Shown piece by piece: positions 1 to 53,669 of a stretch of DNA of 53,669 nt (positions within the stretch are counted from its first letter, which is position 1; each line of letters begins with the position of its first letter). The stretch is from the NCBI RefSeq assembly GCF_001937195.1, contig NZ_MSDO01000014.1, forward strand, positions 1 through 53,669, in the 5' to 3' direction. The notes beneath the pieces were generated by a model. That model saw only the letters and a program-made list of their open reading frames with translations. It did no database searches and was not told the DNA's origin. This DNA is from Salinicola socius (GTDB lineage Bacteria; Pseudomonadota; Gammaproteobacteria; Pseudomonadales; Halomonadaceae). The position numbers were made by a program, and so were the translations under genes.

Positions 1-228
1 GAAGACCAAGGAAAAAAGCGGACCAAACTTGGTTCAAGGTCAAACGAATCTTTGACGAGTCGCTTGCCTCGATATGTCGTGACTGACGTCACGCGAGAGC
101 AAGCACCCACATCAATTACCTGATCGATTGTTAAAGAGCGTTCCCACTTGGGAGTCTTGCGACTTCCGCCACGAGCCTGAAAGGTTTCAAGTGCTTGTCA
201 GCGCTTGTTTTCTTGCTCGCCGTAAGGA
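1..228 (-). other. rRNA operon 5' leader (16S gene beyond left edge)
   Basis: Read on the minus strand, this is the transcribed spacer between an rrn promoter and 16S. It carries a boxA antitermination element, CGCTCTTTAACA at 129-140, followed by the conserved leader run ATCGATCAGGTAATTGATGT. The 16S gene itself (its 5' end would be GAGTTTGATC-like) is not inside the window; it should begin just left of base 1. Nus-factor antitermination at boxA is established for such leaders. Confidence 0.85.
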
Positions 229-235
229 GTGGCGT

Positions 236-263
236 ATTTTAAGGATCTGAGCGAAGATGTCAA
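236..263 (-). promoter_or_regulatory. rrn promoter, proximal
   Basis: Minus strand: -35 TTGACA (258-263), 16-bp spacer, -10 TAAAAT (236-241), followed by a GC-rich discriminator ACGCCACTCC. This is the layout expected of a growth-rate and stringently controlled rRNA promoter. It is the closest of three tandem promoters to the 16S leader. Confidence 0.8.
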
Positions 264-335
264 CGTTTTTCTGTCGAATCCTGCCGGGCGCCGTTGCTGC
301 TCAGTGGTGCCGACCCTGCGAAGAACTGGGAAGCG

Positions 336-364
336 ATTGTGCCTGCCTCACCGCCTTGCGTCAA
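336..364 (-). promoter_or_regulatory. rrn promoter, middle
   Basis: Minus strand: -35 TTGACG (359-364), exactly 17 bp, -10 CACAAT (336-341), then CGCTTCCC. It lies about 100 bp upstream of the proximal promoter and points the same way. Confidence 0.7.
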
Positions 365-444
365 CCGATTTCTTCAATCAAATCAAACGCTTGGCTTTCT
401 TCTTCACCGCCTCCGAGGACCTGTCTCGGCGGCAGCGGATGCGT

Positions 445-473
445 ACTTTACGGACCCGCCCGCGTCTTGGCAA
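445..473 (-). promoter_or_regulatory. rrn promoter, distal
   Basis: Minus strand: -35 TTGCCA (468-473), 17 bp, -10 TAAAGT (445-450), followed by ACGCATCC, a discriminator like that of the proximal promoter. It is the third member of an evenly spaced tandem set (about 109 and 100 bp apart) between the pssA terminator and the rRNA leader. Confidence 0.7.
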
Positions 474-520
474 GCCCTCGCGCTCAACTTTTTGGACATT
501 CGCCCCCAGCCCCTGCCGCC

Positions 521-554
521 AAAAACGACGACGCCCGCGCGGGGCGGGCGTTTC
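521..554 (-). terminator. Intrinsic terminator after pssA
   Basis: A GC stem CGCCCGC/GCGGGCG is followed on the minus strand by GTCGTCGTTTTT. It sits 26 bp past the pssA stop and just before the distal rrn promoter, so it would insulate the rRNA operon from read-through. Confidence 0.7.
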
Positions 555-579
555 AGCAATGCGAGAGCAATTTCAGATT

Positions 580-1467
580 TTAATCATCCTGGGCGTTCTG
601 GCCGCCCGCTTCGCTTCGCCGCTTCTCTCTACGCGCCTTGTTCAAGCGTCCCAGCGCCAGAACCGGACCGGAAACGACATAGCAACCGAACAGTGCCAGC
701 AGCATGACCGAGGGTTCGATAGAGATCAGCACGAACAGCAGCACGATCGCCAACAGGAAGACGAATGGCACCGGCCCCTTGAAATCGATCTCCTTGAAGC
801 TGTGATAGCGAACGTTACTGACCATCAACACACCAGCCGCGGCTACCACGATGATCATCAGCACCTTGAAGCCCAGCGATTCGGCATCGAAGGTGTGAAA
901 GACCCAGACGCAAGCCGCCACGACTGCCGCTGCCGAGGGACTGGGCAAACCGACGAACCACTTCTTGTCGACACTGCCGATCTGGACGTTGAACCGCGCC
1001 AGACGCAGGGCGGCACCCGCGACGAAGATGAACGCCGCGATCCAACCGAGCTTGCCGACGTCCTGCAGAATCCAGGTAAACGCGACCAGAGCCGGCGCCA
1101 TGCCGAACGAGACCATGTCGGCGAGGCTGTCGAACTCGGCGCCGAAGGCGCTCTGTGTATTGGTCAACCGGGCTACGCGCCCGTCCAGTCCGTCGAGGAC
1201 CATGGCGACGAAGATAGCGATGGCCGCCTTGGCGTAGTCCCCGTTCATGGCTGCCACGATGGAATAGAAACCCGCGAACAGTGCCGAGAGCGTGAACAGG
1301 TTGGGCAGCAGATAGATACCGCGACGGCGTATCCGCTTGCCGTTTTCGACCGTCTCCTCGATGACTTCATCTTCGTCGTCATACAACGGAGAGTCGTACA
1401 GTGGGGAGGTAGCACCGATGGTTATGGTTTCGGGCTCTTGCTCGTGGTGGCGGTCATCCTGCGTCAT
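580..1467 (-). CDS. pssA: CDP-diacylglycerol--serine O-phosphatidyltransferase
   Basis: Makes phosphatidylserine from CDP-diacylglycerol and L-serine at the inner membrane, the entry to phosphatidylethanolamine. The 295-residue product has the complete CDP-alcohol phosphotransferase signature (DGLDGRVAR then FGAEFDSLAD, about residues 94-119) and a series of hydrophobic helices, as in the integral-membrane type II enzymes. An acidic N-terminal tail of about 50 residues precedes the first helix. The start chosen is ATG at 1467, preceded by AGGAC; a longer in-frame start at 1518 has no good ribosome site. It lies downstream of ilvC in the same direction, as in Pseudomonas, but a strong terminator separates them. 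Confidence 0.93.
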   Translation of the reverse strand: MTQDDRHHEQEPETITIGATSPLYDSPLYDDEDEVIEETVENGKRIRRRGIYLLPNLFTLSALFAGFYSIVAAMNGDYAKAAIAIFVAMVLDGLDGRVARLTNTQSAFGAEFDSLADMVSFGMAPALVAFTWILQDVGKLGWIAAFIFVAGAALRLARFNVQIGSVDKKWFVGLPSPSAAAVVAACVWVFHTFDAESLGFKVLMIIVVAAAGVLMVSNVRYHSFKEIDFKGPVPFVFLLAIVLLFVLISIEPSVMLLALFGCYVVSGPVLALGRLNKARREKRRSEAGGQNAQDD

Positions 1468-1584
1468 GAAGCGAGTCCTATTAGTGGCGAGTGCGCTCGG
1501 GCATAAAAGCCGGCTCATTCTACAGCCTAGCGGGAATCTCGACAGATGCCTGTATAAAAAGCCGCGTCCCCCACCGACGGATGC

Positions 1585-1622
1585 GCAAAAAAAACAGGGG
1601 CGCGACCCTCGTCGCGCCCCTG
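1585..1622 (-). terminator. Intrinsic terminator after ilvC
   Basis: A perfect 12-bp stem (1595-1606 with 1611-1622, loop CCTC) is followed on the minus strand by eight U residues. It lies 22 bp past the ilvC stop. Confidence 0.92.
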
Positions 1623-1643
1623 CTGGAACTCACGGATCGAGTT

Positions 1644-2729
<1,086 letters not shown>

Positions 2730-2811
2730 TTACAAAAGTGACAGCGTTGACGGCCGCCGCCGGCGTCTGCCGCGACGGGCTTCGTTCTAGCCTGGCGCCA
2801 CGATAAGCCAG

Positions 2812-2845
2812 GCAACGTGTTGCGTAAAACGCTATATTTGCAACA
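2812..2845. promoter_or_regulatory. Candidate IlvY operator region between ilvC and ilvY
   Basis: The arms GCAAC-GT-GTTGC (2812-2823) are followed by a third GCAAC at 2840-2844, so GTTGC/GCAAC arms occur both close together and about 17 bp apart. In E. coli, IlvY binds tandem inverted repeats with TTGCAA-type arms in the ilvY-ilvC gap. The arrangement here, 26 bp ahead of the ilvY start, fits an IlvY site by position and sequence, but binding is inferred. Confidence 0.5.
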
Positions 2846-2870
2846 CGACATTTCGATAAATGAAACGAGC

Positions 2871-3755
2871 ATGGATTACCGCCCCCTCACCCAGTTCCTC
2901 GCCTTGGCCGATCATCTTCACTTCGGCCGAGCCAGCGATGCCTGCCATGTCAGTCCATCCACGCTGAGTCGTTCGATCCGCCAGCTGGAGGAGACGCTCG
3001 GCGTCACGCTGTTTGAGCGCGACAACCGTCATGTCACGCTGACGCGGGAAGGTCAGCTGTTTCACTCCTACGCTCGGGAAACCCTGGAGCAGTGGCAGGC
3101 GATGCAGGCCACGCTGATGGCGGAAACCCGCGAGCTGGCCGGCGAGATCAGCATCTACTGCTCGGTCACCGCCAGCTACAGCTTCCTCTACCGATTGTTG
3201 AGCGAGTTCCGCCAGCGTCATGCGCGTATCGAGATCAAGCTGCATACCGGCGATCCCGCGGACGCCATTGCCCGGGTCCAGGCCGAAAACGAGGACATCG
3301 CCATCACCGCGCGCCCCCGTAGCCTGCCGGACGCACTGGCCTTCAAGCCGCTGACCACCTCGCCGCTGGTGTTCATTGCCCCGCGTGATGGCGCCGACTG
3401 GCTGCCCGCCACGCCGGAAACGCCAACGCCCTCGCAGTGGAAAGGCGTCCCGATGATCCTGTCCGAATCCGGCCTGTCGCGGGATCATGCTGATACCTGG
3501 TTCCGAGCCATGGGCATCAGCCCCCGCATCTATGCCCAGGTAGCCGGTAACGAAGCGATCGTCAGCATGGTCGGACTGGGTTTCGGAGTCGGTATCGTGC
3601 CGCGCATCGTGCTCGACAACAGCCCCCTGCTGGATCGGATCACGATTCTGCCGGTCAAGCCGGAGCTACCTCATTACGATGTCGGCCTGTGCGTGCTCAA
3701 GCGCCGCTTGAAGAGTGCGCTGATCGAGGCGCTATGGGCCCAGCTGCCTAACTGA
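2871..3755 (+). CDS. ilvY: LysR-type activator of ilvC
   Basis: A LysR-family regulator of 294 residues. An N-terminal winged helix-turn-helix (HFGRASDACHVSPSTLSRSI, residues 18-37) is followed by a periplasmic-binding-like effector domain. Several stretches match E. coli IlvY closely: VSPSTLSR, FERDNRHVTLT, YCSVTASYS, EIKLHTGDPADA and VGLGFGVGIVP. IlvY activates ilvC when bound to acetolactate or acetohydroxybutyrate. ATG 2871 was chosen over an upstream GTG (2817) because it aligns with the family start MDLRDL. The 3' end is convergent with ilvN, whose terminator hairpin lies between them. Confidence 0.93.
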   Translation: MDYRPLTQFLALADHLHFGRASDACHVSPSTLSRSIRQLEETLGVTLFERDNRHVTLTREGQLFHSYARETLEQWQAMQATLMAETRELAGEISIYCSVTASYSFLYRLLSEFRQRHARIEIKLHTGDPADAIARVQAENEDIAITARPRSLPDALAFKPLTTSPLVFIAPRDGADWLPATPETPTPSQWKGVPMILSESGLSRDHADTWFRAMGISPRIYAQVAGNEAIVSMVGLGFGVGIVPRIVLDNSPLLDRITILPVKPELPHYDVGLCVLKRRLKSALIEALWAQLPN

Positions 3756-3774
3756 CCCGACCCCGACGCGTCTG

Positions 3775-3814
3775 AAAACGCAAAACGCCCGACAGAATCG
3801 CTTCTGCCGGGCGT
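3775..3814 (-). terminator. Intrinsic terminator after ilvN
   Basis: The hairpin ACGCCCG-ACAGAA / TTCTGC-CGGGCGT (3785-3814) is followed on the minus strand by TTTTGCGTTTTC. It ends the ilvI-ilvN transcript. On the plus strand it lacks a U-tract, so it would serve ilvY only weakly. Confidence 0.75.
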
Positions 3815-3835
3815 GGGTCTGGCGATGGATCGTAG

Positions 3836-4327
3836 TTACAGCGTGAGCAGCTTGTCCCCACGGGCAATGCCCGAGACGCCGGTGCGTGCCACTTCCAGAA
3901 TGCCGATCGGCGCCATCGCCTGAACGAAAGCATCGAGCTTGCCGGCATCGCCGGTAATCTGGACGGTGTAGACGCTCGGCGTGACGTCAACGACCTGCGC
4001 GCGGAAGATGTCCGCCGTACGCTTGACCTCGTCGCGGGCCGCGCCCAGCGCCTTGACCTTGACCAGCATCAGTTCGCGCTCGATGTGATTGCCCTCGGTC
4101 AGGTCGACCAGCTTGACCACGTCGATCAGCTTGTTGAGATGCTTGGTGATCTGCTCTATCACCCGGTCATCGCCCACCGTGGTCACGGTCAGACGCGACA
4201 GCGACGGGTCTTCGGTCGGCGCCACGTTGAGGGTTTCGATATTGAAGTTGCGCTGGGAAAACAGCCCCACCACGCGGGACAGGGCGCCGGGTTCGTTTTC
4301 CAGCAGGATCGAGATGATATGGCGCAT
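3836..4327 (-). CDS. ilvN: Acetolactate synthase regulatory (small) subunit
   Basis: Regulatory subunit of acetohydroxyacid synthase, which confers valine feedback inhibition and raises activity of the large subunit. The 163-residue length is that of the IlvH type. An N-terminal ACT domain (MRHIISILLENEPGALSRV, then GLFSQRNFNIETLNVAPTED) is followed by the conserved C-terminal ACT-like domain. Its ATG overlaps the ilvI stop by one base (TGATG), indicating translational coupling and equimolar synthesis. It could equally be called ilvH. Confidence 0.95.
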   Translation of the reverse strand: MRHIISILLENEPGALSRVVGLFSQRNFNIETLNVAPTEDPSLSRLTVTTVGDDRVIEQITKHLNKLIDVVKLVDLTEGNHIERELMLVKVKALGAARDEVKRTADIFRAQVVDVTPSVYTVQITGDAGKLDAFVQAMAPIGILEVARTGVSGIARGDKLLTL

Positions 4328-6051
4328 CAGGTCCGCTCCGTCTTCGAAAGCAGCATGTCACGCATGGAGCCCAGCGGCACCTGCATCGGATAGACGTGCT
4401 CGAATGGATCGACATAGATATCGAGGAACACGAGCTCGTTGGTATCGGCGAAGGCACGCTCCAGCGCCGGAGCCAGCTCGTCGTGCGTCTTCACCTTGAT
4501 CGCGGTGAAGCCGTAGGCCTCGATCAACTTGGTGAAGTCCGGCAGCGACTCCATGTAGGAGTGGGCGTGGCGCGACTTGTAGTTCAAGTCCTGCCACTGG
4601 CGCACCATCCCCAGCGATTGGTTGTTGAGGTTGACGATCTTGACGCCGACGTCGAACTGCTTACAGGTCGACAGCTCCTGCATCATCATCTGGAAGCTGC
4701 CTTCGCCGGTGAAGCAGACCACGTCGTCCTGCGGATAGCTGAGCTTGACGCCCATCGCCGCCGGGAAGCCGAAGCCCATGGTGCCGAGGCCGCCGGAGGT
4801 AATGAAACGGTTGGGCTTGGCGAACTTGTAGTACTGCGCCGCGAACATCTGGTGCTGACCCACGTCGGTGGTCACGAACGCCTCGCCGCGGGTGGCGCGG
4901 TAGACCGCCTCGATCACCTCCTGCGGCTTGAGCGCCTCGCCCGGCTTCGAAGGCTCGTAGAGCTTGCCTTCGCGCTCGGAACGCCAGCCCTCGATGCTCT
5001 TCCACCACTCGCCCAGCGACTCTGCGTTGGACGCCTCGCGGCCCTGGATCAGGCTGATCATCTCGTCGATGACGCTGCCGGCCGCGCCGACGATCGGCAC
5101 GTCCGCGCGCACGGTCTTGGAGATCGAGCTGGGATCGATATCCACATGCACGATCTTGGCCGTGGGACAGAACTTCGAGGTGTTGTTGGTGACGCGGTCG
5201 TCGAAGCGCGCGCCGATGGCGACGATCAGATCGGCATGATGCATCGCCATGTTGGCCTCGAAACTGCCGTGCATGCCGAGCCAGCCCAGCGACTGGCGGT
5301 CGCCTTGCGGATAACCGCCGATCCCCATCAGCGTAGTGGTGATCGGAAAGCCGAGCCGCCGGACCAGATCGGTCAACGCCTCCGACGCCCGGCCGGTGAC
5401 GATACCGCCGCCAGTGTAGAACACCGGCCGGCGCGCCTTGAGCATCATGTCGACGGCCTTCTTGATCTGGCCGCTGTGCCCACGGGTCACCGGGTTGTAG
5501 GAACGAATCTTGACCTTCTTCGGATAGACGTATTCATAGCGCTCGGTGGGCGCGGTCATATCCTTGGGAATATCCACGACCACCGGCCCTGGCCGACCGG
5601 TCGCGGCCAGGTAGAACGCTTTCTTCAGCACCTCGGGAATCTGGCTGGGGTGCCTGATCGAGAAGCTATGTTTCACCACCGGCCGGGTAACGCCGACGAT
5701 ATCGGTCTCCTGAAAGGCATCTTCGCCGATCAGGTGACTGGCGACCTGGCCGCACAGCACCACCATCGGGATCGAATCCATGTAGGCGGTAGCGATGCCG
5801 GTGACGGCGTTGGTCGCGCCGGGGCCGGAGGTGACCAGCACCACGCCGGGTTTGCCGGAGGCTCGGGCGTAGCCATCGGCGGCGTGGGTCGCAGCCTGTT
5901 CATGCCGAACGAGAATGTGTTGAACGCTATCCTGACGGAACAGGGCATCGTAGATGTGCAACGCCGCTCCGCCCGGGTAGCCATAGATACGCTCGACGCC
6001 TTCGTCTTTCAGAAAGCGGGCGATCATATCGGCGCCGGAAAGTAATTCCAC
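4327..6051 (-). CDS. ilvI: Acetolactate synthase catalytic (large) subunit
   Basis: Thiamine diphosphate enzyme that condenses pyruvate with pyruvate or 2-ketobutyrate, the first common step to valine, leucine and isoleucine. At 574 residues it has the three ThDP-fold domains: GYPGGAALHIYDAL and the catalytic Glu in RHEQAATHAADGYAR (about residues 24-61), a central FAD-type domain, and the C-terminal ThDP motif TGEGSFQMMMQELST with NLNNQSLGMVRQWQ. The cofactor motif has GEG rather than GDG, a variant also seen in pseudomonad enzymes. Translation starts at GTG (6051) with GGGGAG upstream. An unusually long structured leader precedes it. Confidence 0.96.
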   Translation of the reverse strand: MELLSGADMIARFLKDEGVERIYGYPGGAALHIYDALFRQDSVQHILVRHEQAATHAADGYARASGKPGVVLVTSGPGATNAVTGIATAYMDSIPMVVLCGQVASHLIGEDAFQETDIVGVTRPVVKHSFSIRHPSQIPEVLKKAFYLAATGRPGPVVVDIPKDMTAPTERYEYVYPKKVKIRSYNPVTRGHSGQIKKAVDMMLKARRPVFYTGGGIVTGRASEALTDLVRRLGFPITTTLMGIGGYPQGDRQSLGWLGMHGSFEANMAMHHADLIVAIGARFDDRVTNNTSKFCPTAKIVHVDIDPSSISKTVRADVPIVGAAGSVIDEMISLIQGREASNAESLGEWWKSIEGWRSEREGKLYEPSKPGEALKPQEVIEAVYRATRGEAFVTTDVGQHQMFAAQYYKFAKPNRFITSGGLGTMGFGFPAAMGVKLSYPQDDVVCFTGEGSFQMMMQELSTCKQFDVGVKIVNLNNQSLGMVRQWQDLNYKSRHAHSYMESLPDFTKLIEAYGFTAIKVKTHDELAPALERAFADTNELVFLDIYVDPFEHVYPMQVPLGSMRDMLLSKTERT

Positions 6052-6483
6052 TGGTGAGTCTCCCCTGGAAGTTCGAGTGCCGCTTCGCGGTTTTGATCAC
6101 AAAACCCGATCCGTGAACGATTGGCGCGATACACGGAAACGAAGCTCAATCACGGCGGTAAGCCGCTGTCGACCTGCGGTCGACGCCTGATGCCATATCC
6201 TGGCGTCCTGGGCCCGGGGTGAGGACCCGCACTCATAGGAATCGGTCGCGCCTGGGCGTTGGCGATTCCTGATACGGCAGATCGCCGCATCGGGGTTGGC
6301 GGGGAACAGGCGTTTGGCCCGCGCCCTTGGTTTCCCAACAAAGCTGAGAAAGGTCTCCTTCGACAGGCGGGTAGAGGTCACTGGGAACCTACCCTTCACG
6401 CAGCGGCCGGGGATCACCCGTCATTGGCTGCGCCCGCAATCAGGAATCGCATAGATTCCCCCAGCACTCCGGGGCTGTCAACC
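6052..6483 (-). promoter_or_regulatory. Structured leader region of ilvI
   Basis: About 600 bp without a convincing protein gene separate ilvI from the divergent transporter. On the minus strand, GCGATTCCTGAT (6439-6450) and its perfect complement ATCAGGAATCGC (6262-6273) could close a structure of about 190 nt, extended by GCGG/CCGU past a bulged U. Inside and downstream are further hairpins: GGGTAG/CTACCC, GTCGAC-cgcag-GTCGAC (6169-6185) and GGTTTT-GATCAC-AAAACC (6089-6106, near the ilvI ribosome site). A TTGACA lies at 6476-6481 but lacks a good -10. I do not recognise a named RNA family. Confidence 0.45.
6414..6452 (-). CDS. Candidate ilvI leader peptide (12 aa)
   Basis: A 12-codon reading frame, MRFLIAGAANDG, starts at ATG 6452 with GGGGGA about 6 bases upstream and ends in TGA. 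Codons 2-5 form the 5' arm of the 12-bp long-range stem, so a ribosome on this frame would open that stem. It contains only one Leu and one Ile, much less than classic ilv leader peptides, so control by branched-chain tRNA charging is doubtful. If the TTGACA at 6476-6481 were the promoter, the ribosome site would not be transcribed, so an upstream promoter would be required. Confidence 0.25.
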   Translation of the reverse strand: MRFLIAGAANDG

Positions 6484-6649
6484 TTCGACGCCGCCAGTCG
6501 AGTCTTCGGCGGGAATATCGTCTGAATACCGCGGCTGACGCCGACTAAAGTTGGATCGCTTTGCGCGGCGCCAACGAGACATCACTGCTGTACTGGATGT
6601 GAGCATCGATGATGATCGGCAGACAAACCCACTCGTTGGAGTAACGCGC

Positions 6650-7993
6650 ATGTCCCCCATTGTGAAATGGTCCGCGTTCGTGGCCATGGCCGGCTTTCTA
6701 TTCGGCTTCGATACCGCGGTGATCTCCGGTGCCGACAAACCCATCCAGGCGCTGTGGGGGCTGAGCGATCTCGAGCATGGCCTTTTCATCATGTCGATGG
6801 CGCTGTGGGGCACGGTACTCGGCGCCATTTTCGGCAACTGGCCGACCGACCGGCTAGGCCGACGCACGACGCTCTTCGTCATTGGCGTGCTCTATTTAGT
6901 TTCCGCCGTGGGATCGGCGCTGGCGACCGATCCGTTCTGGTTTTCGTTCTTCCGTCTGATCGGCGGCTTCGGGGTGGGGATGTCCTCGGTCGCGGCGCCG
7001 GCCTACATTTCCGAGATCGCGCCGGCTGAACGTCGCGGCAACCTGGTCGCGCTGTATCAGTTCAACGTCGTGTTCGGGATCTTCATGGCCTACGTCTCCA
7101 ACGCCATTCTGGGCAGCCTGCTCGGCGACGACGCCTGGCGCTGGATGGTCGGCATCGAAGCCGTCCCGGCCCTCGTCTACACGCTGGCACTACTCAAGGT
7201 GCCGGAGAGTCCGCGCTGGCTGATTCTCAACCGCAACGACACGCGCGCCGCTGCCAAGGTGCTCGATCAGATCGACCCGCAACGCGACAACCAGGCCCAG
7301 ATCGAGGAGATCCAGGCCGCCGATCGCGAAGACAGCAAAGTCCAGTCGCGATTTTTCTCGCGCCGCTACCGATTGCCCATCACGCTGGCTTTCCTGATCG
7401 CCTTCTTCAACCAGTTCACCGGCATCAACTTCGTGCTCTATTACGCGCCCCGCATTCTCGAGTCGGCGCAGCTGGGCGACAACGCCGCCCTGCTCTCCAC
7501 CGCCGGCATCGGGCTGATCATGGTGCTCTTCACCATGATCGGCATGGCGCTGATCGATCGCTTCGGGCGGCGAACGCTGATGTACATCGGCTCGGTGGGA
7601 TACATCATCTCGCTGTCGATCATCTCGCATGCGTTCTTTACCGATAACCTCGGCGGCGCGCTGATTCCGTTGCAGTTGTGCCTGTTCGTGGCTGCCCATG
7701 GCATCAGTCAGGGCACGGTGATCTGGGTCTTCATCTCGGAGATATTCCCCAACCGTGAACGCGCCCGCGGACAATCGCTCGGCAGTTTCACCCACTGGTT
7801 TTTCGCCGCCGTCATCACCCTGGTCACGCCTTGGGTGCTGAGCGTATTCAACGGCGGGCCGGTGTTTGCGTTCTTCGCCTTCATGATGGTGCTGCAGGTC
7901 GTCTTCGTCGCCTTCCTGATGCCCGAGACCAAGGGCGTCGCGCTGGAGAAAATGCAGGAGAAGCTGTCGCCGCGGGGCGAACCACGCTCGTAA
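6650..7993 (+). CDS. MFS transporter, sugar porter family
   Basis: A 447-residue, 12-helix major facilitator of the sugar porter family, probably a proton-coupled sugar importer. Diagnostic motifs are present: DRLGRRTT after helix 2, PESPRWL ahead of the central loop, QFTGINFVLYYAP in helix 7, a second DRFGRR between helices 8 and 9, and PETKG after helix 12. The substrate cannot be told from sequence; xylose, glucose or a polyol are possible. ATG 6650 has GGAG 8 bases upstream and aligns with the first helix. No sugar-metabolism gene lies beside it, and it is divergent from ilvI. Confidence 0.88.
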   Translation: MSPIVKWSAFVAMAGFLFGFDTAVISGADKPIQALWGLSDLEHGLFIMSMALWGTVLGAIFGNWPTDRLGRRTTLFVIGVLYLVSAVGSALATDPFWFSFFRLIGGFGVGMSSVAAPAYISEIAPAERRGNLVALYQFNVVFGIFMAYVSNAILGSLLGDDAWRWMVGIEAVPALVYTLALLKVPESPRWLILNRNDTRAAAKVLDQIDPQRDNQAQIEEIQAADREDSKVQSRFFSRRYRLPITLAFLIAFFNQFTGINFVLYYAPRILESAQLGDNAALLSTAGIGLIMVLFTMIGMALIDRFGRRTLMYIGSVGYIISLSIISHAFFTDNLGGALIPLQLCLFVAAHGISQGTVIWVFISEIFPNRERARGQSLGSFTHWFFAAVITLVTPWVLSVFNGGPVFAFFAFMMVLQVVFVAFLMPETKGVALEKMQEKLSPRGEPRS

Positions 7994-8020
7994 AAAACCC
8001 GTGACGTTGGACGCCACGGG
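7992..8020 (-). terminator. clpB: Intrinsic terminator after clpB
   Basis: The stem CCCGTG/CACGGG is followed on the minus strand by six U residues that overlap the transporter stop codon. A second, stronger hairpin (11-bp stem, loop CAT, 8073-8097) lies immediately after the clpB stop but has no clear U-tract. Together they end the clpB message where it converges on the transporter gene. Confidence 0.65.
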
Positions 8021-8101
8021 CGGTAAGACGGTCAGGACGCGACCGTTTGACTTGAAACGTTGGAAACGATGATCGGCCCGGCGCATCGCCGGGCCGACCC
8101 G

Positions 8102-10687
8102 TTACTTGTCGAAGACCAGGTGATCGCCGTCCGCGCGGACACGGATGGTGTCGCCAGGCAGGAAGCGGCCCGACAGCAGATCCTGCGCCAGCGGGTTCTC
8201 GATCCGGCTCTGGATCGCACGCTTGAGCGGACGCGCGCCGAACACCGGATCGAAGCCGACCACCGCCAGTTGCGCCATCGCCTCACTGCTGACCTCGAGC
8301 TCGAGGTCACGCTCGGCGAGACGGCTGCGCAGGCGATCGAGCTGGATCGAGGCAATCGCCTGAATCTGCTCCTGGCCCAGCGCATGGAACACCACGACCT
8401 CGTCGATACGGTTGATCAATTCCGGCCGGAAGTGGTTGCCTACCACCGTCATCACTGCATCGCGCATTGCCGAGTATTCCGTTTCCTCGCCACCCATGCG
8501 CTGGATGATGTCGGAGCCCAGGTTGGAGGTCATCACGATCACGGTATTGCGGAAATCCACCGTGCGCCCCTGACCATCGGTCAGGCGGCCATCTTCCAGC
8601 ACCTGCAGCAGGATGTTGAACACATCCGGATGCGCCTTCTCGACCTCGTCCAGCAGCAGCACCGAGTAGGGCTTGCGGCGTACGGCCTCGGTCAGATAAC
8701 CGCCCTCCTCGTAACCGACATAACCGGGAGGCGCACCGATCAGGCGAGCGACGGAGTGCTTCTCCATGAACTCCGACATGTCGATGCGCACCATCGACTC
8801 TTCGGTATCGAACAGGAAGTTGGCCAGCGACTTGCACAGCTCGGTCTTGCCCACGCCGGTGGGGCCGAGGAACAGAAACGAGCCGTTGGGCCGGTTCGGA
8901 TCGGACAACCCGGCACGCGAGCGGCGTACGGCGTTGGCCACCGCCTTGACCGCTTCGTCCTGGCCGATGACCCGCTCGTGCAGCGCGTCCTCCATGCGCA
9001 GCAGCTTGTCACGCTCGCCCTCGAGCATCTTGGCGACGGGAATGCCGGTCCAGCGCGAGACGACCTCGGCGATCTCCTCCTCGGTGACGTTGGATCGCAG
9101 CAGCTGGTGCTTGGCGGGATCCGGGCCCTCGCTATCGTTGCTCTCGGCGATCTGTCGTTCGAGTTTGGGGATCACGCCGTACTGCAGTTCGGACATCCGA
9201 CCCAGGTCGCCCTGACGTCGCGCCGCTTCGAGATCGATCCGCACCTGCTCGAGCTCGGCCTTGTACTGAGCCGCGCCCTGGATGCTGGCCTTCTCGGATT
9301 TCCACACCTCTTCGAGGTCGGCGTACTCGCGCTCGAGCTCGTCGATCTGGGCTTCGAGATTGTCGAGCCGCTTCTTGGACGCCTCGTCGGTCTCCTTCTT
9401 CAGCGCCTCGCGCTCCATCTTGAGCTGGATCAGGCGCCGGTCGAGCCGATCCATCTCCTCCGGCTTGGAGTCGAGCTCCATGCGGATGCGCGATGCCGCC
9501 TCGTCGATCAGATCGATCGCCTTGTCCGGCAGTTGCCGATCGGTGATGTACCGGGTCGACAGCTTGGCCGCGGCGATGATCGCCGAATCGGTGATATCGA
9601 CGCCATGATGAACCTCGTAGCGCTCCTTGAGGCCGCGCAGAATGGCGATGGTGTCCTCCTCGGACGGCTCGTCGACCAGCACTTTCTGGAAACGGCGCTC
9701 CAGCGCGGCATCCTTCTCGATATACTGCCGGTACTCGTTGAGCGTGGTGGCGCCGACGCAGTGCAGCTCGCCGCGCGCCAGCGCCGGCTTGAGCATGTTG
9801 CCGGCGTCCATGGCACCTTCGCCTTTACCGGCGCCGACCATGGTATGCAGCTCGTCGATGAACAGAATGACGCGCCCTTCTTCCTTGGACAGCTCGCTGA
9901 GCACGGATTTCAGCCGCTCCTCGAACTCGCCGCGGAACTTGGCGCCGGCCAGCAGCGAGCCCATGTCGAGAGACAGCACACGCTTGTCCTTGAGCCCCTC
10001 CGGCACTTCGCCGTTGACGATACGCTGCGCCAGCCCTTCGACGATGGCGGTCTTGCCCACGCCGGGCTCGCCGATCAATACCGGGTTGTTCTTGGTCCGG
10101 CGCTGCAGCACCTGAATCGTACGACGGATCTCGTCGTCGCGGCCGATCACCGGATCCAGCTTGCCTTCGGTGGCACGGGCGGTCAGATCGAGCGTGTACT
10201 TCTCCAGCGCCTCGCGTTTCTCCTCGGCGTTGGCGTCATCGACATTGGCCCCACCGCGCAGCTCACTGATCGCACTGGCGAGACGCTTACGATCCAGCCC
10301 GGCTTGCGTGAGTACCTTGGTCAGCCCGTTCTTCATGTCCAGCGCGGCGAGCAGCACCAGCTCGATGGCGATGTACTGATCGCCGCGGGTCTGGGCTTCC
10401 CGATCGGCCAGGTTGAACAGCCGTGCCAGATCCTGGCTCATGCCGACATTGCCATCGAACTGACCCACTTCGGGAAGATTGCCGAGATATTGGGTCAGCC
10501 CTTCGCGTAACCGGCTGACCTCGCCCCCGGCCTTCTGCACCAGCCCTTTGATGCCGCTGTCGCGTGACTCGAGCAGCGCCATCAGCAGATGGCCGGGGTC
10601 GAGTTGGTTATGCCCACGCCCTACCGCCAGCGACTGTGCTTCGGCGAGCGCGTTCTGCAGCTTGGTTGTCATGCGATCCATACGCAT
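8102..10687 (-). CDS. clpB: ATP-dependent disaggregase ClpB
   Basis: AAA+ chaperone that, with DnaK, pulls polypeptides out of aggregates after heat stress. The 861 residues have the standard order: N-terminal Clp repeats, AAA module 1 (GEPGVGKT; Walker [10 protein letters not shown]), a long coiled-coil middle domain rich in Glu/Lys/Arg, AAA module 2 ([19 protein letters not shown]) and the C-terminal D2 domain. The start is ATG 10687 with GGAGG 8 bases upstream, giving [14 protein letters not shown], which matches the family. A sigma-32 promoter lies upstream. Confidence 0.97.
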
Positions 10688-10752
10688 AGGTCTACCTCCA
10701 GCAGCCGACACGAGAGTTCTCGGCGGCCCGTCGTTTTCATTAGTTGACACTT

Positions 10753-10780
10753 ATATGGAGGTATGTTGGATCTTTTCAAG
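10753..10780 (-). promoter_or_regulatory. Sigma-32 (heat-shock) promoter of clpB
   Basis: Minus strand: -35 CTTGAA (10775-10780), 14-bp spacer, -10 CTCCATAT (10753-10760). The heat-shock consensus is CTTGAA-N13/14-CCCCATNT, so this is one mismatch from consensus, about 65 bp ahead of the clpB start. Confidence 0.85.
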
Positions 10781-10868
10781 CGAGGCGAATGAAAAATTCG
10801 CCGCGACAGAACGCCACAGACGAATGAAATTCATGAAAAGAGAGCGGGCCAGCGACAGGGCAGGCGAC

Positions 10869-11675
10869 TCAGCGCAACCAGATCGCGCTGGCCATTCGCC
10901 CCGTGTGGCCATCATCGCGGCGATGGGAGTAGAAGCGAGACTCGCAGGCCGTGCAGAAGTGTCCACCGCTGATCGAGACGATGCCGATGCGCTCCAGTCG
11001 CAGCCGGGCGAGGCGATAGAGGTCCGCCATGTAATGGTTCAGGCGATAGGGGCTGCGCTCGAACGCGTTTTCGGCTTCGGGCTGCATGGCGACGAAAGCC
11101 TCGAACACCTCCGGGCCGACCTCGAACTGGGCGTTGGAGATCGCCGGGCCCATCCATACCATCAGCTCTTCGGGATCGACGTTCAGTGCCGCCACGCTGG
11201 CTTCCAGCACGCCGCCGGCGAGACCGCGCCAGCCAGCGTGGGCCAGTCCGACACGTGTCCCCTGGCGATCGCAGAAAAAGACCGGCAGGCAATCCGCGGT
11301 CAGAATGACGCAGGCATGACCGCGGTCGAACGCTACCGAGGCATCGGCCTGCGGAGGTTGTCGACGATAGCTCGGCCGGTCGCGCTGAACGACGCCGGCG
11401 CCATGCACCTGATCGAGCCACAACAGCGGCCGCTGATCGCCGATCTCGGTGACCAGCCGATCTCGACAGCGGACCACGGTCTCAGGATCGTCACCGACGT
11501 GAGCCGCCGGATTGAACGCCGCGAAATCGCCGCGGCTGGGGCCGGTTTCACGCGTGGTGACGAAAGCGCCGACCGTACTCGGCGCGGACCAGTCAGGCAG
11601 CAGCAGCGTCGGCGCGTCCATTGCCGATGTCTCGGGCTCGTTCGTCAGCGTCGACGAACACGATTCTGAATGCAT
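10869..11675 (-). CDS. pgeF: Purine nucleoside phosphorylase-like YfiH/PgeF (laccase domain)
   Basis: A 268-residue member of the YfiH family (multicopper polyphenol oxidase fold). It has the zinc and catalytic stretches LLWLDQVHGAGVV, LTADCLPVFFCD, GLAHAGWRGLAGGVLEA and WMGPAIS. Members act on purine nucleosides and have also been tied to editing of peptidoglycan precursors, so the cellular role is not settled. The ATG overlaps the rluD stop by one base (TGATG), with GGAGG upstream inside rluD, so the two are translationally coupled, as in many Gammaproteobacteria. A TTG at 11678 in frame is rejected as the start. Confidence 0.92.
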   Translation of the reverse strand: MHSESCSSTLTNEPETSAMDAPTLLLPDWSAPSTVGAFVTTRETGPSRGDFAAFNPAAHVGDDPETVVRCRDRLVTEIGDQRPLLWLDQVHGAGVVQRDRPSYRRQPPQADASVAFDRGHACVILTADCLPVFFCDRQGTRVGLAHAGWRGLAGGVLEASVAALNVDPEELMVWMGPAISNAQFEVGPEVFEAFVAMQPEAENAFERSPYRLNHYMADLYRLARLRLERIGIVSISGGHFCTACESRFYSHRRDDGHTGRMASAIWLR

Positions 11676-12631
11676 CAATCGGCCTCCTGATCCTCGCGAA
11701 GCGCGTCCAGCAGCAGAAACATGTCATCCGGCAACGGCGCCTTGCACTCGATCGGCGCGCCGCTGACAGGATGCTCGAAGCGCAGTTTATGCGCATGCAG
11801 GGCCTGCCTCGGAAATTCTCTCAGCAGCGTCTTCAGGGATTCGCCAGCGCCGGGGGGCAGCTTGAACCGCCCACCGTAGACCGGATCACCGATCAGCGGA
11901 TAACGAACGTGGGCCAGATGCACCCGGATCTGGTGCGTGCGGCCGGTCTCGAGTCGACAGCGAACGTGGGTATGGCCACGAAAACGCTCCTGGACCCGAT
12001 AGTGCGTAACCGCCGGTTTGCCCGACTCGGTCACGGCCTGGCGCTGACGATCCTTGGGGTGGCGGCCGATCGGTGCGTCGACCTTGCCCCCCGCGGTCAT
12101 CGCGCCCACCACGATGGCGTCGTACTCACGTGACACCGTTCGCGCCTGCAGCTGTGCCACCAGCGCCGTCTGCGCCCTCAACGTCTTGGCCACCATCATC
12201 AATCCGGTGGTGTCCTTGTCGAGCCGGTGGACGATGCCCGCACGCGGAATCGCCGCCAGCGCGCCATGATGATGCAACAGGGCGTTGAGCAGGGTGCCGT
12301 CGGGGTTGCCGGCGGCAGGATGGACGACCAGACCGGCAGGCTTGTCGATCACCATGACGTCGTCATCCTCGAAGACGATGGACAAGGGAATTGCCTGAGG
12401 CTCCCAGCGAGTTTCCTCCTCGAGCTGGGTGTCGAGCGCTAGCCGCTCGCCGCCGATCACCTTATCCTTGGGCCGGGCTTTTTGCCCGTCGATCGTCAAT
12501 TCCCCCTGCTGTATCCACCCCTTGAGGCGTTCTCGCGAGAATTCAGGGAACATTTCAGCGGCAGTCTGGTCGAGACGTCGCCCGGCCAGGTGCTCGGGTA
12601 CGCGTTCGTCACGCTTTAGGATGTCGGCCAT
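11675..12631 (-). CDS. rluD: 23S rRNA pseudouridine synthase RluD
   Basis: Isomerises uridines 1911, 1915 and 1917 in helix 69 of 23S rRNA (E. coli numbering). The 318-residue product has an N-terminal S4 RNA-binding domain (RRLDQTAAEMFPEFSRERLK) and the RluA-type catalytic domain with the active-site Asp in GIVHRLDKDTTGLMM. The C-terminal half has RLETGRTHQIRVHL. It is divergent from bamD across a gap that contains six copies of a 13-bp repeat, and it leads a two-gene operon with pgeF. Confidence 0.96.
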   Translation of the reverse strand: MADILKRDERVPEHLAGRRLDQTAAEMFPEFSRERLKGWIQQGELTIDGQKARPKDKVIGGERLALDTQLEEETRWEPQAIPLSIVFEDDDVMVIDKPAGLVVHPAAGNPDGTLLNALLHHHGALAAIPRAGIVHRLDKDTTGLMMVAKTLRAQTALVAQLQARTVSREYDAIVVGAMTAGGKVDAPIGRHPKDRQRQAVTESGKPAVTHYRVQERFRGHTHVRCRLETGRTHQIRVHLAHVRYPLIGDPVYGGRFKLPPGAGESLKTLLREFPRQALHAHKLRFEHPVSGAPIECKAPLPDDMFLLLDALREDQEAD

Positions 12632-12650
12632 ACGTGGGGGTCGGTTCCGT

Positions 12651-12728
12651 TCGCCGGTACGTTTTGCCGGTACGTTTCGTCGGCGCGTTTCGTCAGTACG
12701 TTTTGTCAGTACGTTTCGTCAGTACACG
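12651..12728. repeat. 13-bp tandem repeat, six units
   Basis: Six contiguous 13-bp units fill half of the rluD-bamD gap. Units 1-2 are (T)YGCCGGTACGTT, unit 3 is TCGTCGGCGCGTT, and units 4-6 are TYGTCAGTACGTT, the last ending ACACG. Units drift in pairs, consistent with repeated slippage. The array ends 9 bp before a TATAGT (12738-12743) that could be the bamD -10, so the repeats occupy the -35 region of that promoter. Confidence 0.9.
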
Positions 12729-12796
12729 GGTTTGCTTTATAGTGAGCCGGATTCGGCGGATTCTAGCACGGCCGCCAAGGAATGGTTGATACGAGG

Positions 12797-13615
12797 ATGA
12801 TGATGCGATTTTCTGCGCGATGTTCCGCTCTGGCCGCCCTGTTGTTGGCAGGCGCCCTGCTCGCTGGCTGCGCCAGCAACGAGCCCGCCCCCGACATGCA
12901 GGAACAGGATCTGTACCAGCAGGCCCAGAGCTCCCTCGATGCCGGCCGTTACAGCGCTGCCGTGACTCAGCTGGAAGCGCTGGATACTCGTTTCCCGTTC
13001 GGGCGCTATGCCGAACAGGCCCAGCTCGAACTGATCTATGCCTATTACGAGGTCGAGGATTGGGAGAAGACCCGCGCGGCCGCCAGCCGATTCATCCGTC
13101 TTCACCCGGATCATCCGCAGGTCGATTACGCCTACTACATGCGCGGGCTCGGTGCTTACCAGGCGGGGCGTTTCAGCCTCGAGAGCCTGGCACTGATCGA
13201 TATTTCCAAGCGTGATCTCGGCGCGTCCCGCGATGCCTACGTCGATTTCGGCGAACTGGTGCGGCGTTTCCCCGATAGCGCCTACGCCCCGGACGCTCGC
13301 CAGCGCATCATCTATTTGCGCAACGTCATGGCGCGCCACGAGCTGCAAGTCGCCGACTTCTATCTTCGTAAAGGCGCCTACGTCGCCGCGGTCGAACGCG
13401 GTCGCTGGGTCATCGAGCACTACCCGAAAGCCGCAGCAACGCGTGACGCCCTGGCGGTCATGGTGGAAGGCTACCTCGGCTTGAACATGCGAGACCGCGC
13501 CGAGACCGTGCTCCAGACGCTGATCGAGAACGATCCCGACAACAGCCAGCTCGATGGCGACACCTTCGTGCCAAGGCATGTCGACGTCAATCCGCCGCTG
13601 ACGTTGAACGGCTAG
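12797..13615 (+). CDS. bamD: Outer-membrane assembly lipoprotein BamD
   Basis: Essential lipoprotein of the BAM complex that, with BamA, folds beta-barrels into the outer membrane. A signal peptide with lipobox LLAGC is followed by tetratricopeptide-type helices; the conserved segments RFPFGRYAEQAQLELIYAYY and HPQVDYAYYMRG are clear. Total length is about 272 residues. Three consecutive ATGs (12797, 12800, 12803) follow a GAGG; an upstream ATG at 12782 abuts its AAGGA and is less likely. All choices give the same mature protein. It is transcribed away from rluD. Confidence 0.95.
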   Translation: MMMRFSARCSALAALLLAGALLAGCASNEPAPDMQEQDLYQQAQSSLDAGRYSAAVTQLEALDTRFPFGRYAEQAQLELIYAYYEVEDWEKTRAAASRFIRLHPDHPQVDYAYYMRGLGAYQAGRFSLESLALIDISKRDLGASRDAYVDFGELVRRFPDSAYAPDARQRIIYLRNVMARHELQVADFYLRKGAYVAAVERGRWVIEHYPKAAATRDALAVMVEGYLGLNMRDRAETVLQTLIENDPDNSQLDGDTFVPRHVDVNPPLTLNG

Positions 13616-13630
13616 ACACCAGGAGTCACT

Positions 13631-13655
13631 AGCTACGAGCTACGAGCTACGAGCT
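13631..13655. repeat. 7-bp tandem repeat (AGCTACG)
   Basis: AGCTACG is repeated 3.6 times just after the bamD stop and before the shared terminator. Copy number is low. It could be slippage, or one site of a dispersed short repeat; I see no second copy in the window. Confidence 0.8.
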
Positions 13656-13662
13656 CAGGAAT

Positions 13663-13699
13663 AAAAGCGCCGCTTGCCGATATGGCAAGCGGCGCTTTT
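13663..13699. terminator. Bidirectional terminator between bamD and nadE
   Basis: A perfect 16-bp palindromic stem (13663-13678 with 13684-13699, loop GATAT) has A4 at one end and T4 at the other, so it can terminate both convergent genes. Confidence 0.93.
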
Positions 13700-13717
13700 C
13701 GTGGGTCACGCGGTGAT

Positions 13718-15364
13718 CTAAGCCCCCGGCTGCCAACCGTTGACGATGGGATAACGCCGATCGCGGCCGAAGCCCCTGAGTGTCACCCGAACCCCCACTG
13801 GCGCCTGGCGTCGCTTGTATTCGCTGCGATCGACCAGCTTGACCACCCGATAGACGTCGTCGCGCTCGAAACCGGCTTCGATGATCGCCTCGGCGCTCAT
13901 GTCGCGTTCGATATAGCGTTCGAGAATCGCATCCAGCACGTCATAACCCGGCAGGGAATCGCTGTCCTGCTGATCCGGCGCCAGCTCGGCAGACGGCGGA
14001 CGCGTGATTACCCGCTCGGGGATCGCCGGCTCCTGAGCATTGCGCCAGTTGGCCAGGCGGTAGACCCAAGTCTTGTAGACATCCTTGAGTGCGTTGTAGC
14101 CACCGACCATGTCGCCGTAGAGCGTGGCATAGCCCACTGCCATCTCGCTCTTGTTGCCGGTAGTCTGAACCATCAGCCCCTTCTTGTTGGAGATCGCCAT
14201 CAGCAGCACGCCGCGCACGCGGGACTGCAGGTTCTCTTCGGTCGTGTCGGCCGCCAGACCGCTGAAACTGTCGGCGAGCGTTGCGGTGAACGCTTCGACC
14301 ATCGGCGCGATCGGCATCACCTCATAACCGACACCCAGCATCTTCGCCTGTTCGGCGGCGTCGGCCTGGGAGATCTCGGCGGTATAGTGATACGGCATCA
14401 TTACCGCATGGACGCGATCCGGCCCCAGTGCATCGACCGCAATCGCCAGCGACAACGACGAGTCGATACCGCCGGAAAGCCCCATTACCACGCCCTTGAA
14501 GCCGCTCTTGTTGACGTAGTCGCGAAGCCCGGTGACCAGCGCGCAGTAGAGATTTTCCTCGGCGCCAAGCAGCGGCTCTCGCTCGCCGCCTTGCGGCTCC
14601 CAGCTCGCTTCATCTCGCGTGAAGCGCACCGGCATCAGCCCGACCTGCCAGAACGGGGCGCGAACGGCCACCTCCCCTGCGGCGTCAAGCACCAGCGAGC
14701 CGCCATCGAACACCAGTTCGTCCTGCCCGCCGATGGCGTTGACGTAGACCAGCGGCCTGCCGACTTCCCGCGCGCGCTCGGCAAACAGACGCTCGCGCTC
14801 GGCAGGCTTGTCGAGATGAAACGGCGAGGCATTGAGCGTCACCAGAATGTCGGCGCCAGCCTCGGCCGCTTGACGCACCGGCGCACCGTCCCAGAGATCC
14901 TCGCAGATCAGAATGCCGAGCCTGGCGCCTTTATGCTCGATCATCAGCGGCTCGTGCCCCGGCTCGAAATAGCGATCCTCATCGAAGACCTGATAGTTGG
15001 GCAGCGCCTGCTTGGCATACTCGCCGCGCCACTCACCGCCCAGCAGCACGCCCGCCAGATTGTAGCGCTGGCCGCGACGCACCCCCGGGTAGCCGATGAT
15101 GACCAGCGTCTCCGGGGCGATCTTGTCGATCTTGCGTGCCATCTCTTCCAGCGCGTCCTGCAGGCGTGATTCCATCGCCTCGCGCAGCAGCAGATCCTCC
15201 GGCGGGTAGCCGGTCAGAAACAGCTCGCTGAACACGACGACATCCGCACCGTGTTCGAGTCGCGCCTCGCGCACTGCCTCGATGGCCGCCGCGGTGTTAG
15301 CGGCGATATCACCTACCATCGGGTCCAGTTGCGCCATCACCAGGGTCAGATCTTGCATCGCCAT
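13718..15364 (-). CDS. nadE: Glutamine-dependent NAD+ synthetase
   Basis: Last step of NAD+ synthesis: amidates nicotinic acid adenine dinucleotide with ammonia taken from glutamine. The 548 residues combine an N-terminal nitrilase-type glutaminase (Glu in VVFSELFLTGYPPEDLL, Lys in YAKQALPNYQVFDEDRYF, Cys in GILICEDLWD) with a C-terminal ATP-pyrophosphatase synthetase (P-loop GLSGGIDSSLS). The catalytic triad is intact, so this is the two-domain glutamine-using form rather than the short ammonia-only form of E. coli. ATG 15364 has GGAG 6 bases upstream. Confidence 0.96.
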   Translation of the reverse strand: MAMQDLTLVMAQLDPMVGDIAANTAAAIEAVREARLEHGADVVVFSELFLTGYPPEDLLLREAMESRLQDALEEMARKIDKIAPETLVIIGYPGVRRGQRYNLAGVLLGGEWRGEYAKQALPNYQVFDEDRYFEPGHEPLMIEHKGARLGILICEDLWDGAPVRQAAEAGADILVTLNASPFHLDKPAERERLFAERAREVGRPLVYVNAIGGQDELVFDGGSLVLDAAGEVAVRAPFWQVGLMPVRFTRDEASWEPQGGEREPLLGAEENLYCALVTGLRDYVNKSGFKGVVMGLSGGIDSSLSLAIAVDALGPDRVHAVMMPYHYTAEISQADAAEQAKMLGVGYEVMPIAPMVEAFTATLADSFSGLAADTTEENLQSRVRGVLLMAISNKKGLMVQTTGNKSEMAVGYATLYGDMVGGYNALKDVYKTWVYRLANWRNAQEPAIPERVITRPPSAELAPDQQDSDSLPGYDVLDAILERYIERDMSAEAIIEAGFERDDVYRVVKLVDRSEYKRRQAPVGVRVTLRGFGRDRRYPIVNGWQPGA

Positions 15365-15549
15365 CGATTTCTCCAAGCAGGTGGGCTTCTCCGGATCGCG
15401 GTATCCACAGATCGAAAGCCCTCCAGATAAGCAGCGGCGCGCTGATCACTGTTCAACGGGAACCACCATCCAACGGGAAACCGTCGCTGCGGCAACCCTT
15501 TGGGCCATTTTCGCGCATGCGATCCATAGAGGCAAAACCCCATCGATGC

Positions 15550-16665
15550 TCAACCTGCCGGCCGCTCGGAATGGGGCGGACAAGAGCCAGGCAAGTAGGG
15601 GCGAGGGTCGACGATCGGTTCACAGCCAATCAACTGGTCCACCAGCAGCCGGGTGGCGGCCGGCGCCAGCACCAGGCCATTGCGGTAGTGGCCGGCGTTG
15701 ACATGCAGCCCCTCGAACGCTGCCACGGCCCCGATCATCGGCACGCCGTCGGGCGAGCCCGGACGTAAACCCGCCCAGTGATGCTCGACCGGACAGTCGG
15801 CCAACGCGGGAACGATGGAGAGCGCGCTGGCACGAAGCGAGGCATAGGCCTCTCCGGTCGTCTGCTTGTCGAAGCCGACCTCCTCGAGCGTCGACCCCGC
15901 CAGCACCCTGCCGTCCCCGCGGGGAATCACGTAGCGTCCGTCCTTGAGCACGACACGCTCGATTAGCCCCGGCGGCGCCTTGAACAGAATCATCTGGCCC
16001 TTGACCGGCCGGACTGGCAGTTCGACGCCGATCTCCGCCAGCAGCGCTCGCGACCAGGCGCCGGCACAGACGACGGTGTGGCCGGCGCGGATCGCGCCTT
16101 GGGGCGTCGCCACGCCCCGAATGGCATCCCCCTCGCGAATCAGCGCCGATACCTCGCACTGCTCGTGCAGATTCACCGTCGGCATCTGCAGCAGGCGTGC
16201 CCGCAGCGCCTGACCCAGCCGCGGATTGCGGATGCTGCCGAGCGTCGGCATCCATAACGCGCCATCGAAGCCCGGTGCCGCATTGGGCTCCTTGGCATAG
16301 AGCCTTTCGGCATCGATGCGCGCCAGCGGTTTGGCGACGTCCCGCGCCCAGGCGAGGGCGATGTCGACATCCTCGACTCGTAGATAGAGCAGGCCTTTCT
16401 GGCGATATTCGGGATCGATGCCGGTCTCCTCGAGCAGCCGCCCGGCCAGCTCGGGGTAGCGCCCCTCGGACCAGCTGGACAACGCCGAGATCGCTTTCGA
16501 GTAACGCCACGGGTAAAGCGGCGAGACGATACCGCCGCCGGCCCAGGAGGCTTCACGGCCACACTGGCCGCGCTCGACCAGCGCCACCGAATGGCCGGCA
16601 TCGGCCAACTGCAGCGCCGTCATCATGCCGATGACACCCCCGCCCACGATCAAGAAATCCTGCAT
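15550..16665 (-). CDS. thiO: Glycine oxidase ThiO (FAD-dependent)
   Basis: Oxidises glycine to iminoglycine for the thiazole ring of thiamine. At 371 residues it has the FAD dinucleotide motif VGGGVIGMMTALQLADAG at the N terminus, the DAO-family REASWAGGGIVSPL stretch, and the C-terminal HWAGLRPGSPDGVPMIG with NAGHYRNGLVLAPA. The start ATG 16665 aligns with the family start MxDFLIVGGG; the upstream in-frame ATG at 16701 would add 12 unneeded residues. No thiS or thiG lies next to it. A related D-amino-acid oxidase role cannot be excluded. Confidence 0.9.
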   Translation of the reverse strand: MQDFLIVGGGVIGMMTALQLADAGHSVALVERGQCGREASWAGGGIVSPLYPWRYSKAISALSSWSEGRYPELAGRLLEETGIDPEYRQKGLLYLRVEDVDIALAWARDVAKPLARIDAERLYAKEPNAAPGFDGALWMPTLGSIRNPRLGQALRARLLQMPTVNLHEQCEVSALIREGDAIRGVATPQGAIRAGHTVVCAGAWSRALLAEIGVELPVRPVKGQMILFKAPPGLIERVVLKDGRYVIPRGDGRVLAGSTLEEVGFDKQTTGEAYASLRASALSIVPALADCPVEHHWAGLRPGSPDGVPMIGAVAAFEGLHVNAGHYRNGLVLAPAATRLLVDQLIGCEPIVDPRPYLPGSCPPHSERPAG

Positions 16666-16724
16666 GCTGTCGATATCCTGACAAAAGGGCGATTCTACCA
16701 TTCGCCCGGCACCCGGACCGCATC

Positions 16725-17255
16725 ATGCCCTCAAGCCAAGGCGCGAAGAGCGCTTTCCACCGCCAGCGTGGCTTCACTCTTATCGAGTTGATGGTCACGT
16801 TGGCGGTCATGGCAATCGTGGCCGGGATCTCCCTTTCGGCCAGCGGATGGATAGACGCTCACCGTCTTCGCGTGGAAACGCAAGCATTGCAGCAGCGGCT
16901 GGAGGGACTACGTCAGCTATCGACTTCGACGCGCCGCTCATGGCAACTGTGTCCAGTTACAGCGTCTGGCATCGCGGGCTGTGGCGATGATTGGCTGGCG
17001 GGTTATCAGTGGGATCTGGCGGACGGCAACGCCAACCGTCTGTCGGGCAGGCACGAAGTAGAAGGGGTTGAACTGCGCCGAAGCAGTTCCAGCGCCATCG
17101 TCTTCCCCAGCGCCCCCTGGCAACTTCACACATCAATGACAAGCTTCACACTGTGTAATCACAGTGGTAGCAACAAAGTCATCGTCAACGACGCGGGCAG
17201 AATCAGAGTGGAGTACGGCAATAGCGCGGGCTGTGTGGTGGCCCCCGAGCCGTGA
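16725..17255 (+). CDS. Type IV pilus minor pilin, GspH/FimT family
   Basis: A 176-residue pseudopilin. A short positively charged leader ends in QRG, followed by the prepilin motif FTLIELMVTLAVMAIVAGIS, so PilD would cleave after Gly and methylate Phe. The rest fits the GspH/FimT periplasmic domain with paired Cys residues. It stands on the strand opposite the pilVWXY1E block and converges on it; in Pseudomonas, fimT/fimU genes begin the same cluster in one direction. It is probably a priming-tip minor pilin. A weak GGA precedes the ATG. Confidence 0.85.
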   Translation: MPSSQGAKSAFHRQRGFTLIELMVTLAVMAIVAGISLSASGWIDAHRLRVETQALQQRLEGLRQLSTSTRRSWQLCPVTASGIAGCGDDWLAGYQWDLADGNANRLSGRHEVEGVELRRSSSSAIVFPSAPWQLHTSMTSFTLCNHSGSNKVIVNDAGRIRVEYGNSAGCVVAPEP

Positions 17256-17282
17256 GCCATTGATAGGTTAGCGGTCGCAGGC

Positions 17283-17555
17283 TCAGCGTGGCGACTTTGC
17301 GTCCCTCTCACGCGCCTTCGCCGAGTCAAAGTGCCTTCCCAGATCGATGCAACTTTCCACAATCTGTCCCGGCCGCTCATGCGCATCCAAGTAGTGCTGG
17401 AGCGTAAACGTCGCCTGGCGATCATCGGCAATCTCGATATGGCGGATCTCGAGCCCGCCACCGGGCTGGCGTACCAGGCACTTCTGCTCGTCGGCGAGAG
17501 CCGCGGCGCTTATGACGGTCATCGCCATAAAAAGATACCGAAATCGTGTCACCAT
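17283..17555 (-). CDS. Small secreted protein at end of pilus operon
   Basis: A 90-residue protein not recognised by family. It has an N-terminal signal peptide ([21 protein letters not shown]), then a mature part of about 68 residues with two Cys (KCLVRQ and VESCIDLG) that could form a disulfide. ATG 17555 has GGAG 8 bases upstream and lies inside the end of pilE, a 7-bp overlap that makes it the last gene of the pilus operon. By position it recalls the small PilY2 gene of Pseudomonas aeruginosa, but I see no sequence basis for that name. Confidence 0.7.
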
Positions 17556-17977
17556 GGCCCCCACTCCATGCCATTGCGGATGATCCCTCTATCACCCCGC
17601 GAATCAAGCCATAGAATGCCGTCACCCTGCTGCGGGCTATCGGCTAACGGCGTGGCGGTCATCCGCACGTATTGATCGTCGTCGGCATCGTTGCAACCTG
17701 CCTGATCGCCGCAGACCTCGATTCGATAATCGTCGGTATCGAGTGCGCCGGCCTCGTCGCTCGTCAGCACCTCGACGCTTGGCGCATAAGTCAGGTATTG
17801 GCTGTAGTAGGCCTCCTGGCGTGCCATGGCACTCTGCAAAGCCGCCTGGCCATCGCTGCGGCGCGAACGCTCGACGTACTGCTGATAGTTGGGAATGGCA
17901 ATCGCCGCTAGAATGCCCACGATAGCGACGGTGATCATCAACTCGATCAGCGTAAAGCCGCGCTGCGTCCGCGTCAT
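17549..17977 (-). CDS. pilE: Type IV minor pilin PilE
   Basis: A 142-residue prepilin: leader MTRTQRG, then [20 protein letters not shown], the N-terminal helix with Glu5, and [17 protein letters not shown] typical of PilE-type minor pilins. Cys residues in [14 protein letters not shown] form the probable C-terminal D-region loop. Minor pilins form a tip complex with PilY1 that primes pilus assembly. Its start overlaps the pilY1 stop by 4 bases (ATGA). Confidence 0.88.
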
Positions 17978-20900
17978 GGTGAAGGCTCCTCCATTTCATA
18001 CCAGTAGGTCCGCCGTGTGCGATAGGGCAGCGCGAGGCCGCCGGCGTCGCCACGCGCGTCCTCGCCGACGAGTTGAGCCAGATTCGCCGTCCCGATTCCC
18101 TGCAGGAAAAGCTCGCCATCACGTACGATCAGCGATGGCCGGCCAAGCAGATACTCCCCTGCCTCGACCGCCCGTGTATTGCGATCCAGCCTGTCGTCGG
18201 GAAGATTCACCCTTCGCGCCCCATGGGCTGTCAGCAGCGCCAGTCCAAACAGATAGCTGCGGCCGATGACTGGCACGCAGATCGATGTTGGCACTTCTGG
18301 CACGTAGGCGGAAAAGTAGGTCACGCCGTTGATGGTCACGCTTTCGGAAAGCACCTTGGCACCGGGGAGCGGCAGCGCATAACCGTTATCCAGGTACACG
18401 ATCCACCCGGCCTCCCGCGCCCAGACATCGGCACAGAGGCGGTCGCGGTCGCTGCGGTCGTGGCTGCAGTAGGCGTCGTTGGTGACGTCGACTAGCTGAT
18501 CGGGGGCGACCGGCTTGACCGGCTCGTCAGTGGAAAACTGCGCGTCACTGACCGCATCGCGTATCGCAAAGAAGGCATCACGTACCGGCGCCCCACGCCC
18601 GCCCTCGCCGCCGGATTTGGGATTGGCGCGATCCCCGCTGCCAATCAGAAGTAGCGCCTGGCGGCGGCCTCCTGCCACCTGGCTGACGAAATCCACGCTG
18701 TTGAAGAAGCGACGGTTGTTACGCCCACTGCCGCCCAGCTTCGCAACCTGAAGGATGTGCCACGCATCGGCGCTCACGGTCGGATCGAGATCGAGCCGCC
18801 AGAGATTGCCGCCGACATCGGCGAGATAGATACGATCGGCGACGCCGTCGCTGTCGATATCCACGACCTCGGGGGCTGCCGGCATGGCGTGGCCAAAAAT
18901 GCCGTCGCCGATGAACCGCTCTGGCATGGACGCATCGGCGCGATAGACCAGCGAGCCGTCGAGGGCATCGACGATATAGACCGCCCGTCCCATGGCGTCC
19001 GGGTCATTGGCATCCCGCGTCGGGTCGTCGCGTCCGGTGTCATAGCCGCCAGTGATCACGAAGACCGGATTGGCATGTCCCGGCACGCGGGTCGGGATCG
19101 GCGCCGCCCAGCTCTGCCCAAGCTCTGCGAAGTCACCCTTCGGCTCGATTTCCCAGGCGAGCCGGGGCGCGAGAGGATCGCTGACATCGATTGCATAGTA
19201 GCGATCTCCGCCACGGCGTAAACCGAATGCCAGGATGACTCGGTCGCCGTCACTGGCACGAATGCGCCCATCGCCGTTGGCATCGATACGAACGTAGGCC
19301 GGTGGGCCATCAATGCCGTAGGGGTGCTGCAAGGTCTCGTCCGAGGAGATCACCTCGCGGTTCTCGCGCAGCACCGCATGGAGCGGCCCGAGTGCTCGCG
19401 GCGTGAAAGCCCACTGTTCATCCCCGGTATCGCCGTCCACGAAGTGCAGGTAGCCCGCATTCGTCCCGAAGGCGAGATACAGCTTCTCCGCGTCCTGGCT
19501 CTCCCCGCCGTAGTTGAGCGCGATCGGGTCTGAATGGAGGATGTCGCCGAGAAGCCATGGACGCGCCTCCTGGCGATTGCCGTCGCCATCCTCGTCCTCG
19601 GTATCCCGGCCCCGACTCCAGTCGATCAGCGTCGCCAATGCCGCAGCCGGGGTCTCCGCCGCCAGGCCCCAGGCCGCGGGATCACGCATCCATCCTTCCC
19701 CGGCGCGAAAATCGACCAGGGCACCCTCGACGTCGGTAACGATCTGGCGCCCATCATGGTCGGTGGTTCGCAGCGCCCGGTCGACGGTTTGGCGCAGCAG
19801 TCCGCCGACCCCGCCCGCCTCGACCGTATTGCCGTCCGGCTCGTCGAGATCCAGCCTGTCGCTCCACCAAGTGGAAGCCGTATCCAGAATGTCTCCGGTG
19901 GAAGCGTTGAAGGCGTCGCGGCCCAACCGATCCGTCCAGGAGTCTTGCGCCACGAAGCGCAAACGCTTGAGATTGCCGCTCCAACGCGGCGTGTTACGTG
20001 GCAAAAAGCGCGGCAGGTAGAGCCTGTCGAAGCTCTGGGTGTTACTGGTAAAGGCGGCGGAGACCGCCGGCGCGGAGAAGGTCGTGCTGCGCGAGAGCAC
20101 GTCGTCGATCGCGCCCTGGAAGGCAGCGTAGAGCTGGGCCGAGTTGGCGGCAGTGAAATAGCCCACGCAGGCGTCGCGGCCATGGTAACGGGTGTCCCGG
20201 CGCGGTGTGGGGCAGGTCTTGCCCGGCGCCAGGTTGAGCGGACTGGCGCTGTCGACCAGCAGGCGCTGATCGGTATCGAAACCGATGGTATAGGTGGTCA
20301 CCGGCCCGCGTGGGGTCTCACCCTGAGAGAAGGTCTCCAGTTGCTGCATATAGTAAGCCAGCTCCGGCAGGCAGTTGATCTCACCGCCCCGTGACTGCGC
20401 GGCGGGATAGCGGCGACATGACAAACCCCTGGCCTGCTCGCTCAGCAGCGCCTGGATCCTGCCATTGGCATCGGTATCGAGATAAGGCAGGCCGTCGGTC
20501 ATGTAGATCAGATAGAGCGGCTCGCACGGGCGCAGCGGCGAGACGTAGCGCCCCTCGGAGAGCGCTTCCGGGCTGTACGCGGGGTTGGTGTCACCGGAGG
20601 CACGATCCAGCGTACCACTCCAGGGTTTTTCGCCGCTGAGATAGCGGAAAACCTCGTAATAGGTCTCACACAGTGGCGTCGTGGTAATGGGCCTCAGACC
20701 TGCCACCATATCGAGTAGCGCCTGGCGCCGCGTGTCGCTATCGTCGTCGCGAATATTCCGCATGCCCGGCAGGGTAGAAATGACGCGGCCACCGTTGGGC
20801 TGGTAGTAATAATTGCCATTGAAGATCGTCAGCCCGAAATCGACCCGAGGGTTATTGCTCACCAATTTCTCGATCACCTCTTTGGCGATCGCCATCTTGG

Positions 20901-21090
20901 TTTCGGTGCGCGCACCGACGATCACGTCACGCATGCTGGCAGAAGTATCGAACAGGATCATCACCTGCGGGTTACCGCCTCGCTCTTCGATGTCATAAAG
21001 ACTGCGATAGATATCGGTGTCGTCGGCCCCCGCGACGCAGGCGACAGCCGCCAGCAACAGTATCGGCAGGCCGCGGAGCACGATCCTCAT
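17974..21090 (-). CDS. pilY1: Type IV pilus tip adhesin and assembly factor PilY1
   Basis: A 1038-residue secreted protein with signal peptide. The N-terminal von Willebrand A domain has an intact MIDAS start (DTSAS, about residue 48) and an MTDGLPYLD loop. The C-terminal half is the PilY1 beta-propeller with Ca2+-loop-like [12 protein letters not shown] and another EF-hand-like loop [12 protein letters not shown]. PilY1 controls extension/retraction, surface sensing and adhesion in Pseudomonas and Neisseria. The start overlaps pilX by 4 bases and the stop overlaps pilE by 4, so the block is one translationally coupled operon. Confidence 0.93.
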
Positions 21091-21626
21091 GGTGTCTGCT
21101 CTCCTCGATGACCGGTGAATATTCCGGCGCGACTGTCGCCCCCGGAGGAGACGTTGATCGTTTCAACGACAAGACCCAGTGCCTGAAACGAATCGGCCTG
21201 ACCTGCCGCCCGCTTGCCTTCCCCGCGCAGCTCCATCGGCAGGCAGCTACCGCTGGAATAGCCAGTGACAAGACAGTCGTAACCGGGCCTCAGCAGCTCG
21301 ACCGAGAGCGACAGCATCTGGTCATCGGGCGCCGACGGTTGCAAGTCGGGCCCGGCCTCGGCGCGCTGAGGCCAATCGAGCGGCTCGCCTGCCTGCGCGG
21401 TCTGGGTAACCGTGCGGAGCGTGGTGTTGTCATGACTGGCAGCTTCCAGTCGGCCATGGAGGGAGTGAAACAGGCTGCGCGCCTGCTGATGCACAACCCC
21501 GAGGCGGTTCTGCGATGTCACGGTGTTCAGCAGCGCCGTTGACGCCAGCGACAGCAGCAGCAGGAAGATCAGGCTCATGATCAACACCACCCCCTGCTGG
21601 CGCCTGGCTCCGAGACGACTACTCAT
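21087..21626 (-). CDS. pilX: Minor pilus assembly protein PilX
   Basis: A 179-residue protein with an N-terminal segment RRQQGVVLIMSLIFLLLLSL, the PilX form in which the usual prepilin Glu5 is absent, and a single hydrophobic helix. It has two Cys (YDCLV, SGSCLP) near the C terminus. It works with PilV, PilW, PilE and FimU to form the PilY1-bearing tip. The start ATG 21626 lies 8 bases inside pilW. The assignment rests on the N-terminal motif and on its place between pilW and pilY1. Confidence 0.82.
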   Translation of the reverse strand: MSSRLGARRQQGVVLIMSLIFLLLLSLASTALLNTVTSQNRLGVVHQQARSLFHSLHGRLEAASHDNTTLRTVTQTAQAGEPLDWPQRAEAGPDLQPSAPDDQMLSLSVELLRPGYDCLVTGYSSGSCLPMELRGEGKRAAGQADSFQALGLVVETINVSSGGDSRAGIFTGHRGEQTP

Positions 21627-22536
21627 CGCCGTCTCCGAACCGGTGCATCTCCAGGGGAACCACAAAGGAGAAATGCCGGTAGCGCTGGCCCGGTTGCGTC
21701 GCTACCACGCGACCATCCCTCAACGGATAGGAGCGCGAGTCATGATAAGTGGCGCGGGTCTCGGTCGAGACGACCGCTTCGATTTCGACGCCGTCGACCT
21801 GCTGCATTCGGCTGACGCTCAATTGATCGGTGTTCACCCAGCCGCCATTCTCATCCTCATTGGTGTCGTGCCAGCGATAGCTCAACGCCTCGACACCGCG
21901 CAGAATTTCCTGGTTTCTCAGATTGCTGCCGGAAATTCGAAGACGCCACAGCGTGCTGTCGCGTTTCAAGTAGTAAAGGCTGCCCTCGTACTGCCAGTTA
22001 TCATCGCGGTTGGCGCGCTCCGGCAGCGCGGGGGCGTTGCCCGTGAAGAAATAGATGGAAGGGTAGAAACTACGCACGGAGGGAGAATCGCAGCCGGAGG
22101 AACAGGAATCGCCAGCGTAGCGCAGCGCCACGTAGCTTTGATCGTCCATCGCCTCATCGATGTTGCAGCCATCAGGCTTCGCGTCGGCGGCCCAGATACC
22201 CAGAGGCTGATACGGCTGACTCTCCCCGTTGCGCCCGAAAGCGAACTCGCCCTCGCAATCCGCGCCCAGCGTCAGCTCGCCGAGCCTGGCCGCGTCTGCC
22301 GGCACCCGCCCCCAGAAGTCGGCACGACGAAACTCGAAGTCGAAACGCTCACGCAGCAGCCGCATCTTGTCGGTCAGTGCCGCGTGGGCTTCTGCCTCTC
22401 GGACACTTTCAGCACTGGAGAGATAGACCCGCGAAAGCGCCAGGATCATGATCAGGCCAATGACCATTGCGATCATCAACTCGATCAGCGTCACGCCTGA
22501 CTGGCGGTGCGCGTTCGCTTCCAGTCGCATTCTCAT
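21619..22536 (-). CDS. pilW: Minor pilus assembly protein PilW
   Basis: A 305-residue prepilin-like protein: charged leader, QSG, then VTLIELMIAMVIGLIMILAL, followed by a large periplasmic domain with two CxxxC-type pairs. Length and position match PilW. ATG 22536 overlaps the pilV stop by 4 bases (ATGA). Confidence 0.86.
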   Translation of the reverse strand: MRMRLEANAHRQSGVTLIELMIAMVIGLIMILALSRVYLSSAESVREAEAHAALTDKMRLLRERFDFEFRRADFWGRVPADAARLGELTLGADCEGEFAFGRNGESQPYQPLGIWAADAKPDGCNIDEAMDDQSYVALRYAGDSCSSGCDSPSVRSFYPSIYFFTGNAPALPERANRDDNWQYEGSLYYLKRDSTLWRLRISGSNLRNQEILRGVEALSYRWHDTNEDENGGWVNTDQLSVSRMQQVDGVEIEAVVSTETRATYHDSRSYPLRDGRVVATQPGQRYRHFSFVVPLEMHRFGDGDE

Positions 22537-23057
22537 ATGGCGGCCGCCCAGGTGGTCAGCTCCACCCAACGCTGCTGCTGGCGCGAATCCCGGGTCGAAA
22601 CACAGGTCGGAAGGTCATCTGGCGGCGTCATTTCGAGACGAGACCGCCACACCACGGTCACGCCGATCTCACTCCCTGTTCCATCCCCGGTAGACACTTT
22701 TCGGGAACACACTTTCGCACCGGGAAGGGCATGACGACGGACCCAGGTCGCCGCCCAGTCGCGCAGCCCATCGGGCGCTTCAACGCCTTCGTCATCGTCA
22801 GGGCTAGCCCCGGCATCGGCAAACTCGTAATCGCCGAGATAGCGATCGACATCGGCGTCCTCGAGCTTGACACGCTCGAGCAGGTCCTCCGCCATCAACG
22901 TGGCGGTCGCCCGAAAGCCAGACTCCTGTTCCAGCTGATGTTGCTCGACGATCAACCGCGCCGCACCCAGCAAGCCCACGCTGAACACGACGATGGCAAT
23001 CAAGACTTCGATCAGCGAGAGTCCGCGCTGCGAATGCAACAAGGCCGATAATCCCAA
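22533..23057 (-). CDS. pilV: Minor pilus assembly protein PilV
   Basis: About 174 residues. The N terminus SQRG then LSLIEVLIAIVVFSVGLLGA is the PilV/prepilin signature. No ATG is available before the motif; the longest start is TTG at 23057, with other TTGs at codons 6-7, so initiation must be at a TTG and is probably weak. It is first in pilV-pilW-pilX-pilY1-pilE and lies 90 bp after ispH in the same direction. A dedicated promoter could sit in that gap, though I find no clear one. Confidence 0.83.
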   Translation of the reverse strand: MGLSALLHSQRGLSLIEVLIAIVVFSVGLLGAARLIVEQHQLEQESGFRATATLMAEDLLERVKLEDADVDRYLGDYEFADAGASPDDDEGVEAPDGLRDWAATWVRRHALPGAKVCSRKVSTGDGTGSEIGVTVVWRSRLEMTPPDDLPTCVSTRDSRQQQRWVELTTWAAAI

Positions 23058-23147
23058 AAGTTGAGAACGAGTCTGCTGGTCAACTGCCAGCGCGCTTCAT
23101 TCGTTACTTTTTGTTATCGGCCTGGTATCAGGAAGATTGAGCGGCAG

Positions 23148-24119
23148 TCACACTTCGCTGGCAATCACGCGTTCGCGCAGTTCGCGGGGCATGGAGAAGG
23201 TGATGGTTTCGGCGCGACCGGAAAGTTCCTCCGGCACGCTGGCGCCCAGCGCCTGGAGCTTGTCGATGACGCCTTTGACCAGCACTTCCGGCGCGCTGGC
23301 GCCGGCGGTGATGCCGATGGTCTCGACACCTTCGAGCCAGTTCGAATCGATCTGTTCGGCGTCGTCGATCAGGTAGGCCGGCGTGCCGACACGTTCGGAG
23401 AGCTCGCGCAGTCGATTGGAGTTGGAGCTGTTGACGCTGCCCACGACCAGCACCAGGTCGGCACCGGTCGCGAGTTCACGCACGGCATCCTGACGGTTCT
23501 GGGTGGCGTAGCAGATGTCATCGTTGCGTGGCCCCTGAATCTCGGGAAAATGTTCGCGCAGCGCATCGATCACCTTGGCGGTGTCGTCCATCGACAGCGT
23601 GGTCTGGGTAACGAACGCCAATCGCGAGGGGTCCCGCACCGGCAGTTTGGCGACATCCTGCTCGTCCTCGACCAGATAGATCGACCCGCCGTGGCTGTCG
23701 TCGTAGCGCCCCATGGTGCCCTCGACCTCCGGATGGCCGGCGTGGCCGATCAGCACGCACTCCTGGCCACGCTTGGCGTAGCGCAGCACTTCCATATGGA
23801 CCTTGGTCACCAGCGGGCAGGTGGCATCGAAAATCTTGAGCCCGCGACGCTCGGCTTCCTGCTGTACGGCACGCGAAACGCCGTGGGCGGAGAAGATCAC
23901 GATGACATTATCGGGAACCTCGTCGAGTTCTTCGACGAAGATCGCCCCGCGTTCGCGCAGCGTCTCCACCACGAAGCGGTTGTGAACCACTTCATGGCGA
24001 ACATAGATCGGCGGCCCGAAGACATCGAGCGCGCGATTGACGATGTCGATGGCACGATCGACGCCGGCACAGAAACCGCGGGGATTGGCCAGCTTGATTT
24101 GCATGGGAACCTTTGACAT
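23148..24119 (-). CDS. ispH: 4-hydroxy-3-methylbut-2-enyl diphosphate reductase
   Basis: Final step of the MEP isoprenoid pathway, making IPP and DMAPP. The 323-residue Fe-S enzyme has its three cluster cysteines in [22 protein letters not shown] and [10 protein letters not shown], plus the active-site Glu in [10 protein letters not shown]. Either ATG 24119 (GAGG upstream) or ATG 24104 (AAAGG upstream, matching the E. coli start MQI) could be used. It follows fkpB by 51 bp, the order seen in Pseudomonas. Confidence 0.96.
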
Positions 24120-24170
24120 GGCGACCTCGCTTGATGCGCTCGGATGTCGGTAGAGAAGTCGGATCGGACC

Positions 24171-24638
24171 TCAGTGAGTCGTGGCGGGCCTCACATCCAG
24201 AATTTCCACCTCGAAGGTCAGGGTACGCCCTGCCAGCGGATGATTGAAGTCGACCTCGACATGACGCTCGTCGACGCTGGCGATCACCCCGGGCAGCTCG
24301 CCACCGGCAGCATCGGCGAACGACATCACGGTGCCCGGCTCCACCGCTTCCTCGAAGGCATCGCGACTTAGGCGTTGCACGTTCTGTGGATTGTGCTGGC
24401 CGAAGGCGTGTTCCGGCGTGACCTCGAAGGCACCGGCATCGCCCGCCGCCAAGCCCTTGAGCGGCGCCTCGAAGCCCGGCGGCAGGTTGCCGTCGCCAAG
24501 CTGGAACGTCGCCGGCTGCTTGTCACGGGTCGAGTCGACGACTTCGCCGTTCTCGAGTTTGACCGTGAAATGCAGCGTGATCTCCATGCCGTCGTCGATG
24601 CGATAGTCGCGATCGTCCTGTTGGCCGTTCTCGTTCAT
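24171..24638 (-). CDS. fkpB: FKBP-type peptidyl-prolyl isomerase FkpB (SlpA)
   Basis: A 155-residue cytosolic SlpA-type FKBP: HFTVKLENGEVVDST starts the FKBP fold, PPGFEAPLKGLAAGD follows, and the insert-in-flap domain carries PEHAFGQHNPQNVQ. It catalyses prolyl cis-trans isomerisation and has chaperone activity. The ATG overlaps the lspA stop by 4 bases. The lspA-fkpB-ispH order is conserved in Gammaproteobacteria. Confidence 0.94.
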   Translation of the reverse strand: MNENGQQDDRDYRIDDGMEITLHFTVKLENGEVVDSTRDKQPATFQLGDGNLPPGFEAPLKGLAAGDAGAFEVTPEHAFGQHNPQNVQRLSRDAFEEAVEPGTVMSFADAAGGELPGVIASVDERHVEVDFNHPLAGRTLTFEVEILDVRPATTH

Positions 24639-25228
24639 GAGTCACCCTTGGTTGAAGAGGATTCCCCTTTGGTGAAAGAAGGTTCGTCCTTGCTGGCGGC
24701 CTGAGAGGCTTTCGGCCGGCGCGAATCGAACAGTGACTGCAGCACCAGTCCGACCGCCCCCAGCGTGATCGCGGTATCGGCCAGGTTGAACGCCGGGTAG
24801 TACCAGTCGCCCCAGTGAAACGACAGGTAGTCGACCACGTAGCCGTGCACCAGACGGTCGTAGAGATTGCCGATGGCGCCGCCGATCACCAGCGTCAGCG
24901 AGATCGCGGTGAGCGTCTCGCCGCGTTTCAGTCTCGACAGCCATATCGTCAGACCGATACTGGCGCCGATGGCGATGAACGCGAACAGCCAGCGCTGCCA
25001 GCCCGCATGCTCGGCCAGGAAACTGAATGCTGCGCCGGTATTGTGCAAAAGCGTCAGATTGAAGATCGGCAACACTTCCAGCGGCCGACCGTAATCGAGA
25101 TGGGCGGACGCCAGCGCCTTGATGCCCAGATCGAGCACGATGACCACCAGCGACAGCCACAGCCAGCGCAGCGGCCGCTGCATCGGCAGCGACCGGTCGA
25201 TGGGTTGGGAAGACGTGGATTCAGGCAA
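24635..25228 (-). CDS. lspA: Lipoprotein signal peptidase (signal peptidase II)
   Basis: Aspartic protease of the inner membrane that cleaves prolipoprotein signal peptides. It has four helices, with the catalytic Asp residues in [18 protein letters not shown] and FNLADTAI. The start is uncertain. TTG 25228 follows GAGAGG and overlaps the end of ileS by 8 bases; ATG 25183 aligns better with [11 protein letters not shown] but has no ribosome site. I use the TTG. The C-terminal tail ends in a small repeat ([13 protein letters not shown]) absent from the family core. Confidence 0.93.
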
Positions 25229-28070
25229 AGCGACGTACCTCTCCCGGGCCATCCGGCAGATTGGCGATGGATCGGGCCGACAGCGTCGGATAGTCGGGAT
25301 TCGCCCCCACGTCGGCACGGCGCTCCCAACTGCGCTCGTCCTTCTCATGCGGGCTCATGGCCACCGCGACCTTGAGACCGTCGAGCTCGGTGGCCCTGGC
25401 GTCGCCGGCCTGCGCCAGCGGCTGGAGCGTCGCCTCGGAGGTGATCAGCACGAAGCGCAGCTCATCCTCGAACCGTGACAGCAGCGCGTTCAGCGTATCG
25501 TCGACGTAGAGCGTCACTTCACTGTCCAGCGCGCCCTTGATGGTGCCAGCGTTGCGGGCATCCTCGAGCTGCTTGTTGACCGCCTGCTTGACCGCGATCA
25601 CCTGCTCCCAGAACTGGCGCCCCATGGCGGCGTCTTCGGGCAGCATGGAGAGGCCGTCATAGTAGGTCTCGAGATGGACGCTCGCGCCGCGTTCGCCGGG
25701 GATGTTCTCGTAGATCTCTTCGGCGGTGAACGACAGAATCGGCGCGACCCAGCGTGCCAGCGCTTCGACGATATGATACAGCGCGGTCTGGCAACTGCGA
25801 CGGGCCAGCGAATCGGGCTGGGTGGTGTACTGGCGATCCTTGATGATATCGAGATAGAAGCCGCCCATGTCCCGCGCACAGAAATCGTGGACCTGCTGAT
25901 AGACATCGCGGAAACGATAGTCGCTGTAGGCCTTCCGAATACGCCCCTGCAGCTCGGCGGCACGATCCACCGCCCAACGATCCAGCGCCAGCATGTCGTC
26001 GAAGGCCACAGCGTCGCGGCTCGGCTCGAAGCCGGTCAGGTTGCCGAGCAGGAAGCGCGAGGTGTTGCGAATCCGTCGGTAGACATCGGCGGTGCGCTTG
26101 AGGATCTCATCGGAGACCGCCATCTCGCCGGAGTAGTCGGTCGAGGCGACCCACAGCCGCAGGATATCGGCACCCAACTTGTCCATCACCTGCTGCGGCG
26201 CCACCACGTTGCCCAATGACTTGGACATCTTGCGGCCTTTCTCGTCGACGGTAAAACCGTGGGTCAGCAGCGACTTGTAGGGCGGATGGCCGTCGATGGC
26301 GCAGCCGGTCAGCAGCGAGGAGTGGAACCAGCCACGGTGCTGATCCGAGCCTTCGAGATAGAGATCGGCGCGTGGCCCGTGTTCATGACCGAGCGGATGC
26401 GATCCGCGCAGCACGTGCCAATGAGTGGTGCCGGAATCGAACCAGACGTCGAGAGTGTCGGTGACCTTCTCATAGGCGTCGGCCTCGTCGCCCAGCAGCT
26501 CGCTCGGCTCGAGCTTGAACCAGGCTTCGATGCCCTCCTGCTCGACGCGGCTTGCCACCGCCTCCATCAGCTCGACGGTACGCGGATGCAGCTCGCCGCT
26601 CGCCTTGTCGAGGAAGAACGGGATCGGCACGCCCCAGTTGCGCTGACGTGAAATGCACCAGTCGGGCCGATTGGCGATCATCGAATGCAGCCGCGCCTGG
26701 CCCCAGCCGGGGATGAAATCGGTGGCATCGACGCCGGCCAGTGCCTTGTCGCGCAGCGTCTTGCCGTCGGCGCCTTCCAGGTCCATGCCCACGAACCACT
26801 GCGCGGTGGCGCGGTAGATCACCGGCGTCTTGTGGCGCCAGCAGTGCATGTAGCTATGGGTGATCTTGTCGTGGGCCATCAGCGCCCCGGCGTCTTCCAG
26901 ACTGGCGACGATCTGCGGATTGGCCTTCCAGATCATCTGGCCGCCGAACAGCGGCAGATCGCCTGCGTAAACCCCGTTGCTCTGGACCGGATTGAGAATC
27001 TCGTCGAAGCTCATGCCGTAGGCGCGGCAGGTATGGAAATCGTCCTCGCCGTAGGCGGGCGAGGAGTGAACGATCCCGGTGCCCGCGCCCAGCTCGACGT
27101 AGTCGGCCAGATAGATCGGCGAGATTCGGTCGTAGCCGTCGTCCAGCCCCGCCAATGGATGACGGAAAGCGAGGTTCTCGAGACGCTCGCCCGGCGCGGT
27201 GGCGACGATCTCGCCGGTCAGGCCGAAACGCGCGAGGCTCGACTCGACCAGCTCCTCGGCCAGCAGCAGCAGACGCTCGCCGGTATCGACCAGGGCGTAA
27301 ACGAACTCTGGGTGCACGTTCATCGCCTGATTGGCCGGGATGGTCCAGGGCGTAGTGGTCCAGATCACCGCTGCCGCCGGCTTGGGCAGCGATTCGAGCC
27401 CGAACGCGGCGGCCAGTTTGGCATCGTCGACACTGGGGAAGGCGACATCGATGGCATCGGACTGCTTGTCCTGATACTCGACCTCCGCTTCGGCCAGCGC
27501 CGACCCGCAATCGAAGCACCAGTTGACCGGTTTCAACCCCTTGAACACGTAGCCACCCTTGACCATCTCGGCAAGGGCCCGGATCTCGCCCGCTTCGTTG
27601 GCGAAATTCATGGTCAGGTACGGATTGCCCCAATCGCCCTGAACGCCGAGACGGACGAAGCCTTCCTTCTGCACTTCGACCTGGGCCGCAGCATATTCGC
27701 GGCACAGCGCGCGAGCTTCGGCGGCCGGCAGATGCTTGCCGTGGGTGGTTTCGACCTTGTGCTCGATCGGCAGCCCGTGGCAGTCCCAGCCCGGCACGTA
27801 GGGGGCGTCGAAGCCGGCCAGACTCTTCGACTTGACGATGAAATCCTTGAGCAGCTTGTTGACCGCGTGACCGATGTGAATGCTGCCGTTGGCGTAAGGA
27901 GGGCCGTCATGGAGCACGAACCGCTCGCGGCCCTGGCGCGCTTCGCGCAACTTGGCGTAGAGGTTCATGTCGTTCCACTGCGCGATTCGACTCGGCTCCC
28001 GCGCCGGCAGGTTGCCGCGCATGGGAAAGTCGGTCGATGGCAGATTCAGCGTGTGCTTGTAGTCGCTCAT
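25221..28070 (-). CDS. ileS: Isoleucyl-tRNA synthetase, lacking C-terminal zinc cysteines
   Basis: Class I synthetase of 949 residues charging tRNA-Ile. [12 protein letters not shown] near residue 60 and KMSKSLGN near residue 610 are the two ATP signatures, with the CP1 editing domain between. At the extreme C terminus, where bacterial enzymes of this type bind zinc through two CxxC pairs, the residues are Asp911, Ser914, Ser931 and Ser934 while the flanking frame (EKxxRxW, TLxARxxAN, GE-RRFA) is kept, so the zinc site is gone without truncation. No clear Shine-Dalgarno precedes the ATG; instead a 21-bp tandem array abuts it. Confidence 0.95.
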
Positions 28071-28300
28071 GGCTATTTCGGTCCGCTCAAGGCTGGTTTC
28101 AGGTCGCTCAGGGCTGTTTCGAGTCGCTCAAGGCTGTTCGGATCGCTCAAGGCTGTGTTCGGGTCGCTCAGGGCTGTAATCGGGTCGCTCAGGGCTGTAA
28201 TCGGGTCGCTCAGGACTGTAGTCGGATCGCTCAAGGCTGTGTTCGGGTCGCTCAGGGCTGTGTTCGGGTCGCTCAGGGCTGTGTTCGGGTCGACCGGGCT
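28071..28300. repeat. 21-bp tandem array between ribF and ileS (11 units)
   Basis: Eleven consecutive units of 19-21 bp fill the whole ribF-ileS gap. Minus-strand consensus is AGCCCTGAGCGACCCGAACAC. Units differ by a few bases; most are exactly 21 bp, with length changes only in the units nearest ileS and at the far end. The twelfth unit is the ileS start itself, AGCC-ATG-AGC-GAC-TAC. Each upstream unit has CTG or TTG where ileS has ATG, and 21-bp units keep one frame, encoding LSDPNTA repeats. There are no spacers, so it is not a CRISPR. Confidence 0.95.
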
Positions 28301-28316
28301 GTCATCAATCGTCTAT

Positions 28317-29444
28317 TCATTCGAGAGGCGCCGGGTTCACGGGCGCGTCGGTATTCGAGGTGTCCGGCGGCAGCGGTGCCGAGGCGAGCGGAAACTGCGC
28401 CTGAGGCAAGGTGGCGGCGCAGAGCCCTCCGGTCTTGGCCGCGTAGATCTCGGCATGCGACGTTTCGGGAACCTGCGCGGCCGTCTGCCGGGGCGCCTGG
28501 AGAAAATAGTGACGGGCATCGTCAAGATCACGATGAATCTGGCTGACCAGCGCGTCGAACTCGTCGAATTTGGTTTCGCCGCGTAATTTGGCGCAGGGCA
28601 CGACGGTGAGGGTCTGACCGTAAAGATCGAGTTCGCGATCCAGCAGGTGCACTTCGAGCATGGGCCGATCGGCACCGACGGTGGGCCGCCAGCCGATATT
28701 GGCGGCACCGGCGGCCCATTCACCGTTCGGCAGCCGGGTAGCGCAGGCGAATACGCCACGCAGCGCCATCGGTCGTCTCGTCAGCGGGATGTTGGCCGTG
28801 GGCACACCGATGGTACGGCCCAGTTGCCGATCACGGACGACGCGCCCCTGATAGCCATAGGGTCGCCCCAGCATGCGCGCGGCCTGGAAGAAGTTGCCGC
28901 TGGCCAGTAGTGTCCGCACCCGCGTGCTGGAGACGCGCTCGTCGTCGAGGGCAAAAGTCCGCGTATGCTCGACGGCAAAGCCGCGCTCGCGCCCGACCGC
29001 CTGCAATAGCGTGAAGTCCCCGGCGCGGTCGCAGCCGAACCGAAAATCGTCGCCGACAACCAGGTGCTCGACCTGCAGGCCGTCGATCAACACGCGCTCG
29101 ATGAACTGCTGGGCGGTCAGACTGCGCAAGGCATCGTTGAATGGCAGACACAGAATGCGGTCGGCACCGTGCGCCTTGAGCAGCGCCACCTTGTCGCGCA
29201 GCCGGGTCAGCCGCGGCGGCGCCTGGTCGCCTGCGAAATATTCCCGCGGCTGGGGCTCGAAGATCACCACCGTGACCGGCAGATCCTGCGCACGGGACAG
29301 CGTCTGCAACTGCTCGAGAATGGCCTGATGTCCAAGATGCACGCCATCGAAGTTGCCGATGGTCGCCACGCAGCCACGCGACGTCCGGCCCTGCGAGTCA
29401 GGGTTTCCGGGGGGCAAATTGTGCAAGCCTCGGATCAATTCCAT
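28317..29444 (-). CDS. ribF: Bifunctional riboflavin kinase / FAD synthetase
   Basis: Converts riboflavin to FMN and then FAD. The N-terminal nucleotidyltransferase has GNFDGVHLGHQAIL and VVGDDFRFGCDRAGD; the C-terminal flavokinase has GRTIGVPTANI and a FDEFDALVSQIHRDLDDARHYF helix. The 375 residues exceed the usual length of about 310; the final 60 or so residues (Pro/Ala/Thr-rich, PRQTAAQVPETS to PVNPAPLE) are an extension beyond the fold. Its stop lies 16 bp from the 21-bp repeat array. The murJ-ribF-ileS order is conserved. Confidence 0.94.
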   Translation of the reverse strand: MELIRGLHNLPPGNPDSQGRTSRGCVATIGNFDGVHLGHQAILEQLQTLSRAQDLPVTVVIFEPQPREYFAGDQAPPRLTRLRDKVALLKAHGADRILCLPFNDALRSLTAQQFIERVLIDGLQVEHLVVGDDFRFGCDRAGDFTLLQAVGRERGFAVEHTRTFALDDERVSSTRVRTLLASGNFFQAARMLGRPYGYQGRVVRDRQLGRTIGVPTANIPLTRRPMALRGVFACATRLPNGEWAAGAANIGWRPTVGADRPMLEVHLLDRELDLYGQTLTVVPCAKLRGETKFDEFDALVSQIHRDLDDARHYFLQAPRQTAAQVPETSHAEIYAAKTGGLCAATLPQAQFPLASAPLPPDTSNTDAPVNPAPLE

Positions 29445-29518
29445 ACCGACTCGCCATCCTCAAAGGGTGTCATTATAACCAAAGCGCTCGTCCCATCACC
29501 AAAGCGGCCCCGCTCGTG

Positions 29519-31144
29519 TCAGCCGTGCAGGCGAAAGTCCTTCAACCGAATCCCGCTGAGCGCCAGCCAACCGAAGTAGACGGCGGCGCCGCCAACCACC
29601 AGGGCTCCCATCATGCCGGCCCGATGCAGCGCGCTCCAGGTCACCCAGGTATGCCAATCCGGCGAGAACCACCACAGACCGCCACCCATCAGCAGGCAGC
29701 CGCCCAGGACCTGCAGTGCATAACGCCCCCAGCCGGGCTGGAAGCGCAACACGCCCTGCCGACGCAGCCCCAGCCCCAGCAGCCCGGCGTTGAGAAATGC
29801 CGACAGCGCCGTGGCCAGCGCCAGCCCGGCGTGAGCCAGCGGCACGATGAGAGCCAGATTCATGACCATGTTGGCGAACATGGCCACGATACCGATCTTG
29901 ACCGGGGTCTTGGTGTCCTGACGGGCAAAATATCCCGGCGCCAGCACCTTGATCAGCATGAACGCCAATAGCCCCAGTGCATAGGCCCGCAGGCTGCGCG
30001 CGGCCATGATCACGTCGTGATCGGTCATCGCGCCGTAGTGAAACAGGCTGACCAGCAGCGGCTCGGCCAGCAGAATCAGCGCCAGTGCCGACGGCAAACC
30101 GATCAGCAGCACCATCCGCAGCGCCCAGTCGAGCATGCGCGCGAAGTGGTCCCGCGACTGATCGGCGTGGCGCTTGGAGAGCGCCGGCAGAATCACCGTG
30201 GCAATCGCGATCCCGAATACCCCCAGCGGGAGTTCCACCAGACGATCGGAATAGTAGAGCCACGAAACGCTACCGGAGACCAGGAACGAGGCCAGTACCG
30301 TATCCAGCAACAGATTGATCTGCGACACCGACACCCCGAACAGCGCCGGGGTCATCAAGCGCAGCACGCGTCTGACGCCGGGATGACGGAATCCCACCCG
30401 GGGACGTGGCATCAGCCCCAGGCGCACCAGAAAGGGTAGCTGGAACAGCAGCTGCGCCGCGCCGGCGATCAGCACACCCCAGGCCAGGCCCATGGCCGGG
30501 TCGCTCATCCAGGGCGTCAGCCAGAGAGCCGCCCCGATCATGCAGACATTGAGCAGTACCGGCGTGAACGCGGGTATCGCGAAACGCTCCCAGGTGTTGA
30601 GCACGCTGCCGGCGAACGCCGTCAACGAGATCAGCAGCAGGTACGGGAAGGTCAGCCGCAGCATCTCAGCGGTCAACGCCAGCTTGCCCGGGTCGGACTG
30701 GAAGCCGGGCGCGAACAGCCACGCGAGCCAGGGTGCGGCGGCGATGGCCATCGCCGTGATCAGCGCCAGCACTACGCTCAAGCTGCCGGACACCGCATCG
30801 AGCAGCTCGCGGACCTCGGCGCGGGTGCGCTGGGTGGCATATTCCGACAGTACCGGTACGAACGCCTGGTTGAACGCCCCCTCGGCGAATAGCCGACGCA
30901 TGAAATTGGGGATCTTGAACGCCACGAAGAACGCATCGGCCCCGCTGCCGGCACCCAGCAGCGCGGCGATCACCACGTCCCGCGCCAATCCGAGTACGCG
31001 TGACAGCAGCGTCATGGTGCTGACCACCATACCGGAGCGCAACAATCCCCGGCGCGAGACAGGAGTCACCGTCTTCGCCGCCATCGCCTCGGTTACCGAT
31101 TCATTGTCCGCAGGGTCGTCTGCAGGACTGTGCTGTTCGCTCAT
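29519..31144 (-). CDS. murJ: Lipid II flippase MurJ
   Basis: Moves lipid-linked peptidoglycan precursor across the inner membrane. It is a MOP-superfamily protein of about 541 residues with 14 predicted helices; hallmark stretches are TLLSRVLGLARDVVIA, ADAFFVAFKIPNFMRRLFAEGAFNQAFVPVL (in pieces) and DTKTPVKIG. The start is uncertain: ATG 31144 (MSEQHSPADD) gives an acidic N-terminal tail of about 35 residues, ATG 31084 would trim 20, and none has a convincing ribosome site. It is preceded by rpsT and a bidirectional terminator. Confidence 0.94.
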   Translation of the reverse strand: MSEQHSPADDPADNESVTEAMAAKTVTPVSRRGLLRSGMVVSTMTLLSRVLGLARDVVIAALLGAGSGADAFFVAFKIPNFMRRLFAEGAFNQAFVPVLSEYATQRTRAEVRELLDAVSGSLSVVLALITAMAIAAAPWLAWLFAPGFQSDPGKLALTAEMLRLTFPYLLLISLTAFAGSVLNTWERFAIPAFTPVLLNVCMIGAALWLTPWMSDPAMGLAWGVLIAGAAQLLFQLPFLVRLGLMPRPRVGFRHPGVRRVLRLMTPALFGVSVSQINLLLDTVLASFLVSGSVSWLYYSDRLVELPLGVFGIAIATVILPALSKRHADQSRDHFARMLDWALRMVLLIGLPSALALILLAEPLLVSLFHYGAMTDHDVIMAARSLRAYALGLLAFMLIKVLAPGYFARQDTKTPVKIGIVAMFANMVMNLALIVPLAHAGLALATALSAFLNAGLLGLGLRRQGVLRFQPGWGRYALQVLGGCLLMGGGLWWFSPDWHTWVTWSALHRAGMMGALVVGGAAVYFGWLALSGIRLKDFRLHG

Positions 31145-31271
31145 GACGCGCTGTCGCTCACTACGGGAATCCGTCATTGCACGCTTCGCCATCCGTGTAG
31201 CGGCCACGCAATCGCCGTCTCGAAATCGTCGCCAAGGAGACACCCTCTCGACGCGAGGCCACGGAAGGCAG

Positions 31272-31305
31272 CCACAAAAAAACCGGCCGAAGCCGGTTTT
31301 TCGTC
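31272..31305. terminator. Terminator after rpsT
   Basis: Stem AAAAACCGGC/GCCGGTTTTT with loop CGAA, flanked by A7 and T5, so it is strong on both strands. It lies 15 bp past rpsT and ahead of murJ, so murJ-ribF-ileS probably has its own promoter or depends on read-through. Confidence 0.9.
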
Positions 31306-31318
31306 AAGCGCGTCCGGC

Positions 31319-31585
31319 TCAGGCAGCCAGCGCCTTAATTCGCTTGTTCAAGCGACTCTTGATACGCGCTGCCTTCTTCTTGGACATGGCGTCCTTGTCG
31401 GCAATGCGATCGATGACCGGCTGAGCGGCCTTGAACTCGGTGTTCGCCTGCGTCTGATCGCCGGCCTGGATGGCCTTGATCACGCGCTTGATATAGGTAC
31501 GCACCATGGAACGCTGACTTGCGTTGAGCTTGCGGCGGTCTTCCGCCTGACGTGCGCGCTTGCGCGCCTGTTTGGTATTCGCCAC
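31319..31585 (-). CDS. rpsT: Ribosomal protein S20
   Basis: An 88-residue primary 16S-binding protein: VANTKQARKRARQ, RRKLNASQRSMVRTYIKRV and the Lys/Arg-rich helical C terminus are typical. It starts with GTG at 31585, with AAGGAG 6 bases upstream; a longer ATG frame is not used by the family. A non-AUG start is also found in E. coli rpsT, where it matters for autoregulation. The 243 bp upstream to proB hold the promoter region and a 12-bp palindrome, ATTCGGCCGAAT (31673-31684), but no other gene. Confidence 0.95.
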   Translation of the reverse strand: MANTKQARKRARQAEDRRKLNASQRSMVRTYIKRVIKAIQAGDQTQANTEFKAAQPVIDRIADKDAMSKKKAARIKSRLNKRIKALAA

Positions 31586-31828
31586 CGTCGACTCCTTGGA
31601 GATGTTGACAGTCAATTCTGTAAGTTAAATCACCCAGGCCAGCCTCGAAACCGCTTCAGGCAAACCTGAATGATTCGGCCGAATGTTCAATGGCACCCGA
31701 ATGTGAAGCGTTTCGGGAACCATTTTCGACTGCCGTTAGCGCAGTCTTCAACGGGCCATGTCTGAGAGGATGCGGGATTCTATCACACGCCCCCGAGGTG
31801 ATCCAGCGTCAACTGGAGTGCCATCAGG

Positions 31829-32965
31829 TCAGATCACCACCAGATTGTCACGATGGATCAGCTCCGGCGCTTCCATGTAACCCAGGATTTCCGCAATGCG
31901 CTGGCTGGGCTGCCCCACGATCTGCATGGCATCGACACTCGAATAGTTGATCAGCCCCTTGGCAACCCGCGTGCCCTGCTCGTCGACACAGACCACCATG
32001 TCGCCGCGCCGGAAGGTACCCTGCACCCGCTTGACGCCGACCGGCAGCAAGCTGGAGCCCTGCGAGCGCAACACGTTGACCGCGCCGGCATCCAGCGTCA
32101 GCGTGCCGCGTACCTGCAGCTGACCGGCAAGCCAGCGCTTGCGGGCGGCCAGCGGGGCGTGATCCGGGTGAAGCAGCGTGCCCAGCGATTCACCTTCGAG
32201 CAGCCGAGTCAGCACTGACGGCTGACGTCCGCTGGCGATCGCCGTGACCGCCCCGGAGCGCGCCGCCAGCCGCGCCGCGCGCAGCTTGGTCGCCATGCCG
32301 CCCCGGCCCAGCGCGCCACCCCCGCCGGCGACCGCATCCAGCAGCGGGTCGTCCGCCTGACCTTCGCCGATCAGCCTGGCAGCGGGATCGTGCCGTGGAT
32401 CGGCGTCGAACAGACCCTCCTGATCGGTCAGGATCAGCAGCGCATCGGCCTCGAGCAGATTGGCAACGAGCGCGCCCAGGGTATCGTTGTCGCCGAAGCG
32501 GATCTCGTCGGTGACCACGGTGTCGTTTTCATTGATCACCGGAATCACGCCGAGCTGAACCAGCGTGCGCAGCGCTGACCGCGCGTTGAGATAGCGCTTG
32601 CGATTGGAGAGATCGTCGTGGGTCAGCAGCACCTGGGCACTGCGTAGATGGTGGCGGGCGAAATGCGTTTCGTAGCATTGGGACAGCCCGCTTTGGCCGA
32701 CGGCGGCGGCGGCCTGCAGCTCGTGCACGGCGGTCGGCCGCGTCTGCCAGCCCAGGCGTACCATGCCCTCGGCGATCGAGCCGGACGACACCAGCACCAC
32801 CTCGACGCCACGCCGATGCAGCTCGGCCATCTGATCGACCCAGCCGCCGATCGCCGACTCGTCGAGCCCGCGACCATCGTTGGTCAGCAAGGCGCTGCCG
32901 ATCTTGACCACGACCCGCTTCGCGCCTTCGAGCACGCCACGCCCTACCCGCCGATCCGCCGTCAT
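31829..32965 (-). CDS. proB: Glutamate 5-kinase
   Basis: First step of proline synthesis, phosphorylating glutamate. The 378 residues comprise an amino-acid kinase domain ([45 protein letters not shown]) and a C-terminal PUA domain, as in the proline-feedback-inhibited enzyme. GGAG lies 8 bases upstream of ATG 32965. It follows obgE by 51 bp, an order shared with Pseudomonas. In halophiles proline synthesis also supports osmotic adaptation. No proA is adjacent. Confidence 0.96.
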
Positions 32966-33016
32966 CTTTCTCTCCGCCTGATTGCCGGCCCCGAACCTCC
33001 GCCAGCCACGTTGCCG

Positions 33017-34319
<1,303 letters not shown>

Positions 34320-34339
34320 CATGCAAGGTTCGTGACGTC

Positions 34340-34597
34340 TCAGGCGGAGACTACACTCACGAACTTGCGATTCTTCGGGCCTTTCTGCTCGAACTTGATG
34401 ACGCCGTCACTCAGTGCGAACAGTGTATGGTCCTTGCCGATACCCACACCGGTTCCTGCATGGAACTTGGTGCCACGCTGGCGAACGATGATGTTGCCGG
34501 CTGTCGCCTTCTGTCCACCATACAGCTTGACGCCCAGGCGTTTGGATTCGGAATCGCGACCGTTACGCGTACTACCGGCGGCTTTCTTGTGAGCCAT
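34340..34597 (-). CDS. rpmA: Ribosomal protein L27
   Basis: An 85-residue protein whose N-terminal tail ([16 protein letters not shown]) reaches the peptidyl-transferase centre. [20 protein letters not shown] is diagnostic. It begins with MAHKKA, with no cleaved extension as in Firmicutes. It sits 32 bp after rplU. Confidence 0.98.
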
Positions 34598-34629
34598 GGC
34601 GAATACCTCTCTCTGGGGGAATGTTCCGT

Positions 34630-34941
34630 TTAAACGGAGATTCCGGTGATCTTGACTTCAGTGAACCACTGACGGTGGCCCTGACGCTTCATGTGATGCT
34701 TCCGGCGGCGGAACTTGATGATCTGCACTTTATCGCCACGCCCGTGGGAGACGACCTCGGCAGTCACCTTGGCACCACCGATCAACGGTGCGCCGACATT
34801 GATGTCGTCACCGTCGGCAACCAGCAGAACCTGGTCGAATTCCAGGGTGTCGCCGGTCGGCACTTCCAGCTTCTCGAGCTTCAGTGTCAGACCTTCCTGC
34901 ACGCGGTATTGCTTACCGCCACTCTTGATAACAGCGTACAT
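34630..34941 (-). CDS. rplU: Ribosomal protein L21
   Basis: A 103-residue protein beginning [17 protein letters not shown] and containing the [14 protein letters not shown] 23S-binding stretch. It is first in rplU-rpmA, behind a near-consensus promoter with a 5' leader of about 100 nt. Confidence 0.98.
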
Positions 34942-35048
34942 AAGATTCTCCAGGCACTCATCGGGGTTGGCGCTCTTTCATCGACCTGCGGCGAGTGGTG
35001 CCCCTTTTGGCAACCATCTGACAGGGAGCATGATGAGTTGGGCGGCGG

Positions 35049-35077
35049 ATTATAACGACTCCACCAGCATCCGGCAA
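35049..35077 (-). promoter_or_regulatory. rplU promoter
   Basis: Minus strand: -35 TTGCCG (35072-35077), 17 bp, perfect -10 TATAAT (35049-35054). The transcript would have a leader of about 100 nt before the rplU ATG. Confidence 0.88.
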
Positions 35078-35152
35078 CCTTTTAGCGCATCATGTCCGCA
35101 CCTGGAGCGCGTCTGCGTGGCGGCCGTGCGGTGCGCTTCCGCCCCGCTTCGG

Positions 35153-35181
35153 TTGACGCACCTGTAGGCGCCACCTAGCAT
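35153..35181 (+). promoter_or_regulatory. Candidate ispB promoter
   Basis: -35 TTGACG (35153-35158), 17 bp, -10 TAGCAT (35176-35181), about 90 bp ahead of the ispB start. The remainder of the 328-bp rplU-ispB gap shows nothing else I can name. Confidence 0.6.
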
Positions 35182-35269
35182 ACCCTCACACGTCCTCCTG
35201 CGGCCCAAGGCTTTCTTCAGTCCATGGCCGGTTTCGAGCGACCCCACCCGATTCATTGACAAGCCGACC

Positions 35270-36262
35270 ATGCAATCCAACGCTGCATCCATCCATGCAT
35301 CGGTGGCTGAGGACTTCGCCGCCGTCAATCGCACGATCCTCGATCAACTGACGTCGCGAATCCCGCTGGTCGAAACCATCGGTCAGTACATCATCGAGAG
35401 TGGTGGCAAACGGCTGCGCCCGCTGCTGGTGCTGCTCGCCGCGCGCGCGCTCGGCTATCCGCGAGACGGTGACGCCCCCGGTGACAAACATGTCACCCTG
35501 GCCACGCTGATCGAGTTCATGCACACCTCCACGCTGCTGCACGACGATGTCGTCGACGAGTCCAGCCGGCGGCGCGGCAAGGCCACTGCCAACGACACCT
35601 GGGGCAACGCCCCGTCGGTCCTGGTCGGCGACTTCCTCTATTCGCGCTCGTTCCAGATGATGGTCGAAGTCGGTTCGATGCGAATCATGCAGGTACTTTC
35701 CGGAGCCACCTGCGTCATCGCCGAGGGCGAAGTCCAGCAGTTGACCAACATCGGCAACGCCGACATCGAGGAAGCGGACTACTTCGACACCATTCAGGGC
35801 AAGACCGCGATGCTGTTCGAAGCAGCTTCCCATAGCGGCGCCATTCTCGCCGGCGCCGACGCCGAGCAGGAGCAGGCGCTGCGACTCTACGGCCGCTATC
35901 TGGGTCTCGCCTTCCAGCTGATCGACGACCTGCTCGATTACCAGGGTGATGCCAAGACCATGGGCAAGAACGTGGGCGACGACCTTGCCGAAGGCAAACC
36001 GACGCTGCCGTTGATCCATGCCATGCGCCGAGGGTCACCCGAACAGGCCACCCTGATCCGTCAGGCGATCAGCGACGGTGGTCTGGAGCGGCTGGACGAA
36101 GTCCTCGCCATCGTGCGTGATACCGGCGCCCTCGAATACACCCAGCGCCGCGCCGAAGAGATGGCCGAGAAGGCTCGCGTACAGCTGGAGATTCTGGCGC
36201 CCAGCACCTATCGCGACAGCATGGAGACGCTGACCCGCGTCGCCGTAGAGCGCGACGTCTGA
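35270..36262 (+). CDS. ispB: Octaprenyl diphosphate synthase
   Basis: Makes the long prenyl chain of ubiquinone from IPP and FPP. The 330-residue trans-prenyltransferase has the first Asp-rich motif LLHDDVVDES (about residues 85-94) and the second QLIDDLLDYQGD (about 217-228), with GGKRLRP for IPP binding. The exact chain length (C40 in E. coli, C45 in many halophiles) is not decided by what I can see. It is divergent from rplU, as in E. coli and Pseudomonas. Confidence 0.95.
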   Translation: MQSNAASIHASVAEDFAAVNRTILDQLTSRIPLVETIGQYIIESGGKRLRPLLVLLAARALGYPRDGDAPGDKHVTLATLIEFMHTSTLLHDDVVDESSRRRGKATANDTWGNAPSVLVGDFLYSRSFQMMVEVGSMRIMQVLSGATCVIAEGEVQQLTNIGNADIEEADYFDTIQGKTAMLFEAASHSGAILAGADAEQEQALRLYGRYLGLAFQLIDDLLDYQGDAKTMGKNVGDDLAEGKPTLPLIHAMRRGSPEQATLIRQAISDGGLERLDEVLAIVRDTGALEYTQRRAEEMAEKARVQLEILAPSTYRDSMETLTRVAVERDV

Positions 36263-36280
36263 AAGGCAGTACGATCGGGG

Positions 36281-36308
36281 TTGCACCGCGTCCGCCGATG
36301 CGTATAAT
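36281..36308 (+). promoter_or_regulatory. tRNA-Pro promoter
   Basis: -35 TTGCAC (36281-36286), 16 bp, perfect -10 TATAAT (36303-36308), about 48 bp ahead of the mature tRNA 5' end and immediately after ispB. Confidence 0.8.
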
Positions 36309-36355
36309 TCACCTCCGTCGAGCAAGCCGGACAGACAGCCACTCGACGGATCCAT

Positions 36356-36432
36356 CGGAATATAGCTCAGCTTGGTAGAGCGCTGCCTTCGGGAGGCAGA
36401 GGTCGTAGGTTCGAATCCTGCTATTCCGACCA
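36356..36432 (+). tRNA. tRNA-Pro (anticodon CGG)
   Basis: A 77-nt tRNA with encoded CCA. The acceptor stem CGGAATA/TATTCCG, D-arm AGCTCAGCTTGGTAGAGC, anticodon arm CTGCC-TTCGGGA-GGCAG (anticodon CGG, reads CCG) and T-arm with GGTTCGAATCC all fold. The C1 start and TTCGGGA loop match ProK-type tRNAs. Confidence 0.96.
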
Positions 36433-36440
36433 AGAATTTC

Positions 36441-36480
36441 AAAACGCCCGCTCAGGCTCTGCCTGGCGGGCGTTTTTATT
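36441..36480 (+). terminator. Terminator after tRNA-Pro
   Basis: Stem AAACGCCCGC/GCGGGCGTTT with an inner CAGGC-TCT-GCCTG and a T5 tail, 9 bp past the tRNA CCA. Confidence 0.92.
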
Positions 36481-36707
36481 CCTGGAACCGACCAGCACGC
36501 GCTTCGCTGCCGGGAAGCTCGCCCGTTCGCGATTCGCTCCCCGGACGCACGCCGATGCAACCCGGCAATGCTGACTAGACAACGCAAGCGCCCGTCACAC
36601 CTAAGATTAATGGCAATCGCCGGTGAAATCTCTAGAGTGAAAAAGAGCCCCCTCAGAAAGCGACTTTAGCAAAAGCCCGTTGAGGACTGCCCATCAGGAG
36701 AACGATC

Positions 36708-37055
36708 ATGTTCATGTGGCTTCGTCCCTTCCCCGCCGTCGCGCTCTGCTTCACGCTCGCCATCACGGCACGAGCCCAGGCGCAAGACGACGAACCAGCG
36801 CCCCCGCCATGGTCGGCCAAGGCCGTCGCCGCGTCTCAGGCCCACTGTCGCGCCAACATGACTGCCAGCGGCATCGAAGGCCCCAAGGTCGAACGCTATT
36901 GCGAGTGCGCCACCGACGCCCTCCAGGCTCGCTTCACGGCGGCCGAGGTTCGCAAGATGCAGCGGGAGTACGATCCAGGCGACAAGGACGACAGCCGCCC
37001 ACCCGAGCTCGACAAGACGCTCGATCAGTGTTCGCCAGTGCTGGAATCCCAGTAG
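36708..37055 (+). CDS. Small secreted protein with conserved-looking cysteines
   Basis: A 115-residue protein of unrecognised family. A signal peptide (MFMWLRPFPAVALCF to ARAQAQ) precedes an acidic, Pro-containing start and a helical mature domain with four Cys (AHCRAN, YCECATDAL, DQCSPV), suggesting two disulfides in the periplasm. CAGGAG lies upstream of the ATG. It stands alone between the tRNA-Pro terminator and a divergent-facing small gene. The 227 bp before it (36481-36707) show no gene. Confidence 0.72.
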   Translation: MFMWLRPFPAVALCFTLAITARAQAQDDEPAPPPWSAKAVAASQAHCRANMTASGIEGPKVERYCECATDALQARFTAAEVRKMQREYDPGDKDDSRPPELDKTLDQCSPVLESQ

Positions 37056-37105
37056 CGGCTCTGCACCGTAGGGTTCATCGTGGAAGCGAGGCGCCGCAGC
37101 GCCAG

Positions 37106-37333
37106 TCAGACGTCGCCGCGCGCCTCGCGCCGGCGGCGTTGTCGATTACGCCGGTAGCGCCGCACCAGCGCCAGCCACGCCGCGGTCGCCAGCATCGCGG
37201 CAAGCGTCACGCCCTGCCACGGCCTGGCGGCATCGCCCATCACCGTCTCCAGCGTCAGGATCAGGATGAAACCCGTCGCCTGACTGGCAATCGCGATACG
37301 ACGCAGATTGTCCCTCCGCCCTGCTCCTGCCAT
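37106..37333 (-). CDS. Small membrane protein
   Basis: 75 residues, unrecognised. Two hydrophobic segments (IAIASQATGFILILTLETV and GVTLAAMLATAAWLALV) flank a short loop, and both ends are highly basic (RRYRRNRQRRRREARGD), so the ends are probably cytoplasmic and the loop periplasmic. It is transcribed towards the preceding secreted-protein gene and away from rapA. Confidence 0.55.
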   Translation of the reverse strand: MAGAGRRDNLRRIAIASQATGFILILTLETVMGDAARPWQGVTLAAMLATAAWLALVRRYRRNRQRRRREARGDV

Positions 37334-37433
37334 ATCGTCTCCTCGTCACCTGGCCCACGGCCTGCCGGCCAAATCCCGCCGCGCGCCGGCGCAGTGTAAC
37401 GCCATTGCCGTGGCACGCAGAATCGTTCAGTGC

Positions 37434-37462
37434 TTAAGGCCGCACGCGGTTTACGCTAGAAT
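37434..37462 (+). promoter_or_regulatory. Candidate rapA promoter
   Basis: -10 TAGAAT (37457-37462) with TTAAGG 17 bp upstream (37434-37439), about 50 bp ahead of the rapA ATG. The -35 match is poor. Confidence 0.4.
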
Positions 37463-37511
37463 GCGTCGCCCATTCGATCCGTTCCCGCAGCGTACACACG
37501 ACCGAGGCACC

Positions 37512-40466
37512 ATGAGCGACTTCTCTCCCGGCCAGCGTTGGATCAGCGACGGCGAAACCGAGCTCGGGCTTGGCACCATTCTCACTGTCGATGCGCGCGC
37601 CGTTACCGTGCTGTTCACCGCCAGCCAGGAAACCCGCACCTACAGCGCGCGTCAGGCCCCGCTGACGCGGGTGGTCTTCGGCCCCGGCGACTGCATCGAT
37701 ACCGCTGACGGCGATCGACTGACCGTCGAGCGCATCGAAGAACGCGACGGCTGCGTGATCTATCACGGCCACACCGACGACACCGCGTCCGTCTCGCTCA
37801 GCGAAGCCAAGCTCTCCGACAGCATGCGCTTCCACCAGGCTCAGGATCGACTGCTGACCGGTCAGGTCGACCGCAATGATCGGTTCGAGCTGCGCTACCG
37901 CTCGCTGCACCATCATCAGCGCATCGCGCGCAGTCCGGCACTGGGCTTGGCGGGGCCGCGCATCGATCTAATCCCGCACCAGCTCTACATCGCCGATGAA
38001 GTCTCCCGCCGCCACGCCCCGCGTGTGCTGCTGGCCGACGAGGTCGGCCTGGGCAAGACCATCGAAGCCGGGCTGATCCTGCATCGTCTGCTGTTGACCG
38101 GGCGTGCCAGCCGGGCGCTGATCCTGGTGCCCGCCAGCCTGACGCATCAGTGGCTGATCGAACTGCTGCGGCGCTTCTCGCTTTCGGTCACGCTGCTGGA
38201 CGAAGCCCAGAGCGAAGCGTTCGACGAAGACAATCCATTCGACAGCGGCCAGTGCATTCTCGCCAGCCAGGAGTGGCTCTTCGCCAATCCGCAGCGCCAG
38301 CGGCAGGTCGAAAGCGCTCAGTGGGATCTGCTGATCGTCGACGAGGCTCACCACCTCGACTGGTCGCCTCAGGCCGAAGGGCCTGGCTACGCCTGCATCG
38401 AACGACTGTCGAAGCGCATCGCGGGCCTGTTGCTGTTGACGGCGACGCCCGAACAGATGGGGCTGGAAAGCCACTTTGCCCGGCTGCGTCTGCTCGACCC
38501 CGACCGCTATCACGATCTCGAACGTTTCCGCGAAGAAGAGAGCGGCTACACCGCCGTGGCGGAAGCGGTCGAGGCTCTCGAACGGCTGCCGGGAGAAGCC
38601 GCCGATCATGACCGGCTCGGCGCCATACTCGATGACAGCGACAGCCGCGCGCTGCTCGAGACGCTGCTGGATGCCGAGAGCGATGCTGCACAGCAGGACA
38701 GCGTCCGGCGCCAACTGCGCGAGCAGTTGCTGGATCGTCACGGCACCGGCCGGGTCATGTTTCGCAACAGCCGGCGGCATGTCGGCGGCTTCCCCGAGCG
38801 CCATCTGCATGTCGCGTCGCTGGCGATGCCGGCGGTGTACGCCGACCAGTTCGACGAGTTGCGCCAGGGCAACGACCATTTTGCCGCCCGCCTCACGGCC
38901 GCCGATCTGGGCACCCGCGACGCGCGCCTCTATCCCGAGGCGACCTATCGCGCACTTCATGATGCCGCCGTACAGAGCGACACGCCGTGGTGGCGATTCG
39001 ATCCCCGCGTGGAATGGCTGATCGGCCAGCTCGACACCCTGGGCAGTCGCCAGAAGGTGCTGGTGATCGCCCACTGGCGTCAAACCGCCGTGGATCTGGC
39101 CGAGGCCCTACGGGTGCGTGCCGGCATACAGGCCCCGGTCTTCCACGAGGAGATGAGCCTGGTCGAGCGTGATCGCGCCGCCGCCGCCTTTGCTGACGAC
39201 GACAGCGGCTGCCAAGTGCTGATCTGCTCAGAAATCGGCTCCGAAGGACGCAACTTCCAGTTCTGCCACCATCTGGTGATGTTCGATCTGCCCTGGCATC
39301 CCGACCTGCTCGAACAGCGTATCGGCCGGCTCGATCGTATCGGCCAGCTGCACCCCATCGATATCCACGTGCCGGTGATCGAGCGCAGTCCCAGCGCCAC
39401 GCTGCTGCGCTGGTATCACGACGGCCTGGCCGCCTTCGAAGCGCCGCACGCCGCGGGTGGCGACGTGCTCGAAGCGTTCGGCGATGCGCTGCGCGAAAGT
39501 CTTGATGACGACGGTCTTGATGGAAACGGGAGCCTGGATTCCCTGATCGAGGAGACCCGCACCTTCAACGATGCCCGCCTGGCCGAGCGCGAAGCGGGCC
39601 GCAATCGCCTGCTGGAATGGAACGCCTGTCGCCCAGAGCGCGCCGACGCGGTGATCAACGCAGTGGTGGAGCAGGATAACGACAGCGCGTTACCCCGCTA
39701 CGTCGATCAGGCGCTGGACGTCTTCGGCGTCGATAGCCGGGATCTTGGCAACGGTCAGATGCACCTCACCCCCGGTTCGCACATGATCGACAGCCTGCCG
39801 GGGCTGGCTCAGGGTGACGAGGGGTTTACCGTGACCTACTCGCGCACCCGAGCGCTGGCGCGTGACGACATTCAGCGCCTCTCCTGGGAGCATCCGCTGG
39901 TGACCACCGTGATGGAGCGTATTCTCGACTCGAGTCTCGGCAACACCGCGCTTGCGCTGCTCAAGCATCCCAACATCCCCGGCGGCCGGTTGATGCTCGA
40001 GCTGATCTTTCGCACCCACTGCCCGGCGCCCAGGCGGCTGCAGCTGGGGCGCTTCCTGCCGGATACAGGCGTCCGGGTACTGCTCGACGAGAGTGGCGCC
40101 AATCTGTCCGACAAGGTCACCTTCAGCGGCCTCTCGCGCAATCTGCAACGGGTCAAGAAAGGCGTTGCGCGGGAGTTGCTGAAATCGCGCCATGACACGT
40201 TGCGCGAACTGCTGAAAAAGGGCGAGCAGGAGGCCCAGCGGGAGCTGCCGACGTTGATCGAACGCGCGCAACAGGAGATGCGGGAGGCACTCGACCTGGA
40301 ACTGTCGCGACTCAGAGCCCTGGCACGGCACAATGGCGCCATCCGGGACGACGAACTTCAGGCGCTCAACGACGAACGCCAGGCGCTCGACGTCGCCATC
40401 GAAGGCGCCTCGCTGCGCCTCGACGCAGTCCGGGTGATCGTCACCGTCGACAAGGATGCCCGCTAG
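37512..40466 (+). CDS. rapA: RNA polymerase-associated ATPase RapA (HepA)
   Basis: Swi2/Snf2-type ATPase that binds RNA polymerase and aids recycling after termination. The 984 residues have two N-terminal Tudor-like domains (FSPGQRWISDGETELGLGTI onward), helicase motif I LLADEVGLGKTIEAGL near residue 175, motif II DEAHH near 276, and motif VI ERIGRLDRIGQ near 604 (with one residue changed in the run). A long C-terminal RapA-specific region ends in Arg/Glu-rich helices. ATG 37512 gives MSDFSPGQRW, matching the family start. It is a single-gene transcript. Confidence 0.95.
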   Translation: MSDFSPGQRWISDGETELGLGTILTVDARAVTVLFTASQETRTYSARQAPLTRVVFGPGDCIDTADGDRLTVERIEERDGCVIYHGHTDDTASVSLSEAKLSDSMRFHQAQDRLLTGQVDRNDRFELRYRSLHHHQRIARSPALGLAGPRIDLIPHQLYIADEVSRRHAPRVLLADEVGLGKTIEAGLILHRLLLTGRASRALILVPASLTHQWLIELLRRFSLSVTLLDEAQSEAFDEDNPFDSGQCILASQEWLFANPQRQRQVESAQWDLLIVDEAHHLDWSPQAEGPGYACIERLSKRIAGLLLLTATPEQMGLESHFARLRLLDPDRYHDLERFREEESGYTAVAEAVEALERLPGEAADHDRLGAILDDSDSRALLETLLDAESDAAQQDSVRRQLREQLLDRHGTGRVMFRNSRRHVGGFPERHLHVASLAMPAVYADQFDELRQGNDHFAARLTAADLGTRDARLYPEATYRALHDAAVQSDTPWWRFDPRVEWLIGQLDTLGSRQKVLVIAHWRQTAVDLAEALRVRAGIQAPVFHEEMSLVERDRAAAAFADDDSGCQVLICSEIGSEGRNFQFCHHLVMFDLPWHPDLLEQRIGRLDRIGQLHPIDIHVPVIERSPSATLLRWYHDGLAAFEAPHAAGGDVLEAFGDALRESLDDDGLDGNGSLDSLIEETRTFNDARLAEREAGRNRLLEWNACRPERADAVINAVVEQDNDSALPRYVDQALDVFGVDSRDLGNGQMHLTPGSHMIDSLPGLAQGDEGFTVTYSRTRALARDDIQRLSWEHPLVTTVMERILDSSLGNTALALLKHPNIPGGRLMLELIFRTHCPAPRRLQLGRFLPDTGVRVLLDESGANLSDKVTFSGLSRNLQRVKKGVARELLKSRHDTLRELLKKGEQEAQRELPTLIERAQQEMREALDLELSRLRALARHNGAIRDDELQALNDERQALDVAIEGASLRLDAVRVIVTVDKDAR

Positions 40467-40527
40467 ACGGCCTCCATCGCCGCGGTTTCCATTGCCTCCG
40501 CGCGCGGGCACGGGGGCGCGAGAGCAC

Positions 40528-41433
40528 TCATCGCGAGACGATGGCGGCCAGTGCCTCGTCCAGCGTCGGGTAGCGGAAGGTGAAACCGGCTTCCTGCAGG
40601 CGTCTGGGACGCATGCAGGCGCCGGTCAAGAGCAGACGGGACATCTCGCCCAGTCCGAGTTTCAGCACGGGTGCGGGAACGCACAACACCGCCGGGCGAT
40701 GCAGATGACGCCCCATGGCGCGGGTGAATTCGGCGTTGGTCACCGGGTTGGGCGCCGAGCCATTGAAGGCGCCGCTGAGGGTCGCCTCCTCGAGCAGAAA
40801 CTCGATCGCGCCAATCAGATCCTCCCGGTGGATCCAGGGCATGTACTGACGCCCGTCCCCCAGCCGTCCGCCAAGCCCCAGCTTGAATGCCGGCATCATC
40901 TTGGCCAGCGTTCCCCCTCCCGCATCCAGCACCAGGCCGGTACGCAGGCACGCCACCCTCACCCCAAACGCCTCGGCCTTGAGCGCCTCCGTTTCCCAGG
41001 CCTGACACAGCCGATGGGCGAACTCGTCGTGCGGTGGCGTTTCCTCTGTCACGTCGCGCTCGCCCTGATCGCCGTAATAGCCCATGGCCGAACCGGAGAC
41101 GAGCACTCGCGGCGCCTGGCCCCGCTGCGCCAGCTGTTCACAGAGCGCCACGACATCGCGCGTGGCGTGGCGGCGTGATTCGACCAGTCGGGTCTTCTGA
41201 GGATCGCTCCAGCGTCGGTCGGCGATCGGTTCGCCAGCGAGATTGACGATGGCGTCCGGGAGGGACGACACGAAATCCGTGGCATCGTCACCGATGCGCA
41301 CGCTCTGCGGCAGCTGCTGGCGTGCGCGTTCCGGATCACGAGAGATCACCATGACCTCATGACCCGCCGCCAGGGCCCGCTCGATCAGTCGACGCCCGAC
41401 GAAGCCCGTACCGCCCGTGACCAATAAACGCAT
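40528..41433 (-). CDS. TIGR01777 family NAD-dependent epimerase (YfcH-like, DUF1731)
   Basis: A 301-residue extended short-chain dehydrogenase-like protein: NAD motif VTGGTGFVGRRLIERAL at the N terminus, catalytic-type SGSAMGYYGDQG, and the C-terminal DUF1731 domain (MRPRRLQEAGFTFRYPTLDEAL). The substrate is unknown for the family. In Pseudomonas aeruginosa a gene of this family lies beside the MerR regulator and photolyase genes, as here, which suggests membership of the light-response group. Its upstream region carries the palindrome ATTGTACAAT. Confidence 0.88.
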   Translation of the reverse strand: MRLLVTGGTGFVGRRLIERALAAGHEVMVISRDPERARQQLPQSVRIGDDATDFVSSLPDAIVNLAGEPIADRRWSDPQKTRLVESRRHATRDVVALCEQLAQRGQAPRVLVSGSAMGYYGDQGERDVTEETPPHDEFAHRLCQAWETEALKAEAFGVRVACLRTGLVLDAGGGTLAKMMPAFKLGLGGRLGDGRQYMPWIHREDLIGAIEFLLEEATLSGAFNGSAPNPVTNAEFTRAMGRHLHRPAVLCVPAPVLKLGLGEMSRLLLTGACMRPRRLQEAGFTFRYPTLDEALAAIVSR

Positions 41434-41471
41434 GATGGATGCTCCCAGTTATACCAATGCGGTCATACCAA

Positions 41472-41481
41472 TATTGTACAA
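41472..41481. promoter_or_regulatory. Palindrome ATTGTACAAT upstream of the epimerase gene
   Basis: A perfect 10-bp palindrome 38 bp ahead of the DUF1731 epimerase start. The same TTGTACAA core occurs at 41994-42001 ahead of the MerR regulator. TGTACA-type cores are what LitR/CarH-family regulators recognise in other bacteria, so this is a candidate operator. Confidence 0.45.
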
Positions 41482-41607
41482 TTCGTTGAGTCTAGCAGGC
41501 CGTCGCGTGGCCGCTCGGCGTTCTCTGTGCCGTTCACCGCCGGATGGCCAGGCGACGATCCGAACCCACGACACGGGCGCATCTCGCGTGACCTGACAGG
41601 AGGCAGC

Positions 41608-41967
41608 ATGCCACAGCCCGCCATGGTCCTGTTGACCCATGGTCAGAGCGATGTCGCTGGCGTGCCCCCTCGAGATGCTGGAGCGTAGCGGCAGCCACGG
41701 GTCGACAAGCCCGCCGCCCTCATGGCGTTGATCGGACCGCCGCTGGAAACCGGCGTGGCCGGGCTCGCCGCGCGGGGCGTTACCCGGATCGAGATACTGC
41801 CACTGTTTCTCGCGTCGGGGCGGCAACGGCGGAAAGGCTGGCGGGCCAGCTCGAAGAGACTGCCCGACACCATCCGCTCATCCTGCCACCGCTGAATTCG
41901 GTCGGCAGCATCCGGCCTTGGTCGTGCCCTCGCGGATATCGTCGAATTGCGGGCACAGGACCGATAA
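41608..41967 (+). pseudogene. Decayed CbiX/SirB-like chelatase
   Basis: A start ATG with AGGAGG upstream opens MPQPAMVLLTHGQSD, like the CbiX start LLVGHGSRD, then meets an in-frame TAG at 41686. The same frame resumes with TGVAGLAARGVTRIEILPLF and LASGRQ, the family core (GVRRIVVVPLFLAAGxH). The next block (LAGQLEETARHHPLILPPL, from 41838) is in another frame, and the C-terminal ALADIVELRAQDR with stop (41965) is back in the first. One nonsense and two frameshift changes therefore inactivate a single-domain sirohydrochlorin cobalt/ferrochelatase-like gene. Confidence 0.75.
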
Positions 41968-41991
41968 CTGGCGCTGTTGCATTGCATGAAG

Positions 41992-42019
41992 ATTGTACAA
42001 AGCGCTTGAACCGTACAAC
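41992..42019. promoter_or_regulatory. Candidate LitR-type operator
   Basis: TTGTAC (41994-41999) and GTACAA (42013-42018) form a perfect inverted repeat with a 13-bp spacer. It lies between the chelatase pseudogene and the MerR regulator, about 290 bp before the regulator ATG. The rest of the gap (42020-42309) contains two near-copies of CGWCGTAACA (42147 and 42167 area) but no gene I can support. Confidence 0.45.
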
Positions 42020-42309
42020 ATATTCACCCATCCTTGGGTAATCGAGACGGTAGCATTCGTCTCGTCACGACTCGTCGAAGTCATCGACTCCGTGGCGACC
42101 GTTGCTGGATCTACCTGACGTCGGCAAATCATGAAGGCACTATTTCACGACGTAACATACCTTCAAGTCGTAACACTGCCGGCTGCGATAGACGAACGCG
42201 CGACCGATGCCCCAGCCACTCCGCCACACGCAGCGATGACTCGCAACATTGACATGAACCATCTCATTCGACGAGACGGCGCACGCAGAGACCTCGCAGG
42301 AGGATTTGC

Positions 42310-43227
42310 ATGACTTACAAGGCCATGGATTCCAGTGCCGCGCCGCTCTATCCGATTCGTGAAGTATCGCGACTCACTGGAGTCAATTCCGTCACACTGC
42401 GTGCCTGGGAGCGCCGCTACGGCCTGATTCGCCCCCAGCGCACGCCGAAAGGTCACCGCCTCTACGGCCGTGACGATATCGAACGCGTCGAGCGCATCCT
42501 GCAGTGGCTCAACCGGGGCGTTCCGGTAAGCCAGGTGCGCGAACTCATCGATCAGCCGGAAACCGTCGAGACGCCTGCGCCGCAGATGGGCGACTGGGCC
42601 AGCCAGCGCCAGCATCTGATTCAGGCAGTGGAGGCTTTCGACTCCGGGCGACTGGAAGTGCTGTTCAACCAGAGTCTGGCGCTGTATCCGGTCAGTCTCT
42701 GCATCGCCGAGCTCTGGCAGCCGGTCATTTCGCAGTTGGAAGAGCGCTGGGGCGACCAGTTCGGCGCGACGCTTCAACGACGACTGCTGGAATCGTTTCT
42801 GCGCACCCGTATCGGGACTCGCATCTACCATGCCAATCAGTTGAGCAACGCCGGTGAGGTGCTGGTCGCTCGGCTGCCGGAAGACAGCAGTGGCTTCTGG
42901 GCGATGCTGATGGGACTGGCCGCTTCGGCCGCCGGCTACCGGGTACATTTGATGGATGGCGAGCTGCCATTGAGCGAGTTTCCACTGGCCGCCGAACGAC
43001 TCGGCGTCACGGCGCTGCTGCTCGCCAGTGGCCATGCCGAGCGTAGCGACGTCATTCGCCGCCAGCTTCCCCGCCTTGCCGAACAGTCCAGGGCGCCGGT
43101 ATGCCTAGTCGGCCCCATTGCCCGCATTCGCGTCGGCGATTTCGAGAACACCGCTGTCGCCGTGCTGGGTGAGGACATGAGCCAGGCATTGAGCCGATTG
43201 CGCGCGATGCTCGATGCCGACGGCTGA
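42310..43227 (+). CDS. MerR-family regulator, LitR/CarH type, with degenerate B12 domain
   Basis: A 305-residue protein: MerR helix-turn-helix (IREVSRLTGVNSVTLRAWER, residues 16-35; PKGHRLYGRDD) followed by the helical and Rossmann B12-binding architecture of CarH/LitR. Aligned by eye with Thermus CarH, Trp131 is kept (Trp147) but His132, Glu141, His142 and the cobalt-ligand His177 become Gly148, Arg157, Arg158 and Ser193/194. It therefore probably does not bind adenosylcobalamin and resembles the LitR-like paralogs next to photolyase genes in Pseudomonas. AGGAGG precedes the ATG. Likely represses the downstream operon. Confidence 0.85.
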   Translation: MTYKAMDSSAAPLYPIREVSRLTGVNSVTLRAWERRYGLIRPQRTPKGHRLYGRDDIERVERILQWLNRGVPVSQVRELIDQPETVETPAPQMGDWASQRQHLIQAVEAFDSGRLEVLFNQSLALYPVSLCIAELWQPVISQLEERWGDQFGATLQRRLLESFLRTRIGTRIYHANQLSNAGEVLVARLPEDSSGFWAMLMGLAASAAGYRVHLMDGELPLSEFPLAAERLGVTALLLASGHAERSDVIRRQLPRLAEQSRAPVCLVGPIARIRVGDFENTAVAVLGEDMSQALSRLRAMLDADG

Positions 43228-43363
43228 ATCCGGTCTGCAGAGACGGGACCCGGCGTTCGCACCATTGGTCGAGACAACCGATCGGCAACCGGTTGCGGAT
43301 TAGCGCGATGAACACCACGCGACGCAGGGACGCGTCGCTCACTTACCGGCAAGGGATGTGCCC

Positions 43364-44800
43364 ATGTCCTCCGTGCAACTGGTCTGGTTTCGCAACGACC
43401 TGAGAACGCTCGATCATTCCGCGTTGAGCGCAGCGGCCGCCAAAGGTCCGGTCGTCGGCATCCATCTCGCCTGCAGGCGTCAGTGGCGCAGCCACGACCA
43501 TGGCGCCAACAAGATCTCGTTTCTGCATCGTGGGGTCGTCGCTCTGCAGAAAGAGTTGGCCGCGCTCGACATTCCCCTGCTCTATGCGGATATCCACGAT
43601 TTCGCCGCGGCTCCGAAGGCACTACTCGATGCTGCCCGACGCTGCGATGCCGAAGCGCTGCACTTCAACCGCGAGTACCCGCTGGATGAGCGCGTGCGCG
43701 ACGAGAAAGTCGCCGACGCCTTCGAGCAGGCTGGGATATCGTCATTCAGCTACGCCGACCACATCGCTTTCGAACCGGGCGAGCTGCTGACGGGGCAGGA
43801 TGAGTACTACAAGGTTTTCACTCCCTTTGCCAAAGCGTGGCATCAGCGTATCGATGCCGATCAGCTGGCATTGCGTGATACCCCCCGACGTCAGACTCGG
43901 CTGGATATCGCCAGCGACCCGATTCCCGAGCTTCCCGAACCGGATCGCTCTGACATTGTCTCTACGTCATCCTCCCGCGTCGAGGACGAGCCCTGGCCAG
44001 CAGGTCAGGAAGCCGCCGCCGACCGGTTATCCCATTTTCTGAAGCAGCGTGCCCGCCGTTACGACAACGACCGCGACTTTCCCGCCGTTGCCGGCACCAG
44101 CGAGCTTTCCGCCTATCTCTCGGCCGGGATGATCTCGTACCGCCAGTGCCTGCAAGCGGTGATGGCCAACAATGGCGGTCATCTCGCCGATGGTGATGCC
44201 GGCCTGGCAAGCTGGACCAACGAACTGGTCTGGCGCGAGTTCTATCAGCACATCGCGGTGGGTTTTCCCCGGGTCTGTCGGCGCCGCCCGTTCAAGCTCG
44301 AGACCGAGAAGCTGAACTGGCGCTACAGTGACAAGGATTTCGAGGCCTGGTGCGAGGGGCGCACCGGCTATCCGCTCGTCGATGCCGCCATGCGCCAGCT
44401 GGTCGCCACCGGCTGGATGCACAACCGCCTGCGGATGGTGACGGCCATGTTCCTGAGCAAGCACCTGCTCCTCGACTGGCGGCGCGGCGAATCCTTCTTC
44501 ATGCAGCAGCTGGTCGACGGGGATTTCGCCTCCAACAACGGCGGCTGGCAGTGGGCGGCGTCGACCGGCACCGATGCGGCTCCCTACTTCCGGATCTTCA
44601 ATCCGACCACCCAATCCCAGCGTTTCGACCCGGACGCTCGATTCATCGCCCGCTGGCTGCCGGAGCTGGCCGATCTGCCGGCCAAGCATCGCCATCAACC
44701 CAGTCCGGAACAGCGCCATCAAACAGGTTATCCGGCTCCGATCGTCGATCATCGACGCGCCAGAGAGCGGGCCCTCGAGGCATTCAAGAACCTGAGCTGA
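43364..44800 (+). CDS. phrB: Deoxyribodipyrimidine photolyase (class I CPD)
   Basis: Light-driven repair of cyclobutane pyrimidine dimers using FADH-. The 478 residues have the N-terminal antenna domain (LVWFRNDLRTLDHSAL) and the C-terminal FAD domain with the WTNELVWREFYQHI region, the NGGWQWAASTGTDAAPYFRIFNP signature (in two pieces) and Trp residues of the electron chain. Overall it looks like the folate-antenna bacterial enzymes. ATG 43364 is 7 bases after AAGGGA. It is 136 bp downstream of the regulator and heads the operon. Confidence 0.96.
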   Translation: MSSVQLVWFRNDLRTLDHSALSAAAAKGPVVGIHLACRRQWRSHDHGANKISFLHRGVVALQKELAALDIPLLYADIHDFAAAPKALLDAARRCDAEALHFNREYPLDERVRDEKVADAFEQAGISSFSYADHIAFEPGELLTGQDEYYKVFTPFAKAWHQRIDADQLALRDTPRRQTRLDIASDPIPELPEPDRSDIVSTSSSRVEDEPWPAGQEAAADRLSHFLKQRARRYDNDRDFPAVAGTSELSAYLSAGMISYRQCLQAVMANNGGHLADGDAGLASWTNELVWREFYQHIAVGFPRVCRRRPFKLETEKLNWRYSDKDFEAWCEGRTGYPLVDAAMRQLVATGWMHNRLRMVTAMFLSKHLLLDWRRGESFFMQQLVDGDFASNNGGWQWAASTGTDAAPYFRIFNPTTQSQRFDPDARFIARWLPELADLPAKHRHQPSPEQRHQTGYPAPIVDHRRARERALEAFKNLS

Positions 44801-44842
44801 CAAGCTCCCTTGCCATCGTCATCGGCGACGACCCAGGAGGTC

Positions 44843-45286
44843 ATGGTGATCACGCCCGAAACTCCGAGTACCGAGTCCGTCACGCACTTCTGCGCCCTGT
44901 TCCAGCCGTTGACGGCCGATGGCCTGCCGGCACTGGCGGAGTGCTACAGCGACGACGTCGATTTCACCGATCCTCTTCATCACCATGTCGGCCGTGATGA
45001 TCTCATGGCCTACTACGCCAAGCTGATGGAGGGCGTGCAACATTGTCATTTCGATTTTCATACGCGCCAATCGGTCGATGACACCAGTTTTCTGACCTGG
45101 ACCATGCAACTGGCGCATCCAAGGTTGCGTAACGGACGTAACGTTACCGTGGCCGGCTGTTCTCATCTGCAGTGGCGGGGGCAACGCGTCTGCCGTCATC
45201 GGGATTATTTCGATGTCGGAGCGATGCTGTACGAACATTTGCCGGTGATGGGCTGGATGGTCAGGGGCGTCAAGAAGCGCCTGTAG
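44843..45286 (+). CDS. Nuclear transport factor 2 / SnoaL-like protein
   Basis: A 147-residue small alpha+beta cone protein: TADGLPALAECYSDDVDFTDPLHH is the typical N-terminal helix and first strand with an Asp/His pocket, followed by GRDDLMAYYAKLMEG. The family includes isomerases, cyclases and non-enzymatic binders; no function is assigned to this member, which recurs next to photolyase and SDR genes in light-response clusters. ATG 44843 or GTG 44846 follows AGGAGG very closely. Confidence 0.8.
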   Translation: MVITPETPSTESVTHFCALFQPLTADGLPALAECYSDDVDFTDPLHHHVGRDDLMAYYAKLMEGVQHCHFDFHTRQSVDDTSFLTWTMQLAHPRLRNGRNVTVAGCSHLQWRGQRVCRHRDYFDVGAMLYEHLPVMGWMVRGVKKRL

Positions 45287-45336
45287 TGGTCACCAGCGCT
45301 AGCGGATCGGGATTTTCAAGCAAACGAGGAAGGGTC

Positions 45337-46128
45337 ATGGCGAGTCTATCGGGAACCCGGCGCATCTGGCTGACGGGTGCGACGTCGGGAATCGGTGAGG
45401 CGCTGGCCAAACGTCTGCTGGCCGAAGGTCACCGGGTGGCATTGACCGCACGCGGAGAAGAGGCGCTACAAGCGCTGGCCTCCGGCCACGACAACGCGCT
45501 GGTGGTACCGGCCGATCTCACCGATCGCGACGCCACGCGCCGCGCCGGCAACGCCATCGACAACGCCTTTGGCGGTCTCGACATCGCCCTGCTCAACGCC
45601 GGCACCTGCGAATATCTGGATGTTCGCCAGTTTGATGTCGAGCTGGTCGAACGGGTGTTCTCGACCAATTTCCGGGGAACGCTCCACGCCATCGAGGCAG
45701 CGCTGCCGCTGCTGCGCCAGGCGAAAGGCGGAGATCGTCGTCCGTTGTTGGCCGGCGTATCGAGCGCGGCCGCCTATCTGCCCTTGCCACGTGCAGAGGC
45801 TTACGGCGCTTCCAAGGCCGCCATCTCGCATTTTCTGGAGTCGCTGCGGCTCGATCTCGCGGCGGAGGCGATCGATGTCAGCGTGATTCATCCGGGTTTC
45901 GTCAAGACGCCGCTGACGGCGCGCAACGATTTCTCGATGCCGATGCAGATCGATGCCGACCAGGCTGCCGACTACATCATCGACGGTCTCGAGCGACGCC
46001 GGCTCGACATTCACTTCCCGAAACGTTTCACCTTCCTGATCAAGGCACTGGGGATTCTTCCGCCGACGCTTCGCCTCCGTCTCGGCCTGCGGGTCGCCAA
46101 CCGGAATCGCGCCGGAGCATCGTCATGA
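45337..46128 (+). CDS. Short-chain dehydrogenase/reductase
   Basis: A 263-residue classical SDR: cofactor motif TGATSGIGEALAKRLL at the N terminus, NAG at about residue 87, catalytic Ser in SSAAAY and Tyr/Lys in YGASKAAI. ATG 45337 follows GAGGAAGG. Its stop overlaps the next start by 4 bases. In this conserved gene set it probably acts on a lipid intermediate, an inference from context only. Confidence 0.88.
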   Translation: MASLSGTRRIWLTGATSGIGEALAKRLLAEGHRVALTARGEEALQALASGHDNALVVPADLTDRDATRRAGNAIDNAFGGLDIALLNAGTCEYLDVRQFDVELVERVFSTNFRGTLHAIEAALPLLRQAKGGDRRPLLAGVSSAAAYLPLPRAEAYGASKAAISHFLESLRLDLAAEAIDVSVIHPGFVKTPLTARNDFSMPMQIDADQAADYIIDGLERRRLDIHFPKRFTFLIKALGILPPTLRLRLGLRVANRNRAGASS

Positions 46129-47453
46129 CGCCCCCCGCCCAGCGGATTGCCGTGATCGGCGGCGGCATCGCCGGCATGACCGCCGCGCACTATCTCTCCC
46201 GTCGGCACCAGGTCACACTGTTCGAGGCCGACTCACGCCTGGGCGGCCATACCGCAACGATCGATGTCGACACGGGTGCGGAACGGCAGTCGATCGACAC
46301 CGGATTCATCGTCTACAACGATCGCACCTATCCGCATTTCGAGAATCTGATGGCCTCGCTGGGGGTGGCCGGCCAGGACACCGAGATGAGCTTTTCGGTT
46401 CACGAGACCGGTCGCGACTTCGAATACAATGGCCACACGCTGACCAGTCTGTTCGCCCAGCGCCGCAACCTGCTACGCCCGCGCTTCCATCGCCTGCTCA
46501 GCGACATCGTTCGCTTCAACCGGCGCGCAACTCGCGACCATCGGTCCGGCAGCCTGCCCGCGTCGCTGTCGCTGGGCGACTATCTGGCCAGCGGCGGCTA
46601 CGGCGAAGATTTCCATCGCCGTTACCTTCTGCCCATGGGTGGCGCGATCTGGTCCGCCAGCGAGGCGGGCATGCGCGACTTTCCGGCTCGGTTCTTCGTG
46701 CGCTTCTTTCATCATCACGGCCTGCTGTCGCTGAACGATCGCCCGCAATGGCGCACGATAAAGGGGGGATCCCGGGCGTACATCGATCCCCTCGTCGCGC
46801 CCTACCGCGAACATGTACATCTCGATACGCCGGTGACGGCTCTGCACCGCGACGACGAAGGCGTGACGCTCGCAACCGCTGTCGGCGAACGGCGCTTCGA
46901 TCAGGTGGTGTTGGCCTGCCACAGCGATCAGGCCCTGCGTATTCTCGGTGCCCAGGCCAGCGATACCGAGCGGGCGGTCCTGAGCGCCATCGGTTACCGT
47001 CGCAACCGTGTCGTGCTGCACACCGACACCGGCATGCTTCCCCGACGGCGGCGCGCGTGGGCCAGCTGGAACTATCGTCTCGACGGCCGTGATGCCGAGG
47101 CCTGCGTGCCCGTCACCTACAACATGAACATCCTCCAGCAACTGAAAAGCGACACCACCTTCTGTGTAACGCTCAACGATGATGCCAGCATCGATCCCGC
47201 TCGGGTGCTGGGCCGGTTCGAATATGCACACCCCCAGTTCACCTTCGAGGCGCAGCAGGCGCAGGCTCGCCATGGCGATATTTCCAGCGCGTCCCGGCGC
47301 ACGCATTTCTGCGGTGCCTACTGGCGCAACGGATTTCACGAAGATGGCGTCTGGAGTGCGCTGCGCGTGGTCGAAGCGATCGATGGGAGCCCTGCGCAGC
47401 CATCTTCGACCCAATCAGCGGCTCCGGCCGGGCATCAGGTCGAACCGGCATGA
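46125..47453 (+). CDS. FAD-dependent oxidoreductase, COG2907 (amine oxidase fold)
   Basis: A 442-residue flavoprotein: IAVIGGGIAGMTAAHYLSRR at residues 8-27, FEADSRLGGHTATID, the conserved TGFIVYNDRTYPHF, and the C-terminal THFCGAYWRNGFHEDGV that closes on FAD. It belongs to a distinct group related to phytoene desaturases and amine oxidases that almost always lies beside DUF1365 and CFA-like genes. A role as a fatty-acyl desaturase on membrane lipids is proposed for this neighbourhood. Overlaps both neighbours by 4 bases. Confidence 0.9.
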   Translation: MTPPAQRIAVIGGGIAGMTAAHYLSRRHQVTLFEADSRLGGHTATIDVDTGAERQSIDTGFIVYNDRTYPHFENLMASLGVAGQDTEMSFSVHETGRDFEYNGHTLTSLFAQRRNLLRPRFHRLLSDIVRFNRRATRDHRSGSLPASLSLGDYLASGGYGEDFHRRYLLPMGGAIWSASEAGMRDFPARFFVRFFHHHGLLSLNDRPQWRTIKGGSRAYIDPLVAPYREHVHLDTPVTALHRDDEGVTLATAVGERRFDQVVLACHSDQALRILGAQASDTERAVLSAIGYRRNRVVLHTDTGMLPRRRRAWASWNYRLDGRDAEACVPVTYNMNILQQLKSDTTFCVTLNDDASIDPARVLGRFEYAHPQFTFEAQQAQARHGDISSASRRTHFCGAYWRNGFHEDGVWSALRVVEAIDGSPAQPSSTQSAAPAGHQVEPA

Positions 47454-48277
47454 GCGACCCCTGCTTTCACAGCCGGCTCGCCGTGGGGCGTTTGCGTCAC
47501 CGCCGTTTTCTGCCTCGCTGGCACGCTTTCGATTACCGCGTGTGGATGCTGTGGCTCGATCTCGATGAGCTGCCGGCGCTACTGGCCCGGACCCCGGGGT
47601 TCGGCACCCGTCGCGGGGCACCGGCACGCTTTCGCCGCGAGGATTATCTGGCGCCCCACGAGCTGCCGCTGGCCGATGCCGTCCGCGCCCGTCTGACGAC
47701 GGAGCTGGGTAGCGCGCCGACCGGCCCGGTTCGCATGCTGAGCCAGATCCGCCTGTTCGGCGTGCTGTTCAACCCGTTGACGCTGTATTACGCCTACGAC
47801 GCGCACGGCAGGCTGCGGGCCGTCCTTGCCGAGGTCACCAATACCCCATGGCGCGAGCGCCAGGTCTACGCCTGCCGGGTCGATCCCGAGCGTCATTCGC
47901 ACCGGGCCGAGTTCGACAAGCGCCTGCATGTTTCGCCCTTCAACCCGATGGAGATGCGTTATTACTGGCGTTTCAATACGCCGCGCTCCGCCTCATCGCA
48001 TTGCCCGTCGTCGCATTCCCCCTCGTCGCATTCCGCCAAGTCGAACGGGCGCCTGATGATGCACATGGAGACGTGGCACGAAGAAGCGCGCCACTTCGAC
48101 GCCACGCTGACACTGACGCTGAAGCCGGCGACCCGCACCGCCCTGGTGGCAGAGTTGATCAAGCATCCCGGCATGACGCTCAAGACCCTCATCACCATCC
48201 ACTGGCAAGCGCTCAGGCTATGGCTCAAGCGCACGCCGATTCACGATCACCCCGGACGGGAGACGCCTTCGTCATGA
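47450..48277 (+). CDS. DUF1365 family protein
   Basis: A 275-residue protein of unknown biochemical function. It opens with a stretch typical of the family (RLRHRRFLPRWHAFDYRVWM) and has FGVLFNPLTLYYAYD, EVTNTPWRERQVYA and FDKRLHVSPFNPMEMRYYW. A Ser/His-rich insert made of three 15-bp repeats interrupts the region before RLMMHMETW. It overlaps the flavoprotein (ATGA) and the methyltransferase (ATGA), so the three are translationally coupled. Confidence 0.9.
   Translation: MSDPCFHSRLAVGRLRHRRFLPRWHAFDYRVWMLWLDLDELPALLARTPGFGTRRGAPARFRREDYLAPHELPLADAVRARLTTELGSAPTGPVRMLSQIRLFGVLFNPLTLYYAYDAHGRLRAVLAEVTNTPWRERQVYACRVDPERHSHRAEFDKRLHVSPFNPMEMRYYWRFNTPRSASSHCPSSHSPSSHSAKSNGRLMMHMETWHEEARHFDATLTLTLKPATRTALVAELIKHPGMTLKTLITIHWQALRLWLKRTPIHDHPGRETPSS
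47993..48037 (+). repeat. In-frame 15-bp tandem repeat inside DUF1365 gene
   Basis: Three consecutive 15-bp units (TCRTCGCATTSCCCS-like) encode SSHCP-SSHSP-SSHSA in a loop of the DUF1365 protein. The frame is kept, so copy-number change would lengthen or shorten the loop by five residues. Confidence 0.85.
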
Positions 48278-49551
48278 CCACCGCCCGCTCTTCCACCGCC
48301 GACCGCACCCCGGAAGCCCCGCGACTGTCGCGCTGGTTGCGCCCACGCCTGCTCAAGGCGCTCGATGCGCTGCAAGGCGGCCATCTGACATTGCGCGAAG
48401 GGGACGAGGTTCTCGAGCTGGGACAGCCGACGCCGAATACGCCACCGATCCACGTCGAGGTCACCATCCACGATGCCGATGTCTGGCGCCGCTTCGCTTT
48501 CGACGGCACCGTGGGCGTCGCCGAGGCGTACATGGACGGAGCCTGGGAAGTCGACGATCTGGTCGGGCTGATTCGCCTGTTCGCGCGCAACGTCGAACGG
48601 GTCAACGATCGGATGGAGAACGGCACCGCCCGCTTCAGTCGCTGGGCGCTGGCCGCCCTCTATACGCTACAGCGCAACACAGCGCGGCGTTCGAAACGCC
48701 ACATCGCCGCGCACTACGATCTGGGCAACGAACTGTTTGCCACGTTTCTGGATCGCCAGCACTGGATGTATTCGAGCGCGGTGTTTCCCCACGCCGAGGC
48801 CACGCTGGAGGAGGCGTCGACACACAAGCTCGATATCATTCTCGACAAGCTCGCGCTGGAACCGCATCACCACTTGCTGGAGATCGGCACCGGCTGGGGA
48901 GGGCTGGCGATTCATGCGGCGAGGACTCGGGGTTGTCGCGTCACCACCACGACCATCTCCGAAGAACAGCACGCCTACACCGCGGCCCGCGTGCGAGAAG
49001 CCGGGCTCCAGGACCGCATCACGCTGCTCAAGGACGACTACCGGGACCTCGAAGGCCGCTTCGATCGGCTCGTCTCGGTCGAGATGGTCGAAGCGGTCGG
49101 CCACCAGTATCTGGGCACTTACCTGAGCTGTATCGACCGCCTGCTGACCCCCGACGGCCTGGCGCTACTGCAGTGCATCACCATTCGCGACCAGCGCTTC
49201 GAGGCGGCCAAGCGCGAAATGGATTTCATCAAGCGCCACATCTTTCCCGGCGGCTTTCTGCCTTCTCACACCGCACTGCTCTCGGGGCTGAGTCGTCATA
49301 CTCAGCTCAATCTGATCGATCTCGACGAGATCGGCCTCCACTACGCGCGTACGTTGCACGAGTGGCGATTGCGCTTCGAGGCGAGTCTCGAGCAGGTACG
49401 CGAGCTGGGTTACGACGAGCGTTTCATCCGCATGTGGCGCTACTACCTATGCTACTGCGAGGGGGCGTTCCTGGAACGGGCGATCGGCACCTGCCACCTG
49501 CTGCTGGCCAAACCGGAGGCCCGACGCGCCCCTTTGACCGGCGGCGTTTAG
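48274..49551 (+). CDS. Cyclopropane-fatty-acid synthase-like methyltransferase
   Basis: A 425-residue SAM-dependent enzyme of the CFA synthase family acting on unsaturated phospholipid acyl chains. The SAM loop is LEIGTGWGG (202-210). Compared by eye with E. coli Cfa, the bicarbonate-site residues Cys139 and His266 are replaced (Ser168, Gln300) while Glu239, Ile268 and Tyr317 have counterparts (Glu273, Ile302, Tyr357), and EHVG reads EAVG. This separates it from the housekeeping enzyme. Genes of this type in a ChrR-regulated cluster of Rhodobacter have, as I recall, been tied to methylated furan fatty acids. Confidence 0.88.
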   Translation: MTTARSSTADRTPEAPRLSRWLRPRLLKALDALQGGHLTLREGDEVLELGQPTPNTPPIHVEVTIHDADVWRRFAFDGTVGVAEAYMDGAWEVDDLVGLIRLFARNVERVNDRMENGTARFSRWALAALYTLQRNTARRSKRHIAAHYDLGNELFATFLDRQHWMYSSAVFPHAEATLEEASTHKLDIILDKLALEPHHHLLEIGTGWGGLAIHAARTRGCRVTTTTISEEQHAYTAARVREAGLQDRITLLKDDYRDLEGRFDRLVSVEMVEAVGHQYLGTYLSCIDRLLTPDGLALLQCITIRDQRFEAAKREMDFIKRHIFPGGFLPSHTALLSGLSRHTQLNLIDLDEIGLHYARTLHEWRLRFEASLEQVRELGYDERFIRMWRYYLCYCEGAFLERAIGTCHLLLAKPEARRAPLTGGV

Positions 49552-49563
49552 CGCTCGCGAATC

Positions 49564-50079
49564 ATGCCGCCATCCAACAGCCGCCTGGCACTAATCGCCA
49601 ATGCTCTGATGTTTCAAGGGGGCTGGTTCGCGTGTGTACTGGGCGGTTCCGGATGGGCCAGCGTCGTCATGCCGCTGATTCTTTGGGCACACTGGCATTG
49701 GCTCGCCCGAGCCGGCGAGTGGCGGTGGTGGCTTGGATTCGCAATGACCGGCGTCATCGTCGATGGCGGGCTGATGATCGCAGGAGGGATCGAGATCGAA
49801 CACGGCTCCCCATTCTGGCTCTGGGCGCTGTGGCCACTATTCGCCACGACGCTGCATCACTGTCTGGCTTGGCTTTGGTCACACCGCGCCCTGGCGGTGG
49901 CCTGCGGCATTATCGGCGGGCCGATGAGCTATCTTTCCGGCGCGGCGCTCGCCGGTGTCAATATCCAGCCTTGGGCCATCGCTGTCGAAGCCATGGTCTG
50001 GGCCATCATCTGCAGTGGAGTCGCGTGGCGCCTGGGCGGTTCCCCCCAGTCGCAGCCCGGCGGGCAGAATCAGGAATAG
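49564..50079 (+). CDS. DUF2878 membrane protein
   Basis: A 171-residue inner-membrane protein with about five hydrophobic helices and clustered Trp/His residues (ILWAHWHWLARAGEWRWW, LWPLFATTLHHCLAWLW). It is a DUF2878 member, function unknown, regularly the last gene of the CFA-like/DUF1365 cluster. It starts 12 bp after the methyltransferase. Its 3' end overlaps the convergent GGDEF-EAL gene by 10 bp, with no terminator between them. Confidence 0.82.
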   Translation: MPPSNSRLALIANALMFQGGWFACVLGGSGWASVVMPLILWAHWHWLARAGEWRWWLGFAMTGVIVDGGLMIAGGIEIEHGSPFWLWALWPLFATTLHHCLAWLWSHRALAVACGIIGGPMSYLSGAALAGVNIQPWAIAVEAMVWAIICSGVAWRLGGSPQSQPGGQNQE

Positions 50080-51905
50080 ACGTTTGCCACGGCCTGTCGC
50101 AGCCGATTTTCCACTTCCCCGGCTGGCTGGGGTCGGGCATAGAGATAGCCCTGTACGTGGCGGCATCCTCTGGCCAGCAGGAAATCCCGCTGCTCGGCGG
50201 TCTCCACGCCCTCAGCGATCACATCCAGATTCAGACCATGGGCCATCGCCAGCACCGCCGAGGTGATCGCCGCATCGGCATGGTCGTGCGGTAGGGCGCG
50301 GATGAACTCACGATCGAGCTTCAGCTTGTCGACCGGCAGTCGCTTGAGATAGGCCATCGAGGAATAGCCGGTACCGAAATCATCGATCGCGATCTGCAGC
50401 CCTTCCCGCCGCAGCGCCTCCAGCCGCCGCGAAATGTCGCCGGCGCGCTCGTCGAGCAGTACCGATTCGGTCAGTTCCAGGCCGAGCAGTCGAGCCGGCA
50501 CCCGATACTGCTTCAAGGTCGAGATCAGATGCGACTCCAGGTCGCCCTGGATCAGCTGCAGCGCCGAGAGGTTGACCCAGACGGGCAGCACGTCGAGACC
50601 CTGTCCCCGCCAGGTCGCGAGCTGCGCCACGGCCTGGTCGATGACCCAGTTTCCCAGAACCGGCATCAATCCGTGGCGCTCCGCCAGCGGAATGAACTCG
50701 CTGGGCAGGATCAGACCATGGTCGGGATGATGCCAGCGCAGCAGCGCCTCCATGCCGACCATTTCGCCGTCGTCGAGACGATGCTGGGTCTGATAGTAGA
50801 GTTCCAGCTGGGAGCCCTGAGCCAGAGCCTGGCGCAGTTCGTTGAGAATGGTCAGTTGGCGGTCGCCTTCGACTTCCAGCGAGGGGCGAAAACGTCGATC
50901 GTGGTTGCGACCGTGACGTTTGGCGCTGTAGAGCGCGGATTCGAGCCGCTGGAACAGCACGTTGGGATCGGCCCCGTCTTCCGGCGCCCGACAGCTGCCG
51001 ATGGTCAATCCCAGATGCAACGAACTCTCGTCGATCTCGAACGGTTCGCTGAGATGCTGGCGCAGAGTGGCGATCCACTTGTCATGATCGTCGAACGTCG
51101 TGGTGCGAATGACCATGAATTCGTCGCCGCCCAGCCGCCCGACGATACCGCCAGCCACCTGGGCGGCCAGGCGCTGACCGAAACGTGCCAGTAGCCGGTC
51201 TCCACTATCGACACCGAGACTGTCGTTGACCGTCTTGAACGCATCGATATCGATCAGCGCCAGGTCCAGTCCCTCGCCGGCACGCAGATGACGCAAACGC
51301 GACGCCAGCAGATCATGCAGCCGCCGCCGATTGGGCAGCCCGGTGAGCGGATCCTCGAAACCGATACGACGCAGATCCTGCTCCCGTGACTTGTGCCGGG
51401 TGATATCGGTGAACAGGCCGACATAATGGGATACCCGTCCCTTGTGGTCATGACACGCCTGAACCCGCAGCCACTGGGGATACTGATCACCGTGCTTGCG
51501 CTCGTTCCAGATCTCGCCTTCCCAGCGCCCGGTGGTTTTCAGGGTCTGCCAGTAGCGATCGTAGAACGCCTTGTCGTGACGACCTGAAGAGAGGGCGGAA
51601 GGATCGAGGCCGCGGATCTCCTCGAGCGTATAGCCGGTGATCTGGGTAAAGGCGGGATTGACGATCACGATTCGATTGGCGGCGTTGGTGATCATCACGC
51701 CATCCTGGGACAGTTCGAGGGCCTGCTCGCCGAGGCGACGCCGCTGATGCTCGAGCCGGATCTGGCGCCAGCCATCGACCATGCCAATGGCGATGACCAC
51801 CAGCGCCGCCAGTCGCAAGCTCAGCAACGGCAGCACGCTAGCGCCAGCGAGTGCCGCCAGCGCCAACCAGACCAGCGGTCGATTCAGCGTAAAGAAAGGC
51901 CACAT
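50070..51905 (-). CDS. PAS-GGDEF-EAL cyclic-di-GMP enzyme
   Basis: A 611-residue signalling protein. Two N-terminal hydrophobic helices are followed by a PAS domain (ALELSQDGVMITNAANRIVI, PAFTQITGYTLEEIRG), a GGDEF domain with intact GGDEF and no obvious RxxD inhibitory site, and an EAL domain. The EAL part keeps the catalytic set (EALLRW, NLS, ELTES, DDFGTGYSS, KLDREFI, AEGVET), so phosphodiesterase activity is likely; whether the GGDEF part is a cyclase or a GTP sensor is open. ATG 51905 was chosen; the upstream stretch is unlike a membrane start. Confidence 0.9.
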   Translation of the reverse strand: MWPFFTLNRPLVWLALAALAGASVLPLLSLRLAALVVIAIGMVDGWRQIRLEHQRRRLGEQALELSQDGVMITNAANRIVIVNPAFTQITGYTLEEIRGLDPSALSSGRHDKAFYDRYWQTLKTTGRWEGEIWNERKHGDQYPQWLRVQACHDHKGRVSHYVGLFTDITRHKSREQDLRRIGFEDPLTGLPNRRRLHDLLASRLRHLRAGEGLDLALIDIDAFKTVNDSLGVDSGDRLLARFGQRLAAQVAGGIVGRLGGDEFMVIRTTTFDDHDKWIATLRQHLSEPFEIDESSLHLGLTIGSCRAPEDGADPNVLFQRLESALYSAKRHGRNHDRRFRPSLEVEGDRQLTILNELRQALAQGSQLELYYQTQHRLDDGEMVGMEALLRWHHPDHGLILPSEFIPLAERHGLMPVLGNWVIDQAVAQLATWRGQGLDVLPVWVNLSALQLIQGDLESHLISTLKQYRVPARLLGLELTESVLLDERAGDISRRLEALRREGLQIAIDDFGTGYSSMAYLKRLPVDKLKLDREFIRALPHDHADAAITSAVLAMAHGLNLDVIAEGVETAEQRDFLLARGCRHVQGYLYARPQPAGEVENRLRQAVANVYS

Positions 51906-52138
51906 AGATCGTCTTTTATCGTCGTTATCATTTGCCTGGCGGCCGTTGCAAAGACCCCGTTCCCTTTTTGCATCATGCCCCGCCGGTATTCGCCAGAGCA
52001 AGCGTCGCGCGGATCATTGCGCGGCAGATCGCACACGACTAGGCTTTGGCCGACGTGCATTCAGTGCTCGCAGCCATTAGACTGGCCGCGCCTTGGAGAC
52101 GACAAGGCAAACTCTTTTTCGATTCTCGGAACCATCCA

Positions 52139-52654
52139 GTGACCAGACAGCACTCTTTCAGCCAAGACGATCTGCTGAAATGCAGCCGGGGGGAACTGTT
52201 CGGCCCCGGAAACGCCCAGCTTCCCGCGCCCAACATGCTGATGCTCGATCGCATCACGCGGATCAACGAGGACGGCGGCAAGTATCACAAGGGCGAGATC
52301 ATCGCCGAGCTGGATATCCATCCCGACCTGTGGTTCTTCCAGTGCCACTTCCCCGGTGACCCGGTCATGCCCGGCTGCCTCGGCCTGGATGCCATGTGGC
52401 AGCTGGTCGGCTTTCATCTTGGCTGGCTGGGTAACCCCGGCCGAGGCCGCGCCCTGGGGTGTGGCGAGGTCAAGTTCTCCGGACAGATCCTGCCCAGCGC
52501 CGGCCAGGTTTCGTATCATATCGAGATCAAGCGCGTGATCACTCGACGCCTGGTACTGGGTATCGCCGACGGCACGCTGTCGGTAGATGGCCAGGATATC
52601 TACGAGGCCAAGGACTTGCGCGTCGGTCTATTTACCAATACTGAGAAATTCTGA
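52139..52654 (+). CDS. fabA: 3-hydroxyacyl-ACP dehydratase/isomerase FabA
   Basis: Introduces the double bond of unsaturated fatty acids by dehydration and isomerisation at C10. The 171 residues, active-site [20 protein letters not shown] (His and Asp kept), [11 protein letters not shown] and the length all match FabA rather than FabZ. It starts with GTG 52139, aligning with E. coli. It is 13 bp from fabB, the usual operon. Its products are the substrates of the CFA-like enzyme upstream. The 233 bp between it and the GGDEF-EAL gene show no clear FadR- or DesT-type palindrome. Confidence 0.96.
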
Positions 52655-52667
52655 GCGGGAGGCTTCC

Positions 52668-53669
52668 ATGAAACGAGTGGTAGTCACCGGCCTGGGTATT
52701 GTTTCCTGCCTGGGCAATGATGCCCGGCAGGTGCTCGATGCTCTGCGCCAGGGGCGCTCCGGCATTCGCTTCAAGCCGGAATATGCCGAACTCGGCTTTC
52801 GCAGCCACGTGGCCGGTGCCGTCGATATCGATATCGAATCGCTGGTCGATCGCAAGCAGCTTCGCTTCATGGGCGATGCGGCGGCCTACGCCTACATCGC
52901 CATGCAGCAGGCGATCGAGGATGCCGGGCTCGAAGCCAGCGATATCTCCAATCCGCGTACCGGACTGATTGCAGGTTCGGGCGGCGCGTCCAGCGCCAAT
53001 CAGGTCGAAGCCGCCGATGTGATGCGTGAAAAAGGTCTGCGCCGCGTCGGGCCTTACCGGGTGACCCGAACCATGGGGAGCACGGTCTCGGCGTGTCTGG
53101 CAACGCCGTTCAAGATCAAGGGTGTCAACTACTCCATCTCTTCCGCCTGCGCCACTTCGGCTCACTGCATCGGCAGTGCCGTCGAGCAGATCCAGCTCGG
53201 CAAGCAGGACGTGGTCTTCGCCGGTGGCGGCGAGGAGGAGCACTGGACGCTGTCGTGTCTGTTCGATGCCATGGGCGCACTGACCACTCACTACAACGAC
53301 ACGCCGGAAAAGGCCTCGCGCCCTTACGACGTGGATCGCGACGGCTTCATCATTGCCGGCGGCGGCGGGATGCTGGTGGTGGAAGAACTCGAACATGCCA
53401 AGGCTCGCGGTGCCAGGATCTATGCCGAGATCACCGGCTACGGCGCCACTTCCGACGGTCATGACATGGTGGCCCCCTCCGGCGAAGGGGCGGCGCGCTG
53501 CATGCGTCAGGCGCTCGCGGGTCTCGACGGCAAGGTCGACTACGTCAACACCCACGGCACTTCGACGCCGGTGGGCGACGTGGCCGAGCTCAAGGCGATT
53601 CGCGAAGTGTTCGGCGACAGCACGCCGGCGATGAGCTCGACCAAATCGCTGACCGGCCACTCGCTGGGC
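52668..53669 (+). CDS. fabB: 3-oxoacyl-ACP synthase I FabB (partial, cut by window end)
   Basis: Elongates the cis-3-decenoyl intermediate made by FabA. The 334 codons visible include the Cys-His-His triad ([32 protein letters not shown]); about 70 C-terminal residues lie beyond the edge. GGGAGG is close upstream of ATG 52668. Clear FabB type by the fabA linkage. Confidence 0.95.

Follow-up and report, generated by a model that had tools for sequence, protein, structure and literature searches.

REP and BIME elements are dispersed, palindromic and folded, and often lie after stop codons. Mycobacterial interspersed repetitive units (MIRUs) are long units that are alike between loci and seemingly mobile, and human minisatellites occupy many loci that have one common core, private flanks and unstable copy number. 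With REP and BIME elements, the repeats analysed here share dispersal and placement after stop codons, but they have no stable fold and no Rfam match; with human minisatellites they share a common core, private flanks and unstable copy number, although the human repeats are eukaryotic and not known to be tied to stop codons. Nearest in kind are the TAACTGA direct repeats of Beggiatoaceae, Cyanobacteria and Bacteroidetes, which, in the passages of MacGregor (2015, PMC4679880) drawn on here, form a short heptamer core in small sets, dispersed and patchy across distant lineages, and lie in the main genome mostly just 5' of start codons. Like the present repeats, they are dispersed and patchy, stand beside translation signals and have been proposed to act post-transcriptionally, and the same passages show their author also considering an unknown binding protein (PMC4679880). 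The repeats described here differ from that account in having a 12-nt core, ACAGCCYTGAGC rather than TAACTGA, in having spacers of about 5-15 nt and in often being anchored at a stop codon. MIRUs, in the passage of PMC12548453 on which we draw, likewise sit at stop and start signals and could carry a small open reading frame (ORF) overlapping the downstream start. Placement at NTGA signals is found here too, at stop TGAs and at the ATGA of ileS, but mostly the core alone is shared: whole units are not alike between loci, and most spacers differ.

The array between ribF and ileS

The window, by which we mean the whole stretch of 53,669 nt that was analysed, comes from Salinicola socius. On its minus strand lie a gene of 375 aa (28317..29444), which we take to be ribF from its sequence and gene order, and downstream of it a gene of 949 aa (25221..28070) that is presumably ileS. 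The former ends at 28317 and the latter starts at 28070, leaving an intergenic gap of 246 nt (28071..28316, minus strand). Tandem Repeats Finder reports a repeat at 28062-28292 (period 21, 11.2 copies, 83% matches, score 287), and the repeat finder and core positions together define a minus-strand array of 19-21-bp units over the same interval (28062..28292). Eleven cores are present at up to three mismatches, eight of them exact, at successive spacings of 21, 21, 21, 21, 21, 21, 19, 20, 21 and 20 nt. The last of the eleven, ATAGCCATGAGC (28065..28076, minus strand), is the ileS start itself, ATAGCC-ATGAGC, and includes the start codon (ATG 28068-28070); a degenerate outermost core, recognized by eye, lies beside ribF on the same strand (28291..28302). 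The initial annotation had the units filling the entire gap, and they do occupy nearly all of it, leaving about 14 nt beside the ribF stop; it was also right in giving the upstream units a CTG or TTG at the position of the ileS ATG. The frame that it translated as LSDPNTA stays open across the 21-bp run and is interrupted where units measure 19 or 20 bp.

The tandem array between these two essential genes is real. Of the 17 genus gaps read, 16 show the same in-register array, in separate assemblies of which one (G005) is a single contig, and this agreement argues against both chance and assembly artefact. Within its own genome the array is confined to this place, with one BLAST match and all seven strict tandem-core matches at ribF–ileS, and two single exact 12-mers occur elsewhere. 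The window array had no match in the plasmid or phage collection. Two further short tandem arrays in the window, at 12650-12725 (13 bp) and 47987-48043 (15 bp), do not contain the core.

We compared the locus across 58 genomes: our own, 17 others of the genus, 19 family genomes of other genera and 21 of the order, at one genome per species, so that copy numbers are compared between species. The array at ribF–ileS is a trait of the genus, present in 17 of 18 genus genomes with some copies degenerate. Sixteen of the 17 gaps read measure 76-246 nt and contain cores, and the remaining one, in G007, measures 9 nt. An exact core is missing from three of the 16 array-bearing gaps (G016, G011 and G006), and G016 has only two degenerate cores. 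The eighteenth genome, G013, in which the ileS match is interrupted, was fetched separately and also carries the array. Stops interrupt the ileS match near its start there (C1:1125600-1129000), which is likely a matter of sequence quality; the completeness of this genome is 93%.

Outside the genus, where 19 family genomes matched, the array was absent from all 13 loci fetched, and no exact core lay within 200 nt at any of them. The gap was -4 to 17 nt in 11 of these 13 loci (an ATGA overlap in three and 9-17 nt in eight), bearing out the view of the initial annotation that relatives have a short gap. The array is lineage-specific at this place; the other two gaps, of 54 and 163 nt and without a repeat, were measured to a match beginning at residue 3. 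Copy number, predicted to be unstable, indeed differs between near relatives as in variable-number tandem repeats or minisatellites: two sister species whose ribF is 98.2% identical differ at 191 versus 128 nt (about three units), and a pair at 99.1% ribF identity has gaps of 132 versus 173 nt (about two units). A third pair, with ribF 93.4% identical, has equal gaps of 157 nt each.

In each of the 16 array-bearing gaps the ileS start forms the last unit and is in register; the last core lies at the ileS ATG in 11 and 20 nt upstream of it in 5. Elongation of IleRS by a variable N-terminal extension, proposed earlier, was rejected: 15 of 17 genus gaps contain no in-frame ATG, GTG or TTG upstream, and each of the other two has one in-frame GTG in an open stretch upstream of ileS. 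In the window itself, 19 codons upstream of ileS are open in its phase, and none of them is ATG, GTG or TTG. A 7-codon mini-ORF, beginning at a CTG or TTG 20 nt before the ATG and ending on the TGA inside the ileS ATGA, occurs in 10 of the 16 array-bearing gaps; in the window, a TAG closes the corresponding frame two bases short of the ileS ATG. Judged from these frames, coupling of ribF to ileS via a tiny ORF overlapping the ileS start is possible; because the 16 gaps share ancestry, the mini-ORF may represent one event. A continuous reinitiation chain through every unit is not general, since periods of 17 to 27 keep no single frame.

Candidate RNA elements and other signals were also searched for. 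A known RNA family was discarded, as Rfam gave nothing for 27900-28600 up to E 5, and so was a stable RNA fold, with z-scores of +1.37 for the window array and -1.27, +1.88 and -0.69 for three others; a fourth other array, folded on the wrong strand, gave +0.18. These z-scores and the Rfam result also dispose of a palindromic, folding element of the REP/BIME kind. Promoter-like sites numbered zero in 27900-28600, and the one terminator-like site in that interval (0.4 expected) lies inside ribF at 28510-28524.

The core at other genes and in other genomes

For wider searches we defined a tandem-core pattern as two cores 4-13 nt apart and used the same pattern read backwards as a control; looser patterns were dropped from counting because their backward controls matched too, in one case in 145 of 275 genomes. 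In samples that overlap and that each include our own genome, tandem cores occurred at unrelated genes in 45 of 275 own-family genomes (5 of 24 genera), in 55 of 390 genomes of the order sample, in 7 of 369 of the class sample and in 8 of 398 of the phylum sample, with a backward control of 0 in every case. All eight phylum-sample genomes belong to our own class or nearer, and none of the 261 rows labelled 'same phylum' matched. The two richest genomes, with 102 and 99 tandem pairs, come from one taxonomic family, in which the order search found the pattern in 5 of 17 genomes and in none of the other 12. The initial annotation had set equal arrays at many unrelated loci against an origin at the ileS start; many unrelated loci were indeed found, but spacers and copy numbers differ among them.

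Within the genus, CAGCCYTGAGCG was found in 18 of 18 genomes, its single copies being near chance level; it stands in tandem at a junction that we take to be ubiK–yifB in four genus genomes, and more tandem sets lie elsewhere. In 672 kb drawn from three genomes there are 47 exact cores: 4 stand alone, and the other 43 have a neighbour in tandem. Among arrays of period 15-27, the core was present in 3 of 52, 3 of 28 and 3 of 9, and in 1 of 6 in the window, proportions that come from stretches selected for holding arrays and are not genome-wide rates. Five stretches of the viral collection contain the tandem-core pattern, as seen in the surroundings of the core. The heptamer CCTGAGC, which makes up the core's second half, runs head to tail at G070:C1:1694287 and G073:C1:105051. 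A description of the 12-nt core was not found in the literature searched, which covered few subscription journals, and when the core letters were searched as a text string, all the matches listed were judged unrelated by title and the start of the abstract.

To these counts we add the placement of individual arrays. Sixty family loci and four ubiK loci were fetched, of which 62 held an exact tandem core; L235 and L269, without one, were left out of the 62-locus counts. Grouping orthologues by reading the flanking proteins reduced the 62 to 36 independent loci. Family arrays comprise 2 to 8 units, with periods of 17-27 bp, most often 18 and 22. By coding classes that are rough, the gene caller being a simple codon-usage script, an upstream stop codon lies inside or abuts the array at 14 of the 36 independent loci, the array begins within 60 nt past a stop at 4, it lies in sense within coding sequence at 3 and seemingly antisense within coding sequence at 7, and it has another intergenic placement at 8. 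At 27 of the 62 loci (11 of the 36) the in-frame stop is the TGA of the first core itself, and the proteins that stop there end in Gln-Pro, or Pro-Pro at one locus; their genes include the presumed ubiK, aroQ, hmgA and recO and that of a presumed M48 peptidase, among others. All three reading frames and both orientations occur among the arrays, also inside coding sequence.

Stop anchoring is weaker outside our own family. Among 11 arrays in three genomes of other families, 4 begin at a stop of this kind; all 4 lie in G486, after ORFs of 279-1135 aa, and most of the remaining arrays begin 10 to 33 nt past a stop. In another set of 19 places with short flanks, 2 are stop-anchored, one of which is already counted among the four of G486. 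Two single loci showed other arrangements: at L213 (G071:C1) a core repeat seemingly forms a gene's N-terminus, MSEQTALSEQTALSEK, from ATGAGC as at ileS, and at L139 (G016:C2) in-frame core repeats read as SPER-like tails close to where a secretion-type gene ends.

Core and spacer behave differently within the arrays. T-R-R often stands before the core and G behind it: position tables for two sets give T at -3 as 0.45 and 0.66, a purine at -1 as 0.93 and 0.94, and G directly after the core as 0.62 and 0.69. Among 58 distinct spacers, 22 place a stop triplet directly 5' of the core, 3.5 being expected by shuffling, and 4 place TGG there; since both precede the core, they may belong to a longer motif. 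In the ribF–ileS set, which was picked by gene order and not by motif, species consensuses agree at 0.91 per core column versus 0.58 per spacer column, a contrast favoured by the acceptance of units at up to four mismatches to the core. All 8-mers common to at least 9 of 16 species at this locus overlap the core, the shuffled maximum being 4 species. The final spacer ahead of ileS (GGACCGAAA) recurs in about eight genus genomes. Orthologous arrays of related species at recO, hmgA, aroQ and other genes have the same core with changed spacer and period, although core conservation outside ribF–ileS is inflated because family loci were found via exact cores. At seven places fetched from one genome, G153, spacers mostly differ, with two sharing CCATGA and two beginning GGTTTT. 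Full-unit copying is not the rule, though it may occur.

Loci without an array give a view of the ground on which arrays stand. Fourteen genus genomes have no array at ubiK, and in 7 of these the gene ends in AAGCCCTGA, a near-core at the stop. At recO, 3 of 32 loci have an array and end in QP-stop, and 29 end otherwise, in TGA, TAG or TAA. In some relatives other short repeats (GGAAGAA runs and TCTTCCGTCTTCC), a different kind of gene-end tandem repeat, follow recO (L325, L329, L339 and L342). ATGAGC is present at the ileS start in all 13 loci outside the genus, and it is probably the half-core on which the array anchored and which set its register; the remainder of the core would be a common property of the repeat family.

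Explanations of the shared core

The arrays share the core, spacers are mostly private and copy number changes fast, and the arrays are frequently anchored at NTGA signals, either an upstream stop or, here, the ileS start. The account that we tentatively prefer, giving it a little short of an even chance, is a core-sharing dispersed minisatellite family of Gammaproteobacteria whose core is kept through recognition, perhaps in mRNA at gene ends, by a partner that we infer. An array would be born where a near-core exists at an NTGA signal and would then gain and lose units through slippage or unequal recombination, with the core retained because a sequence-specific partner, protein or RNA, recognizes it. 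Recognition would most likely occur in untranslated mRNA around the cistron end, since 21 of 36 loci are sense to a gene, either closing it, following it or lying within it. In our own genus, a tight ribF–ileS junction would have been replaced by a spacer of 76-246 nt in register with the ileS start, so that direct reinitiation should weaken unless it proceeds via the small frames of the array. Several observations speak against this account: the 7 of 36 antisense loci and the 3 of 36 in sense within coding sequence fit a DNA-level cause equally, the rarity of single cores (4 of 47) is odd for a one-copy motif, stop anchoring weakens outside our own family, some spacers are shared, and the arrays folded gave no stable RNA structure. 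A bolder proposal, that an undescribed factor (an RNA-binding protein or an RNA) reads the core at cistron ends, in a network repeatedly gained, expanded and lost among Gammaproteobacteria and including the IleRS gene in one genus, we regard as rather unlikely.

Under such a DNA-level cause, the core would act as a site of recombination, of replication pausing or of an enzyme and set off tandem duplication wherever it arises, and the arrays would be jobless and tolerated at gene ends, where change does no harm. This reading is possible because seven loci seem antisense in genes and single cores are rare, and it accommodates arrays in every frame and orientation, also within coding sequence, as well as copy numbers that differ between sister species with ribF 98-99% identical. 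Random duplication is unlikely, however, to place the stop exactly in the first core as often as at 11 of 36 independent loci, and the core is constant while spacers change between orthologous arrays; we consider this cause rather unlikely.

Improbable in our view is a MIRU-like process in which units insert at NTGA signals and regenerate the stop or start, the mini-ORF of the last unit delivering ribosomes via the ATGA overlap. The MIRU passage of PMC12548453 offers a precedent as far as it goes, and anchoring at stop TGA and ileS ATGA, the recO arrays that bring their own QP-stop to 3 of 32 loci where 29 have unrelated ends, the partly shared spacers of two pairs of G153 places and the 7-codon frame that reaches the ileS ATGA in 10 of 16 gaps (stopping two bases earlier, at TAG, in the window) agree with it. 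Yet the spacers of one genome's loci mostly differ, so that a copied full-length unit is mostly absent; the frames start at weak codons, 6 of 16 gaps are without a full frame and the shared ancestry of the gaps may reduce them to one event; and the window array is unmatched in the plasmid and phage collections. The origin put forward initially, in which the ileS start region was duplicated in place and would regulate IleRS or RibF through decoy starts or a variable N-terminal extension, retains the register at ileS (16 of 16 gaps) and the absence of the array at 13 of 13 outside loci, but it is very unlikely, given the same core in tandem at many unrelated genes and genera, the 15 of 17 gaps without an in-frame start codon and a genus member, G007, that manages with a 9-nt gap.

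Implications for the repeat family

Returning to a minisatellite family whose core may be recognized, the persistence of the core across unrelated genes and several families, with the intervening sequence mostly changing, hints at a recognizing partner, none of which was found described. The split of 5 versus 12 among the 17 genomes of the family with the array-richest members would allow such a partner to be sought through the presence and absence of genes. Should the cause instead be mutational, the arrays would be a bacterial counterpart of core-driven minisatellites. For annotation they carry a warning, as arrays can set the C-terminus (Gln-Pro-stop) or the start context of ordinary genes. 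If a factor reads the core at cistron ends, its network would, after expansion, count about a hundred tandem pairs in some genomes, and in one genus the ribF–ileS array would bring IleRS, an essential tRNA synthetase, within its reach.
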